Shown one piece after another: positions 1-47,412 of a stretch of DNA of 47,412 nt. The position numbers were made by a program, and so were the translations under genes. Within the stretch, counting starts at the first letter, position 1. The number at the start of each line of letters is the position of its first letter. This DNA is from Candidatus Competibacteraceae bacterium. GTDB lineage: Bacteria; Pseudomonadota; Gammaproteobacteria; Competibacterales; JAHEDQ01. The stretch is taken from the NCBI GenBank assembly GCA_024641125.1, contig JAHEDQ010000008.1:1-47412 (forward strand), read 5' to 3'. The notes beneath the pieces were generated by a model, which did no database searches, was not told the DNA's origin, and saw only the letters and a list, made by a program, of their open reading frames with translations.

Positions 1-1
1 C

Positions 2-565
2 AATGGTCATACCCCGGTCTATGAAGCGGCCAAGGGTGGCCATACCGCGCTGGTTAAATTCCTGATCGAACGCAACGCCGACGTCAATCTAGTGACGATG
101 GAGACGATTTCGCCGCTGACGGTGGCGGTCTACAACGGTCACACCGAACTCGTTCCACTCCTGCTCGGAGCCGGCGCCCGGGTGGATCTGGTCGACAACT
201 CGGGCAAGACGAGCGTGGTCTATGCGGCCGCCGGCAATTCAGCCGAGGCCCTGGGTCTCCTGCTGGACGCCGATGTCGCGGTGGACCAGCGTTACGGGAA
301 CGCACTGACCGCCCTCATGTGGGCATCGGGCTACGGGGCCAATGACAGCGTCCGATTGCTGCTGGACCGCGGCGCCGACCCCAACCTGGTGGATGACCGC
401 GGTCGCACCGCGCTGATGATGGCGGCCCAGAACGGTCACGGCGAGACCATCGATATCCTGAGCGGCGCTGGGGCCAGAACAGGCATCAAGGATCAGGCGG
501 GAAAGAGCGCGCTGGATCTGGCCCGGGAGGCCGGGCATCCAGACCTGATGCCCGGCGGTGGCTGA
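2..565 (+). CDS. Ankyrin-repeat protein, 5'-truncated by window edge
   Basis: The frame is open from base 2 (NGHTPVYEAAKGGHTALVKFLIERNADVN...) and continues into ORF 92..565; several ankyrin repeats (GHTELVPLLLGAGARVDL, GHGETIDILSGAGA). Confidence 0.9.
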   Translation, partial: NGHTPVYEAAKGGHTALVKFLIERNADVNLVTMETISPLTVAVYNGHTELVPLLLGAGARVDLVDNSGKTSVVYAAAGNSAEALGLLLDADVAVDQRYGNALTALMWASGYGANDSVRLLLDRGADPNLVDDRGRTALMMAAQNGHGETIDILSGAGARTGIKDQAGKSALDLAREAGHPDLMPGGG

Positions 566-573
566 CCGACCGG

Positions 574-1149
574 TCAGTTCGATCCCAGCGCCCCCAAGTA
601 AGCGGCGACTCCGACGATTTCCTCGTCGCTCATCGATCCCATCAGAGAGGATTTCGATGGAGAATTGTTGCGCGCCTTAGTCTTGAAGTTGCGCAAGGTG
701 AGTTCCAGGTACTGGGGGTGCTGTCCGGCCGCACGCGGCACCCGACTGTTACCTTCAAAACCGCTCAAATGACAGGCCACGCACTGCCCCGCGCTTATTG
801 AAGACAGGGCAATCTGTCGTTGTTCGGGCGTCGCCTGATAATCAATGCTCGGCCAGGCCTGCTCCGAGAAGTACTCGGCCAGCAGTTTCATCTCGGCCTT
901 CTCCAATCCCGAGGCCATGGGCCCCATGATGGGGTTGTCCCGCAGACCGGATTTGTAGTCCTTGAGCTGCACATAGAGATAGTAGAACTCCTGGCCAGCC
1001 AGAATGGGGTATTCGGGATTGGTCGAAGCGCCCTCCTCTCCGTGACACGAAAAGCAGGTCTGGAGCTGTTCCCGAACCGGCGCGAAAACGTCTTCCTCAG
1101 CCTGAGCCGTAAGACCGAGCAGGGCGAATACGAGCGGCAACAGGCGCAT
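574..1149 (-). CDS. Secreted di-heme class I cytochrome c (c4-like)
   Basis: Two CxxCH motifs (CFSCH, CVACH), signal peptide MRLLPLVFALLGLTAQA; start trimmed to the internal Met. Confidence 0.88.
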   Translation of the reverse strand: MRLLPLVFALLGLTAQAEEDVFAPVREQLQTCFSCHGEEGASTNPEYPILAGQEFYYLYVQLKDYKSGLRDNPIMGPMASGLEKAEMKLLAEYFSEQAWPSIDYQATPEQRQIALSSISAGQCVACHLSGFEGNSRVPRAAGQHPQYLELTLRNFKTKARNNSPSKSSLMGSMSDEEIVGVAAYLGALGSN

Positions 1150-1220
1150 AACAATTATCCTCTGCGTTTGTGTTTGCATAGACTGAGGGAGCGCATCCAT
1201 CAAATTCAGTCAGACGCAGC

Positions 1221-1242
1221 GCGGCCGCCCGAAGGCGGCCGC
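1221..1242 (-). other. GC-rich UUCG-loop hairpin between PQQ dehydrogenase and cytochrome c genes
   Basis: Perfect 9-bp stem gcggccgcc/ggcggccgc with TTCG loop on the minus strand; no strong T-tract. Confidence 0.6.
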
Positions 1243-1276
1243 GTTCCCGGGTCAGAAAACCGCCCCGTGAGTTGAC

Positions 1277-2998
1277 TCAGCGACCCGCAAGCTTGAAGGC
1301 AATGATTTCATTGCCCCGCGGGTAGTTGAGCTGCACGTTGCCGCCAGCGGCCACCACAATGTACTGGTTTCCACCCACATTGTACGAGGCCGGCGGTGCA
1401 TTGACCCCGGCTTTGGCCTTGTACTGCCAGAGAATTTCCCCGCTGGCCGAATCATAGGCCTTGAACAGCCCATTGCCCTCGCCGGTCAGAACAATGCCGC
1501 CACCGGTGGCCAGCACGCCTCCGATCATGGGCTGTTCGGTCTTGGCCTTCCAGCGGATCTTGCCGGTGTTGTAATCCACCGCACTGACGTTACCCCACTG
1601 CTGCTCGGTAGCGATGACCTTGAAGGCGCCACCCAGCCACAGCTTACCCTCGGGATAGGGTGTCTCTTCAACGTGATAGGTCATGGGCTGATGGAGATTG
1701 ATGGCGTAGGCCAGGTTCAGGCTGGGGTCGATCGCCATGGGCGACCATTCCACGCCCCCGTTGGCGCCCGGCAGCATGGGCGCGCCGTCTTTGGTGGGCA
1801 GGGTCCAGCGGCCGGTCTGGCTGACCATGGGGTCGGAAAATCGGATCAGACTGCAGTCGTCGGCCCGGTGAACGTAGACATACCCCGTCTTGCCACCATG
1901 CAGAATACCCTTGACCTGGTTGCCGGCCCCGTCATCCACCATGGTGATGATGGGTGGGCTGACCGCATCCAGATCCCATACGTCGTGGGCAATGTACTGG
2001 AAATGACACTGATAGCTGCCCGTCTCCAGATCCACCGCCACCAGGGAATCGGTGTACAGATTGTCGCCGGGGCGAATCGCCCCATAGAGATCCGGCGACG
2101 GGTTGCCCACCACGAAGTACACCATGCCGGTTTCCCGATCCACTGCCATGTTCTGCCAGACGCCGCCGCCCAGGGTCTTGTAGGGATCGCCGTTTTTCTC
2201 GTAGGCAACCCGCTCGGCGGTGATGTCCCGCATCATGTCGCGCCCGGTGGCATCATGGGTGGCCCAGACGCCCTTGGAGTCCTCCGGAACAGTGTCGAAA
2301 TTCCAGACCAACTCGCCGGTTTCGGCATCGTAGGCCTTGACGAAACCGCGTATTCCGTACTCGCCGCCATTGGTGCCAATCAGGATCTTGCCGTCCACCG
2401 CGGTGGGCGCCATGGTCTCGCTGTAGCCCAGTTCCGGATCGGCCAGTTCGACTTCCCATGCCTTTTCGCCGGTTTTGGCATTCAACGCCACCAGCTTGGC
2501 GTCCAGCGTACCCATGTACACCTTGTCACCATAGGGAAACACACCTCGATTGTTGGGTCCGCAACAGTAGGTGGTGATCGGCCCCATCTCGTGCTTGAAG
2601 TGCCAGAGCTGCTCACCGGTTTCGGCGTTCAGCGCATAGACATGATTGAAGGCGGTGGTGACATACATGATGCCGTTGACCACGATGGGCGTGGTCTCCA
2701 TGGACTCGACCACCTCGGTTTCGAATACCCAGGCTTTTTCCAGCGTATGCACATTTTCCCGGTTGATCTGCCGCGCCGGGTAGTAGCGGGTCTGTGCATA
2801 ATTGCCGTTGGTGTGCAGGAAGTTGTTGGCGTCCCCATATGCGTGATCAAGCATGTCCTGGGTCACCACATGCATGTCGCCGTACAACGTTCCACCCTGC
2901 ACTTCTTCGGCCGACGCACCTGCACAAAAAACCGTCATCAAAGCCACGCCGGACAGCGTCTGGCCAGTCCGCCGCATAGCATGTTTGCGAATCAGCAT
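1277..2998 (-). CDS. PQQ-dependent alcohol dehydrogenase (quinoprotein)
   Basis: Signal peptide, repeated beta-propeller blades ([26 protein letters not shown]), vicinal Cys pair [17 protein letters not shown] active-site segment. Confidence 0.92.
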
Positions 2999-3387
2999 TA
3001 CTCATCCCCCATTGATGGGCACAACACCCTTTTATAATTGGCGACGGGCAACTGTCTGAACCGCCCGTCGTCACCGGTAGCCGGTGTTTTCAACATAGCA
3101 GAGCGAGGGGTTTTCGCCAGTCGCACCGGCACCCGCCGGACGGCTCAGTGGCTCTGGCGTGGCCATTTCGAGGACTGCGCCGTAGCCGGGGAGTACACTT
3201 TGGCTGAGCCGGGTGTGTATGGGTGCCATCCGAGTCCACCGCGGAGATGCCTTGTGAGTGAACTGATCGATGCGCGAGGGCGAATTCGGGCGGCGGTGGG
3301 TGTCGCCGTTGGCCGGTCCGCCCTGCCCGCTTTGTTCCGGGAAATTCTTTTGCCGCCCATCGAAGGCGCCGGCTGAGCCGACGCCCG

Positions 3388-4887
3388 ATGCGCCTCTGGC
3401 GGATCGCAGCGGGGCTGTTGCTCACCGGAGCCTGCTGCGCCGTGTGGGCGGATGACCGACAAACCCCGGTACAGCTAGAAGCCCGCGAGGGCGAGGAATC
3501 CGAAGAATCTGAAGCGCCCGATCTGCTGGAACGCCTCACCGAAAGAAACGACAAACGCATCGAATTGGATCCCTATCGCATCGGACTTGCCGGGCGGCTT
3601 CTGAGTATCGGCGGACAATACGAGCTTGGCTACGAACGGATACACAGCGGCGGCCGACGTCCAGACCTGGAACTGCGGCGCGGCAGTGAATTGGCACAGG
3701 AACTTGAGCTGGAAGCGTTTTATCGTTTCGATTCTCACCAATCCGTATTCGCTCAGGGGCGGTTGGTCATGGTGGACGAGCGCTACGGGGAATCCGACGC
3801 CGATGAGCTGATCAAATACGCCGAGCGGGGGGAAATGTGGTACCGCTACGAGGCGATTGCCGGATCCGAATGGGTGTTTGACATTGGTCGAATCGACTAT
3901 CAGGACCCGCGCCACTGGTGGTGGGACGATGAACTGGACTCGGTTCGCATGACCTATGAGGGCGCTGGTCTGGTGTTCAGCGCCGCCCTGGCCAAGGAAC
4001 TGGGCGGCGTCAGAAGCAACCTGAACGTTCTGGCAGCGGACGAAAAGGGCGTGGTCCGCGGGCTGGCGGCGGTGAGCTGGACCTGGGCGGACAATCAATC
4101 GGCGCAGCTGTTTCTGCTGCATCAGAACGATGATTCTACCCGGTTGCAGCCGGACGATTTCGCCCGGCCCGATCAGGAGGACCCGTCCGATGCGAATCTG
4201 ACCTGGTTCGGTGGCCTTGTGACCGGCGTATTTGAGCTGCCCAGCCCGGGGCTTCTGGGCTATTGGCTGAACGGCGGTTGGGTGAAAGGAACCGAACACC
4301 TCACCGTTTTCGAGGACGAGCATGACGAGGGGTTGCGGGCAGAAGCCGTGCGCCGGCGAAAGGTCAATGGCTGGGCCATGGATGCCGGCCTGAGCTGGAT
4401 GCCGGACTGGTCCTGGGAGCCCCGTTTTTTCGCTGGCTACGCCTATGGTTCGGGGGATTCGGATCCAGAATCGAAACACGATAGAGCGTTTCGTCAAACC
4501 GGCCTGGAATCAAACGATGCCGGCTTCGGGGGCGTAGAAGAGTTCCCCAACTACGGCATTCTGATCAACCCGGAATTGTCAAACCTCGGTATCGCCACCG
4601 TGGGTGTCGGCGGCGCCCTGTTCCGGGCAAGTTCCCTGGATCTGGTCTATCACCACTATCGCCTGGCCGACCCGGCGGAGATCCTGCGGGATGCCAACAT
4701 CGAGGTGGAACTGACCGGAAACGACCGGGACTTCGGCCAGGCGCTGGACCTGGTGCTGGCACTAGAGGAATGGAAGCAGATAGAACTGTTGTTGACTGTT
4801 TCCGCCTTTCGGGCGGGTCGCGCCTTCGGCAGAGATCACGGCGAGATGAGCTATGGGGGATTCGCCGGTTTGCGCATTACCTTCTGA
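3388..4887 (+). CDS. Alginate-export (AlgE-like) outer-membrane beta-barrel protein
   Basis: Signal peptide, RGSELAQELELEAFYRF and DIGRIDYQDPRHWWWDDELDSVRMTYEG segments typical of the alginate export domain, C-terminal aromatic (GLRITF). Confidence 0.75.
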   Translation: MRLWRIAAGLLLTGACCAVWADDRQTPVQLEAREGEESEESEAPDLLERLTERNDKRIELDPYRIGLAGRLLSIGGQYELGYERIHSGGRRPDLELRRGSELAQELELEAFYRFDSHQSVFAQGRLVMVDERYGESDADELIKYAERGEMWYRYEAIAGSEWVFDIGRIDYQDPRHWWWDDELDSVRMTYEGAGLVFSAALAKELGGVRSNLNVLAADEKGVVRGLAAVSWTWADNQSAQLFLLHQNDDSTRLQPDDFARPDQEDPSDANLTWFGGLVTGVFELPSPGLLGYWLNGGWVKGTEHLTVFEDEHDEGLRAEAVRRRKVNGWAMDAGLSWMPDWSWEPRFFAGYAYGSGDSDPESKHDRAFRQTGLESNDAGFGGVEEFPNYGILINPELSNLGIATVGVGGALFRASSLDLVYHHYRLADPAEILRDANIEVELTGNDRDFGQALDLVLALEEWKQIELLLTVSAFRAGRAFGRDHGEMSYGGFAGLRITF

Positions 4888-4929
4888 TTAACAGTAACGC
4901 TCGCCACCCCAGGCCAGAGCGCGCTTGTT

Positions 4930-5478
4930 TCAGACGTGAGCGCGCAACAGTTCGCGGCGATAGTACTTGAGCTCTTCAATGGAATCCCGCACATCATCCA
5001 GTGCCAGATGAGTTGAGCTTTTACCAAACCCCGGCAGGTCCGGATACCAACGCCGGGACAACTCCTTCAAAGTGCTCACATCCAGGTTGCGGTAGTGGAA
5101 ATAGCGCTCCAGGTCCGGCATCCAATTGACCAGAAAGCGCCGGTCCTGACAGATCGTGTTGCCGCACATGGGCGAAGCGCCGGCCGGCACCCAGTGAGAC
5201 AGAAATTCGACGGTACGACGCTCGGCCTCCTGAGCGCTGATGCGGCTGTCGTGGACCCGTTGCGCCAGCCCCGATTTGGCATGCTGCCGGGTATTCCATT
5301 CATCCATGCCCTGCAGCCGATAGTCGGCCTGATGAACGGCGAACGCGGGCCCCTCGGCGAGAACGTTGAGTTCTTTGTCGGTGACCACCGTGGCGATTTC
5401 GATGATGCGATCATGGAGCGGATCAAGACCGGTCATTTCCAGGTCGATCCAGATCAGGTTGAGCGGGTCTTGGGGCAT
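4930..5478 (-). CDS. orn: Oligoribonuclease
   Basis: [27 protein letters not shown] (ExoI DEDDh motif), [12 protein letters not shown]. Confidence 0.96.
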
Positions 5479-5588
5479 GCGGCTTTCCTCGGCGGCCGGG
5501 CTGTGGTGTCCGGTTGCGCGGGATTGTAGCAGAGGCTACGCTCAGCCCTGTATGGCGCCGACCGGCGCGGATCGATCGGGAGTGGGAC

Positions 5589-5885
5589 ATGCTCAAGGCT
5601 CTGAACCTGACGTTGCTGATGGTACTGCCGGCTGCCGCATTGGCGGAAGATCCCGCCGCCGGCCGCACCCTGCATGAGGACAATTGTGTCGCCTGCCACA
5701 CATCTCTTATGGACGGCAATCCCGACGAGATGTATCTACGGGACAACCGCTTCGTACAAACCTACCCCAGCCTGGTCACTCAGGTGCGGCGCTGCGAGGT
5801 CAACCTGAACCTGCAGTGGTTCGACGAGGACGTGGACAATGTGGCAGCATATTTGAACGAGGCGTTTTACAAACTGCCCCGTTGA
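5589..5885 (+). CDS. Small mono-heme cytochrome c-like protein
   Basis: Signal peptide MLKALNLTLLMVLPAAALA, CVACH motif. Confidence 0.8.
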   Translation: MLKALNLTLLMVLPAAALAEDPAAGRTLHEDNCVACHTSLMDGNPDEMYLRDNRFVQTYPSLVTQVRRCEVNLNLQWFDEDVDNVAAYLNEAFYKLPR

Positions 5886-5897
5886 TCCCGCGCCTCC

Positions 5898-6923
5898 ATG
5901 GCGAAGCGCAGACTGACTGGGCAACAGGTTCGCCGTATCCAACAATCCCGGGCTGCGCGCCGGGAGGCGGCCCGCCACCGCATTGATCGGCGTCTGGACG
6001 CCGGCGACGGCCTGGGACCCGAAACCCCGGGCGTCGTTATCACCAGTTTTGGTCATACCCTGGTGGTCGAATGCGATGACGGGACATTGCATCGCTGCGT
6101 CGCCCGCCGGACATTGGACACTCCGGTCTGCGGGGACCGGGTCTTCTGGCAGGCGTCGACCGAGACGGAAGGTGTCATCGTCGCGCTGGAACATCGCCGA
6201 TCGATTCTGGCCCGGCCAGACCACAGCGGTCGCAGCAAACCCCTGGCGGTCAACATCGACCGGGTGCTGGTGGTCATTGCGCCCCGACCGGAACCCAGTG
6301 AAGCCCTGGTGGACCGATACCTGGCTGCGGTCGCAGCCATGGGTGTTGAAGCGCTGCTCGTGATCAACAAAACCGATTTGCTCCAGGATGCCGTCAGCAA
6401 CACGCTGACAGAGCGTATTGCCGTGTACGAGCGCATCGGCTATCGGTTATTGCGGGTCAGCACCAAACGGGGCGAGGGCCTTACCACCTTGAGTGAAGCC
6501 ATGCGCCGGGGCACCAGCATACTGTTGGGCCAGTCCGGTGTGGGAAAATCATCGCTCGTCAAAGCTTTGCTGCCACACCGGGAGATCGCCATCCGGGCAA
6601 TCTCGCAAACCACTGGTTTAGGCACGCATACCACCACCAATGCCACCCTTTATCATCTCGACACGGGCGGTGGGCTGATCGACTCCCCCGGTGTTCGCGG
6701 ATTTGAACCAGCACTGACCGCGGATCAGGTGGCCAACGGATATCGCGAGCTTGCCGCTTTCCTGGGCCACTGCAGGTTCTCCAACTGCAGCCACACGGTG
6801 GAACCGCAGTGTGCGCTGAAACAAGCCGTTGAGGCGGGCACGGTGGATCGGCGACGCTTCGCCAGTTTCCTGGAACTGCAGGCTCAAGCCAATGCGCGAG
6901 AGGAGCTGAAACATCCCGCCTGA
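5898..6923 (+). CDS. rsgA: Ribosome small-subunit-dependent GTPase A
   Basis: Circularly permuted GTPase: NKTDLL, GQSGVGKSSLV, DSPGVRGF, Cys/His zinc region CRFSNCSH...C. Confidence 0.96.
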   Translation: MAKRRLTGQQVRRIQQSRAARREAARHRIDRRLDAGDGLGPETPGVVITSFGHTLVVECDDGTLHRCVARRTLDTPVCGDRVFWQASTETEGVIVALEHRRSILARPDHSGRSKPLAVNIDRVLVVIAPRPEPSEALVDRYLAAVAAMGVEALLVINKTDLLQDAVSNTLTERIAVYERIGYRLLRVSTKRGEGLTTLSEAMRRGTSILLGQSGVGKSSLVKALLPHREIAIRAISQTTGLGTHTTTNATLYHLDTGGGLIDSPGVRGFEPALTADQVANGYRELAAFLGHCRFSNCSHTVEPQCALKQAVEAGTVDRRRFASFLELQAQANAREELKHPA

Positions 6924-7027
6924 AACCGCCTTCCCTGGCTTGGGATTTGCCTCTTTTCCAATCAAGTGGCGTCGATCGGCCCCAGCGGTCACGTCCTTCT
7001 ACGACCGAACCGATGGGAGTCGAATAC

Positions 7028-7669
7028 ATGCCCGCAATCTCCGACGCGCTGCTCAGGGAGGGCACGGCCGAATTGTTGAGCAAGGTCCACCGGCGCCTCT
7101 CCAAGCTGGGCGATCCGGTCGATGTAAATACATTCGGGCGGATCGAAGACCTTCTTGCGCACACCCGCAAATACCCGGATCCCTTGCTGGAAGCCCTTGC
7201 CTTCGCCCTGGCCCGGGAGTGTGGCCTGCAACAACCGGGCGACAGCGATGAGGCTGTGGCAAACAAACCCGACGATGCCAGCCCGGCCGACACCGGTGCA
7301 GTCAGTCCAGAGGAAGGGACCGAGGCGGCAAATGAACGCCGGACTCGCGCTGCGCAAAGGGCCCGGGAGCTGGAACAAACCCTGGTGAAGCAGAAGGCCA
7401 GATCCGCAGCCAGAGCGCGGCGACGGCAGAGCACCACACCCGCCGCCGTAGAGCAAGCCGTTCAGTCGGTCCTGGATGGCAGCCCGGTCGACGCCAGACC
7501 TCAGACGCACACAGCCGACGCGACCAAGGGTCGCGGTTCTCGAATGGGCCGCCTGGTCAAGGGGCTTATTGGCGCTGGTCGCACCACGGATGCCGAGATC
7601 AGCCGGCCAGGGTCAGCCGAAGGGCCAAAGAAAAAGATCATGTATCGGGGGCGGGTGATCGAGATCTAG
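7028..7669 (+). CDS. Hypothetical protein; Arg/Ala-rich coiled middle, basic C-terminus ending KKKIMYRGRVIEI
   Basis: Open frame between rsgA and the HIT gene; no family recognised. Confidence 0.6.
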   Translation: MPAISDALLREGTAELLSKVHRRLSKLGDPVDVNTFGRIEDLLAHTRKYPDPLLEALAFALARECGLQQPGDSDEAVANKPDDASPADTGAVSPEEGTEAANERRTRAAQRARELEQTLVKQKARSAARARRRQSTTPAAVEQAVQSVLDGSPVDARPQTHTADATKGRGSRMGRLVKGLIGAGRTTDAEISRPGSAEGPKKKIMYRGRVIEI

Positions 7670-7711
7670 CGGATGTGAGGGGCCGGGTTTTGCCTCGGGT
7701 GAGACAGTCGC

Positions 7712-8056
7712 TCAGCCCGGTGGCCAACCCATACGCCGTCCAGCCATCAGATGAAGATGGACATGGAACACGTCCTGACCTCCATCCTCGTTACAATTGA
7801 CCAGTGTCCGATAGCCGGACTCGGCAAATCCCTCGTCGGCGGCGATCTGCTTGGCGGCCAGATACATGTCCCCCACCAGCGCAATCGTTTGCTCGTCTAA
7901 ATCGTTCAAAGTGGCGATGTGCCGTTTCGGCACCACCAGCAGATGTTTTGGCGCCTGGGGATTCACGTCCCGAAACGCCACCACCGTGCCGGTCTCATAG
8001 ACCTTGTCGGCGGGAATCTCACCGGCGACGATACGACAAAAAATACAGTCGGCCAT
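7712..8056 (-). CDS. HIT-family (HINT-like) nucleotide-binding protein
   Basis: CIFCRIVAGEIPADKVYE and histidine triad HVHLHLM. Confidence 0.95.
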   Translation of the reverse strand: MADCIFCRIVAGEIPADKVYETGTVVAFRDVNPQAPKHLLVVPKRHIATLNDLDEQTIALVGDMYLAAKQIAADEGFAESGYRTLVNCNEDGGQDVFHVHLHLMAGRRMGWPPG

Positions 8057-8073
8057 AGGGGTTCACGCCCTCC

Positions 8074-8670
8074 TCATAAATTCGTACGACCTGCCATGGC
8101 ATGGGATAAAGTGCCGCTGTCCACATACCCCAACTCGCCGCCCAGCGGCACCCCGTGCGCGATGCGGGTGGCCCTGATCTCCCGGGCCCTGGCCATCTCG
8201 CTAATGTAGTGCGCGGTGGCTTCACCCTCCACGGTGGGATTGGTGGCGAGAATGAGTTCGCTCACCGCGCCTTCATCCAGCCGGGCTTCCAGTCGTTCCA
8301 GTTCCAGCTCTTCGGGCCCGATCCCGTCCAGGGGCGACAGGTGGCCCATAAGCACGAAATACAGGCCGTTGAATCCGGTCGCGTGTTCAATAGCGGCGAC
8401 GTCGGCGGGGGTCTCCACCACACAAACAAGACTGCGATCGCGGTGCCCGCTGGCGCAAATGTCACAAACCTGGTTCTCACTGAGATTACGGCACAGGCTG
8501 CAGTGCGCGATCCGCTCCACCGCCTGGATCAGCTTCTCCGACAGTCGCCGGGCACCCTCCGGGTCCCGCTCCAGCAGATGGAACGCCATGCGCTGGGCGC
8601 CCTTGGAACCCACGCCAGGCAGGCAACGCAGCGCCTCCACCAACTCGCCCAACAGCCGGGACTGAAACAT
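8074..8670 (-). CDS. recR: Recombination mediator RecR
   Basis: [17 protein letters not shown], four-Cys zinc finger [16 protein letters not shown], Toprim [14 protein letters not shown]. Confidence 0.96.
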
Positions 8671-8689
8671 GCTCTCCTAGCCCGCCGCC

Positions 8690-9010
8690 CTAGAACAACT
8701 TGCCCAGATCGCCCGGCAAACCCAGGCCGGCGGTCATGTCGCCCATGCGCTCCTTGGTGGTCTTTTCCACCTTGTGCACGGCATCATTGATGGCCGCCGC
8801 CACCAGATCCTCCAGCATATCCCGGTCTTCCCCCATCAGACTCGGGTCTATGCTCACCCGGCGCGCTTCGTGGCGGCCGGTGAGAACGACTTTCACCAGC
8901 CCTCCGCCGGATTCGCCCTCGATCTCCATCGACGCAAGCTCTTCCTGCGCTTTCTGCAGATCGGCCTGCATCTTCTGCGCTTGCTTCATCAGGTTGCCCA
9001 AACCGCCTTT
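8690..9010 (-). CDS. ybaB: YbaB/EbfC nucleoid-associated protein
   Basis: [26 protein letters not shown]; located between recR and dnaX as expected. Confidence 0.94.
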
Positions 9011-9084
9011 CATGGCGTCATCCTCGCTGCCAAAATTTGGAAACACAAAAAACAAGATAACCGCCGCAACGGCCGGTTGCCCCG

Positions 9085-11070
9085 TCAGTCCAGGGGCTTG
9101 ATCGACCCGTCCACGATGGTGGCACCAAAGCGCGTCTCTAATTCCCGTATCAGCGGATCGCTTTCGATGTTGCGTTCGGCCTCTCTTTGGCGCTCAGCTT
9201 CGCGTGCCGCACGCCGCGCCGCGGGCGTGCAGACGCCCGGGTCGCCCGTTTCTATCTGAATCTCAACACTGTGGCCGAGCAGGCGCGCGAACACCTGCTG
9301 CAGTCCCCGCTCGGTGCGCTGACTGCGCAAATGCGCCTGACCCGCATCCACCATCAGGGTGACCCGGCTCTGATCACAAGCGGTCAACACGCAATGACTT
9401 GCCAGCTCCCTGGCCACGCCCTTGAACGGCAGTGCCTGGAACAAGGTATCCCAGTCGGCATCGGCCAGCCCGTCCGGCCCCGGAATCGGCAGTGGGGAAT
9501 CTGCATCCACCGCTTGTGATTGCAGCGGCGCAGGCACCCTGTCTACAGGCGCAGACTGCGGATCGTCGCTGTCCCCAAGCGCTGGTAACGGCGGCACCTC
9601 GACACCCGCCGCCGAAGTGGCGGGTTCGGTTAAGGGTTCCGCGCGTCGCGGGAGTTCCACCACCGGCGCCGTTTGTTCCGATACCCTGGCCTGTATCCGG
9701 GTCGCACCGGCTGAACCACTGCCCTGATTCCGCGTCGGCGAAACATCAATGCTCATAGCATGGTTCAGCGCCTGCTTTGCCAGACCGGCGCGGCCCGCGC
9801 TGCGGTGCCGATCCGGCCCATCCGCCGACACGGGCACGACGCTGGACTCGTTGGCCGCGGGCCCCGTGTCCAGCGCCGTGCCCGGGGCAACCGGGCGGCC
9901 CGGACCCAAGTCGGGGACCCGAGGGTTCGGAGCAGAACGGGTTGCGGTTGTGGATCCTGGGCCGGGCATGGCAGTGGCGTCGCCATCCTCCGGGATAAAG
10001 GCCAGCATCCGCAGCAGTATCATCTCCATTCCGCCCCGACACTCCGGCGACAGGGGCAAATCGCGACGGCCGATGAGTCCAATCTGATAAAACAACTGAA
10101 CGTCTTCGGGAGACAGCATCGCGGCCAGGCGCCGCAAATCCTCCGGCTCGGCGACAAAATCGTCCACCGCCTCCGGCGCCACCTGCACCAGTGCCACCCG
10201 CTGCAGCAGCGTCACCAGATCTGCCAGCACCTGCTCATAGTCCGGCGCCATGGCGTCCAACTGTGCCACGGTGTTCAGCACCGCAGACCCGTCCCGGGCC
10301 GCCAGAGCCTCCAGCAGGGTCAGTACATGCCTCGGATCGATGCTGCCCAGCATGTCCGCCACCTGGGCGGCGGCGAGTTCTCCCCCGCCGAATGAAATGG
10401 CTTGATCCAGCAAACTCAACGCGTCACGCATACTGCCATCGGCCGAACGGGCAACTTGGCTGACCGCCGCCCGATCGTAAACGATGTTTTCCTGGGTCAG
10501 GATTACGGCCAGGTGATCCGCGATCAAGCCCGGAGCAAGGCTCCGCAGGTTGAACTGAAGGCAGCGGGACAAGATGGTGACCGGCAGCTTTTGCGGGTCG
10601 GTGGTGGCCAGCAGAAATTTTACGTGAGGCGGCGGCTCTTCCAGGGTCTTCAGCAATGCGTTGAAGCTGCTCTTGGAGAACATGTGCACTTCGTCGATGA
10701 GGTACACTTTGAATCGGCCCCGGGCGGGGGCGTACTGGATATTGTCCAGCAGGTCCCGAGTATCGTCGACGCCGGTCCGGGACGCGGCGTCCACTTCGAT
10801 CAGATCGACGAAGCGCCCGGCATCGATGTCCAGACAGGCCTGACAGGCCCCACAGGGCTTGGAGCTGACGCCCCGCTCGCAGTTCAGGGCCTTGGCGAGT
10901 ATCCGTGCCAGGCTGGTCTTGCCTACGCCGCGGGTCCCGGTGAACAAAAACGCGTGGTGGACCCGATCATGGTCCAGGGCGTTGCTGAGCGCCCGCACGA
11001 CGTGCTCCTGTCCCACCATTTCCTCGAAGCGCCGCGGACGCCACTTGCGTGCAAGTACCTGGTAGCTCAT
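9085..11070 (-). CDS. dnaX: DNA polymerase III subunit tau/gamma
   Basis: [45 protein letters not shown], zinc Cys cluster, SRC sensor; start trimmed to MSYQV. Confidence 0.96.
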
Positions 11071-11135
11071 GGGAGGTGGAATGGCCCCCTGGGGCAAAAC
11101 GCACGATAGGCAGTCGTTCGGAACTATACAAGAAT

Positions 11136-11250
11136 GGTGGCAATCCGTACCAGCCACACCCCGGCGCCCGAAGCCACTGTTACCGTTGCTCCCTTCCGGG
11201 CCTGGCGGGGTTCACAGTTTCTCGTCGCGAGGGGACCGGTACGGATCACC
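11136..11250 (-). ncRNA. ffs: Bacterial small SRP RNA (4.5S-type)
   Basis: Minus strand contains the SRP RNA core ccgccaggcccggaagggagcaacggtaacag; termini pair (ggtgatccgtacc / ggtacggattgccacc); adjacent upstream of dnaX. Confidence 0.92.
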
Positions 11251-11733
11251 ATTGACTCGCCTCATTCGGTCCCGCCTGCTATGGCGGCGGGCGACACCCT
11301 ACCATATTCCAGCGCGGGTGCGGGAGTACCCGGAGTCACGGCAATCCGTACCGTCGCCCTCGCCCATCTTTGAGGCGCCACGCTGCCTCGATAGCATGTA
11401 TCTGCGCGAGACCGCATTGACTGCAGAAATTGGCAAGTCCACAGTCGAACCACGATCCTCGGCAGTTCATGGCCCATCCGTTGGACCAGCGCTACGCTTG
11501 AGTGCCCGCGGGCGGCCAGATCCTGCTTCAGGTGACATCTGGACCCCATCTGCAGGTCAAATTGACAGCGCGCAATGCGAATGGGAGTGGGTGTTGCCGC
11601 TCACGGCCGCGCAGCGGCAAGCTTCGTCGGGCTGACCTATACTGACCGCTGAAACAAGCGCTACGCACCCGCTGCAAATGGCCGGGCTAGCGCGTTCCAC
11701 AGCAGCCCTTGCGAAGTCCATGGTAGGAATCGA

Positions 11734-12483
11734 ATGAACGTATTGACTGTCGAACAGCAGGCTGAGCTGCTGGCCCTCACCAACAGTGTGGACAGCGTGG
11801 AGCTGAAACTGTCGGTTGCCGACTGTGAGTTTTACAGCACGGGGACAGCGCTTGGGCTCGACCCGATCGAAGCCGAAATAAGACAGGTCTTTTTCTTCGA
11901 CACCGCCGATCTCGACCTGGACGCGGCGGGAATCGTGGTCCGTGCGCGGCGTATCCAGGGCGGTGAGGCCGATACCGTGGTGAAGCTGCGCCCCGTCGTC
12001 CCGGAAGAATTGCCCGAAGATCTGCGCAAGTCAGAGAGCAGCAAGGTGGAGGTGGATCTCATGCCCGGCAAATACGTCTGCTCCGCATCGCTCAAGGGCA
12101 AGTCCGATCCGGACGACGTCATGCGGGTCATCGCGGGCAAACGGGATGTAGAAGAACTTTTTTCCAAGGAACAGCGTGCGTTTTTCGAATCCCATGCGCC
12201 CAAAGGCATGAATATGAACGGGTTGAGCGCGCTAGGGCCAATTCTGACCCTAAAGCAGAAGTCCGTAATCAAGGCGCTGGAGCGCGAGCTGGTAGCGGAA
12301 CTCTGGTTCTATCCGGACCACACCCGGATCCTGGAGTTATCGACCAAATGCGATCCCGGCGAAACCTTTCAGGCGGTCGCTGAAGTCAGAAGCTATCTCG
12401 CCGACAAAGGCATTGACCTGGACAGCGAACAGAAAACCAAGACCAAAACCGCGCTGGATTGCTTCGCGAAACACCGGGCATGA
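11734..12483 (+). CDS. CYTH-like (triphosphate tunnel) domain protein
   Basis: VELKLSV near N-terminus, VRARR, TVVKLRP, KVEVDL, ILELSTKC strands spaced as in CYTH tunnels. Confidence 0.55.
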   Translation: MNVLTVEQQAELLALTNSVDSVELKLSVADCEFYSTGTALGLDPIEAEIRQVFFFDTADLDLDAAGIVVRARRIQGGEADTVVKLRPVVPEELPEDLRKSESSKVEVDLMPGKYVCSASLKGKSDPDDVMRVIAGKRDVEELFSKEQRAFFESHAPKGMNMNGLSALGPILTLKQKSVIKALERELVAELWFYPDHTRILELSTKCDPGETFQAVAEVRSYLADKGIDLDSEQKTKTKTALDCFAKHRA

Positions 12484-12514
12484 TCTTTTATTGATGCCGA
12501 CAGGAGCGGAATGC

Positions 12515-13603
12515 TCATTTCGGATAAAGCAAATCAAAACGCGAGTCTGTGCCGCCCTCCACCACCGCCTTGCCGATCAACAAACCAATCAGCTCGGCGA
12601 CGGGCACCGTGTAGTGCTTGGCGTCCCAATAATTTTTATCGGCGGTCGTGATATCGGATTCGATCATGAAATCCAGCACATAGGCATTCGCCTGCGCTGA
12701 GGCGAGCGCCACGACTCGAGATTTGCACTCGTCCCAGACAACCGCTTCCCGGGATCCGGGCGCCGCTTGGAAATAGCGATGATAGGGCACGAACAGCATG
12801 ATCTTACGGGTTTCCGGACCCAGCTCGGACAGCATCGTCTCGAGACGATCCAGTGCCGGATACGCCAATTGTGCCCGTTCCGCCCCGGACATGGCGACCG
12901 GCGGATCCACCGGCTGTTTCGACTTTGGCTCCGAACCGCCGTAGATCTCCGTACGCGCCTTGTCCAGGTCGTATTCGGTCATGGGCTTGGTAAACACCGT
13001 GTAGCCGTCGAGACCAGGTTCGTACTCCGACAGGCCGGCGCTGGCCAGCATCTGCCGCCATGCGTGGGTCAGCACCGGAATGTTGAGCGGCGGTAGATCG
13101 TTCCAGGGCGAATCGTCGTATATCCAGTCCGGGAAATCCGCGGCGGTGACCGAGCCGACAAAATACTGATCGGCCCAGCCGGCGATACACCACAGGTAGT
13201 CCAGGCCGAAAATGACCGTGCCGATTTCCTGGTGATGGCGCCGGAAAAGCCTGAACATCTGAAGTTGCTCCCAGGACGACGCCGCGTTCATACCCAGATT
13301 GGCGAACGTCCCCCCCAACACGGCATTGAGTTGCTCTGGTTTTAGCAAGCGTATGTTCGAGTTGCCGATGACGGCGCTGTCGAAACTCGATCGCTTGGCC
13401 AGCATGGGGTGAAACAGGCGCTGAATGCCATCCACCGGAACCCGTTCCAGATCCGGCGAGAACGGCACGGTGTCGTAGGGATCAATCACCAGCACAAACA
13501 GGTACAAGGCCCCGGTCACGGTCACAAGCACCACAACCAGGGTTCGGGCGAACCCGCGCCACTGGCGCTCAGAACTGGAAGTAGAGAAATTCCGTGTATC
13601 CAT
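12515..13603 (-). CDS. AlgJ/DltD-like membrane-anchored SGNH-type protein
   Basis: N-terminal TM, VIGNSNIRLLKPEQL and NYWDAKHYTVPVAELIG; overlaps the MBOAT gene. Confidence 0.6.
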   Translation of the reverse strand: MDTRNFSTSSSERQWRGFARTLVVVLVTVTGALYLFVLVIDPYDTVPFSPDLERVPVDGIQRLFHPMLAKRSSFDSAVIGNSNIRLLKPEQLNAVLGGTFANLGMNAASSWEQLQMFRLFRRHHQEIGTVIFGLDYLWCIAGWADQYFVGSVTAADFPDWIYDDSPWNDLPPLNIPVLTHAWRQMLASAGLSEYEPGLDGYTVFTKPMTEYDLDKARTEIYGGSEPKSKQPVDPPVAMSGAERAQLAYPALDRLETMLSELGPETRKIMLFVPYHRYFQAAPGSREAVVWDECKSRVVALASAQANAYVLDFMIESDITTADKNYWDAKHYTVPVAELIGLLIGKAVVEGGTDSRFDLLYPK

Positions 13604-14951
13604 CGCCAGCCAGATTCAGGGTCAGGTAAATCAGCAATCCGGCCGTAGCTGCGGCCCAGATTCGCCTCGGACGCAGCAGGTTCAAGGCCAAAACCTGGCT
13701 GGTGGGGCCCAGCACCGCCAGGACGAAGGCCAGAATACTGAAGCCCCAGTTGTAGGAGATTGGCAGCGCCAGTGATAAACCGTTAACCCCAACCATGGAA
13801 CCGAGTATGGAGTACGCGGTGTCGAGACTGTCGGCACGGAAAATTACCCAGCAGGGCAATAAAAACAAGAGCGTCAGGACCCAGGCGGGCCTATGGCTCA
13901 GTCTGCGTCCAGAGGCAGTCCAGAGATGATTGACCACCAGCGCCGCCCCGTGGAGTGCACCCCAAAGCACGAAGGTCCATCCCGCTCCATGCCACAGTCC
14001 GCCCAGCAGCATGGTCGCCATCAGGGCCATGATCAGGCGCGGCGTGCCCTTACGATTGCCACCCATGGGAACATACAGGTAGTCCCTGAGAAAGCGGGAA
14101 AGGCTGATGTGCCAGCGGCGCCAGAATTCGCGTATGGAAGTGGCCACATACGGCGCGTCGAAGTTGAATGGAATTCGCAGACCAAACATCATCCCCAGGC
14201 CGATGGCCATGTCGGAATACCCCGAAAAATCGAAATACAACTGCATCGAATAGGCGGCCGAGGCCACCCAGGATTCGGCCAGTGTGAGGGCCCTGCCATC
14301 AGCCGCGGCCTCGAACAGAGGCGTGGCTGTGATCGCCAGACGATCTGCGATCAACGTCTTTTTGAGCAGGCCGACACAAAACAATGCGACGCCTTGGGAA
14401 AACAACTGGAAAATCGCGGGGCGCAGGGGCGATGTCTGGTACTGGGGGATGATCTCGTCATGCCGAACGATCGGTCCGGCGATGAGCTGCGGGAAAAACA
14501 TGACATACAGGGCGTAGCGCAGCAGGGGATAGGTCGGCGCCCGGCCCCGTCGCCGATCCACCAGATAGGAAATCTGCTGAAAGGTAAAAAAACTGATGCC
14601 CAGGGGCAATACCAGATCATAGTGATCGAAGCTGCGGCCGGCCAGAGCGTACATGTTCTCGGCGAAAAAGTTGTAGTACTTGAACACGCCGATGAGCAGC
14701 AGATTGGCTGAGATCCCGACCGCAATCAGCGCACGGCGGCTGTAGCGCGGCAAGCATTGCGAAAGCAGCCAGTTGAACAGTATGGACCCGGCCAGGAGCG
14801 GCAAAAAGCGAACGTCCCAGTAGCCGTAGAACACGGCTGAAGCCGCCAGCAACCAGAATAAGCGGACATCGGTGAATTTCCCGAGCAGATAAAAACCCAA
14901 CAGGGTGATGGGCAGGAACAGGGCTATGAACTCGGGGGAATTGAACAGCAT
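13569..14951 (-). CDS. MBOAT-family O-acyltransferase (AlgI-like)
   Basis: MLFNSPEFIALFLPITLLGFYLL, DFSGYSDMAIGLGMMFGLRIPFNFDAPYVATSIREFWRRWHISLSRFLRDYLYVPMGGN, GGLWHGAGWTF. Confidence 0.95.
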   Translation of the reverse strand: MLFNSPEFIALFLPITLLGFYLLGKFTDVRLFWLLAASAVFYGYWDVRFLPLLAGSILFNWLLSQCLPRYSRRALIAVGISANLLLIGVFKYYNFFAENMYALAGRSFDHYDLVLPLGISFFTFQQISYLVDRRRGRAPTYPLLRYALYVMFFPQLIAGPIVRHDEIIPQYQTSPLRPAIFQLFSQGVALFCVGLLKKTLIADRLAITATPLFEAAADGRALTLAESWVASAAYSMQLYFDFSGYSDMAIGLGMMFGLRIPFNFDAPYVATSIREFWRRWHISLSRFLRDYLYVPMGGNRKGTPRLIMALMATMLLGGLWHGAGWTFVLWGALHGAALVVNHLWTASGRRLSHRPAWVLTLLFLLPCWVIFRADSLDTAYSILGSMVGVNGLSLALPISYNWGFSILAFVLAVLGPTSQVLALNLLRPRRIWAAATAGLLIYLTLNLAGDGYTEFLYFQF

Positions 14952-15338
14952 ATGTCGCAACCCTGGGACGCGCACATATCCGACCGGCTGGGAAGCCGAT
15001 GACCCATCCTGAGCGAGGGCGCGCGGTTTCTCCAATGCCCGGATGCAAGCAGTGGACGCCTACCCGATCCTTTTTCACCCCGAAGCACGGGCCCTGCAAG
15101 GCGGCTCAGTATAGCCCATGACGCCATGCTGACGCAGACTCGTTGGATGCCCAGGCTACAACGGGTTTCGAGCGCTGCGGCGTTGAAGTCCTCCCCGCGA
15201 AAACGGCCTCGCAGCCAGGCCATTAAATTGGTTCTGTCTATCTATTATTTCAATCTAAACGATTTCACTTATACCATCGCAGATCATACCGTTGGCCATC
15301 ACCACTGTTGGGTTGCCATAGTCGACGAGGCGCGGAAC

Positions 15339-16538
15339 ATGACAACGCTGGTAAACACCATTCGCCGCCGGGTAATCGTGTTCCCGGGACAAGTCAGGCA
15401 TTTGAACGGGCGCAGTGCAATGGTGGGCCTGGCGGTAGCGGCTGTTTCGATGGTGCCCGGCGGCTGGCGCCTGGCATTGGACGCTTTAAGCGAAGCATAT
15501 CTTGCGGTGGCGGTTTTCGTTGCAGGCACCCTGGCCCTGCTGCACGTTGCCGAGCGTGGCCTCAAGACCGACTTAGGGGACTGGCTTCTGCGGCATCCGC
15601 GATGGCAGGTGCCCGCCGCTACGGCCCTGGGCGCCTTCCCCGGCTGTGGAGGCGCAATTATTGCGGTGACCCAGTTTTCCCGGGGCAAACTGAGCTTCGG
15701 TGCCGTGGTGGCCACGCTGACGGCCACCATGGGCGATGCCATGTTCTTGCTTTTGGCGCGTGAACCGTATACCGCTTTCGTGGTGTCCGGCATCAGCATG
15801 GCGGTGGGGATGATCAGCGGCCACCTGATTGACGCGGTACACAGCAGGGATTTCCTGCGGCCTCGTGGCGGCACACTAGAGGTCGATGCGGCGTCAAACC
15901 CATTGGGCGCGATCCCACAGCCGTTGCGCGGTGCCGAATGCGTATGGATCGCTTTGATGGCTCCTGGCCTGGTAGTTGGATTGCTTGCGGCCTTCCAGAT
16001 CGATCTGGACGCCTACCTTCGCCAGTGGACCGATCTGGCTCCGGCCCACTGGCTGGGCGTGGCCGGTTCAGTGACTGCCATGGCCATGTGGGCCGCTCGT
16101 CGCGACTCTCAACCCAAATCCGACCTGGAACAGAGGCGGGTCACACCCGACCAGGCGCCGCAAACGGGCGGCGTTATCGACACCACCAATTTCATCACCA
16201 GTTGGGTGGTGTTCGCGTTCGTCGGCTACGAGTTGCTGCTCGCCGCCAGCGGCATTGATTTGGCCGCGATTTTCGAGACCTGGGGCCCAATGGTTCCGGC
16301 TGCTGCCATTGCCCTTGGGTTCATCCCGGGATGCGGCCCACAAATCATGGTGACGTCGCTGTATTTGTCGGGATCGGTGCCCCTGTCCGCCCAGTTGGGC
16401 AATGCCATTGCCAACGATGGCGATGCCTTGTTCCCGGCCCTTGCGGTTGCACCCAGGGCAGCTTTGGTGGCCACGCTGTACAGTGCCGTGCCCGCGGCCA
16501 TCGTCGCCTATGCTTGGTACGCGCTGGTGGAAACCTGA
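15339..16538 (+). CDS. Putative 10-TM heavy-metal exporter (ArsP_2-type / putative manganese transporter)
   Basis: Two homologous halves with PGCGGAIIAVTQFSRG...MGDAMFLLL and PGCGPQIMVTSLYLSG...NDGDALFPAL; start trimmed to Met at 15339. Confidence 0.72.
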   Translation: MTTLVNTIRRRVIVFPGQVRHLNGRSAMVGLAVAAVSMVPGGWRLALDALSEAYLAVAVFVAGTLALLHVAERGLKTDLGDWLLRHPRWQVPAATALGAFPGCGGAIIAVTQFSRGKLSFGAVVATLTATMGDAMFLLLAREPYTAFVVSGISMAVGMISGHLIDAVHSRDFLRPRGGTLEVDAASNPLGAIPQPLRGAECVWIALMAPGLVVGLLAAFQIDLDAYLRQWTDLAPAHWLGVAGSVTAMAMWAARRDSQPKSDLEQRRVTPDQAPQTGGVIDTTNFITSWVVFAFVGYELLLAASGIDLAAIFETWGPMVPAAAIALGFIPGCGPQIMVTSLYLSGSVPLSAQLGNAIANDGDALFPALAVAPRAALVATLYSAVPAAIVAYAWYALVET

Positions 16539-16608
16539 GCGCGGCGACAAACTGTATGTCGGTAGAGTGAAAAGTCACAGTGGTGAAAAAGCCCACAGGA
16601 ACTGCCAG

Positions 16609-16914
16609 ATGAAAGCCATATTGATCAAACCCGACGAACAGACGATCGAACAAATTGACCTTGCCGGCGCGGAGGACATTGCGAAACACATCGGTTTCGA
16701 CACCATAACCTCGGACGAGATCGGACCCGGCGGGGATCGCCTGTACTTCGATGAGGAATGCTTTCTGCGGGGCAGCAGCGGACGCTTTCAGATCGATACG
16801 GTGGTCCCGGTATCAGGTCCCGGGCTCATCATCGGCTCCCCCGACAATGGACAAACCCTTAGCGATGCCGTGTCCGATACCGAGTCTATCCGAGCGCGCG
16901 TCAAGTATCTCTAG
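16609..16914 (+). CDS. Hypothetical 101-aa acidic protein
   Basis: Start MKAILIKPDEQTIEQIDL; own short intergenic leader; followed by a hairpin terminator. Confidence 0.6.
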   Translation: MKAILIKPDEQTIEQIDLAGAEDIAKHIGFDTITSDEIGPGGDRLYFDEECFLRGSSGRFQIDTVVPVSGPGLIIGSPDNGQTLSDAVSDTESIRARVKYL

Positions 16915-16970
16915 CGCCCACGGAGCAGATTGGCGGGAAGGTTGCCAGGCAGAGCCCAAGCTCAGGTTAG

Positions 16971-17005
16971 AGGGACGGTATGTAAATCTAGACCGTCCCT
17001 TGTTT
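16971..17005 (+). terminator. Probable intrinsic terminator
   Basis: agggacggt ... accgtccct perfect 9-bp stem followed by tgttt. Confidence 0.65.
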
Positions 17006-17462
17006 GAAAGCGTACTGTTACCCCTGGCGATGGTATTTGCTTTGACCTGGCGCGGCGGGAGGTGCCGGAAAACCATCAACGCTGCGGAAATTCAGCCGTT
17101 TTGGGCGGCACAACGGCGCACCATCAGAATAGGCGGCGCACAGCCTTGACGGGCTGCAGGGTGTTACTCTAAGGAAGGTCTGAACATTTGATACGAATCG
17201 CGTTTCGGTCCTCAAGAGCGCAGAGTCGAGGCTCCCGGCGCAAAGCCATAGTCATTCTATGGCCAAGCCGGGAAACGCGGCAGATGTGCCCTTGTGGGCG
17301 AAACCCCGGAGGGGCCGGGCCTTTGCGCCCCTCGAACCGCGTTGCACCTCGCTCGTTGGCATCTTACTCATTTGCCTTGGACCAACTTCGCTCGGTGCGT
17401 CCCGTCTGGGAGAGCGCAAAGACCCCGGCGCGATCGCAGCAATCGATCAGACCTTCCCTGGT

Positions 17463-17620
17463 GCGCCGCTGATTTATTCTTGACGAAGCAGATTGGAGGC
17501 TGAGATGCGCGGGTTCAAGGCGCATGTTGCGGGTAATAGGGGTTCTATTGCCAAGATTTGCAACGATGAAGCTGTACATTCCGGTCACAGAATGCACGTC
17601 CAGGACTAGATCAGAGACGC
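17463..17620 (-). repeat. MITE-like dispersed repeat, copy A
   Basis: Reverse complement aligns ungapped over about 135 bp with 44381..44517; imperfect terminal inverted repeats (gcgccgctgatttattc ... tagatcagagacgc). Confidence 0.8.
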
Positions 17621-17669
17621 CCCAGGTCCACGCTCGCCATTTCGACAAACCCGCCCCTGCTCTGGAAAC

Positions 17670-18650
17670 ATGTCTGATCGCAAGCCCAGTGACATCCAAG
17701 CAGACGATGGCCCTGGAGACATCGGGGTCAGTATCTGGCTACTGCTGCTGGCGTTGGCCGACCTGCGTCGCCACGGCACCTGGCCCGACCGGGCGATGGG
17801 CTTTTGCCTGTCAGCGGGCGGCGCTCTGGTAACCACGCCGGCGACGGACTCGCGAGCACGCCTGACATGGGGCGCTGAGGGTCTTGCGCCGGCCCAGGGT
17901 GAGCTCCCCGGCAGCCGGGATCTGGTTGATCTGTACTCGCCATTGTTCCCAGCCAACACGGCGGACCCACTGGCCGTGGCGCATCTTGGGCAAAGCATCG
18001 ACGCGCGGATCGCGACCCAATCGGGGGACTCCTGTTTCGTGACCGGGCCCGAGAACATTGTCCACCTGCATCGCATGCGAGCCCTGTGCGATGCGGTGAT
18101 CGTAGGCGCCGGCACGGTGGACGCGGACAATCCACGGCTGACCACCCGCCTGGTGCAGGGACCGAATCCGGTTCGGATCGTGATCGATCCGGAGCGGCGG
18201 ATTTCGCCGGAAGTGGGTGTGTTCAACGACGGCGCGGCCTGTACACTGCTCGTGTGCGCGGCGGATCGGGTCACCGCCAGGGACAGCGACCAGGCCGTCA
18301 TCGGACTCCCACGCCGTAACCACGGCCTGTGTTTGCCGACCCTCATGTCCGCGCTGCAACACCGGGGTTTGCGAAATCTTTTCATAGAAGGGGGCGGCGT
18401 CACGGTTTCGCGCTGGATGACAGCGGGACTGCTGAAGCGCCTGCATGTGACGGTGGCACCGGTGTTCATTGGCGAGGGTCGCGCATCGCTTGGACTGCCC
18501 CCGGCAACGGCCATGGCATCGTGTCTGCGGCCCGATTGCCGTGTGTTTCGGCTGGGTAAAGACCTGTTGTGGGATTTCGATCTCAGCGGTGATCACCCGA
18601 GCGAATCGAAACCGACGTCGCAACCGCAGGGGCCACGACGGGTGTGCTGA
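17670..18650 (+). CDS. RibD C-terminal/dihydrofolate-reductase-like reductase with extra N-terminal region
   Basis: AVAHLGQSIDARIATQSGDS, MRALCDAVIVGAGTVDADNPRLTTR, NLFIEGGGVTVSRWMTAGLLKRLHVTVAPVFIGEG. Confidence 0.85.
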   Translation: MSDRKPSDIQADDGPGDIGVSIWLLLLALADLRRHGTWPDRAMGFCLSAGGALVTTPATDSRARLTWGAEGLAPAQGELPGSRDLVDLYSPLFPANTADPLAVAHLGQSIDARIATQSGDSCFVTGPENIVHLHRMRALCDAVIVGAGTVDADNPRLTTRLVQGPNPVRIVIDPERRISPEVGVFNDGAACTLLVCAADRVTARDSDQAVIGLPRRNHGLCLPTLMSALQHRGLRNLFIEGGGVTVSRWMTAGLLKRLHVTVAPVFIGEGRASLGLPPATAMASCLRPDCRVFRLGKDLLWDFDLSGDHPSESKPTSQPQGPRRVC

Positions 18651-18652
18651 TG

Positions 18653-19525
18653 TCAGGCAGGTGGCGGCATTGCCAGGAGATCGAAGTGCCCGACCACCAG
18701 CGCGGACGCCGGTCGGCGGATGCATCCCAGCCTCTGGATCAACCAGCGGTCTATCTGCGCACGCTGGTCGGGGTCAACTTCCATCGCCGCTTCGGCCACG
18801 CCCCGGACCAGCGCCTCCTGTAGCGTCGCATCGGCGCAGGCCAGCCGCCAATCACTTTGGACCCGCCTAACCCGGTAACCGGATTTCCGGAAACACTGCG
18901 CCGCGTAGTCGGTCGCGGCTGGGCCCAGAGCCGGCCCAAAGCCCTTGTCCCATCCCTGATGCCGGTTAAACAAGTAGGTGACATGGCGGTCGGCACCCAT
19001 CTTCGGCTGCCAGAGCATGCGGCCATCGTAACTGAGGGCGAACAACACCGCACAGCAATGGGCGGAGCAGTGGCGCACCAGATCGTCGACCCAGTCACGC
19101 GACACCAGGTCCAGCAGGGCCGAGGCGGTCACCAGATCGGTCTCGTCAAACGGCAGCGTGTTCAAGTGAGCGGCAAGATCAAGCCGTCGCCAGCAAAGGG
19201 TGGCGGAGAACACGGACCCAACGAGGCGCACGCCTTCTCCCGCCGGACTCAAACCGTAGCCCTGATCGACGGCCCACATCCGCATCGCTTCGGGCGCGCG
19301 TCCCAGCAGCACGGCGTCGGAGTCCAACAGCAGCCAGTGCTGATCGCGCCCCAGGTACGGTCCCAGAAAACGCAGATTTGCGCCGATCCCGCTGCCCAGA
19401 TCCATTATCCGCAGGGGCGCCCCATCCGGTCTTTCCGCAACCAGGTTGGCGGGAAGCGAAAGGTCCCGGGCGCGTGTATCGACCCCTTCGCGCAACGCCA
19501 ACCAGTTTGGGCTGAAATCACTCAT
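18653..19525 (-). CDS. Class I SAM-dependent methyltransferase
   Basis: LRIMDLGSGIGANLRFLGPYLG motif I, LLLDSD, DLVTASALLDLVS. Confidence 0.85.
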   Translation of the reverse strand: MSDFSPNWLALREGVDTRARDLSLPANLVAERPDGAPLRIMDLGSGIGANLRFLGPYLGRDQHWLLLDSDAVLLGRAPEAMRMWAVDQGYGLSPAGEGVRLVGSVFSATLCWRRLDLAAHLNTLPFDETDLVTASALLDLVSRDWVDDLVRHCSAHCCAVLFALSYDGRMLWQPKMGADRHVTYLFNRHQGWDKGFGPALGPAATDYAAQCFRKSGYRVRRVQSDWRLACADATLQEALVRGVAEAAMEVDPDQRAQIDRWLIQRLGCIRRPASALVVGHFDLLAMPPPA

Positions 19526-20582
19526 GCGGGCACGCAGTGCGAACCGCCGCCTCAAACTGCCCCACCGCCTCCGGCCAGGTCGTGAGCCGGCTACGCGCAC
19601 GCCGTGCGCCATCGGCAAGCCGTGCGCGTAGCGTGTGGTCGTCCATGATCCGCCCCAAGGCGGCAGTCAGTGGCTCACAGCCCCCCGTCGGCACCAGCAG
19701 AGCGGCGTCCGCCGGCACAGTTTCCGGTATCGCGCCGGCCTCCGTGGCGACAATCGGCAGCCCCCGGGCCAGCGCCTCGGACAACACCATCCCATAGCCC
19801 TCATGGTGGGATGCCAATACAAACACATCTGCCTCGTCGTAACATGCGTTCAGTGCTCTGTCCGCCAGTTCACCGGCCAGCAGTATGCGATCTCCCAGCC
19901 CCAATGCGTCGATCTGAAGACGCAGAGACTCGGCGGTGCCCGGCGCCCGCACGATGCTGCCTGCACAGGTCAACCGCCAAGCCCGGTCACGCAGAGGCGC
20001 CAGGGCCGAGAACAACAAAGCATGACCCTTGCGGGGCGTCAGGCTTGCAACGCAGAGCAGGTTCACTCGGTGATCGCGCGTCCCCCGTGCCAGGGGTGCC
20101 CGGTCGGTGCCGGGACACACCACGCTTATGTGTTCCGGCAACACGCCGTAACCGGCCAACCCCAAGGCTGTGCGCGAACTGGTGGTGATGACCCGGGACG
20201 CGGCCGCCAGGCAACGGCGTTCACTCTGTCGGAGCCGCTCGGCGGTCGCGGGGGCAAGCCCCGTCTCCAGCGCCAACGGGTGATGGATCAGGGCGATCAG
20301 GCGCAGCCTCGAGGCAAAACGCTCCGCCAGCGCCGCCATACCACCCAATGCCAGACCGTCGATCACCACCGGTCGGCCGCCGGGTATCCGCGCCAATACC
20401 CGACCGGCCTCATCCAGGGCGTCGGTAGAAGGATGCGGAAACCCCGGATCGAGTTCGTGCACATTGACGCACCAACCCAGGGTTCTCAGGCCTTGCACCA
20501 TCCGGCGATCATAGATGTATCCACCGGTGCGGGTTTTCAGGGCGCCTGGAATGACAAAATCCAGCTCACGCGCCACCGTCAA
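19518..20582 (-). CDS. GT4-family glycosyltransferase
   Basis: [56 protein letters not shown]; 8-nt overlap with methyltransferase gene. Confidence 0.9.
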
Positions 20583-20983
20583 TCCGGCAACGCGTTCTCA
20601 TAACTGGCCGACGCAATGTGCGACTCGTGCAATGTCACTCGCATGCTGGTCAAGCCGGCGGCCGCCGGGCCCAGAGACCCGTCCCGAATGCGGTCGGAGA
20701 TGCGATCGAACACCACGCGGGCGAGGAACTCGGTGCTGGTGTTGACCCCGGAAAAGGCGGGTTCGTCGTCCAGATTACGGTAGTTGAGCGCCTTCAGTAC
20801 GGCGCCAAGGGCCTGGCTGGCCAGACCGATATCCACCACCAGACCATCGTCGTCGAGTTCGGATCGCCGCATTTCCAGGTCCACCACATAGGTCGCACCA
20901 TGTAGCTGCTGGGCCGGTCCGAATACCTCACCGCGAAAACTGTGGGCGATCATGAAATGGTCACGCACTGTGACACTGTACAT
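20579..20983 (-). CDS. 6-pyruvoyl-tetrahydropterin synthase/QueD-fold protein, divergent active site
   Basis: [50 protein letters not shown]; 4-nt overlap with GT4 gene. Confidence 0.82.
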
Positions 20984-20992
20984 AGTGGATCC

Positions 20993-21970
20993 TCATGGGT
21001 AGGTGATGCGGTGGCAGATACTGTCACCGGGATCATCGGCCAACTGTGCGAACACCGCTGGCAGGGTATCAAAAGGGCTCTCCTGGGTGATCAGACAGTC
21101 GACGACCGGGTCCGACAGAAGTTCGAGCGCCAGGCGCATGCGCCGGCCATGGGACCACCGTACCCGCTGTCTAGCGGCCACCGTCCCGACCTGGGAAGCC
21201 CGCAGGCAGAGCCGGTGCGCGTGGAACGCTTCTCCCAACGGCACCGACACCGTCTGGGTACCGTACCAGCTCATTTCAAGAACCGTGGCTTCGAATCCGG
21301 CAAGACCCAGGGCGGTGGTTAGACCGGACGCGCTGCCGCTGCAGTGGACGACCGCATCGGCATCCGCCCGGGCGCCGTCCGGTAACGCAAAGCCGACACC
21401 CAGCCTCGCCGCGATCGCCGCTCGACTCGGATTGGTGTCGATCAGCTCAACCAGGCATCCCGGAACGCGCCCCGCCAGCCAGGCGACAAGACACCCCACC
21501 GCCCCTGCCCCCACCACCGAAATGCGATCTCCAATACCGGGGGACAGATCCCATAGACCGTTCAACGCCGTCTCAAGATTGGCCGCGAGCACGGCCCGTC
21601 CGGCAGGGACAGTCTTAGGCACAGGCAAAACCGCCTCAGCCGGCACCACAAAACGGGTCTGATGGGGGTACAGGCAAAACACGGTCTGTCCGAGCAACTC
21701 CTCGGGGCCGCGTTCCACTTCACCCACATTGATGTAACCGTACTTGACCGGCCCCGGAAACTCGCCGGCCTGAAACGGCGCCCGCATGCGCTGGTACTCG
21801 CTGGCCGGGACCTGGCCTCGATAAACCAGTGCTTCGGTGCCCCGGCTGAGCGCGCTGTAGCGTGTCCGCACCCTGACTTGGTCCAGACCCGGCTCCTGAA
21901 GTGATTCGCGGCCTATCTTGCCCTGATAGGGACCGGTAATCCAGAATGCCGACGCGGACAATTCGGTCAT
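20993..21970 (-). CDS. Medium-chain dehydrogenase/reductase (MDR) lacking canonical zinc ligands
   Basis: RVRTRYSALSRGTEALVYRGQVP, GYINVGEV, VVGAGAVGCLVAWLAG Rossmann motif. Confidence 0.85.
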   Translation of the reverse strand: MTELSASAFWITGPYQGKIGRESLQEPGLDQVRVRTRYSALSRGTEALVYRGQVPASEYQRMRAPFQAGEFPGPVKYGYINVGEVERGPEELLGQTVFCLYPHQTRFVVPAEAVLPVPKTVPAGRAVLAANLETALNGLWDLSPGIGDRISVVGAGAVGCLVAWLAGRVPGCLVELIDTNPSRAAIAARLGVGFALPDGARADADAVVHCSGSASGLTTALGLAGFEATVLEMSWYGTQTVSVPLGEAFHAHRLCLRASQVGTVAARQRVRWSHGRRMRLALELLSDPVVDCLITQESPFDTLPAVFAQLADDPGDSICHRITYP

Positions 21971-22182
21971 GCGCGGCGCGCTTCGGGTGAGTCACCCAGG
22001 CGGGCGAATGGCAGGGATGAAAGCATGCCGAGAGTTTAGTGCAGTCTGCCAGAGGTGACGACACATTGTGCCCGAGCAAAAGGCCTTTACGAGGGTGTGC
22101 GGCCATGCGGAATCAACCGCCCCGCGCAAGGTCCAACGCCTTGTTCGAATGCGATTCTATCGATCGGAGCACGCTTCAGACC

Positions 22183-22956
22183 ATGCCAAGCCCGACCCAC
22201 AGAGCGGCCACACCTGCGCCATTGGTCAGGCGGGCCGCAATGGGCGCCCTGGCCGTGGCCGTGGCGGTTATGCTCGTCGCCCAGGGCCTCAGCCAAACCC
22301 TGGGCCTTAGCGCGGCATTCGCTGTAAAGACGATGCTGGTGTTCCTTCTGGCGGCGCTGTGGCTCAGCACGTATCTCCCCGGCCACCTGCCCCATGTCCG
22401 GCTGGGGCCGGCAAACCTGGTTACACTGGCTCGTTTGGGCCTGGCAGCGCTCTTGGGCGGCTTTGTCGGAGAAGCGCAGGCTGACATCGCCTGGCCAGCG
22501 GTGGGCATCGCCAGCCTGGCCCTGGTCCTGGACGGAGTCGATGGCTGGCTGGCGAGACGCGGAGGCTGGGAAAGCGCTTTCGGCGCGCGCTTCGACATGG
22601 AAACCGACGCACTGCTCCTGCTGTTGATGACCTGTCTGATCTGGCAGCTCGGCAAAGCAGGTCCGTGGGTATTGTTGTCCGGCGCAATGCGATACCTGTT
22701 CCTGGCCGCGGCCGCAGCGGCGCCAAGTTTCCGGCGTCCGCTGCCGCCCAGTCAGCGACGCAAAACGATCTGCGTGCTGCAAATTCTATCGCTGATGGTC
22801 GCGCTGCTTCCTGCGGTCCCCCCACCCTGGAGCGGCGCGGCCGCCGCCGCCGGCCTGGTCCTGCTTTGTTACTCTTTTGGAGCCGACAGCGCCTGGCTGT
22901 TGAGTCAATCCAGCCATAAGCGCGAGGAGTCGCCGATCGATGACATGCCACGGTAA
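22183..22956 (+). CDS. CDP-alcohol phosphatidyltransferase-family membrane protein
   Basis: DGVDGWLARRGGWESAFGARFDMETD matches DxxDGxxARx(8)GxxxDxxxD; multiple TM segments. Confidence 0.92.
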   Translation: MPSPTHRAATPAPLVRRAAMGALAVAVAVMLVAQGLSQTLGLSAAFAVKTMLVFLLAALWLSTYLPGHLPHVRLGPANLVTLARLGLAALLGGFVGEAQADIAWPAVGIASLALVLDGVDGWLARRGGWESAFGARFDMETDALLLLLMTCLIWQLGKAGPWVLLSGAMRYLFLAAAAAAPSFRRPLPPSQRRKTICVLQILSLMVALLPAVPPPWSGAAAAAGLVLLCYSFGADSAWLLSQSSHKREESPIDDMPR

Positions 22957-23575
22957 CGCCCCTCGATCCCCGATCCTGCGCCTGCTTGCAACAGGCCTAT
23001 GGCTGTGCCCAACTCTGAGTGGCGCCAGCGCCTGGGCGGACGCAAAGCGCTACGAAATCAATCCCGAACATCTGAGCATCGGCTTTCTGGTGGAGCACAT
23101 CGGCTACAGCAAGGTTCTGGGCATGTTCCGCAAGGCCAGCGGGTCCTACCTGTTTGACGAGACCAGCGGTGAGCTGTCCGATGTCACCGTGGTCGTGGAG
23201 ACAGAGAGCGTGTTTACCAATCACCGCAAGCGAGACGAGCACTTGCGCAGCGCCGATTTCCTGAACAGCGCCGAGTTCCCGCAGATGATATTCCGGGCCA
23301 GCCGCGCCATCCCCGGCGAGGAGCGCCACTACCGGATCGACGGTGAACTGGAGCTGCTGGGAGAATCGAACCCGCTCACTTTGGAGGCGGAGTGGAACAA
23401 GAGCGCGGAGTATCCGTTCGGCGGCGGATTGCTGGGGGGCAAGCCCTATGTCATGGGTGTATCTGCGCGCGGCAGTTTTGAACGCAGCAGCTACGGCATG
23501 AGCTACTCGATCGACAACGGCTGGGTCGGCGATGAGGTGGAGTTGATCATCGAGTTCGAGGCCGAGAGACAGTAA
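22940..23575 (+). CDS. YceI-family periplasmic lipid-binding protein
   Basis: YEINPEHLSIGFLVEHIGYSKVLGMF, KRDEHLRSADFLNSAEFPQMIFRA. Confidence 0.93.
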   Translation: MTCHGNAPRSPILRLLATGLWLCPTLSGASAWADAKRYEINPEHLSIGFLVEHIGYSKVLGMFRKASGSYLFDETSGELSDVTVVVETESVFTNHRKRDEHLRSADFLNSAEFPQMIFRASRAIPGEERHYRIDGELELLGESNPLTLEAEWNKSAEYPFGGGLLGGKPYVMGVSARGSFERSSYGMSYSIDNGWVGDEVELIIEFEAERQ

Positions 23576-23579
23576 CGCA

Positions 23580-25247
23580 GTGCCCATGGTTACCGTCAGG
23601 TCGGGCTGGGTATCGTGGCTTGCGCTCGGACTCGCTTTGATCGGGCTCAACTTGGCCTTGAGCTTTCACAACCTGTGGCCGACGTTGTGGGTGACCACAC
23701 GCTACGAGCTGTCGGTCGAAATCGCGTTACTGGTCCTAATCCTCGCCGCACTGTGCGGACTCGGCAAGCCACCATCACGACGGCTGCTGAGCGGACTCGC
23801 TCTTGTGCTGCTGGTGTTCGTTCTGGGCCGCTATATGGAGGTCACAGCACCCTCCCTGTACGGGCGGCGGATAAACCTCTATTGGGACGCACAGCATTTG
23901 CCAAGGGTGGCGGCCATGCTGGCGGAGGCGCTGCCCACCTGGCAGGTGTGGTTGCTGTCGGCTTTGCTGTTCCTGGGCCTGATGCTACTTTACCTGGTGT
24001 GCCGTTGGCTTTTGCAGGCCCTGGTCGGCGCGATGGCCGAGACTGGCCCGCGGCGCTTCGCTCTGGTGCTGAGCGCCATGCTGGTGGCGCTCTACGGCGC
24101 CGGTTACGTGGGCCCGCAGATCAATACGCTGCGTTGGTTTTCTCTACCGGTCAGCCTCACCTATGCGCAGCAACTGGGGTTTGTGCGTACCGCTCTTGCC
24201 GGCGCGGCGACCCTGGACAGCAACGCTCACCCACTCCCCGGCTCCAGTCTCGACCGGCTGGCCGGGGCGGACATGCTGGTGCTGTTCTTCGAGTCCTACG
24301 GCGCCACCACGCTGGATCGCCCTGACTTCGTCCATGCCCTGGACAGCCCCCGCTCGACCCTCGCCCGAGCGATCGAGCTCAGCGATCGAGAGGTAGTATC
24401 GGCGCGGGTCCGATCCCCTACCTTCGGTGGCGCATCCTGGCTTGCCCATGCGACCTTCCTGTCCGGAATCCAGGTGACCGAGAACGACCGCTATGAAGTA
24501 CTGCTGACCGGTGAGCGCGAAACCCTGGTACACCGTTTCGCGCAACAGGGCTATCGCACCGTGGGATTCATGCCCGGGCTCCGACAGGCATGGCCCGAGG
24601 GTTCGTTCTATGGTTACGACCAGATTTATGATGCGTCCGCGTTGCGCTATCCCGGGCCGGCGTTCGGTTGGTGGCGAATACCGGACCAGTACGCCCTGGC
24701 CCAGGTCAATGCAATGGAACTGACGCCCGGTTCGAGGCAACCCGTGTTGGCGGTGATGAACTCCATCACCAGCCACGCGCCGTTCCAACCGGTGCCGCCG
24801 TATCAATCCAACTGGCAGGCTCTGCTCAGCCCGCAGCCGTTCGGTGCCGATACGGTTGCTCAGGCGACCGATGGGAACGGAGCCGTGACTGCCATGGCTG
24901 ACAACTACGTCCGGGCAATCGACTATGTGCTGACCAGCGTGGCGGGATATCTGGGGCAGCGCGGACCGGACGAGCTGGTACTGATCGTCATCGGCGACCA
25001 CCAGCCGGCGGCGCAGGTGACCGGCCCGGACGCAAGCTGGGACGTGCCGGTGCATGTGATTGCCCGAAACCCGCCGCTGATGGACGCGCTGCGAGCCCAG
25101 GGGTTCGTAACCGGCCTCACCCCCGGCTCCGACAACTTGGGTCCGATGCATACACTTGCCGGCCGACTGCTGCAGGCATTCGACAGCACCGCCAGGGGCG
25201 ATGCAACGTCGAAACGAACCGACCGGTCAAGCGCTGCGCCGGGTTAG
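23580..25247 (+). CDS. Membrane-anchored sulfatase/phosphoglycerol-transferase-like protein (LTA-synthase-like)
   Basis: Five N-terminal TMs; LVLFFESYGATTLDRP, SPTFGGASWLAHATFLSG, MNSITSHAPFQPV, LVLIVIGDHQPA. Confidence 0.82.
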   Translation: MPMVTVRSGWVSWLALGLALIGLNLALSFHNLWPTLWVTTRYELSVEIALLVLILAALCGLGKPPSRRLLSGLALVLLVFVLGRYMEVTAPSLYGRRINLYWDAQHLPRVAAMLAEALPTWQVWLLSALLFLGLMLLYLVCRWLLQALVGAMAETGPRRFALVLSAMLVALYGAGYVGPQINTLRWFSLPVSLTYAQQLGFVRTALAGAATLDSNAHPLPGSSLDRLAGADMLVLFFESYGATTLDRPDFVHALDSPRSTLARAIELSDREVVSARVRSPTFGGASWLAHATFLSGIQVTENDRYEVLLTGERETLVHRFAQQGYRTVGFMPGLRQAWPEGSFYGYDQIYDASALRYPGPAFGWWRIPDQYALAQVNAMELTPGSRQPVLAVMNSITSHAPFQPVPPYQSNWQALLSPQPFGADTVAQATDGNGAVTAMADNYVRAIDYVLTSVAGYLGQRGPDELVLIVIGDHQPAAQVTGPDASWDVPVHVIARNPPLMDALRAQGFVTGLTPGSDNLGPMHTLAGRLLQAFDSTARGDATSKRTDRSSAAPG

Positions 25248-26045
25248 CCGCGCATAGATGTCGCCGGAACCATCGTCGGGTTTCAACGCGCGGATGAAAT
25301 CCCGGGCCCGATCCCCATCGCACCAATGCTCCAGAACCAGTCGGTGGCGCTCACCCGGGGACCAGTTGTAACGGTAGGCAGCAAGGGCTTCGAGACGGTC
25401 GATACAGGACAGAGCCCGGTGGATCGAGGCCGGCAGGTATTCGAATGAGAGGCACGGAAGCGCCGTATCGAGACCCGCCAACACCTCGGCCTCAAAGCCT
25501 TCCACATCGATCTTGACAAAATCCGGTACACCCCAGATCTCGATAAGTGCATTCAGTGTCGTTACCCGCACCGTGTCGCGTGCCCGCCACTGTATGCCTT
25601 GAAATGCGCTTTCCCGCTCCCGTTCCCGAATCCAGTCCTGCGACAGGGTGGCGACGGTGAGATTGCCGGGACTGCTCCGTAAAACGGCCGTGCCCTCCTC
25701 CGCGCCAAGCGCGGCATCAACGATGCAAACCGAGTTGTCCCGCCCGTAGAGGAGTCGAAGTACACGGAGCAGAGCGGGCTGGGGCTCTACGGCAACGACA
25801 CTTGCACCCAAGGCCCGCCAGGCGCGGATGCGGTTGCCCACATGGGCGCCGATGTCGAAACACAAACCGCCCCGCGGTACCCAGTGCGCGTGCAAACGAC
25901 GTATTCCGGCCCCGCGCCAGGGAATACCGTAATAGATGAGGAGCGAGCGCAGCAGTCCGGACAGCCGAAGCAGTCGTTGCATCGCTCGGGCTGAAAAACC
26001 CGATCTACTCGGATCGGGCATGGTCCGAATGACAGCGTTGCTCAA
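25227..26045 (-). CDS. FkbM-family methyltransferase
   Basis: GLCFDIGAHVGNRIRAWRALGASVVAVEPQPALL, PDFVKIDVEGFEAEVLAGL. Confidence 0.9.
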   Translation of the reverse strand: MSNAVIRTMPDPSRSGFSARAMQRLLRLSGLLRSLLIYYGIPWRGAGIRRLHAHWVPRGGLCFDIGAHVGNRIRAWRALGASVVAVEPQPALLRVLRLLYGRDNSVCIVDAALGAEEGTAVLRSSPGNLTVATLSQDWIRERERESAFQGIQWRARDTVRVTTLNALIEIWGVPDFVKIDVEGFEAEVLAGLDTALPCLSFEYLPASIHRALSCIDRLEALAAYRYNWSPGERHRLVLEHWCDGDRARDFIRALKPDDGSGDIYARLTRRSA

Positions 26046-28659
26046 ACTCCGGTTCTATGGTCGCAACGCGCTCCATCGCCGGTGACAGGCCCTCAGCCTT
26101 GCTGGGCCCGGCGAGGACTCCGGCCACCGCCAAACCCAGGGCGGCGAAATGGGGAAGGGCCAGCGCCAACAACAATCCGCTCCAGAGCAGCGCATCGATT
26201 CCACCCGGCGGCATCAAGTGCCGGGTGGCGGCCGCGCAGGAGACCAGCGCCATGGCAAGCAGCAGTTCCGCGCGGACGCCTCTCAGGGCTGCCGCCATGC
26301 CGTGGGGCCGGGTATGCTTGGGTGTGCGCACAAAGGGCATGTCGGTTCGAACGCAGGCGCTCAGCACCGCCCGGCCCACGGTAAAGGTCAGCGCCAGGCC
26401 GGCCAAGGTGCCCAACAAAGCGCGATCCAAACCCACCCTGTTACAGCTAAGCTGCAGATCCAGCGCCTTCAGCAGTCGCAAGATGAACAGGGTCAGGGGC
26501 GGCACGGTCCACAAGGCCGATGGGACCGTCAGGTGGGTGGGATACATGAGCATCAGAATCGACCAGCCTATGGCCAGCAGGCTGACGATGAGGTTGAGCC
26601 CATCGGCCAGCCAGGGTAACCATCCGGCAGCGTAGTGATAACGTTGTCCCCATGTCAGCCGGGCGCGGGTCCGACCCAGCAACAGTCCGGCGTGGGCGCG
26701 CATGATCTGCATCGCGCCGAATGCCCATCGAAACCGCTGCGCCGCGTAATCGGCGAACCGATCCGGCGACACGCCCTGTCCAAAGCGTTCATTGAGGTAT
26801 ACGGACTGATGTCCGGCGGCGAGGATGCGTAAACCCAGCTCCGCATCTTCGGTAATCGTCCACTCGGCCCAACCATCAACCGCCTCCAGGACTTCCCGCC
26901 GCACCAGGCTCATGGTGCCGTGCTGAATGATGGCATTTCGCTCGTTGCGGGTGACCATGCCGGCCGCAAAAAAGGTCGCGTACTCCGCAGTGCAGGCCGA
27001 CTTGAACAGGCTTTGGTGACCATCGCGATAATCCTGAGGCCCTTGCACCAAAGCCACTGCGGGATCCCTGAAGCAACCAACCACGGCCCGCAGCCAGTCC
27101 GGCCTGACCTGGTAGTCGCTGTCCAACACTGCGACCAGCCGGGCCTCCGCCGCGGTATTCCGCAGTGCCAGATTGAGCGCGCCCGCCTTATAGCCGGTGA
27201 GACCCTCCACATGCAGAAATCGAAAGCGGGGCCCAAGAGCACGGCACACCCCCTCGACCGGCCGCCATCGGGCTTGATCCGGCGTGTTGTTGTCGACCAC
27301 GATCACCTCGTAGTTCGGGTAATCCAGCTGGGCCAGCGTCCTCAGGGTATCCACCAACAACTCGGGCGGCTCGTTGTAGGCCGGGACATGAATGGACACC
27401 ATGGGAAAATCGTTGCCCGGGTCCGGGCCAGCCTGAACCGGGGGCTGCAGACGGCGCCGCGCTCCCCAGCGCGACTCCACCCATTCGTGTAATTCCACCA
27501 GCATCACCACAATAAGGGCGCAGGCAGCAAAACCCTGGATGGCGGCGGAAACCCGGACGCTGGCAACCGAATACCGGCCGGCATGATCGTACAATGCCCA
27601 GAACAGGGCATTGCCGAGAACGATTGAGGGCAGTGCCAGCCAAAGCCGCCCGATCGGTTTCAATCCCGATCCGTCCAGGGTCAGCAATAAAAATAGAAGG
27701 CCCGCTGTCAGAGCCGAAAGTACTGCCAGCATCAGGTAGGTGAGCAGATCACGCAGGCTGCCGGCGACCGCCATTCTCGGCTGCCGGTCCGTATCGAACA
27801 GCCCCCAATAGGCACCGACCTCACCCTCGATGGATATTTTCCAGGGTTGGTCGAAAGCCTCCATCAGGAAGTACTCGACCCCGCGCCGCTCTGCCTCGAC
27901 CAGAAACTGGCGAACAAACAGGGTCTGATTGCGAGGCGATGCGATGGCACCACCCCGGCTTGGACCTCGACTGGGCCACCCTACTTCACCAATGAGCACG
28001 TCTTTGCCCGGAAACCGCTCTCTGACCTGCCTCAAACGCTGAAACAGATAATCCACGGCTTCCGACACCGGCACGCCCTCCCAATAGGGCAGCATATGCA
28101 CCGTCATGAGGTCGACATGTTCGGCCAGCTCGGGGAACTGCAGCCACACATGCCAGGGCTCGGCGGTGGTAACCGGCAGGTCAGTAGTAGCCCGAACCGC
28201 ATCCAGGTGTCCGACGAGTTCCGCCAGGGTGACCCGCTGGCGCAGCAGGGATTCATTTCCGACCACGAGGCGATTCACATTGGGGGACACCTCGGCAAGC
28301 GCCACCAGTCTGGCGCGCTCTACGCGATCGGCCGACCGATCGCCCGACAACCACGCACCTAGGGTCACTCGTAACCCACGCGCATGTGCCAGCCTCGGAA
28401 CCTGCGCCAGGCCGGCCGCCACGCTGTAGGTGCGCAGCGTGTCGGTTTGTCCTGCCAGTAACGCCAGATCCGATTCAATGGTGGCGGCGGACGCCACCGG
28501 GCCCCGCTCTGCTTCAAATACTACCCGGGACGGGGAATACGCATAGCCCTTTACCCCCGGGCCACTGACGGGCGGAACCAAGGGCAGCGCGGACAGCGCC
28601 CAGAAAACGGCGCTGAACAGAACCATGCCGGCAAACGGTTGGAGACGGGTCTTGTACAT
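26005..28659 (-). CDS. GH17-GT2 fusion, NdvB-like beta-1,3-glucan synthase/transglycosylase
   Basis: GH17 region with VGNE and LIGEVGWPSRGPSRGG; GT2 region SIHVPAYNEPPELLVDTL, LDSDYQV, TEDAELGLRI, QRFRWAFGA (QxxRW); C-terminal TMs. Confidence 0.88.
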   Translation of the reverse strand: MYKTRLQPFAGMVLFSAVFWALSALPLVPPVSGPGVKGYAYSPSRVVFEAERGPVASAATIESDLALLAGQTDTLRTYSVAAGLAQVPRLAHARGLRVTLGAWLSGDRSADRVERARLVALAEVSPNVNRLVVGNESLLRQRVTLAELVGHLDAVRATTDLPVTTAEPWHVWLQFPELAEHVDLMTVHMLPYWEGVPVSEAVDYLFQRLRQVRERFPGKDVLIGEVGWPSRGPSRGGAIASPRNQTLFVRQFLVEAERRGVEYFLMEAFDQPWKISIEGEVGAYWGLFDTDRQPRMAVAGSLRDLLTYLMLAVLSALTAGLLFLLLTLDGSGLKPIGRLWLALPSIVLGNALFWALYDHAGRYSVASVRVSAAIQGFAACALIVVMLVELHEWVESRWGARRRLQPPVQAGPDPGNDFPMVSIHVPAYNEPPELLVDTLRTLAQLDYPNYEVIVVDNNTPDQARWRPVEGVCRALGPRFRFLHVEGLTGYKAGALNLALRNTAAEARLVAVLDSDYQVRPDWLRAVVGCFRDPAVALVQGPQDYRDGHQSLFKSACTAEYATFFAAGMVTRNERNAIIQHGTMSLVRREVLEAVDGWAEWTITEDAELGLRILAAGHQSVYLNERFGQGVSPDRFADYAAQRFRWAFGAMQIMRAHAGLLLGRTRARLTWGQRYHYAAGWLPWLADGLNLIVSLLAIGWSILMLMYPTHLTVPSALWTVPPLTLFILRLLKALDLQLSCNRVGLDRALLGTLAGLALTFTVGRAVLSACVRTDMPFVRTPKHTRPHGMAAALRGVRAELLLAMALVSCAAATRHLMPPGGIDALLWSGLLLALALPHFAALGLAVAGVLAGPSKAEGLSPAMERVATIEPEFEQRCHSDHARSE

Positions 28660-28850
28660 ATCAGCATTGAATCAGCCAAGCCCTTTGCAAAGGATGGCTA
28701 TTGGCACCGTTTGCGCCCGAGGCCAAGCGCGAGCGTTACAATGTATTGCGACAGCGCAGCGCCGCAAAGATTGCGCACCCGAGCCGACAACCACCCCGGT
28801 ATCACCAGAATACGCGGTAGGTGTTTCGACCGGACTGAACCCGAACCCCG

Positions 28851-29303
28851 CTACCGCCCGTCATGGGCCGCTAAAAGCGATTTCCAGCTGTGCTGGACGA
28901 TCCCGAACAAAAAGGCCGTCGACCAACCAACGAGCAGGATTCCATTCAGCGCCTCGACACCACTCAAAATACGCCATTCGCCCACCGGTAAAGTGACGTC
29001 ACCATAACCAAGAGTGGTGAACGTCACCGCGGAAAAATAGACCGCTTTCTCCCAGGTATCCAAGGTAGTTACCGGCACCAACACCAGGTAGGTCGCTGCC
29101 CATAGCATGATCTCCACGAGATGGAGCAGCATCAGGAAGACGGCACTCCATATCAGCGCCAGCATAGACCCGAGGCGTTTGAAATACGCACCGGCAGTAT
29201 AGCGACGCACCACAAAGCGCAGCCAGTAGTTGGTGCCCAACCCATGAATAATCACCGTCACCGAGACCAGTACCGCGGCAACCAAAAACATTTCGAGCGT
29301 CAT
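28851..29303 (-). CDS. Two-pore-helix K+ channel (Ion_trans_2)
   Basis: TFTTLGYGDVTLP selectivity filter flanked by hydrophobic helices. Confidence 0.9.
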   Translation of the reverse strand: MTLEMFLVAAVLVSVTVIIHGLGTNYWLRFVVRRYTAGAYFKRLGSMLALIWSAVFLMLLHLVEIMLWAATYLVLVPVTTLDTWEKAVYFSAVTFTTLGYGDVTLPVGEWRILSGVEALNGILLVGWSTAFLFGIVQHSWKSLLAAHDGR

Positions 29304-29504
29304 TCGGTGAACACCTGCCAGCCCCTGCGCACGCCGGAAGTCTATCCGATCACTGCCCGGAAGACAGGCGGACTCAACTCATGATGAAACGGCCGCGCCG
29401 GCGCCCGATACTCAGACCACCCACCTTATATGCAGGCACTTGCGAACCCGAACGCGGTTCAAATAAGTTATTGAAACAAACCCCAGTAAAATCCACGATA
29501 AGCT

Positions 29505-30056
29505 ATGAACAGCCAAACAAACGCTTTCGCTGCGGCCTTGCTTGCGGCACTGACACTGGTCGCGCATTCGGCGGCCCATGCCTGTAGCGAACGCAGGCCG
29601 ACGCCCCAGACCGGCCCGGGGCCCCATGACTTTACCACCGCGCCGAGCGAATCAAAGCTCTGGCACGAGGGTGACGGCGGCGAACCCCTGTTTCTGCGCG
29701 CCCGGGTTCTCAACACCTGCGGCGAGCCGATCGCAGGCGCACGGGTCCGAGTGCTCCATGCCAACGAGCATGGCGAGCACGACCCCAATCGCTGGCGCAC
29801 TCACCTGGAGACCAATGTCGAGGGCGCTTTCGAGGTGATCACGGTCTTGCCCGGCTACACCGGAGGACTCCCGCGACATATCCACTTCGTGATCACCCAC
29901 CCCGATCACACCGAGCTCGTCACTCGCCTGTTCTTCAAGAACGACCCGGCGAGCGACTACGAGACAGAGGATCTGACAATGGTGCTCGAGGAGATTCGGC
30001 GCGGTGATGGAACGGCATGGGCCGCGGGGTACGAGTTCGTTTTACCCCCTGGATAG
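29505..30056 (+). CDS. Secreted intradiol-dioxygenase-fold protein
   Basis: Signal peptide; GARVRVLHANEHGEHDPNRWRTH, LPGYTGGLPRHIHFVITHPDH. Confidence 0.82.
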   Translation: MNSQTNAFAAALLAALTLVAHSAAHACSERRPTPQTGPGPHDFTTAPSESKLWHEGDGGEPLFLRARVLNTCGEPIAGARVRVLHANEHGEHDPNRWRTHLETNVEGAFEVITVLPGYTGGLPRHIHFVITHPDHTELVTRLFFKNDPASDYETEDLTMVLEEIRRGDGTAWAAGYEFVLPPG

Positions 30057-30293
30057 TCTGAGCGCAGAACTTGCATGCTCTGCGAGTGATCAGCTCGATA
30101 GGTCGACAGAATCACCGCAGGAAAGGCATCGACAATCGGTCAGTGCGTCCGCCGGCAAAGAGTTGCGGATCAAGTCGGGCTCTGATGCATTGACCCCAGT
30201 CTGCGCCGTGTAAGCGCCTCCGGGTTGAGGTCGCCATCGGCAGTTTGCTGTCTTGGATATTTGTGTTTGGAAATAGTCGCTCAGCCTCGCCCC

Positions 30294-33200
30294 ATGTGCC
30301 CATTCAGGCGGTTTCCGGCTCCTCTGTACCTGGTCATGATGCTGTTGGCGCAGCTTGTGTGCCACCAAGTCGCGGCGCAGACCGACTTCGATCCAGTCGA
30401 AGCCAATGAAAATATAATCGAATCCGGCAAAGCATCGGTCGAAGCGGATGCAACCCTGTCGGAGGAATTGAAGACCTGGGCACTCGATTTCTACACCCGC
30501 GCCGCCGCCGAGTTGGAAGAGGCACAAAACAGCGAAGCTGCGCTGGCGCGGCTCAAGGCCCGGGTCGCGACGGGTCCGGGACGCATAGCCGAACTGCGCG
30601 CCGCGCTCGACGAAACCGTCTCAGCCCCCCCCATGGAATTGGCCGCCGACACGACGCAAGCCTCGCTTGAGCAGTTGAAGGCCAAACTGGCGGCGGATTT
30701 GGACTCGGCACGCGCCGCGCTGCGAGAGCAGGCGGAGGTGCTGACAGCGCTTTCAACGAGTGGGGAAAGCGCAAGCCGGGATCTGGCCGAGGACGAACGA
30801 CAGCTGAGGGCTTTACTCCGGGAGGAACGGGCCACGCCCGCACGCGATGAACCAGACATCGTCGGAGAGGCCCGTCAAAGCTTCATAGCAGCTCGAACCC
30901 GGGCTTTGCAGGCAGAGGCCGGGGTCATCCGGACCGCGCTGGTCAACCAGGAACTGTTGCTGGAAATAGCGACGCTGGAACGCGACCTTTCCGAACGGCA
31001 AGTCAGTCAACTGGAAAGCGCCCTGGGCCGCCTGGAAAACCGGTTGCGCTCTCGGCGTACGGTGGAACTGGAACGTGCCCGCGAACAAGCAGAGGCGACC
31101 CGGGCATTGACGGCCGCCCTGCCGCCGGCCATCGCCACGGTCGCCGAGGAAAATGCCCAACTGCAGCTGGAAGTGCAGGAAACCACTCTCAAACGAGACG
31201 CCACGGCACAACGTTTGCGGGACATGGAAGGGCAACTCCGGACCGTCGCAACGGAATTGACCGGCAACCAGGCACGGATTGCGGCCACCGGCGGCACCCC
31301 GGCCGTGGGCAGATTGTTGCGCAGACAGCTCAAGGCGCTGCCCACCACGAGAGACTATCGTCGAGAGTCCGCAGACCGGCAGAACGAGCTGAACCGGATT
31401 ACCGATCGGCGGATTGACCTTGAAGATCAAAGAGGCGTGCTGAACGCGCTGGATGCGGAGGCAGAGCGGCGACTGGCTTCTATCGATAACGAACTCGATG
31501 CAGAGGATACAGCGTCGCTCCGTACCCTGACCCTGGATCTGCTGGGCGACCAGCGTCAGATTGTGGCCGAACTGGAGCAGGCATACCAAGGCTACGCCAA
31601 CGAGCTGTATGCGGTGCAGGCGACGGCAGGCCAGCTCGGTGCCGAAGTCGACGAAGCGACCCAATTCATCAAGGAGCAGCTTTTCCGAATTCGCAGCGTG
31701 CCGCCGTTTTCGTTGCCTGACTTTGAGCATCTTTCCGACGCCGCCACCTGGATGCTCGCGCCGGGCAATTGGTCGCGGGTTCCCAGGGATTGGGTAACGT
31801 CGGTTCTCGAAAACCCCCCGCTGTCGGTGTTAGCAATGATTTCGGTCGGCATCGCGTTCTTTGTGCGCTGGCGTGCACCCGCCGCATTCAGGCGGTTTGC
31901 GGGACAGGTGCGACACTTGCGAAGCGATTCGATCAAATACACCCTCGGCACAGTCGTCTACACCGTGGTCGCCGCGTCCGCCTGGCCGCTTGTCCTGCTC
32001 TCGGTTGGCTGGAGCCTACGGGAGTCCGCCTATAGCGCGCCCTTCAGCATCCACGTGGGCACGGCTCTGTCGTACACCGCTGCGTGGATGCTGATGCTCA
32101 ATCTGTATCGATGGAAGAACCTCCCGAACGGGTTGGCCGTGGCCCATTTTGGGCACACCCAGGCGGCCGCCGACTACGTGCTCAGGGACTTGCGCTGGCT
32201 TAGCCGTTTCGTGCTGCCACTGGCTTTCATTGTTTCAATAACCATCCAGGCTGACGAAAAAGCGCTTCTCCTTGCACTGAGTCGCCCGGGCTATGTCATC
32301 GCCATGATCGCGTTCAGCTATTTCTTCTGGCATGAATTCAGGAGCGAGAACCCGCTACTCGATTCGGTTCGCAAAACGGGGCCTGAGACTGTATTCGTAC
32401 GGTTGATGTTCTTGTGGAGACCACTTCTGGTGTTGACTCCGCTCGGTTTGGCGGCCGCCTCACTGCTTGGCTATCTCCAAACCGCCAGCCAGCTTGCGGA
32501 GTTGATGTTGTTGACGATGCTCATTCTGTTCGCACTGTTACTGCTGCGCGATGTGCTTCTACGCTGGTTCTACACGTCGGAACGACGCCTTCGCCTGGAA
32601 GCGGCGATACAGCAACGAGAAGAAGCGCGTGCCGAGCGCGAGCGTGCCGGCGAATCGGAGCTTGAGTTCCCCGAGGTCGAACTGCCGGAAGTGGACTACA
32701 AGTCCCTGGGCGAACAGGGTCGCACCATCGTCCGGGCCACCATCGGCGTGGCCGCCGTGGTCAGTCTTGTTGCGGTATGGGGCGAACTGCTGCCGTTCCT
32801 GGGTTTTCTCGAAGAGATCGAACTGCCTTACACCCGTCTGGCCCTGGTGGACGGCATTCAGGCGCACCTGCCGGTCACCCTGGCGGACCTCTGCATCGGG
32901 CTGATCGTCATACTGGCGACGATTTTCGCGTCCAAGAACCTGTCCGGGCTGCTGGAATTCACTGTACTCACTCGAACCAACGTGGACCGGGGCGGACGCT
33001 ACGCTATCGTCACCCTATGTCAATACGGGATCTTGATCATCGGCTTCATCATCGCCTTCTCCACCATCGGCATGCAGTGGTCCAAACTGCAATGGCTGGT
33101 GGCCGCCTTGGGCGTGGGGCTCGGATTCGGCTTACAGGAGATCGTGGCCAACTTCGTATCAGGGATCATCCTGCTGTTGGAGCGCCCGATTCGCGTTGGC

Positions 33201-33701
33201 GATACCGTGTCCGTGGGCGATCAAGGCGGCATCGTGGCCCGTATCCAGATACGGGCCACCACCATCATTACCTGGGAACAAAAGGAACTGCTGGTACCCA
33301 ACAAGGAATTTGTGACCGGTCGCGTGCTGAACTGGACACTGAGCGGTCAAACCAACCGAATCCTGATCAATATTGGGATTGCCTACGGCGCCGACGTGCG
33401 CAAAGCGATGGAACTGGTGCAGCAGGCCGCCAGGGAAAACACTTATGTCCTTGCCGACCCCAGCCCCATCGTGACCTTCGAAGCGTTCGGCGACAATGCG
33501 CTCAGCGTTTATCTGCGCGCCTACACCGATTCCCTGGAGCGGCGTTTGATCACCATGACCGAACTGCATCACGCCATTTACGACAAACTCAACGCAGCCA
33601 ATATTTCGATCGCCTTCCCCCAGCGCGATGTACATCTCGATGTCAAGGAACCCTTGCCCGTCCGCATTCACGGGGCGGGTTCGGAAGGCAGCGCGGGTTG
33701 A
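30294..33701 (+). CDS. MscK/KefA-type mechanosensitive channel
   Basis: Signal peptide, long periplasmic coiled-coil, multi-TM, MscS domain GLGFGLQEIVANFVSGIILLLERPIRVGDTVSVG. Confidence 0.93.
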   Translation: MCPFRRFPAPLYLVMMLLAQLVCHQVAAQTDFDPVEANENIIESGKASVEADATLSEELKTWALDFYTRAAAELEEAQNSEAALARLKARVATGPGRIAELRAALDETVSAPPMELAADTTQASLEQLKAKLAADLDSARAALREQAEVLTALSTSGESASRDLAEDERQLRALLREERATPARDEPDIVGEARQSFIAARTRALQAEAGVIRTALVNQELLLEIATLERDLSERQVSQLESALGRLENRLRSRRTVELERAREQAEATRALTAALPPAIATVAEENAQLQLEVQETTLKRDATAQRLRDMEGQLRTVATELTGNQARIAATGGTPAVGRLLRRQLKALPTTRDYRRESADRQNELNRITDRRIDLEDQRGVLNALDAEAERRLASIDNELDAEDTASLRTLTLDLLGDQRQIVAELEQAYQGYANELYAVQATAGQLGAEVDEATQFIKEQLFRIRSVPPFSLPDFEHLSDAATWMLAPGNWSRVPRDWVTSVLENPPLSVLAMISVGIAFFVRWRAPAAFRRFAGQVRHLRSDSIKYTLGTVVYTVVAASAWPLVLLSVGWSLRESAYSAPFSIHVGTALSYTAAWMLMLNLYRWKNLPNGLAVAHFGHTQAAADYVLRDLRWLSRFVLPLAFIVSITIQADEKALLLALSRPGYVIAMIAFSYFFWHEFRSENPLLDSVRKTGPETVFVRLMFLWRPLLVLTPLGLAAASLLGYLQTASQLAELMLLTMLILFALLLLRDVLLRWFYTSERRLRLEAAIQQREEARAERERAGESELEFPEVELPEVDYKSLGEQGRTIVRATIGVAAVVSLVAVWGELLPFLGFLEEIELPYTRLALVDGIQAHLPVTLADLCIGLIVILATIFASKNLSGLLEFTVLTRTNVDRGGRYAIVTLCQYGILIIGFIIAFSTIGMQWSKLQWLVAALGVGLGFGLQEIVANFVSGIILLLERPIRVGDTVSVGDQGGIVARIQIRATTIITWEQKELLVPNKEFVTGRVLNWTLSGQTNRILINIGIAYGADVRKAMELVQQAARENTYVLADPSPIVTFEAFGDNALSVYLRAYTDSLERRLITMTELHHAIYDKLNAANISIAFPQRDVHLDVKEPLPVRIHGAGSEGSAG

Positions 33702-33735
33702 TCGAAACCTGATCAGTTGAAGGGCATCAACCGAT

Positions 33736-34560
33736 CTACTTGGGAAACAGAAACTGCAACTGCAGCCTGAGCTGCCAGTCCGCTCCGTACTCCGGCTTCG
33801 CGACATTGTAGAACGCCTGAGCCTGCGCGTTGACCGGTTGCTTGCCGATTTTGAACACCCTGCCGCCACCGCCGCCCACCGGCACGGTCCACTTGTCGCC
33901 GCTGTCGGCTTTCCAGTTGGCGGACATGATGGGCGCCGAAGTCAGGTACCAGCCGCCACTTTTCGGGATGTTGTAGTTGATAAAATACTGCCAGGTAAAC
34001 AGGTTGATATCCTGGTCCCCCGAGCCGCCCACTGACCAGACATTGCTGACCAAAGAACCAACGACCCAATTCCCCGGCATGGTGAGGACCACAGCGGAGG
34101 CCCCGAGGCCCCATTTGTCGGACCCAAGCCGATCATCCGTCGCCGTTGGGAGCAGCGCCACGGGCCCCACACCCCAGGTCCACTTGCCAGAGTTTTTGGG
34201 TGAGAGGAACGCGGTGAAGGTGGTGTCACCGAGACCGTTTTTTCGATCCTGACCAGGCAGCATACCGGGCTGCGATACCACCGGGAGAATGGTGCGGGTG
34301 ATAACATTCCAGTTCTTGCCAAGAGAAAACGGCAGCACCGGCTGGATATTCAGGGTGTTCTGCGTTTTGTTCCCGGGTCCGACGTTGAAGTCCGTATTGT
34401 TCTGGAACGGCAGGCTGATCAAATCGGCAACCGGATTCTGCGAAGCCTTGGCCAGATCGGTGTTACTGTTTTCCGCGGCAACGCTCGCCGACCCGACCGA
34501 AGCGCTCAGCAGCAGGCAGGCTGCCGCTGTTTTCAAACCGATACACTTGTGCGATTTCAT
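33736..34560 (-). CDS. Outer-membrane beta-barrel protein, neuromedin-U/transporter-like family (paralog 1)
   Basis: Signal peptide; QNPVADLISLPFQNNTDFNVGPGNKTQNTLNIQPVLPFSLGKNWNVITR; C-term LQFLFPK. Confidence 0.82.
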   Translation of the reverse strand: MKSHKCIGLKTAAACLLLSASVGSASVAAENSNTDLAKASQNPVADLISLPFQNNTDFNVGPGNKTQNTLNIQPVLPFSLGKNWNVITRTILPVVSQPGMLPGQDRKNGLGDTTFTAFLSPKNSGKWTWGVGPVALLPTATDDRLGSDKWGLGASAVVLTMPGNWVVGSLVSNVWSVGGSGDQDINLFTWQYFINYNIPKSGGWYLTSAPIMSANWKADSGDKWTVPVGGGGGRVFKIGKQPVNAQAQAFYNVAKPEYGADWQLRLQLQFLFPK

Positions 34561-34580
34561 CAGGCCTTTCCTTTTGAATG

Positions 34581-34600
34581 CGAATGCGGGTCCGCATTCG
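34581..34600 (-). promoter_or_regulatory. Inverted repeat just upstream of the paralog 1 RBS
   Basis: cgaatgcgg-gt-ccgcattcg: 9-bp perfect arms, 2-nt centre. Confidence 0.5.
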
Positions 34601-35003
34601 ACTGCACTGCTTTACAAATTCGCTCTCGCCGAGCCGACAGATTCATGTTGAAGGTCGTGTCGAGGGAAGCTTAAGCCATGACCCAGGCGCTGTCTTAGCT
34701 GCAGTTCAGTTTTCCCGGGTCGCGCGGGAACCAACAGATGAGCCCGGCGGAAGCAGTGCCGATGGCCACGGCGTCGCTCAGGGTTGGCCGGTGATCATCC
34801 GACGCCTGCTGAATCGGCTTATTACACTTTCCGAATGCATTGGTTTCGCTGGGACGATGGGTTTGATCTCATTGTCCGCCAGGTCGATCAACTCCACCCT
34901 TGGCGTCGCCGACGCCGTGGGCAGCGGGCACACCCTGAGGTTGTTGCGGAGTTTTTTGCGATGCGCGCGGCATTGTGCGATTTGCTGCCGGGAGATGAAT
35001 GGC

Positions 35004-36353
35004 TCAGCCGTGTATGTAATGCAATGTGTCAAAGCCCTTGCGCCAGGTCGCAACTTCGGGGGCGAGGCTGCTGGGATCCTTGGCGCGCAGAGCAGCCGCA
35101 ATCAGGCGCGCCAGTTCAGGTGCATCCGCAACGCTCATGCCCCAACGCACCAGTTCGGGTGTGCCGATGCGCAAGCCGTTGAGATCAGCCTCGACCGCCG
35201 CGATGGGCAAGCCGATCCCGCATGCCAGAAAGCCCGCCTGACGAAGGGTCTTTGAAGCGGTTTGGCCCCCGCCAAACGCCGCGGCGCGAACCGCGAACTG
35301 ATGCGACAAAGTCGGCCCGTGGCGCGTCTGGAACACAGGGATGCCCTCTTCTTCCAGCGCCTTCGCAAGGGCTTTGGACACATCGATCATAGCCTCGGCG
35401 TAAGCTCGGCCAAAGTCCCGCCAGTCCAGCATTGTCACAGCGAGGGCTGCGGATTTGGCCGCATCGAAATTGGCCGTCATGCCGGGAAAGGCCACTTTGT
35501 CCAGACGCTCGGCAATTGCGCTGTCATCGGTCACAATCAGGCCCGAGGGCGGCCCGCCCAGGCTCTTGTAGGTGCTCATCGTCATCAGATGTGCGCCTTC
35601 GTTTAACGGGTTCTTCCAGGCTTTGCCCGCGATGATCCCGCATTGATGGGCCGCATCAAACAGCACTTTGGCGCCCACCTTATCGGCGATTTCGCGAATC
35701 TCGCGCACAGGGTGTTGGCACAGGTTCAGAGAGCCACCAATGGTTATCATCGCGGGGCGAAGAGACTCGGCCAGGTCTGCCAGCGCGTCCAGGTCCACGC
35801 TGTAGCCATCACTGTCCACAGGCGCCGGGTGGCTTTGCAACCCAAACAGCCCGGCACAGCCATCTGCGTGATGGGTGACATGGCCGCCGATGGAGGCAGG
35901 GGGCGCAATGATGCTGTCTCCGGCTTTTGCCAGCGCCATGAAAGCGTAAAGGTTGCCGATGGCCCCGGACGGCACCCGGATCTCCGCATATTTTGCTGCA
36001 AACACTTCGGCGGAGAGTTCTGCGGCGATCACTTCGATTTCTTCGATCGCTTCCAGTCCCGTTTCATACTTGTCGCCGGGATAACCCAGCGACGGACGGC
36101 TGCCGAGGCCGCTGGCCAGCATTGCCTCAGCGCGTGGGTTCATCACATTGGTAGCGGGGTTCAGGTTGAAGCAATCTGTTTCATGGATCTGTCGGTTTGC
36201 GGTCACGAGGGCGTCAAGACGAGCATTTAGAACAGCGCTGCCGGCGGCTGCTGCCTCACTCGCAATCTGTTGGACACGCGCTTCGCAAGGTTCGGGCACC
36301 CACGGGCGCAGCACAAGGTGTGTCATATCGGCTTTCCATGAAATGTCATGCAT
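35004..36353 (-). CDS. Divergent serine hydroxymethyltransferase-fold PLP enzyme
   Basis: PSLGYPGDKYETGLEAIEEIE, VLFDAAHQCGIIAGK, TMSTYKSLGGPPSGLIVTDD (PLP lysine region). Confidence 0.87.
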   Translation of the reverse strand: MHDISWKADMTHLVLRPWVPEPCEARVQQIASEAAAAGSAVLNARLDALVTANRQIHETDCFNLNPATNVMNPRAEAMLASGLGSRPSLGYPGDKYETGLEAIEEIEVIAAELSAEVFAAKYAEIRVPSGAIGNLYAFMALAKAGDSIIAPPASIGGHVTHHADGCAGLFGLQSHPAPVDSDGYSVDLDALADLAESLRPAMITIGGSLNLCQHPVREIREIADKVGAKVLFDAAHQCGIIAGKAWKNPLNEGAHLMTMSTYKSLGGPPSGLIVTDDSAIAERLDKVAFPGMTANFDAAKSAALAVTMLDWRDFGRAYAEAMIDVSKALAKALEEEGIPVFQTRHGPTLSHQFAVRAAAFGGGQTASKTLRQAGFLACGIGLPIAAVEADLNGLRIGTPELVRWGMSVADAPELARLIAAALRAKDPSSLAPEVATWRKGFDTLHYIHG

Positions 36354-36728
36354 TGAGTGAATAAAAATCGAGGCTATGGCGCAAATCCGTTTTCATTCTT
36401 CACCGGCCGTCAGGGCCCAGCGGGCGTTTGAGGCCACCGCCCGGCACGGGGGATTTGCGCGCTGACACTTGAAGACGCGCTCAACGGCACGGGCATAATA
36501 ATGCGACAGAAAGCCTTATTGCGTCGTTATTTGAATGGCAGGGCACTGGCGCGGGAGGTGGGATTCAGGGCGACACCACACGGAACCGCCGATTGCCCAA
36601 TGACTGATGGCTTGGGGGATACTCGATCCGCATTCGGAACAGGGCGTTGGTCTTGTCCTCTGGCCGGGCGTGCGGTAAAGCAAAGGCGGTCCATGCGAGT
36701 CATACGCTCGGACGGCGAACCGGCGGAA

Positions 36729-37613
36729 TCACCTGGGAAACAGGAACTGTATTGTGCCGCCGATACTCCAGTCCGGGGCCCCGTCCGGCTTGACCACGTT
36801 GGAGTAGGCCTCCACCCGGGCATTCATCGCCTGATTGCCGATCTTGAATATTTTGCCAACACCACCGCCCAGGGGCAGGGTCATTTTGTTGCCCGAGTTA
36901 ATTTTCCAGTCCACGGTGATGACCGAATCGCTGATCAGATACCAACCGTTGTTCAGATTGTAGTTTACGAATGGCTCGATCAAGGACTGGTTCACACCGC
37001 GCCGGTCGTCGTCTCCGGCAAACGACCAGAGTTGACGCAGAAGCATCCCGTAGGTCCCCCAACTGGGCTGCACCAGACCGACCGCCGTCGGACCCGCGCT
37101 CCACTTGCCGGAGCCCAGGCGATCATTGGTGGCGGTGGGCAGTGTGATCGACCCGCCGACGCCCCAGATCAGCTTACCCTTGGTCTCCAGGGGATTGAAG
37201 AACAGCGAGTAGTTGATGTCGCCCAGGCCGAAGGTTCGGCTTCCATTTTCTGTTTCACCGATGCCTGGGTTGCCGGGCAGGCCAGGTACGCCGCCGGGGG
37301 CGTCCAACAGAGGAACGATGATGCGGTTGACCAGATTCCAGTCACCGACGGTAACGGGGAGCACGGGTTGTATGTTCAGTACATTGGCATCGCCGTTGTC
37401 TGCTCCGTTATCGAATGTGAATTTGAACGGCAGGCTGTACATGGCGCTGATCGGATTCTGCGTGGCCGCGCGCAAATCGCCGCCGGACTCAGCCTGCGCG
37501 TTGGCCAATCCGCCAATGGCTGTGAGGCTCAGACCCAAAATCACAACGGTAAACCCGTGTCGCCAACCAGCGTATATGCTCATGATGTCCTCTTTTGCTA
37601 CGCATCGACTCAC
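36729..37613 (-). CDS. Outer-membrane beta-barrel protein, neuromedin-U/transporter-like family (paralog 2)
   Basis: Co-linear with 33736..34560: QNPISAMYSLPFKF, NVLNIQPVLPVTVGDWNLVNRIIVPLLDAPG, C-term IQFLFPR. Confidence 0.82.
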   Translation of the reverse strand: MSRCVAKEDIMSIYAGWRHGFTVVILGLSLTAIGGLANAQAESGGDLRAATQNPISAMYSLPFKFTFDNGADNGDANVLNIQPVLPVTVGDWNLVNRIIVPLLDAPGGVPGLPGNPGIGETENGSRTFGLGDINYSLFFNPLETKGKLIWGVGGSITLPTATNDRLGSGKWSAGPTAVGLVQPSWGTYGMLLRQLWSFAGDDDRRGVNQSLIEPFVNYNLNNGWYLISDSVITVDWKINSGNKMTLPLGGGVGKIFKIGNQAMNARVEAYSNVVKPDGAPDWSIGGTIQFLFPR

Positions 37614-37625
37614 TCGACGCTATCG

Positions 37626-37646
37626 GTTGTCAAAGACTTTGACAAC
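37626..37646. promoter_or_regulatory. Perfect palindromic operator-like site in divergent intergenic region
   Basis: GTTGTCAAAG-A-CTTTGACAAC, 10-bp perfect arms. Confidence 0.65.
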
Positions 37647-37740
37647 TCCCCGATGAATCATGCGTTGCGGTACCCTCGTCGAGCCGATCAACAGTATGAT
37701 CTAAATTTTCCAACCTGTAGTCGACAAGCGGAGGGACCGC

Positions 37741-38052
37741 ATGAATGACCAGGCGCCTGCTCATAGACCTATCGGTCCTGCCAACTTGCGGCGGGCATCC
37801 GCGGTGGCGACCGTTGCGCTGCTCGTACCGGGGTGTACCAGTATCTGGAACGCAGGCGACCTCGCGAACTGGGTACGGGACCAGGCGGTCGAACGGGGCT
37901 GCCAGCGCGAAACGATAGAGCTGGAAGACTGGTATGCCGAGACCGCCGAAGGCAACGTCTGGCGCGGAACCTGTCGTGACGCACAAGGCGGTGCCATGCC
38001 GTTCGGAATCAATGTGGACCCTGTCTGGACGCCTTCGCAATCCACCACCTGA
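37741..38052 (+). CDS. Small putative lipoprotein
   Basis: Hydrophobic stretch then lipobox-like LVPGC; divergent from paralog 2 gene. Confidence 0.6.
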   Translation: MNDQAPAHRPIGPANLRRASAVATVALLVPGCTSIWNAGDLANWVRDQAVERGCQRETIELEDWYAETAEGNVWRGTCRDAQGGAMPFGINVDPVWTPSQSTT

Positions 38053-38221
38053 ACCCGTGCCTGATGCCGCTGCGCCGGGATAGGACAGATCTGATTATCT
38101 TGTTTGGGACGTCGCCGACATCCGCCATTCGAGATGCGGTGCCGATGATTCAGGCCGGTATCGCTTCGACCCAGGGGGGCCACGCCGCCGAGAGACGGCG
38201 CGATATCCGTCCGAGCGCCAT

Positions 38222-38640
38222 AGCCACACCGACGAAGCGCAGCGGGCCCAACCCCACGCCGACATAGATGTGCAACTCGGTATGGCCTCACGGGGCAGAC
38301 CAACGCCGGGTATCCGCATGAGGCCATAGTCGCAGACTACCAGCCCGACCTCTGGCGCATGGCGGTCAGCCTGGTGCTCATCGCCCGTGCCAACGGCGAT
38401 CTCGCCCCGGGACCATCAGGCCGAGGCGATCGACGCCTTCAGCGAGACCTCCGTGGACAGCCTGAAGGCACTGTGGACTTGCCTGGAATTGGCGACCGCC
38501 AGTCCTGCGCTCACGTGCCTTGCCAACCTGGCTTGCGGACTGACTCTGGGTTACCGAACTTTTCGCATGGCCCACTGGTGTGCGGATATCGAAATACTGT
38601 GGGTCAATGAGCCCGCGACACTCACGCCTCGGCCAACTCC
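38222..38640 (+). pseudogene. Possible frameshifted gene remnant
   Basis: Protein-like text moves between frames: SHTDEAQRAQPHADIDVQLG / YGLTGQTNAGYPHEAIVADYQPDLWRMAVSLVLIARANG / ISPRDHQAEAIDAFSETSVDSLKALWTCLELATASPALTCLANLACG. Confidence 0.35.
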
Positions 38641-39857
38641 GTCAACATATGGAGGAGTACGTTGGCGCCTGCCTCGATGTCGTCGGGAGAGGTGTACTCC
38701 TTTACGTTGTGACTGATGCCCCCGGCGCTGGGCACGAAAATCATGCCCGCGGGGCAGATGCGGGCCAGCATCTGGGCGTCGTGGCCGGCACCGCTGGGCA
38801 TGCGTCTGACGGAGTACCCAAGATCACGTGCCGTGCGCTCCACACCCGCGATGACGGTCTCGTGAAAGGGAACCGGTTCAAACCGGGCGAGCCGGCGTGA
38901 GCTGATCTCGACGCCCTCCTGCGCAGACAATGTGTCCAAGAACGCGCTGAGCTGAGCTTCCGCCGCCCGCAGCAGCGCCTCATCCGTGTTGCGAAAGTCC
39001 ACGGTAAGCACGGCCTCATTGGGAACGACGTTGACCAGGTTCGGTTTGAGATTCAAGGCCCCCACCGTACCCACTTGATCACCACCCATGCGCGCCGCCA
39101 GGCGGCGCACCTCACAGGCGACGGCGGCTGCAGCATAGCCAGCGTCCTTGCGCAGGCGCATGGGCGTGGTTCCGGCGTGATTGGAGAAGCCCCGGATGGT
39201 GTATTCGCTCCAGGAGATGCCCTGCACCCGCTCGACGGCCCCGATGGTGATGGATTCGGCTTCCAGAACCGGACCTTGCTCCACGTGCAGTTCAACGAAA
39301 CACCGCACCGGGTATTGGCCGCAGGCCGCCTCGCCCAGATAACCGATCTCAGTCAGGCACTCCCCTACCCTGCGGCCATCGATGCCAACCACCTCATGGG
39401 CCACATCCAGGTCCATGCCACCCACAAACACCAGGCTGCCCATCATATCGGGGGCAAAGCGCGCACCCTCCTCGTTTGTGAAAAAAGCCACTGCCAGCGG
39501 ATGCTCGGTCTCGATGCCGGCTTCGTCGAGAACCTGGATGACCTCCAGCCCTGCCAGCACGCCCAGGTTGCCGTCATAGCGGCCTCCCGTTCGAACCGTG
39601 TCTATGTGGGAGCCGGTCATGACCGGCGGTCCAGGAGTACGGCCCGGACGAACCCCTACCACATTGCCCATCCCGTCGATGCGAATGGAGAGGCCCAACG
39701 CACGCATCCAATCCAGCACCCGATCGCGGCCTGCTTTGTCCTCCGGGGTCAGGGCCAGTCGGCAAACGCCGTTGCCGCCGATGGCGCCCAGCTCGGCCAA
39801 GTCATCGATGCGATCCATCAAACGCCCGATGTCGACGCGCAAGTGTTCGAGGTTCAT
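38622..39857 (-). CDS. M20-family Zn amidohydrolase (N-carbamoyl-L-amino acid hydrolase/allantoate amidohydrolase-like)
   Basis: TGSHIDTVRTGGRYDGNLGVLAGLEV, FFTNEEGARF, ELHVEQGPVLE; start trimmed to MNLEHLRVDIG. Confidence 0.93.
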   Translation of the reverse strand: MNLEHLRVDIGRLMDRIDDLAELGAIGGNGVCRLALTPEDKAGRDRVLDWMRALGLSIRIDGMGNVVGVRPGRTPGPPVMTGSHIDTVRTGGRYDGNLGVLAGLEVIQVLDEAGIETEHPLAVAFFTNEEGARFAPDMMGSLVFVGGMDLDVAHEVVGIDGRRVGECLTEIGYLGEAACGQYPVRCFVELHVEQGPVLEAESITIGAVERVQGISWSEYTIRGFSNHAGTTPMRLRKDAGYAAAAVACEVRRLAARMGGDQVGTVGALNLKPNLVNVVPNEAVLTVDFRNTDEALLRAAEAQLSAFLDTLSAQEGVEISSRRLARFEPVPFHETVIAGVERTARDLGYSVRRMPSGAGHDAQMLARICPAGMIFVPSAGGISHNVKEYTSPDDIEAGANVLLHMLTELAEA

Positions 39858-40819
39858 GGCGATCCCGACGGTTTGTGCGAGTCCGAGCCCGATACCGGAT
39901 CCGGCATCTCGGCAATCACACCATAATGCTGGGGCTGACGATGCAGGGCAAAGTTGAAAATGTGGTCCCGAATTTCCGAGCACCGGTCCAGATCCGCCGT
40001 CGCGGTAATCAGTTCGTCGCCAAGGGTGCTGGACAAGGCAACGATTTCCCCGGTGGGGGCGATGATGCAGCTGTGGCCGAGCAGCGCACAGCCTTCTTCT
40101 ACCCCCGCCTTGGCCGCGGCGGCGATCCAAAGTCCGTTCTGGTAGGCCGCCGCCTGCATGGGCAGCAGGTGATGGAAACTCTGCAAATGGTCGTGCTGGG
40201 GGACCGGCGGGTAGTGCAACGGCGTATTGTATCCCAGCATCACCAGCTCGGCGCCCTTGAGTCCCATCACCCGCCAGGTCTCGGGCCAACGGCGGTCGTT
40301 GCACAGACACATGCCCATCCGGCCACCCAATGCATCCCACACCGGAAAGCCCAGATCGCCGGGCTCAAAGTAGCGTTTTTCCAGGTGCTGGAAAGGCCGC
40401 GACGGTTCGTGGTCGGCATGGCCGGGAAGATGGACCTTGCGGTACTTTCCGATGATCTGTCCCGTCGGGCCCACCAGGATAGAGGTGTTGAAGCGCCGCG
40501 TCCGGTCCTGCGTGTGCAGCCGTTCGGCGTAGCCCAGATAGAAACTGATTTCCAGGCGCTTAGCCTCGGCGAACAACGGCCGGGTCGCGTCGTTCGGCAT
40601 GTCGTTTTCGTAGAACGCGTCCAGCTCCCCTTCGCCCATGAACCAGCGGGGAAAGAACGTGGTCAGGGCCAGTTCGGGAAACACCACGACAGTACAGCGA
40701 CGATCGGCGGCACGGTGCAGCAGCGCCAGCAGCCGCGCGACCACCGACCTTCGTGACTCGGAGCGGTCGATGGGCCCCAGTTGGGCAACCCCGATTTCAA
40801 GCACTCTCACGGCGGGCAT
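39854..40819 (-). CDS. Nitrilase-superfamily hydrolase, N-carbamoyl-D-amino acid hydrolase-like
   Basis: Glu-Lys-Cys triad: FPELALTTFFPRW, YRKVHLPGH, CLCNDRRWPE; ATGA overlap with the M20 gene. Confidence 0.92.
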   Translation of the reverse strand: MPAVRVLEIGVAQLGPIDRSESRRSVVARLLALLHRAADRRCTVVVFPELALTTFFPRWFMGEGELDAFYENDMPNDATRPLFAEAKRLEISFYLGYAERLHTQDRTRRFNTSILVGPTGQIIGKYRKVHLPGHADHEPSRPFQHLEKRYFEPGDLGFPVWDALGGRMGMCLCNDRRWPETWRVMGLKGAELVMLGYNTPLHYPPVPQHDHLQSFHHLLPMQAAAYQNGLWIAAAAKAGVEEGCALLGHSCIIAPTGEIVALSSTLGDELITATADLDRCSEIRDHIFNFALHRQPQHYGVIAEMPDPVSGSDSHKPSGSP

Positions 40820-40976
40820 CCTCGTGGCGCCGAAGGCTTGAGCGCGCGCCCACGGCCAGTCAAAACATAAGCGGACCGTTGGGGGGGCCACACGGGTTGC
40901 CCCCGAAGCAACGGGTGCCGATGGCGCTGCACCCAACAGACTGGTTCCCCGGCCCGCCCACTGTGTCGAACCAAAA

Positions 40977-41012
40977 GGCGCCCGTACCCCTTTGCCTGGC
41001 GGAACGGGCGCC
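40977..41012 (-). terminator. Probable intrinsic terminator after dctP-like gene
   Basis: Minus strand ggcgcccgt...acgggcgcc 9-bp stem followed by TTTT. Confidence 0.6.
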
Positions 41013-41025
41013 GTTCAGCCCGGGC

Positions 41026-42054
41026 TTACTGGACCTGTTCGATGTTCTCCCTGAGGGCACCCAGCATCTCGATGCCCTCGTCACCATACTGCTCGGAGAT
41101 CAAAACCTCCACGGCGGGCTGGGCGGCTGCGGCGAATTTTGCCATCTCGGCCGGGGGCACCGCGTTGACCTCCATCTCCTTGGCCAGCTCCGGCAGTGCC
41201 GTGGCTTCAAGTATCCGCGAGGTACCGCGCCCCGCACCCACCGCAACACGGGCTGCCCAGTCCACGATCTTCTGCTCCTCAGGATTCAAGCTGTCGTAAA
41301 AGTCCTGATTGATGAACCACAGGTAGGGCGTAATGATGTGGTTGGTGATCGACAGGTATTTCTGCACCTCGTTGAATTTGGCAAAGGCGATGATCGGGAT
41401 CGGGTTCATCTGACCATCCGCCACACCGGTCTGCAGAGCAGTGTACACCTCGGCCCATGGCAGTGCGGTGGGCTGGCCGCCCAGGGATGCGATGATTGCC
41501 TCGTGGGTGGGCAGGGTCATGGTGCGGATACGCAGGCCGTCCATATCAGCCACGCCCCGAATAGGCTTCTTGGAGTTGGTAAAGGCGAAAAAACCACCGC
41601 TGTCCATCAGGCCCAGGACCTTCAGGCCGGTCTTGTCGTGGATGTCCGCGGCCAGTTTCTCGCCGAATGGGCTATCCAAGTCGATCACTTGCTGGGCAAC
41701 ATCGATGTTGGGGAAGGCGAAGGGCACGTCAAAAACACCGATCAGTGGATAGTGCTGCGCCACCCCGCCGGAGGAGGAAATACACGATTCCACGATGCCG
41801 TCCCGGACCTGCTGGATAACCTCGTTGTCCTTGCCCAGCTGCCCGTTGGGAAAAAGCTCGACCATGATCTCGCCGTTGGTGGCGGTTTCCACCAACGCCT
41901 TGAACACAGCGGTCATGGCGCCGGAGTGGCTTTCCGTCGGACCTTCCGGATTGAGGTGAGCAATCCGAAGGGTCTTCGCAGCCTGGGCGGAATTGGCCAG
42001 CGCGGCCGCCAGGACCAATGCGGCGGTTGCAAGAAGTCGTCGGTTCATACGCAT
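41026..42054 (-). CDS. TRAP transporter substrate-binding protein (DctP family)
   Basis: Signal peptide, KTLRIAHLNPEGPTESHSGAMTAVFKALVE, MDGLRIRTMTLPTHEAIIASLGGQPTALPWAEVYTALQTGVADGQMNP. Confidence 0.96.
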   Translation of the reverse strand: MRMNRRLLATAALVLAAALANSAQAAKTLRIAHLNPEGPTESHSGAMTAVFKALVETATNGEIMVELFPNGQLGKDNEVIQQVRDGIVESCISSSGGVAQHYPLIGVFDVPFAFPNIDVAQQVIDLDSPFGEKLAADIHDKTGLKVLGLMDSGGFFAFTNSKKPIRGVADMDGLRIRTMTLPTHEAIIASLGGQPTALPWAEVYTALQTGVADGQMNPIPIIAFAKFNEVQKYLSITNHIITPYLWFINQDFYDSLNPEEQKIVDWAARVAVGAGRGTSRILEATALPELAKEMEVNAVPPAEMAKFAAAAQPAVEVLISEQYGDEGIEMLGALRENIEQVQ

Positions 42055-42076
42055 GTTGTCGCCTCTTTTGGGATGA

Positions 42077-43369
42077 TCAGCCGCCGGCCAGATCCAGCAG
42101 CCTTGGAATGAAGAGTGTCAGATCGGACCAGTAGGCGATCATGATCAGCACCACGATTTCGGCCACCAGGAATGGCCACAGGGACTTCGCGATGGCCTCA
42201 ATGCGTTCACCCGTCACCGAGGCCAGCACGAACAGACAAGCCCCGACTGGGGGCGTCATCAGGGAGATGTTCAGGGCCAGGATGATCATCACGCCGGCAT
42301 GCACCGGATCCATCCCGATCTGCAGGGTCAGCGGCCCCAGAACCGGCGCCAGAATGATCAGGGTGGCGTTGATGTCCATGAACAGGCCAATCACCATCAA
42401 CAGCAGCAGGATCATGCCGATCACCATTGTGGGGTCGGTTGACACCGCCAGAAACCCCGCGGCGATGGCTTGGGGTATCTTATTGAAGGTCATCCACCAT
42501 CCCAGAATGGACGCGGAGGCGATGATCAGAAAGATGATGCCGGTGATCCGTGCCGTACGGATCAGCATATCCAGCAGGTCGCTCCAACTGATCGCCCGAT
42601 ACACAAGGCCGCCGACAACGAGCGCGTAGAACACGGCGATGGACGCCGCTTCGGTGGGGGTGGTGATGCCGCCGAGAATGCCACCCAGAATGATCACCGG
42701 CAGTACGATCGCCGACAGACTGTCGCGAAATGCCCGCAGGATGCCCCTGAGGCTGGGCCGCTGCTGCGACTTGGGCAAATTCAGGCGGCGGGCCAGGGCC
42801 GCAATTACCGCCATGCACAGCAGGCAGATCAGCAGGCCGGGCAGGATGCCGGCGGCAAACAAGCCTCCGATGGACACGCCCATGATCGAGCCGTAGATGA
42901 TCATCAGGGTCGAAGGCGGAATGGTCGGGCCGATGATGGAGCCGGCCGCCGTCACGGCGCAGGCGAAGGGCCGGCTGTAGCCCTGCTTAACCATGGCCGG
43001 CACCAGGGTGTTGCCGAAAGCCGCCGCGTCGGCGGTGGCGGCACCGGTAATGCCGGCGAACAGCACCGAGGCTATCATGTTCGAGTGCGCCATACCGCCG
43101 CGCAGGTAGCCCACCAAAGCGTCTGCAAACTTGACCAGACGATCGGTGATGCCCGAGCGGTTCATGATCTCGCCGGCCAGAATGAAAAACGGCATGGCCA
43201 GAAATGGAAACAGATCGAGGCCGGCGAAGAAGCGCTCCGGCGCCATGGCCACGAAGCGTCCGCCGCCGCCGATGCTCCAGAGCCCGACGACCCCGGCGAT
43301 GCCCAGCACGAATCCCACCGGCATGCCGATCAGCAGCAACCCGAAAAAGGTCAGCAAGACCAGGGTCAC
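42077..43369 (-). CDS. TRAP transporter large permease (DctM family)
   Basis: FLLLIGMPVGFVLGIAGVVGL, FFILAGEIMNRSGITDRLVKFADALVGYLRGGMAHSNM, GIITPTEA-type GGITTPTEAASIAVFYA. Confidence 0.96.
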   Translation of the reverse strand: MTLVLLTFFGLLLIGMPVGFVLGIAGVVGLWSIGGGGRFVAMAPERFFAGLDLFPFLAMPFFILAGEIMNRSGITDRLVKFADALVGYLRGGMAHSNMIASVLFAGITGAATADAAAFGNTLVPAMVKQGYSRPFACAVTAAGSIIGPTIPPSTLMIIYGSIMGVSIGGLFAAGILPGLLICLLCMAVIAALARRLNLPKSQQRPSLRGILRAFRDSLSAIVLPVIILGGILGGITTPTEAASIAVFYALVVGGLVYRAISWSDLLDMLIRTARITGIIFLIIASASILGWWMTFNKIPQAIAAGFLAVSTDPTMVIGMILLLLMVIGLFMDINATLIILAPVLGPLTLQIGMDPVHAGVMIILALNISLMTPPVGACLFVLASVTGERIEAIAKSLWPFLVAEIVVLIMIAYWSDLTLFIPRLLDLAGG

Positions 43370-43893
43370 GCGATCGCACCGGCGCCGGGTTCGACACCGA
43401 ACCGGACTTGATCCCGGATCGCCACCAGCGCCAGTTGAACGCAGGCCAAGGCCGCCGCCACGGGTACCGCGGCAAAGGGCAGAGCCTTAGGCAGGCCGTA
43501 TATCATGGTGAAGCTGCGGGTGCCCCGGTCGACTAAATCCAGGCCGTAAAAAAAAAGCAGGGCAAAAAAGACCAGCGCCAGCAGATCGATGGCCAGCAGC
43601 ACCCAGCGGCGCATTCGCAGGGGCAGGCGCTCGTACAGCAACTCCACGCCGATGTGCTCACGGTGTGCGATGCCGCAGGATACGGCCAGCAGGGCCATCC
43701 AGATCATCAGATAGCGCGCCGCTTCCTCGGTGAAGGTCAGCGGCAACGGGATGATGTAGCGGGCCAGCACCCCGAGCCAGACATCCAATACCAGCACGAG
43801 CAACAGCAGGGCGCAGACTCGCTCTATCAGCCAGCTCAGTTTCGCACTGCTGGTGGCGGCCCATGCCGCGATCTTATGGGAGGCTCCTGTCAT
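43366..43893 (-). CDS. TRAP transporter small permease (DctQ family)
   Basis: Four TM; TEEAARYLMIWMALLAVSCGIAHREHIGVELL; overlaps dctM by 4 nt. Confidence 0.94.
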   Translation of the reverse strand: MTGASHKIAAWAATSSAKLSWLIERVCALLLLVLVLDVWLGVLARYIIPLPLTFTEEAARYLMIWMALLAVSCGIAHREHIGVELLYERLPLRMRRWVLLAIDLLALVFFALLFFYGLDLVDRGTRSFTMIYGLPKALPFAAVPVAAALACVQLALVAIRDQVRFGVEPGAGAIA

Positions 43894-44360
43894 GTCTCGC
43901 TTTGCGCCACGCTGCACCGTCTCGCTATAGCGTAGGGCAACCTAGGGGCCAATGCAGACGAGTCCATCCTGGAATCCCCCTATAATGCTGTTTTTGTTAA
44001 TGAACATGAGCCTCAACCGGCCCAGAGTGCGATTCAAGGCAAGGTGTCCAATGTCTCCGGTTGCACCGTTTTAGAGAACATGGACAGAGATGACGCCCAG
44101 ATTTGGGGCGCCGCAAGGCCGGTGTGCGATTACAGGCAAATATCCCTGTTCCGACCGCTGAACAGCGCCTTTCGGATGAAACGACGATCCGACGAACCAA
44201 AACGCGATTGCCGGCACCCAGTGTGCTGTCCCGTTGAGTTCGTTGCATTTCAGCGGGGCGAGCAGCGCCCAGGCGCCAGGCGGGCGGGCGCAGAACGGGC
44301 CTGCGCTTATTCAAGCGCGCCCGGCACCGAGGATGGGCGTTATTGCCTTGCCCGCCGGGC

Positions 44361-44517
44361 GCGCCGCTGATCTATTCGTGAACGTGCATCTTGGGACTGA
44401 GATGCACAGCTTCATCGTTGCAAATCCTGGCAATAGAACCGCTATTACCCGCGATCTGTGCCTTGAAGCTGCACATTTCACCCGCCAATCTGCTTCGTTC
44501 AGAAGAAATCAGACGCT
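44361..44517 (+). repeat. MITE-like dispersed repeat, copy B
   Basis: Ungapped alignment with the reverse complement of 17463..17620; shared core cagcttcatcgttgcaaatc(c/t)tggcaatagaacc(g/c)ctattacccgc. Confidence 0.8.
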
Positions 44518-44539
44518 CCCCTGGCCACCCATACCCGCG

Positions 44540-44965
44540 CTACTCCAACACCAGTACCGCTGTTCGCGAGTGCTGCACGACCTTGTCAGTGTTGCCGCCC
44601 AGCAGGAAGTGACGGCGCGGACCACCTTTTCGCGTCATGATGATCAGATCGCACGGGATCTCTTCGCCGGTTTTCAGTATCTGCTCGTACACCGACCCAA
44701 CGGCTACGATGCTTTGCTTGGTAATCCCTTCGGGTATGTGCTCCGCGACGAAGGCGTGCAGTTCTTTCACGACCTGCGCGTGCGCCTTCTGCTCGAAGTC
44801 CACGGGGAAGAAACTCTCTACCGACGGATAATCGAAACTGGGTACGACGCTCATTATGTGCAATGTCGCCCCGCAGTTTTGCGCCAGATAGATCCCAGCC
44901 TCCAGGGGTTTCTCCCAAGTCACCGGGTCACTGATACTGATGGGTATTAGAATGTCCCTGAACAT
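44540..44965 (-). CDS. UspA-family universal stress protein
   Basis: MFRDILIPISISDP start, LIIMTRKGG, HFLLGGNTDKVVQHSRTAVLVLE (nucleotide-binding loop). Confidence 0.93.
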   Translation of the reverse strand: MFRDILIPISISDPVTWEKPLEAGIYLAQNCGATLHIMSVVPSFDYPSVESFFPVDFEQKAHAQVVKELHAFVAEHIPEGITKQSIVAVGSVYEQILKTGEEIPCDLIIMTRKGGPRRHFLLGGNTDKVVQHSRTAVLVLE

Positions 44966-44977
44966 GATCTCTCTCCG

Positions 44978-47412
44978 CTATGCCTCGGCGCCAAGGGGCT
45001 CGTTGACGGCCCTGCGCCTGCGCTGCACCACAATGATCAGCCCCAGAAGGACCAGGGCAGGCAGATACATCAATTCCTTCGGTGGCTGGGATGCAGGCGC
45101 ACGGACCTTCAGGATTTTCTGATCCCAATCCATGCCGGCCTCCTGTGCGGATGATCCGAACGTCACATTGTCGACGATCAGCTCACCCTCCTTTTCGACC
45201 AGCTGGAGACCCGCAGCTTCCAGCCGTTCCGCGCCGGTTGCTCCGTCTGGCAGGGTCAGCAACGCCACAAACTCCCGTGGCGAACCCACGTCATCCACGC
45301 CGGCCACCCGCAGGCGCAGTTGCTCACCGGGCGGCAGAGCCTCGGCCACCTGAGCCAGCTCGGTTGGCTCTGCTTCCTCATAGGGTGACACCAACATATC
45401 CATCCAGAATCCGGGGCGGAAAAGGGTGAAGGCGATCAGCAACAGTGCCAGCGATTCGTAAAAACGGCTCCGCGCAAAGAAGTAGCCCTGGGTTGCCGCC
45501 GAAAATATCAGTATCGCGACGGTGGCCATGACGAAAATGAAGATGCCGTGCGCCCAGTCCACATTGATCAGCAGAAGATCCGTGTTGAAGATGAACAGGA
45601 ACGGCAGAATCGCTGTCCGCAGACTGTAGAAGAAGGCCACGAAGCCGGTTCGAATCGGGTCACCGCCGGATATGGCGGCTGCTGCGAAGGAGGCCAGGCC
45701 GACAGGGGGCGTCACGTCCGCCATTATGCCGAAATAGAAGACGAACATGTGGACCGCAATCAGCGGCACAATCAGGCCGTTTTCCGTGCCAAGCGTCACG
45801 ATGACCGGCGCCAAAAGCGAGGACACCACGATGTAGTTGGCGGTTGTCGGCAGGCCCATGCCGAGGATCAGGCTCAACACGGCGGTCAGAATCAGCATAA
45901 GCAGGATGTGTCCGAACGAAAGCACCTCTACCAGGTCGGCGAGAACGGCGCCAACACCGGTTTGCGACACAGCACCGACGATTACGCCGGCGGTTGCCGT
46001 CGCAATGCCTATGCCGATCATGTTTCGAGCGCCGTCAATCAAACCTTGGCGCAAGTCGACCAGGCCCCCCATGACCTCAGCACCCAGCCCACCCTGTCGT
46101 CGCATCAGCGCTTTGAGCGGGCGCTGGGTGACCAGAATGAAGATCAACAGCATGGCCGCCCAGAACGCAGAAAGCCCCGGCGACAGGCGTTCCACCATCA
46201 GGCACCAGACGAGCACCACCACCGGCAGGAGGAAGTGCAAACCGGATTTAACCGTCGGCGCGGGTTCCGGCAGTTTCGTAACAGGCTGGTTGGGATCGTC
46301 CAATTTCAGCTCGGGGAAACGCGCGCCGAAGGCGATCAACGCCACATAAACCACCGCCAACAACCCGGCGATTATCCAACTCGCCGCATCACCGAACGCG
46401 GGCTTCATCCAGCCGACGCCGTAATAGACCGCGAAGGCGAGGCCGGCAACGAGCAGAAACCCCGTCAAGATCCCGATAACACGCTGCACCCAAGGCTTGG
46501 GTTCCACCGCCCGAGGCAGCCCCTGCATGTTCGCTTTCAGCGCCTCGAGGTGGACGATGTAAACGAGGGCGATGTAGGAAATCAGGGCCGGTAGGAAGGC
46601 ATGTTTGATCACCTCGAAATAAGAAATGCCGACATACTCGACCATCAGGAAGGCCGCGGCTCCCATCACCGGCGGCATGATCTGTCCGTTCACGCTCGAC
46701 GCCACTTCAACGGCGCCCGCCTTCTCCGCTGAAAAGCCGACCCGCTTCATCAACGGTATGGTGAAGGTTCCCGTCGTTACCACGTTGGCAATACTGGAAC
46801 CGGAGATCAACCCGGTCATCGCGGAAGAGACGACCGCTGCCTTCGCAGGCCCACCCCGCAAATGACCCATCAAAGAGAAGGCCACCTTAATGAAATAATT
46901 CCCGGCGCCGGCCTTGTCCAGCATGGCGCCGAACAAAACGAACAGGAATACGAAACTGGTGGAGACACCGAGGGCAATACCAAACACGCCCTCGGTCGAA
47001 ATCCACTGGTGATTCGCCACAGAGGCAAGGCTTTCTCCCTTGTGCGCCAGCATCGCGGGCATGTAGGGGCCGGCGAAGGTGTAAATGAGAAAGACCGCTG
47101 CAACGATCATCAACGGTGGCCCGAGAGCACGGCGGGTGGCTTCCAACAGCAGCACCATCCCGACACAGGCGACGGCAATATCGTAGCTCGTCGGCGCCGC
47201 CGGTCGTTGAGCGAGCTGCTCATAGAAAAGAAAAATATAGGCGGCGCAGAATGCGCCGACCAGTGCCATCACCCAGTCTTGAACAGGTATATAGTCATGC
47301 GGCGAATTCTTGCGTGGCGGATAAGCCAGGTAGGCCAGAAATATGGCAAACGCCAGATGAATCGATCGCGTCTCGGTATCGTTGAATACACCGAACTCCA
47401 GCATGAACGGCA
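44978..47412 (-). CDS. Fused TRAP transporter permease (4TM/12TM), 5'-truncated by window edge
   Basis: GGPAKAAVVSSAMTGLISGSSIANVVTTGTFTIPLMKRVGFSAEKAGAVEVASSVNGQIMPPVMGAAAFLMVEYVGISY; frame open to window end. Confidence 0.93.
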   Translation of the reverse strand, partial: PFMLEFGVFNDTETRSIHLAFAIFLAYLAYPPRKNSPHDYIPVQDWVMALVGAFCAAYIFLFYEQLAQRPAAPTSYDIAVACVGMVLLLEATRRALGPPLMIVAAVFLIYTFAGPYMPAMLAHKGESLASVANHQWISTEGVFGIALGVSTSFVFLFVLFGAMLDKAGAGNYFIKVAFSLMGHLRGGPAKAAVVSSAMTGLISGSSIANVVTTGTFTIPLMKRVGFSAEKAGAVEVASSVNGQIMPPVMGAAAFLMVEYVGISYFEVIKHAFLPALISYIALVYIVHLEALKANMQGLPRAVEPKPWVQRVIGILTGFLLVAGLAFAVYYGVGWMKPAFGDAASWIIAGLLAVVYVALIAFGARFPELKLDDPNQPVTKLPEPAPTVKSGLHFLLPVVVLVWCLMVERLSPGLSAFWAAMLLIFILVTQRPLKALMRRQGGLGAEVMGGLVDLRQGLIDGARNMIGIGIATATAGVIVGAVSQTGVGAVLADLVEVLSFGHILLMLILTAVLSLILGMGLPTTANYIVVSSLLAPVIVTLGTENGLIVPLIAVHMFVFYFGIMADVTPPVGLASFAAAAISGGDPIRTGFVAFFYSLRTAILPFLFIFNTDLLLINVDWAHGIFIFVMATVAILIFSAATQGYFFARSRFYESLALLLIAFTLFRPGFWMDMLVSPYEEAEPTELAQVAEALPPGEQLRLRVAGVDDVGSPREFVALLTLPDGATGAERLEAAGLQLVEKEGELIVDNVTFGSSAQEAGMDWDQKILKVRAPASQPPKELMYLPALVLLGLIIVVQRRRRAVNEPLGAEA

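Follow-up and report, generated by a model that had tools for sequence, protein, structure and literature searches.

The window, i.e. the whole stretch of 47,412 nucleotides that was analyzed from a Candidatus Competibacteraceae bacterium (contig JAHEDQ010000008.1), contains two copies of a dispersed palindromic repeat, termed copy A and copy B (Table 1). Copy A ends 48 bp upstream of the ATG of an open reading frame with a RibD_C domain, and thus lies just upstream of that gene as had been described. The first-pass annotation placed the repeat at positions 17463–17620. The repeat is real, but analysis of the inverted repeats and the target duplication gives a length of 160 bp, and the earlier limits are therefore short by one base on each side.

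Table 1. Positions of copies A and B, their parts and the adjacent features in the window
Feature	Position	Strand	Remarks
MITE copy A, full 160 bp	17462..17621	+	135/160 identical to family consensus
Copy A left terminal inverted repeat, TGCGCCGCTGATTTATTC	17462..17479	+	consensus GGAGCCTCTGATTTATTC
Copy A right terminal inverted repeat	17604..17621	-	consensus GGAGCCTCTGATCTATTC read inward
Copy A left target copy, CTGG	17458..17461	.	common to right flank of neighboring 285-bp element
Copy A right target copy, CCAG	17622..17625	.	decayed YTAR duplication
Second, different IS5-like palindromic MITE, GGAAGGTCTGAAC...GATCAGACCTTCC	17173..17457	+	abuts copy A target
RibD_C-domain open reading frame (PF01872, 118 bits)	17670..18650	+	ATG at 17670
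MITE copy B, full 160 bp	44360..44519	-	147/160 identical to family consensus
Universal stress protein gene	44540..44965	-	stop codon 20 bp upstream of copy B

Alignment of copy A with copy B (BLAST against the window) shows 129 identical positions out of 158, or 82%, in opposite orientation and with an E-value of 4e-40. The alignment is free of gaps, as first described, but it spans 158 bp and not the approximately 135 bp given earlier. The imperfect inverted repeats noted at the ends are present in copy A and correspond to 18-bp inverted repeats in the family consensus. Copy B is closer to the consensus than copy A, which belongs to the more decayed copies; the tetramers that flank copy A, CTGG and CCAG, agree at only two of four positions.

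Several other repeats are found in the window. The element at 17173–17457 is flanked by CTAA and CTGG, the latter being common to copy A, and has 47 matches in the genome, of which about a dozen are near full length. Next to copy B, at about 44220–44355, lies a third dispersed repeat, about 135 bp long, which has 41 genome matches with 75%–94% identity. The sequence at about 38483–38575 matches a further repeat family that is present in loci L022, L112 and L150, and positions 11145–11241 of the minus strand encode a bacterial small SRP RNA (RF00169).

The genome searched consists of 4.76 Mb in 357 contigs. With copy A as query, 40 places display 80%–85% identity (the best 40 of 173 candidates), and a profile HMM made from 30 copies gives at least 152 matches, i.e. 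at least about 150 copies. The end sequence GAGCCTCTGATYTATTC, with two or fewer mismatches, occurs 184 times (95 + 89) versus 0 for the reversed control pattern. In view of the HMM matches and the end pattern, the similarity between copies A and B is not due to chance. It is also not a matter of two copies only that are remnants of a duplicated gene, which the first-pass annotation had named as the opposing case. The many intergenic copies expected from a genome search are present: of 109 copies classified with a simple hexamer gene caller, 108 lie between genes, in a genome whose coding share, estimated from the window, is about 86%. The consensus matched no plasmid and no phage, and carriage by either was ruled out.

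The consensus is 160 bp in length (GGAGCCTCTGATTTATTC ... GAATAGATCAGAGGCTCC) with 18-bp terminal inverted repeats, and this short sequence has no coding capacity for a transposase. The length is nearly constant: of the 94 copies with both ends recognizable, 62 have a length of exactly 160 bp and 84 fall within 159–161 bp. Divergence from the consensus is 4%–24% (median 11.6%), and the copies in this genome look old. Their orientation relative to flanking genes is unbiased (37 −−, 35 ++, 18 −+ and 18 +−). A search of copy A revealed neither a promoter-like nor a terminator-like site. Given this and the lack of orientation bias, an effect of copy A on RibD_C transcription is possible but unsupported.

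The flanking tetramers of the 94 bounded copies have the consensus YTAR on both sides. Left and right flanks were re-paired at random in 1000 shuffles, a procedure that keeps the site preference and loses true duplications. In the 4-bp register 226 positions agree versus 170 after re-pairing, and none of the 1000 shuffles reaches 226; identical flanking tetramers number 12 versus 3.7. By the same test, duplication lengths of 2, 3, 5, 6 and 8 bp do not reach significance, and the 9-bp register is marginal (P 0.03). The outer positions of the tetramer, 0 and 3, are paired above expectation (0/1000 shuffles), and copies with non-TA tetramers have all four bases duplicated, e.g. CTCA. The target duplications that had been predicted are thus present, with a length of 4 bp and a YTAR target.

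Empty sites in relatives, also predicted, were found for a family member other than copy A. In the Lamellibrachia barhami endosymbiont one copy (L177, about 3335–3494) is flanked by two copies of TTAA, and the site is empty in three relatives and in one paralogous locus of the same genome, where a single TTAA is found with continuous flanks. Precise insertion is thereby demonstrated for the family by the Lamellibrachia copy rather than copy A; among the loci of its own genome that were compared, no empty site was found. In a fourth relative (G076; L319) an unrelated short insert is located at the stop/start junction where genome G060 carries the MITE, and this junction is a possible insertion hot spot.

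Elements of the IS5 family display the same ends. A complete IS5-family element in an Ectothiorhodospiraceae MAG (L243) has the structure TTAG|GGAGACACTGATTTATTC...GCATTAGATCAGCGTTTCC|CTAG, with ends GGAGACACTGATTTATTC and GGAAACGCTGATCTAATG. Its transposase scores 341 bits to NF033581 (IS5 family; cut-off 140) and also has the Pfam domains DDE_Tnp_1 and DUF772. The left end has GATT and the right end GATC, a T/C difference that is common to the MITE and the L243 element. Another IS5 element (L311, genome G071) has the left end CTAA|GGAAGCTCTGATTTATTC, which matches the left end of the G072 MITE at 18 of 18 positions. Within the same class, genome G053 has both an IS5 element with the end GGCATCTCTGATTAAGTC, found at many contig ends, and a dispersed 160-bp relative of the MITE with the end GGAACCTCTGATTAAGTC. 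The MITE therefore resembles NF033581-type IS5 elements in its GGARNCTCTGATTTATTC-type ends, the GATT/GATC difference, the YTAR target and the 4-bp duplication. It differs from those seen in that it has no transposase and its interior beyond the ends is unlike that of the autonomous elements.

As there are IS5-family elements whose ends match and whose target is YTAR, the mover of the family is, on this sequence comparison, very probably an IS5-type transposase. A DUF772 search of the organism's own, fragmented genome found no intact IS5 element with matching ends. The two matches are a frameshifted IS5-like gene without matching ends and an unrelated type of transposase, and neither was accepted as an autonomous partner. 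The family is therefore probably immobile at present in this genome, as judged from a fragmented assembly. The GATC kept in the right inverted repeat is a Dam site. The transposition of IS10 is coupled to replication, and by analogy the right-end GATC could provide such coupling.

The element is not confined to this organism. The end-sequence pattern detects 79 stretches among the genome contigs searched, nearly all of them from Gammaproteobacteria, and 53 match the same element body. It was found in 13 of 15 other genomes tested, most of which have 3–55 copies; genome G070 has only two weak matches. None of 39 genomes searched from the same order has the element, and its distribution is therefore patchy. 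The 18-bp IS5-type left end is also found around unrelated bodies in Nitrococcus mobilis (L193, L198, L236) and in Dyella (L172, L218, L235, L249), where in fact both ends are present. From these cases a single end sequence seems to mobilize many different MITE bodies.

The consensus plus strand forms a single long hairpin that encompasses the whole element (−91 kcal/mol); RNA folding had been named as a check on the MITE-like character. Consensus sequences from 12 other genomes are 69%–78% identical to that of the own genome. Over the 13 lineage consensuses, 92.7% of the pairs are kept versus 84.6% with shuffled partners, and both partners have changed in 27 of 67 pairs, compared with a mean of 13.5 and a maximum of 20 in shuffles and with 5–9 for slid pairings. 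Among the 130 copies of the own genome there is no such compensatory excess (48 versus 52 expected; 87.3% paired versus 87.3%). Some other genomes do have an excess among their own copies, as would be expected if these contain several subfamilies.

On the plus strand, G-T accounts for more of the non-Watson-Crick pairs than A-C does (146 versus 77, counted in a total of 21 consensuses or single copies). When only pairs with Watson-Crick matching in four or more genomes are considered, the counts are 52 and 12, with p = 0.015 in a sign test over positions. Shared ancestry inflates these counts, thus the G-T excess is suggestive and not proven. A mutational strand bias as its origin was ruled out, as inserted copies mutate slightly in the opposite way (C>T 4.9% versus G>A 6.0%).

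These data suggest that the hairpin matters for spreading and not for the host: successful sources would need a foldable strand, and inserted copies would be of no service to the host. We infer on this basis that a source needs the long hairpin in order to spread. A more specific proposal is that source elements are selected to fold single-stranded, as RNA or, at the replication fork, as ssDNA, with a preference for one strand, and that a hairpin is required for the spread of DDE (IS5-type) MITEs; we consider this a tentative idea and more doubtful than not. Equally speculative is the accompanying view that the palindrome may be renewed only in actively jumping lineages, with neutral decay following insertion.

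The evidence is best explained by copy A being a decayed full-length type II MITE of 160 bp with 18-bp ends, mobilized in trans by an IS5-family transposase of the NF033581 group with a YTAR target and a 4-bp duplication, one source having given rise to about 150 intergenic copies. We assign this a probability of about 93%. The MITE-like character first proposed is borne out by the copy number, the inverted-repeat ends, the 4-bp YTAR duplications, the intergenic copies, the empty sites of the family and the hairpin. In the proposed mechanism, an IS5-family DDE transposase would act in trans on the non-autonomous MITE and would cut at YTAR, which leaves the 4-bp duplication. A single source element would have produced the about 150 intergenic copies of this genome, and these would later have drifted 4%–24% from the consensus. 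We likewise infer that these particular copies owe their movement to an IS5-type transposase.

The very stable plus-strand fold, together with the compensatory changes and G-T wobbles across lineage consensuses, might also be expected of a regulatory or RNA element useful to the host (a riboswitch, sRNA or mRNA-stability hairpin) that is under selection at each site. However the copies within the genome lack compensatory excess and are oriented without bias to neighboring genes, copy A has no promoter or terminator, and a covariance-model search of Rfam found no match to the element even at E ≤ 1. On the absence of an Rfam match and of compensatory evolution among own-genome copies a functional RNA was rejected, and we regard this explanation as quite improbable. 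The same compensatory changes between lineages and the wobble strand bias, as well as the long palindrome and the intergenic location, would be compatible with a REP/REPIN- or IS200/IS605-type element that is moved as ssDNA by an HUH (Y1) transposase. To our knowledge HUH elements make no target duplication, whereas a 4-bp duplication in excess of the shared site preference is present here, along with clean TTAA empty sites in the Lamellibrachia endosymbiont and IS5-type ends. Although REPINs too are reported to have hairpins with compensatory changes, and resemble the family further in that copies are dispersed extragenically (PMC3116915), we consider this explanation very improbable.

An IS630/Tc1-like or Correia-like MITE that duplicates only TA has in its favor that the YTAR target has TA at its core and that Correia-like MITEs are long hairpins. 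This is contradicted by the 4-bp register. The pairing of the outer tetramer positions, the duplication of all four bases at non-TA tetramers and the IS5 identity of the related autonomous elements also argue against it, and we give it almost no weight.

Among the known repeats, Correia elements duplicate TA, and ERIC sequences differ from the present family in sequence, length and ends as well as in target site. REPINs differ from it in being linked to RAYT (HUH) transposases and in having no target duplication. ERIC is palindromic and intergenic as is the family, and enterobacterial genomes carry 30–711 copies of it each (PMC10969869). Chunjie, QMITE2 and Correia are among the type II bacterial MITEs covered by a review (PMC10969869), and the family shares with this type a length below 500 bp, terminal repeats, duplications that have faded with age, an intergenic location and a strong stem-loop. 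It differs from Chunjie, QMITE2 and Correia in sequence and ends and in that it occurs in many orders of Gammaproteobacteria with a length that stays close to 160 bp. A literature text search for the end sequence found no match to a 15-mer, and the nine matches to a 12-mer were all unrelated in topic; an earlier description of this widespread IS5-derived MITE family was thus not found by that search.

The family is real but is largely an ordinary selfish element. With about 150 copies between the genes of this genome, it is useful for annotation. Its significance is that of a palindromic IS5-type MITE kept at nearly constant length across distant gammaproteobacterial orders, and it offers a natural test of when the hairpin of a mobile element is selected, i.e. 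between source lineages and not among the inserted copies of the own genome.
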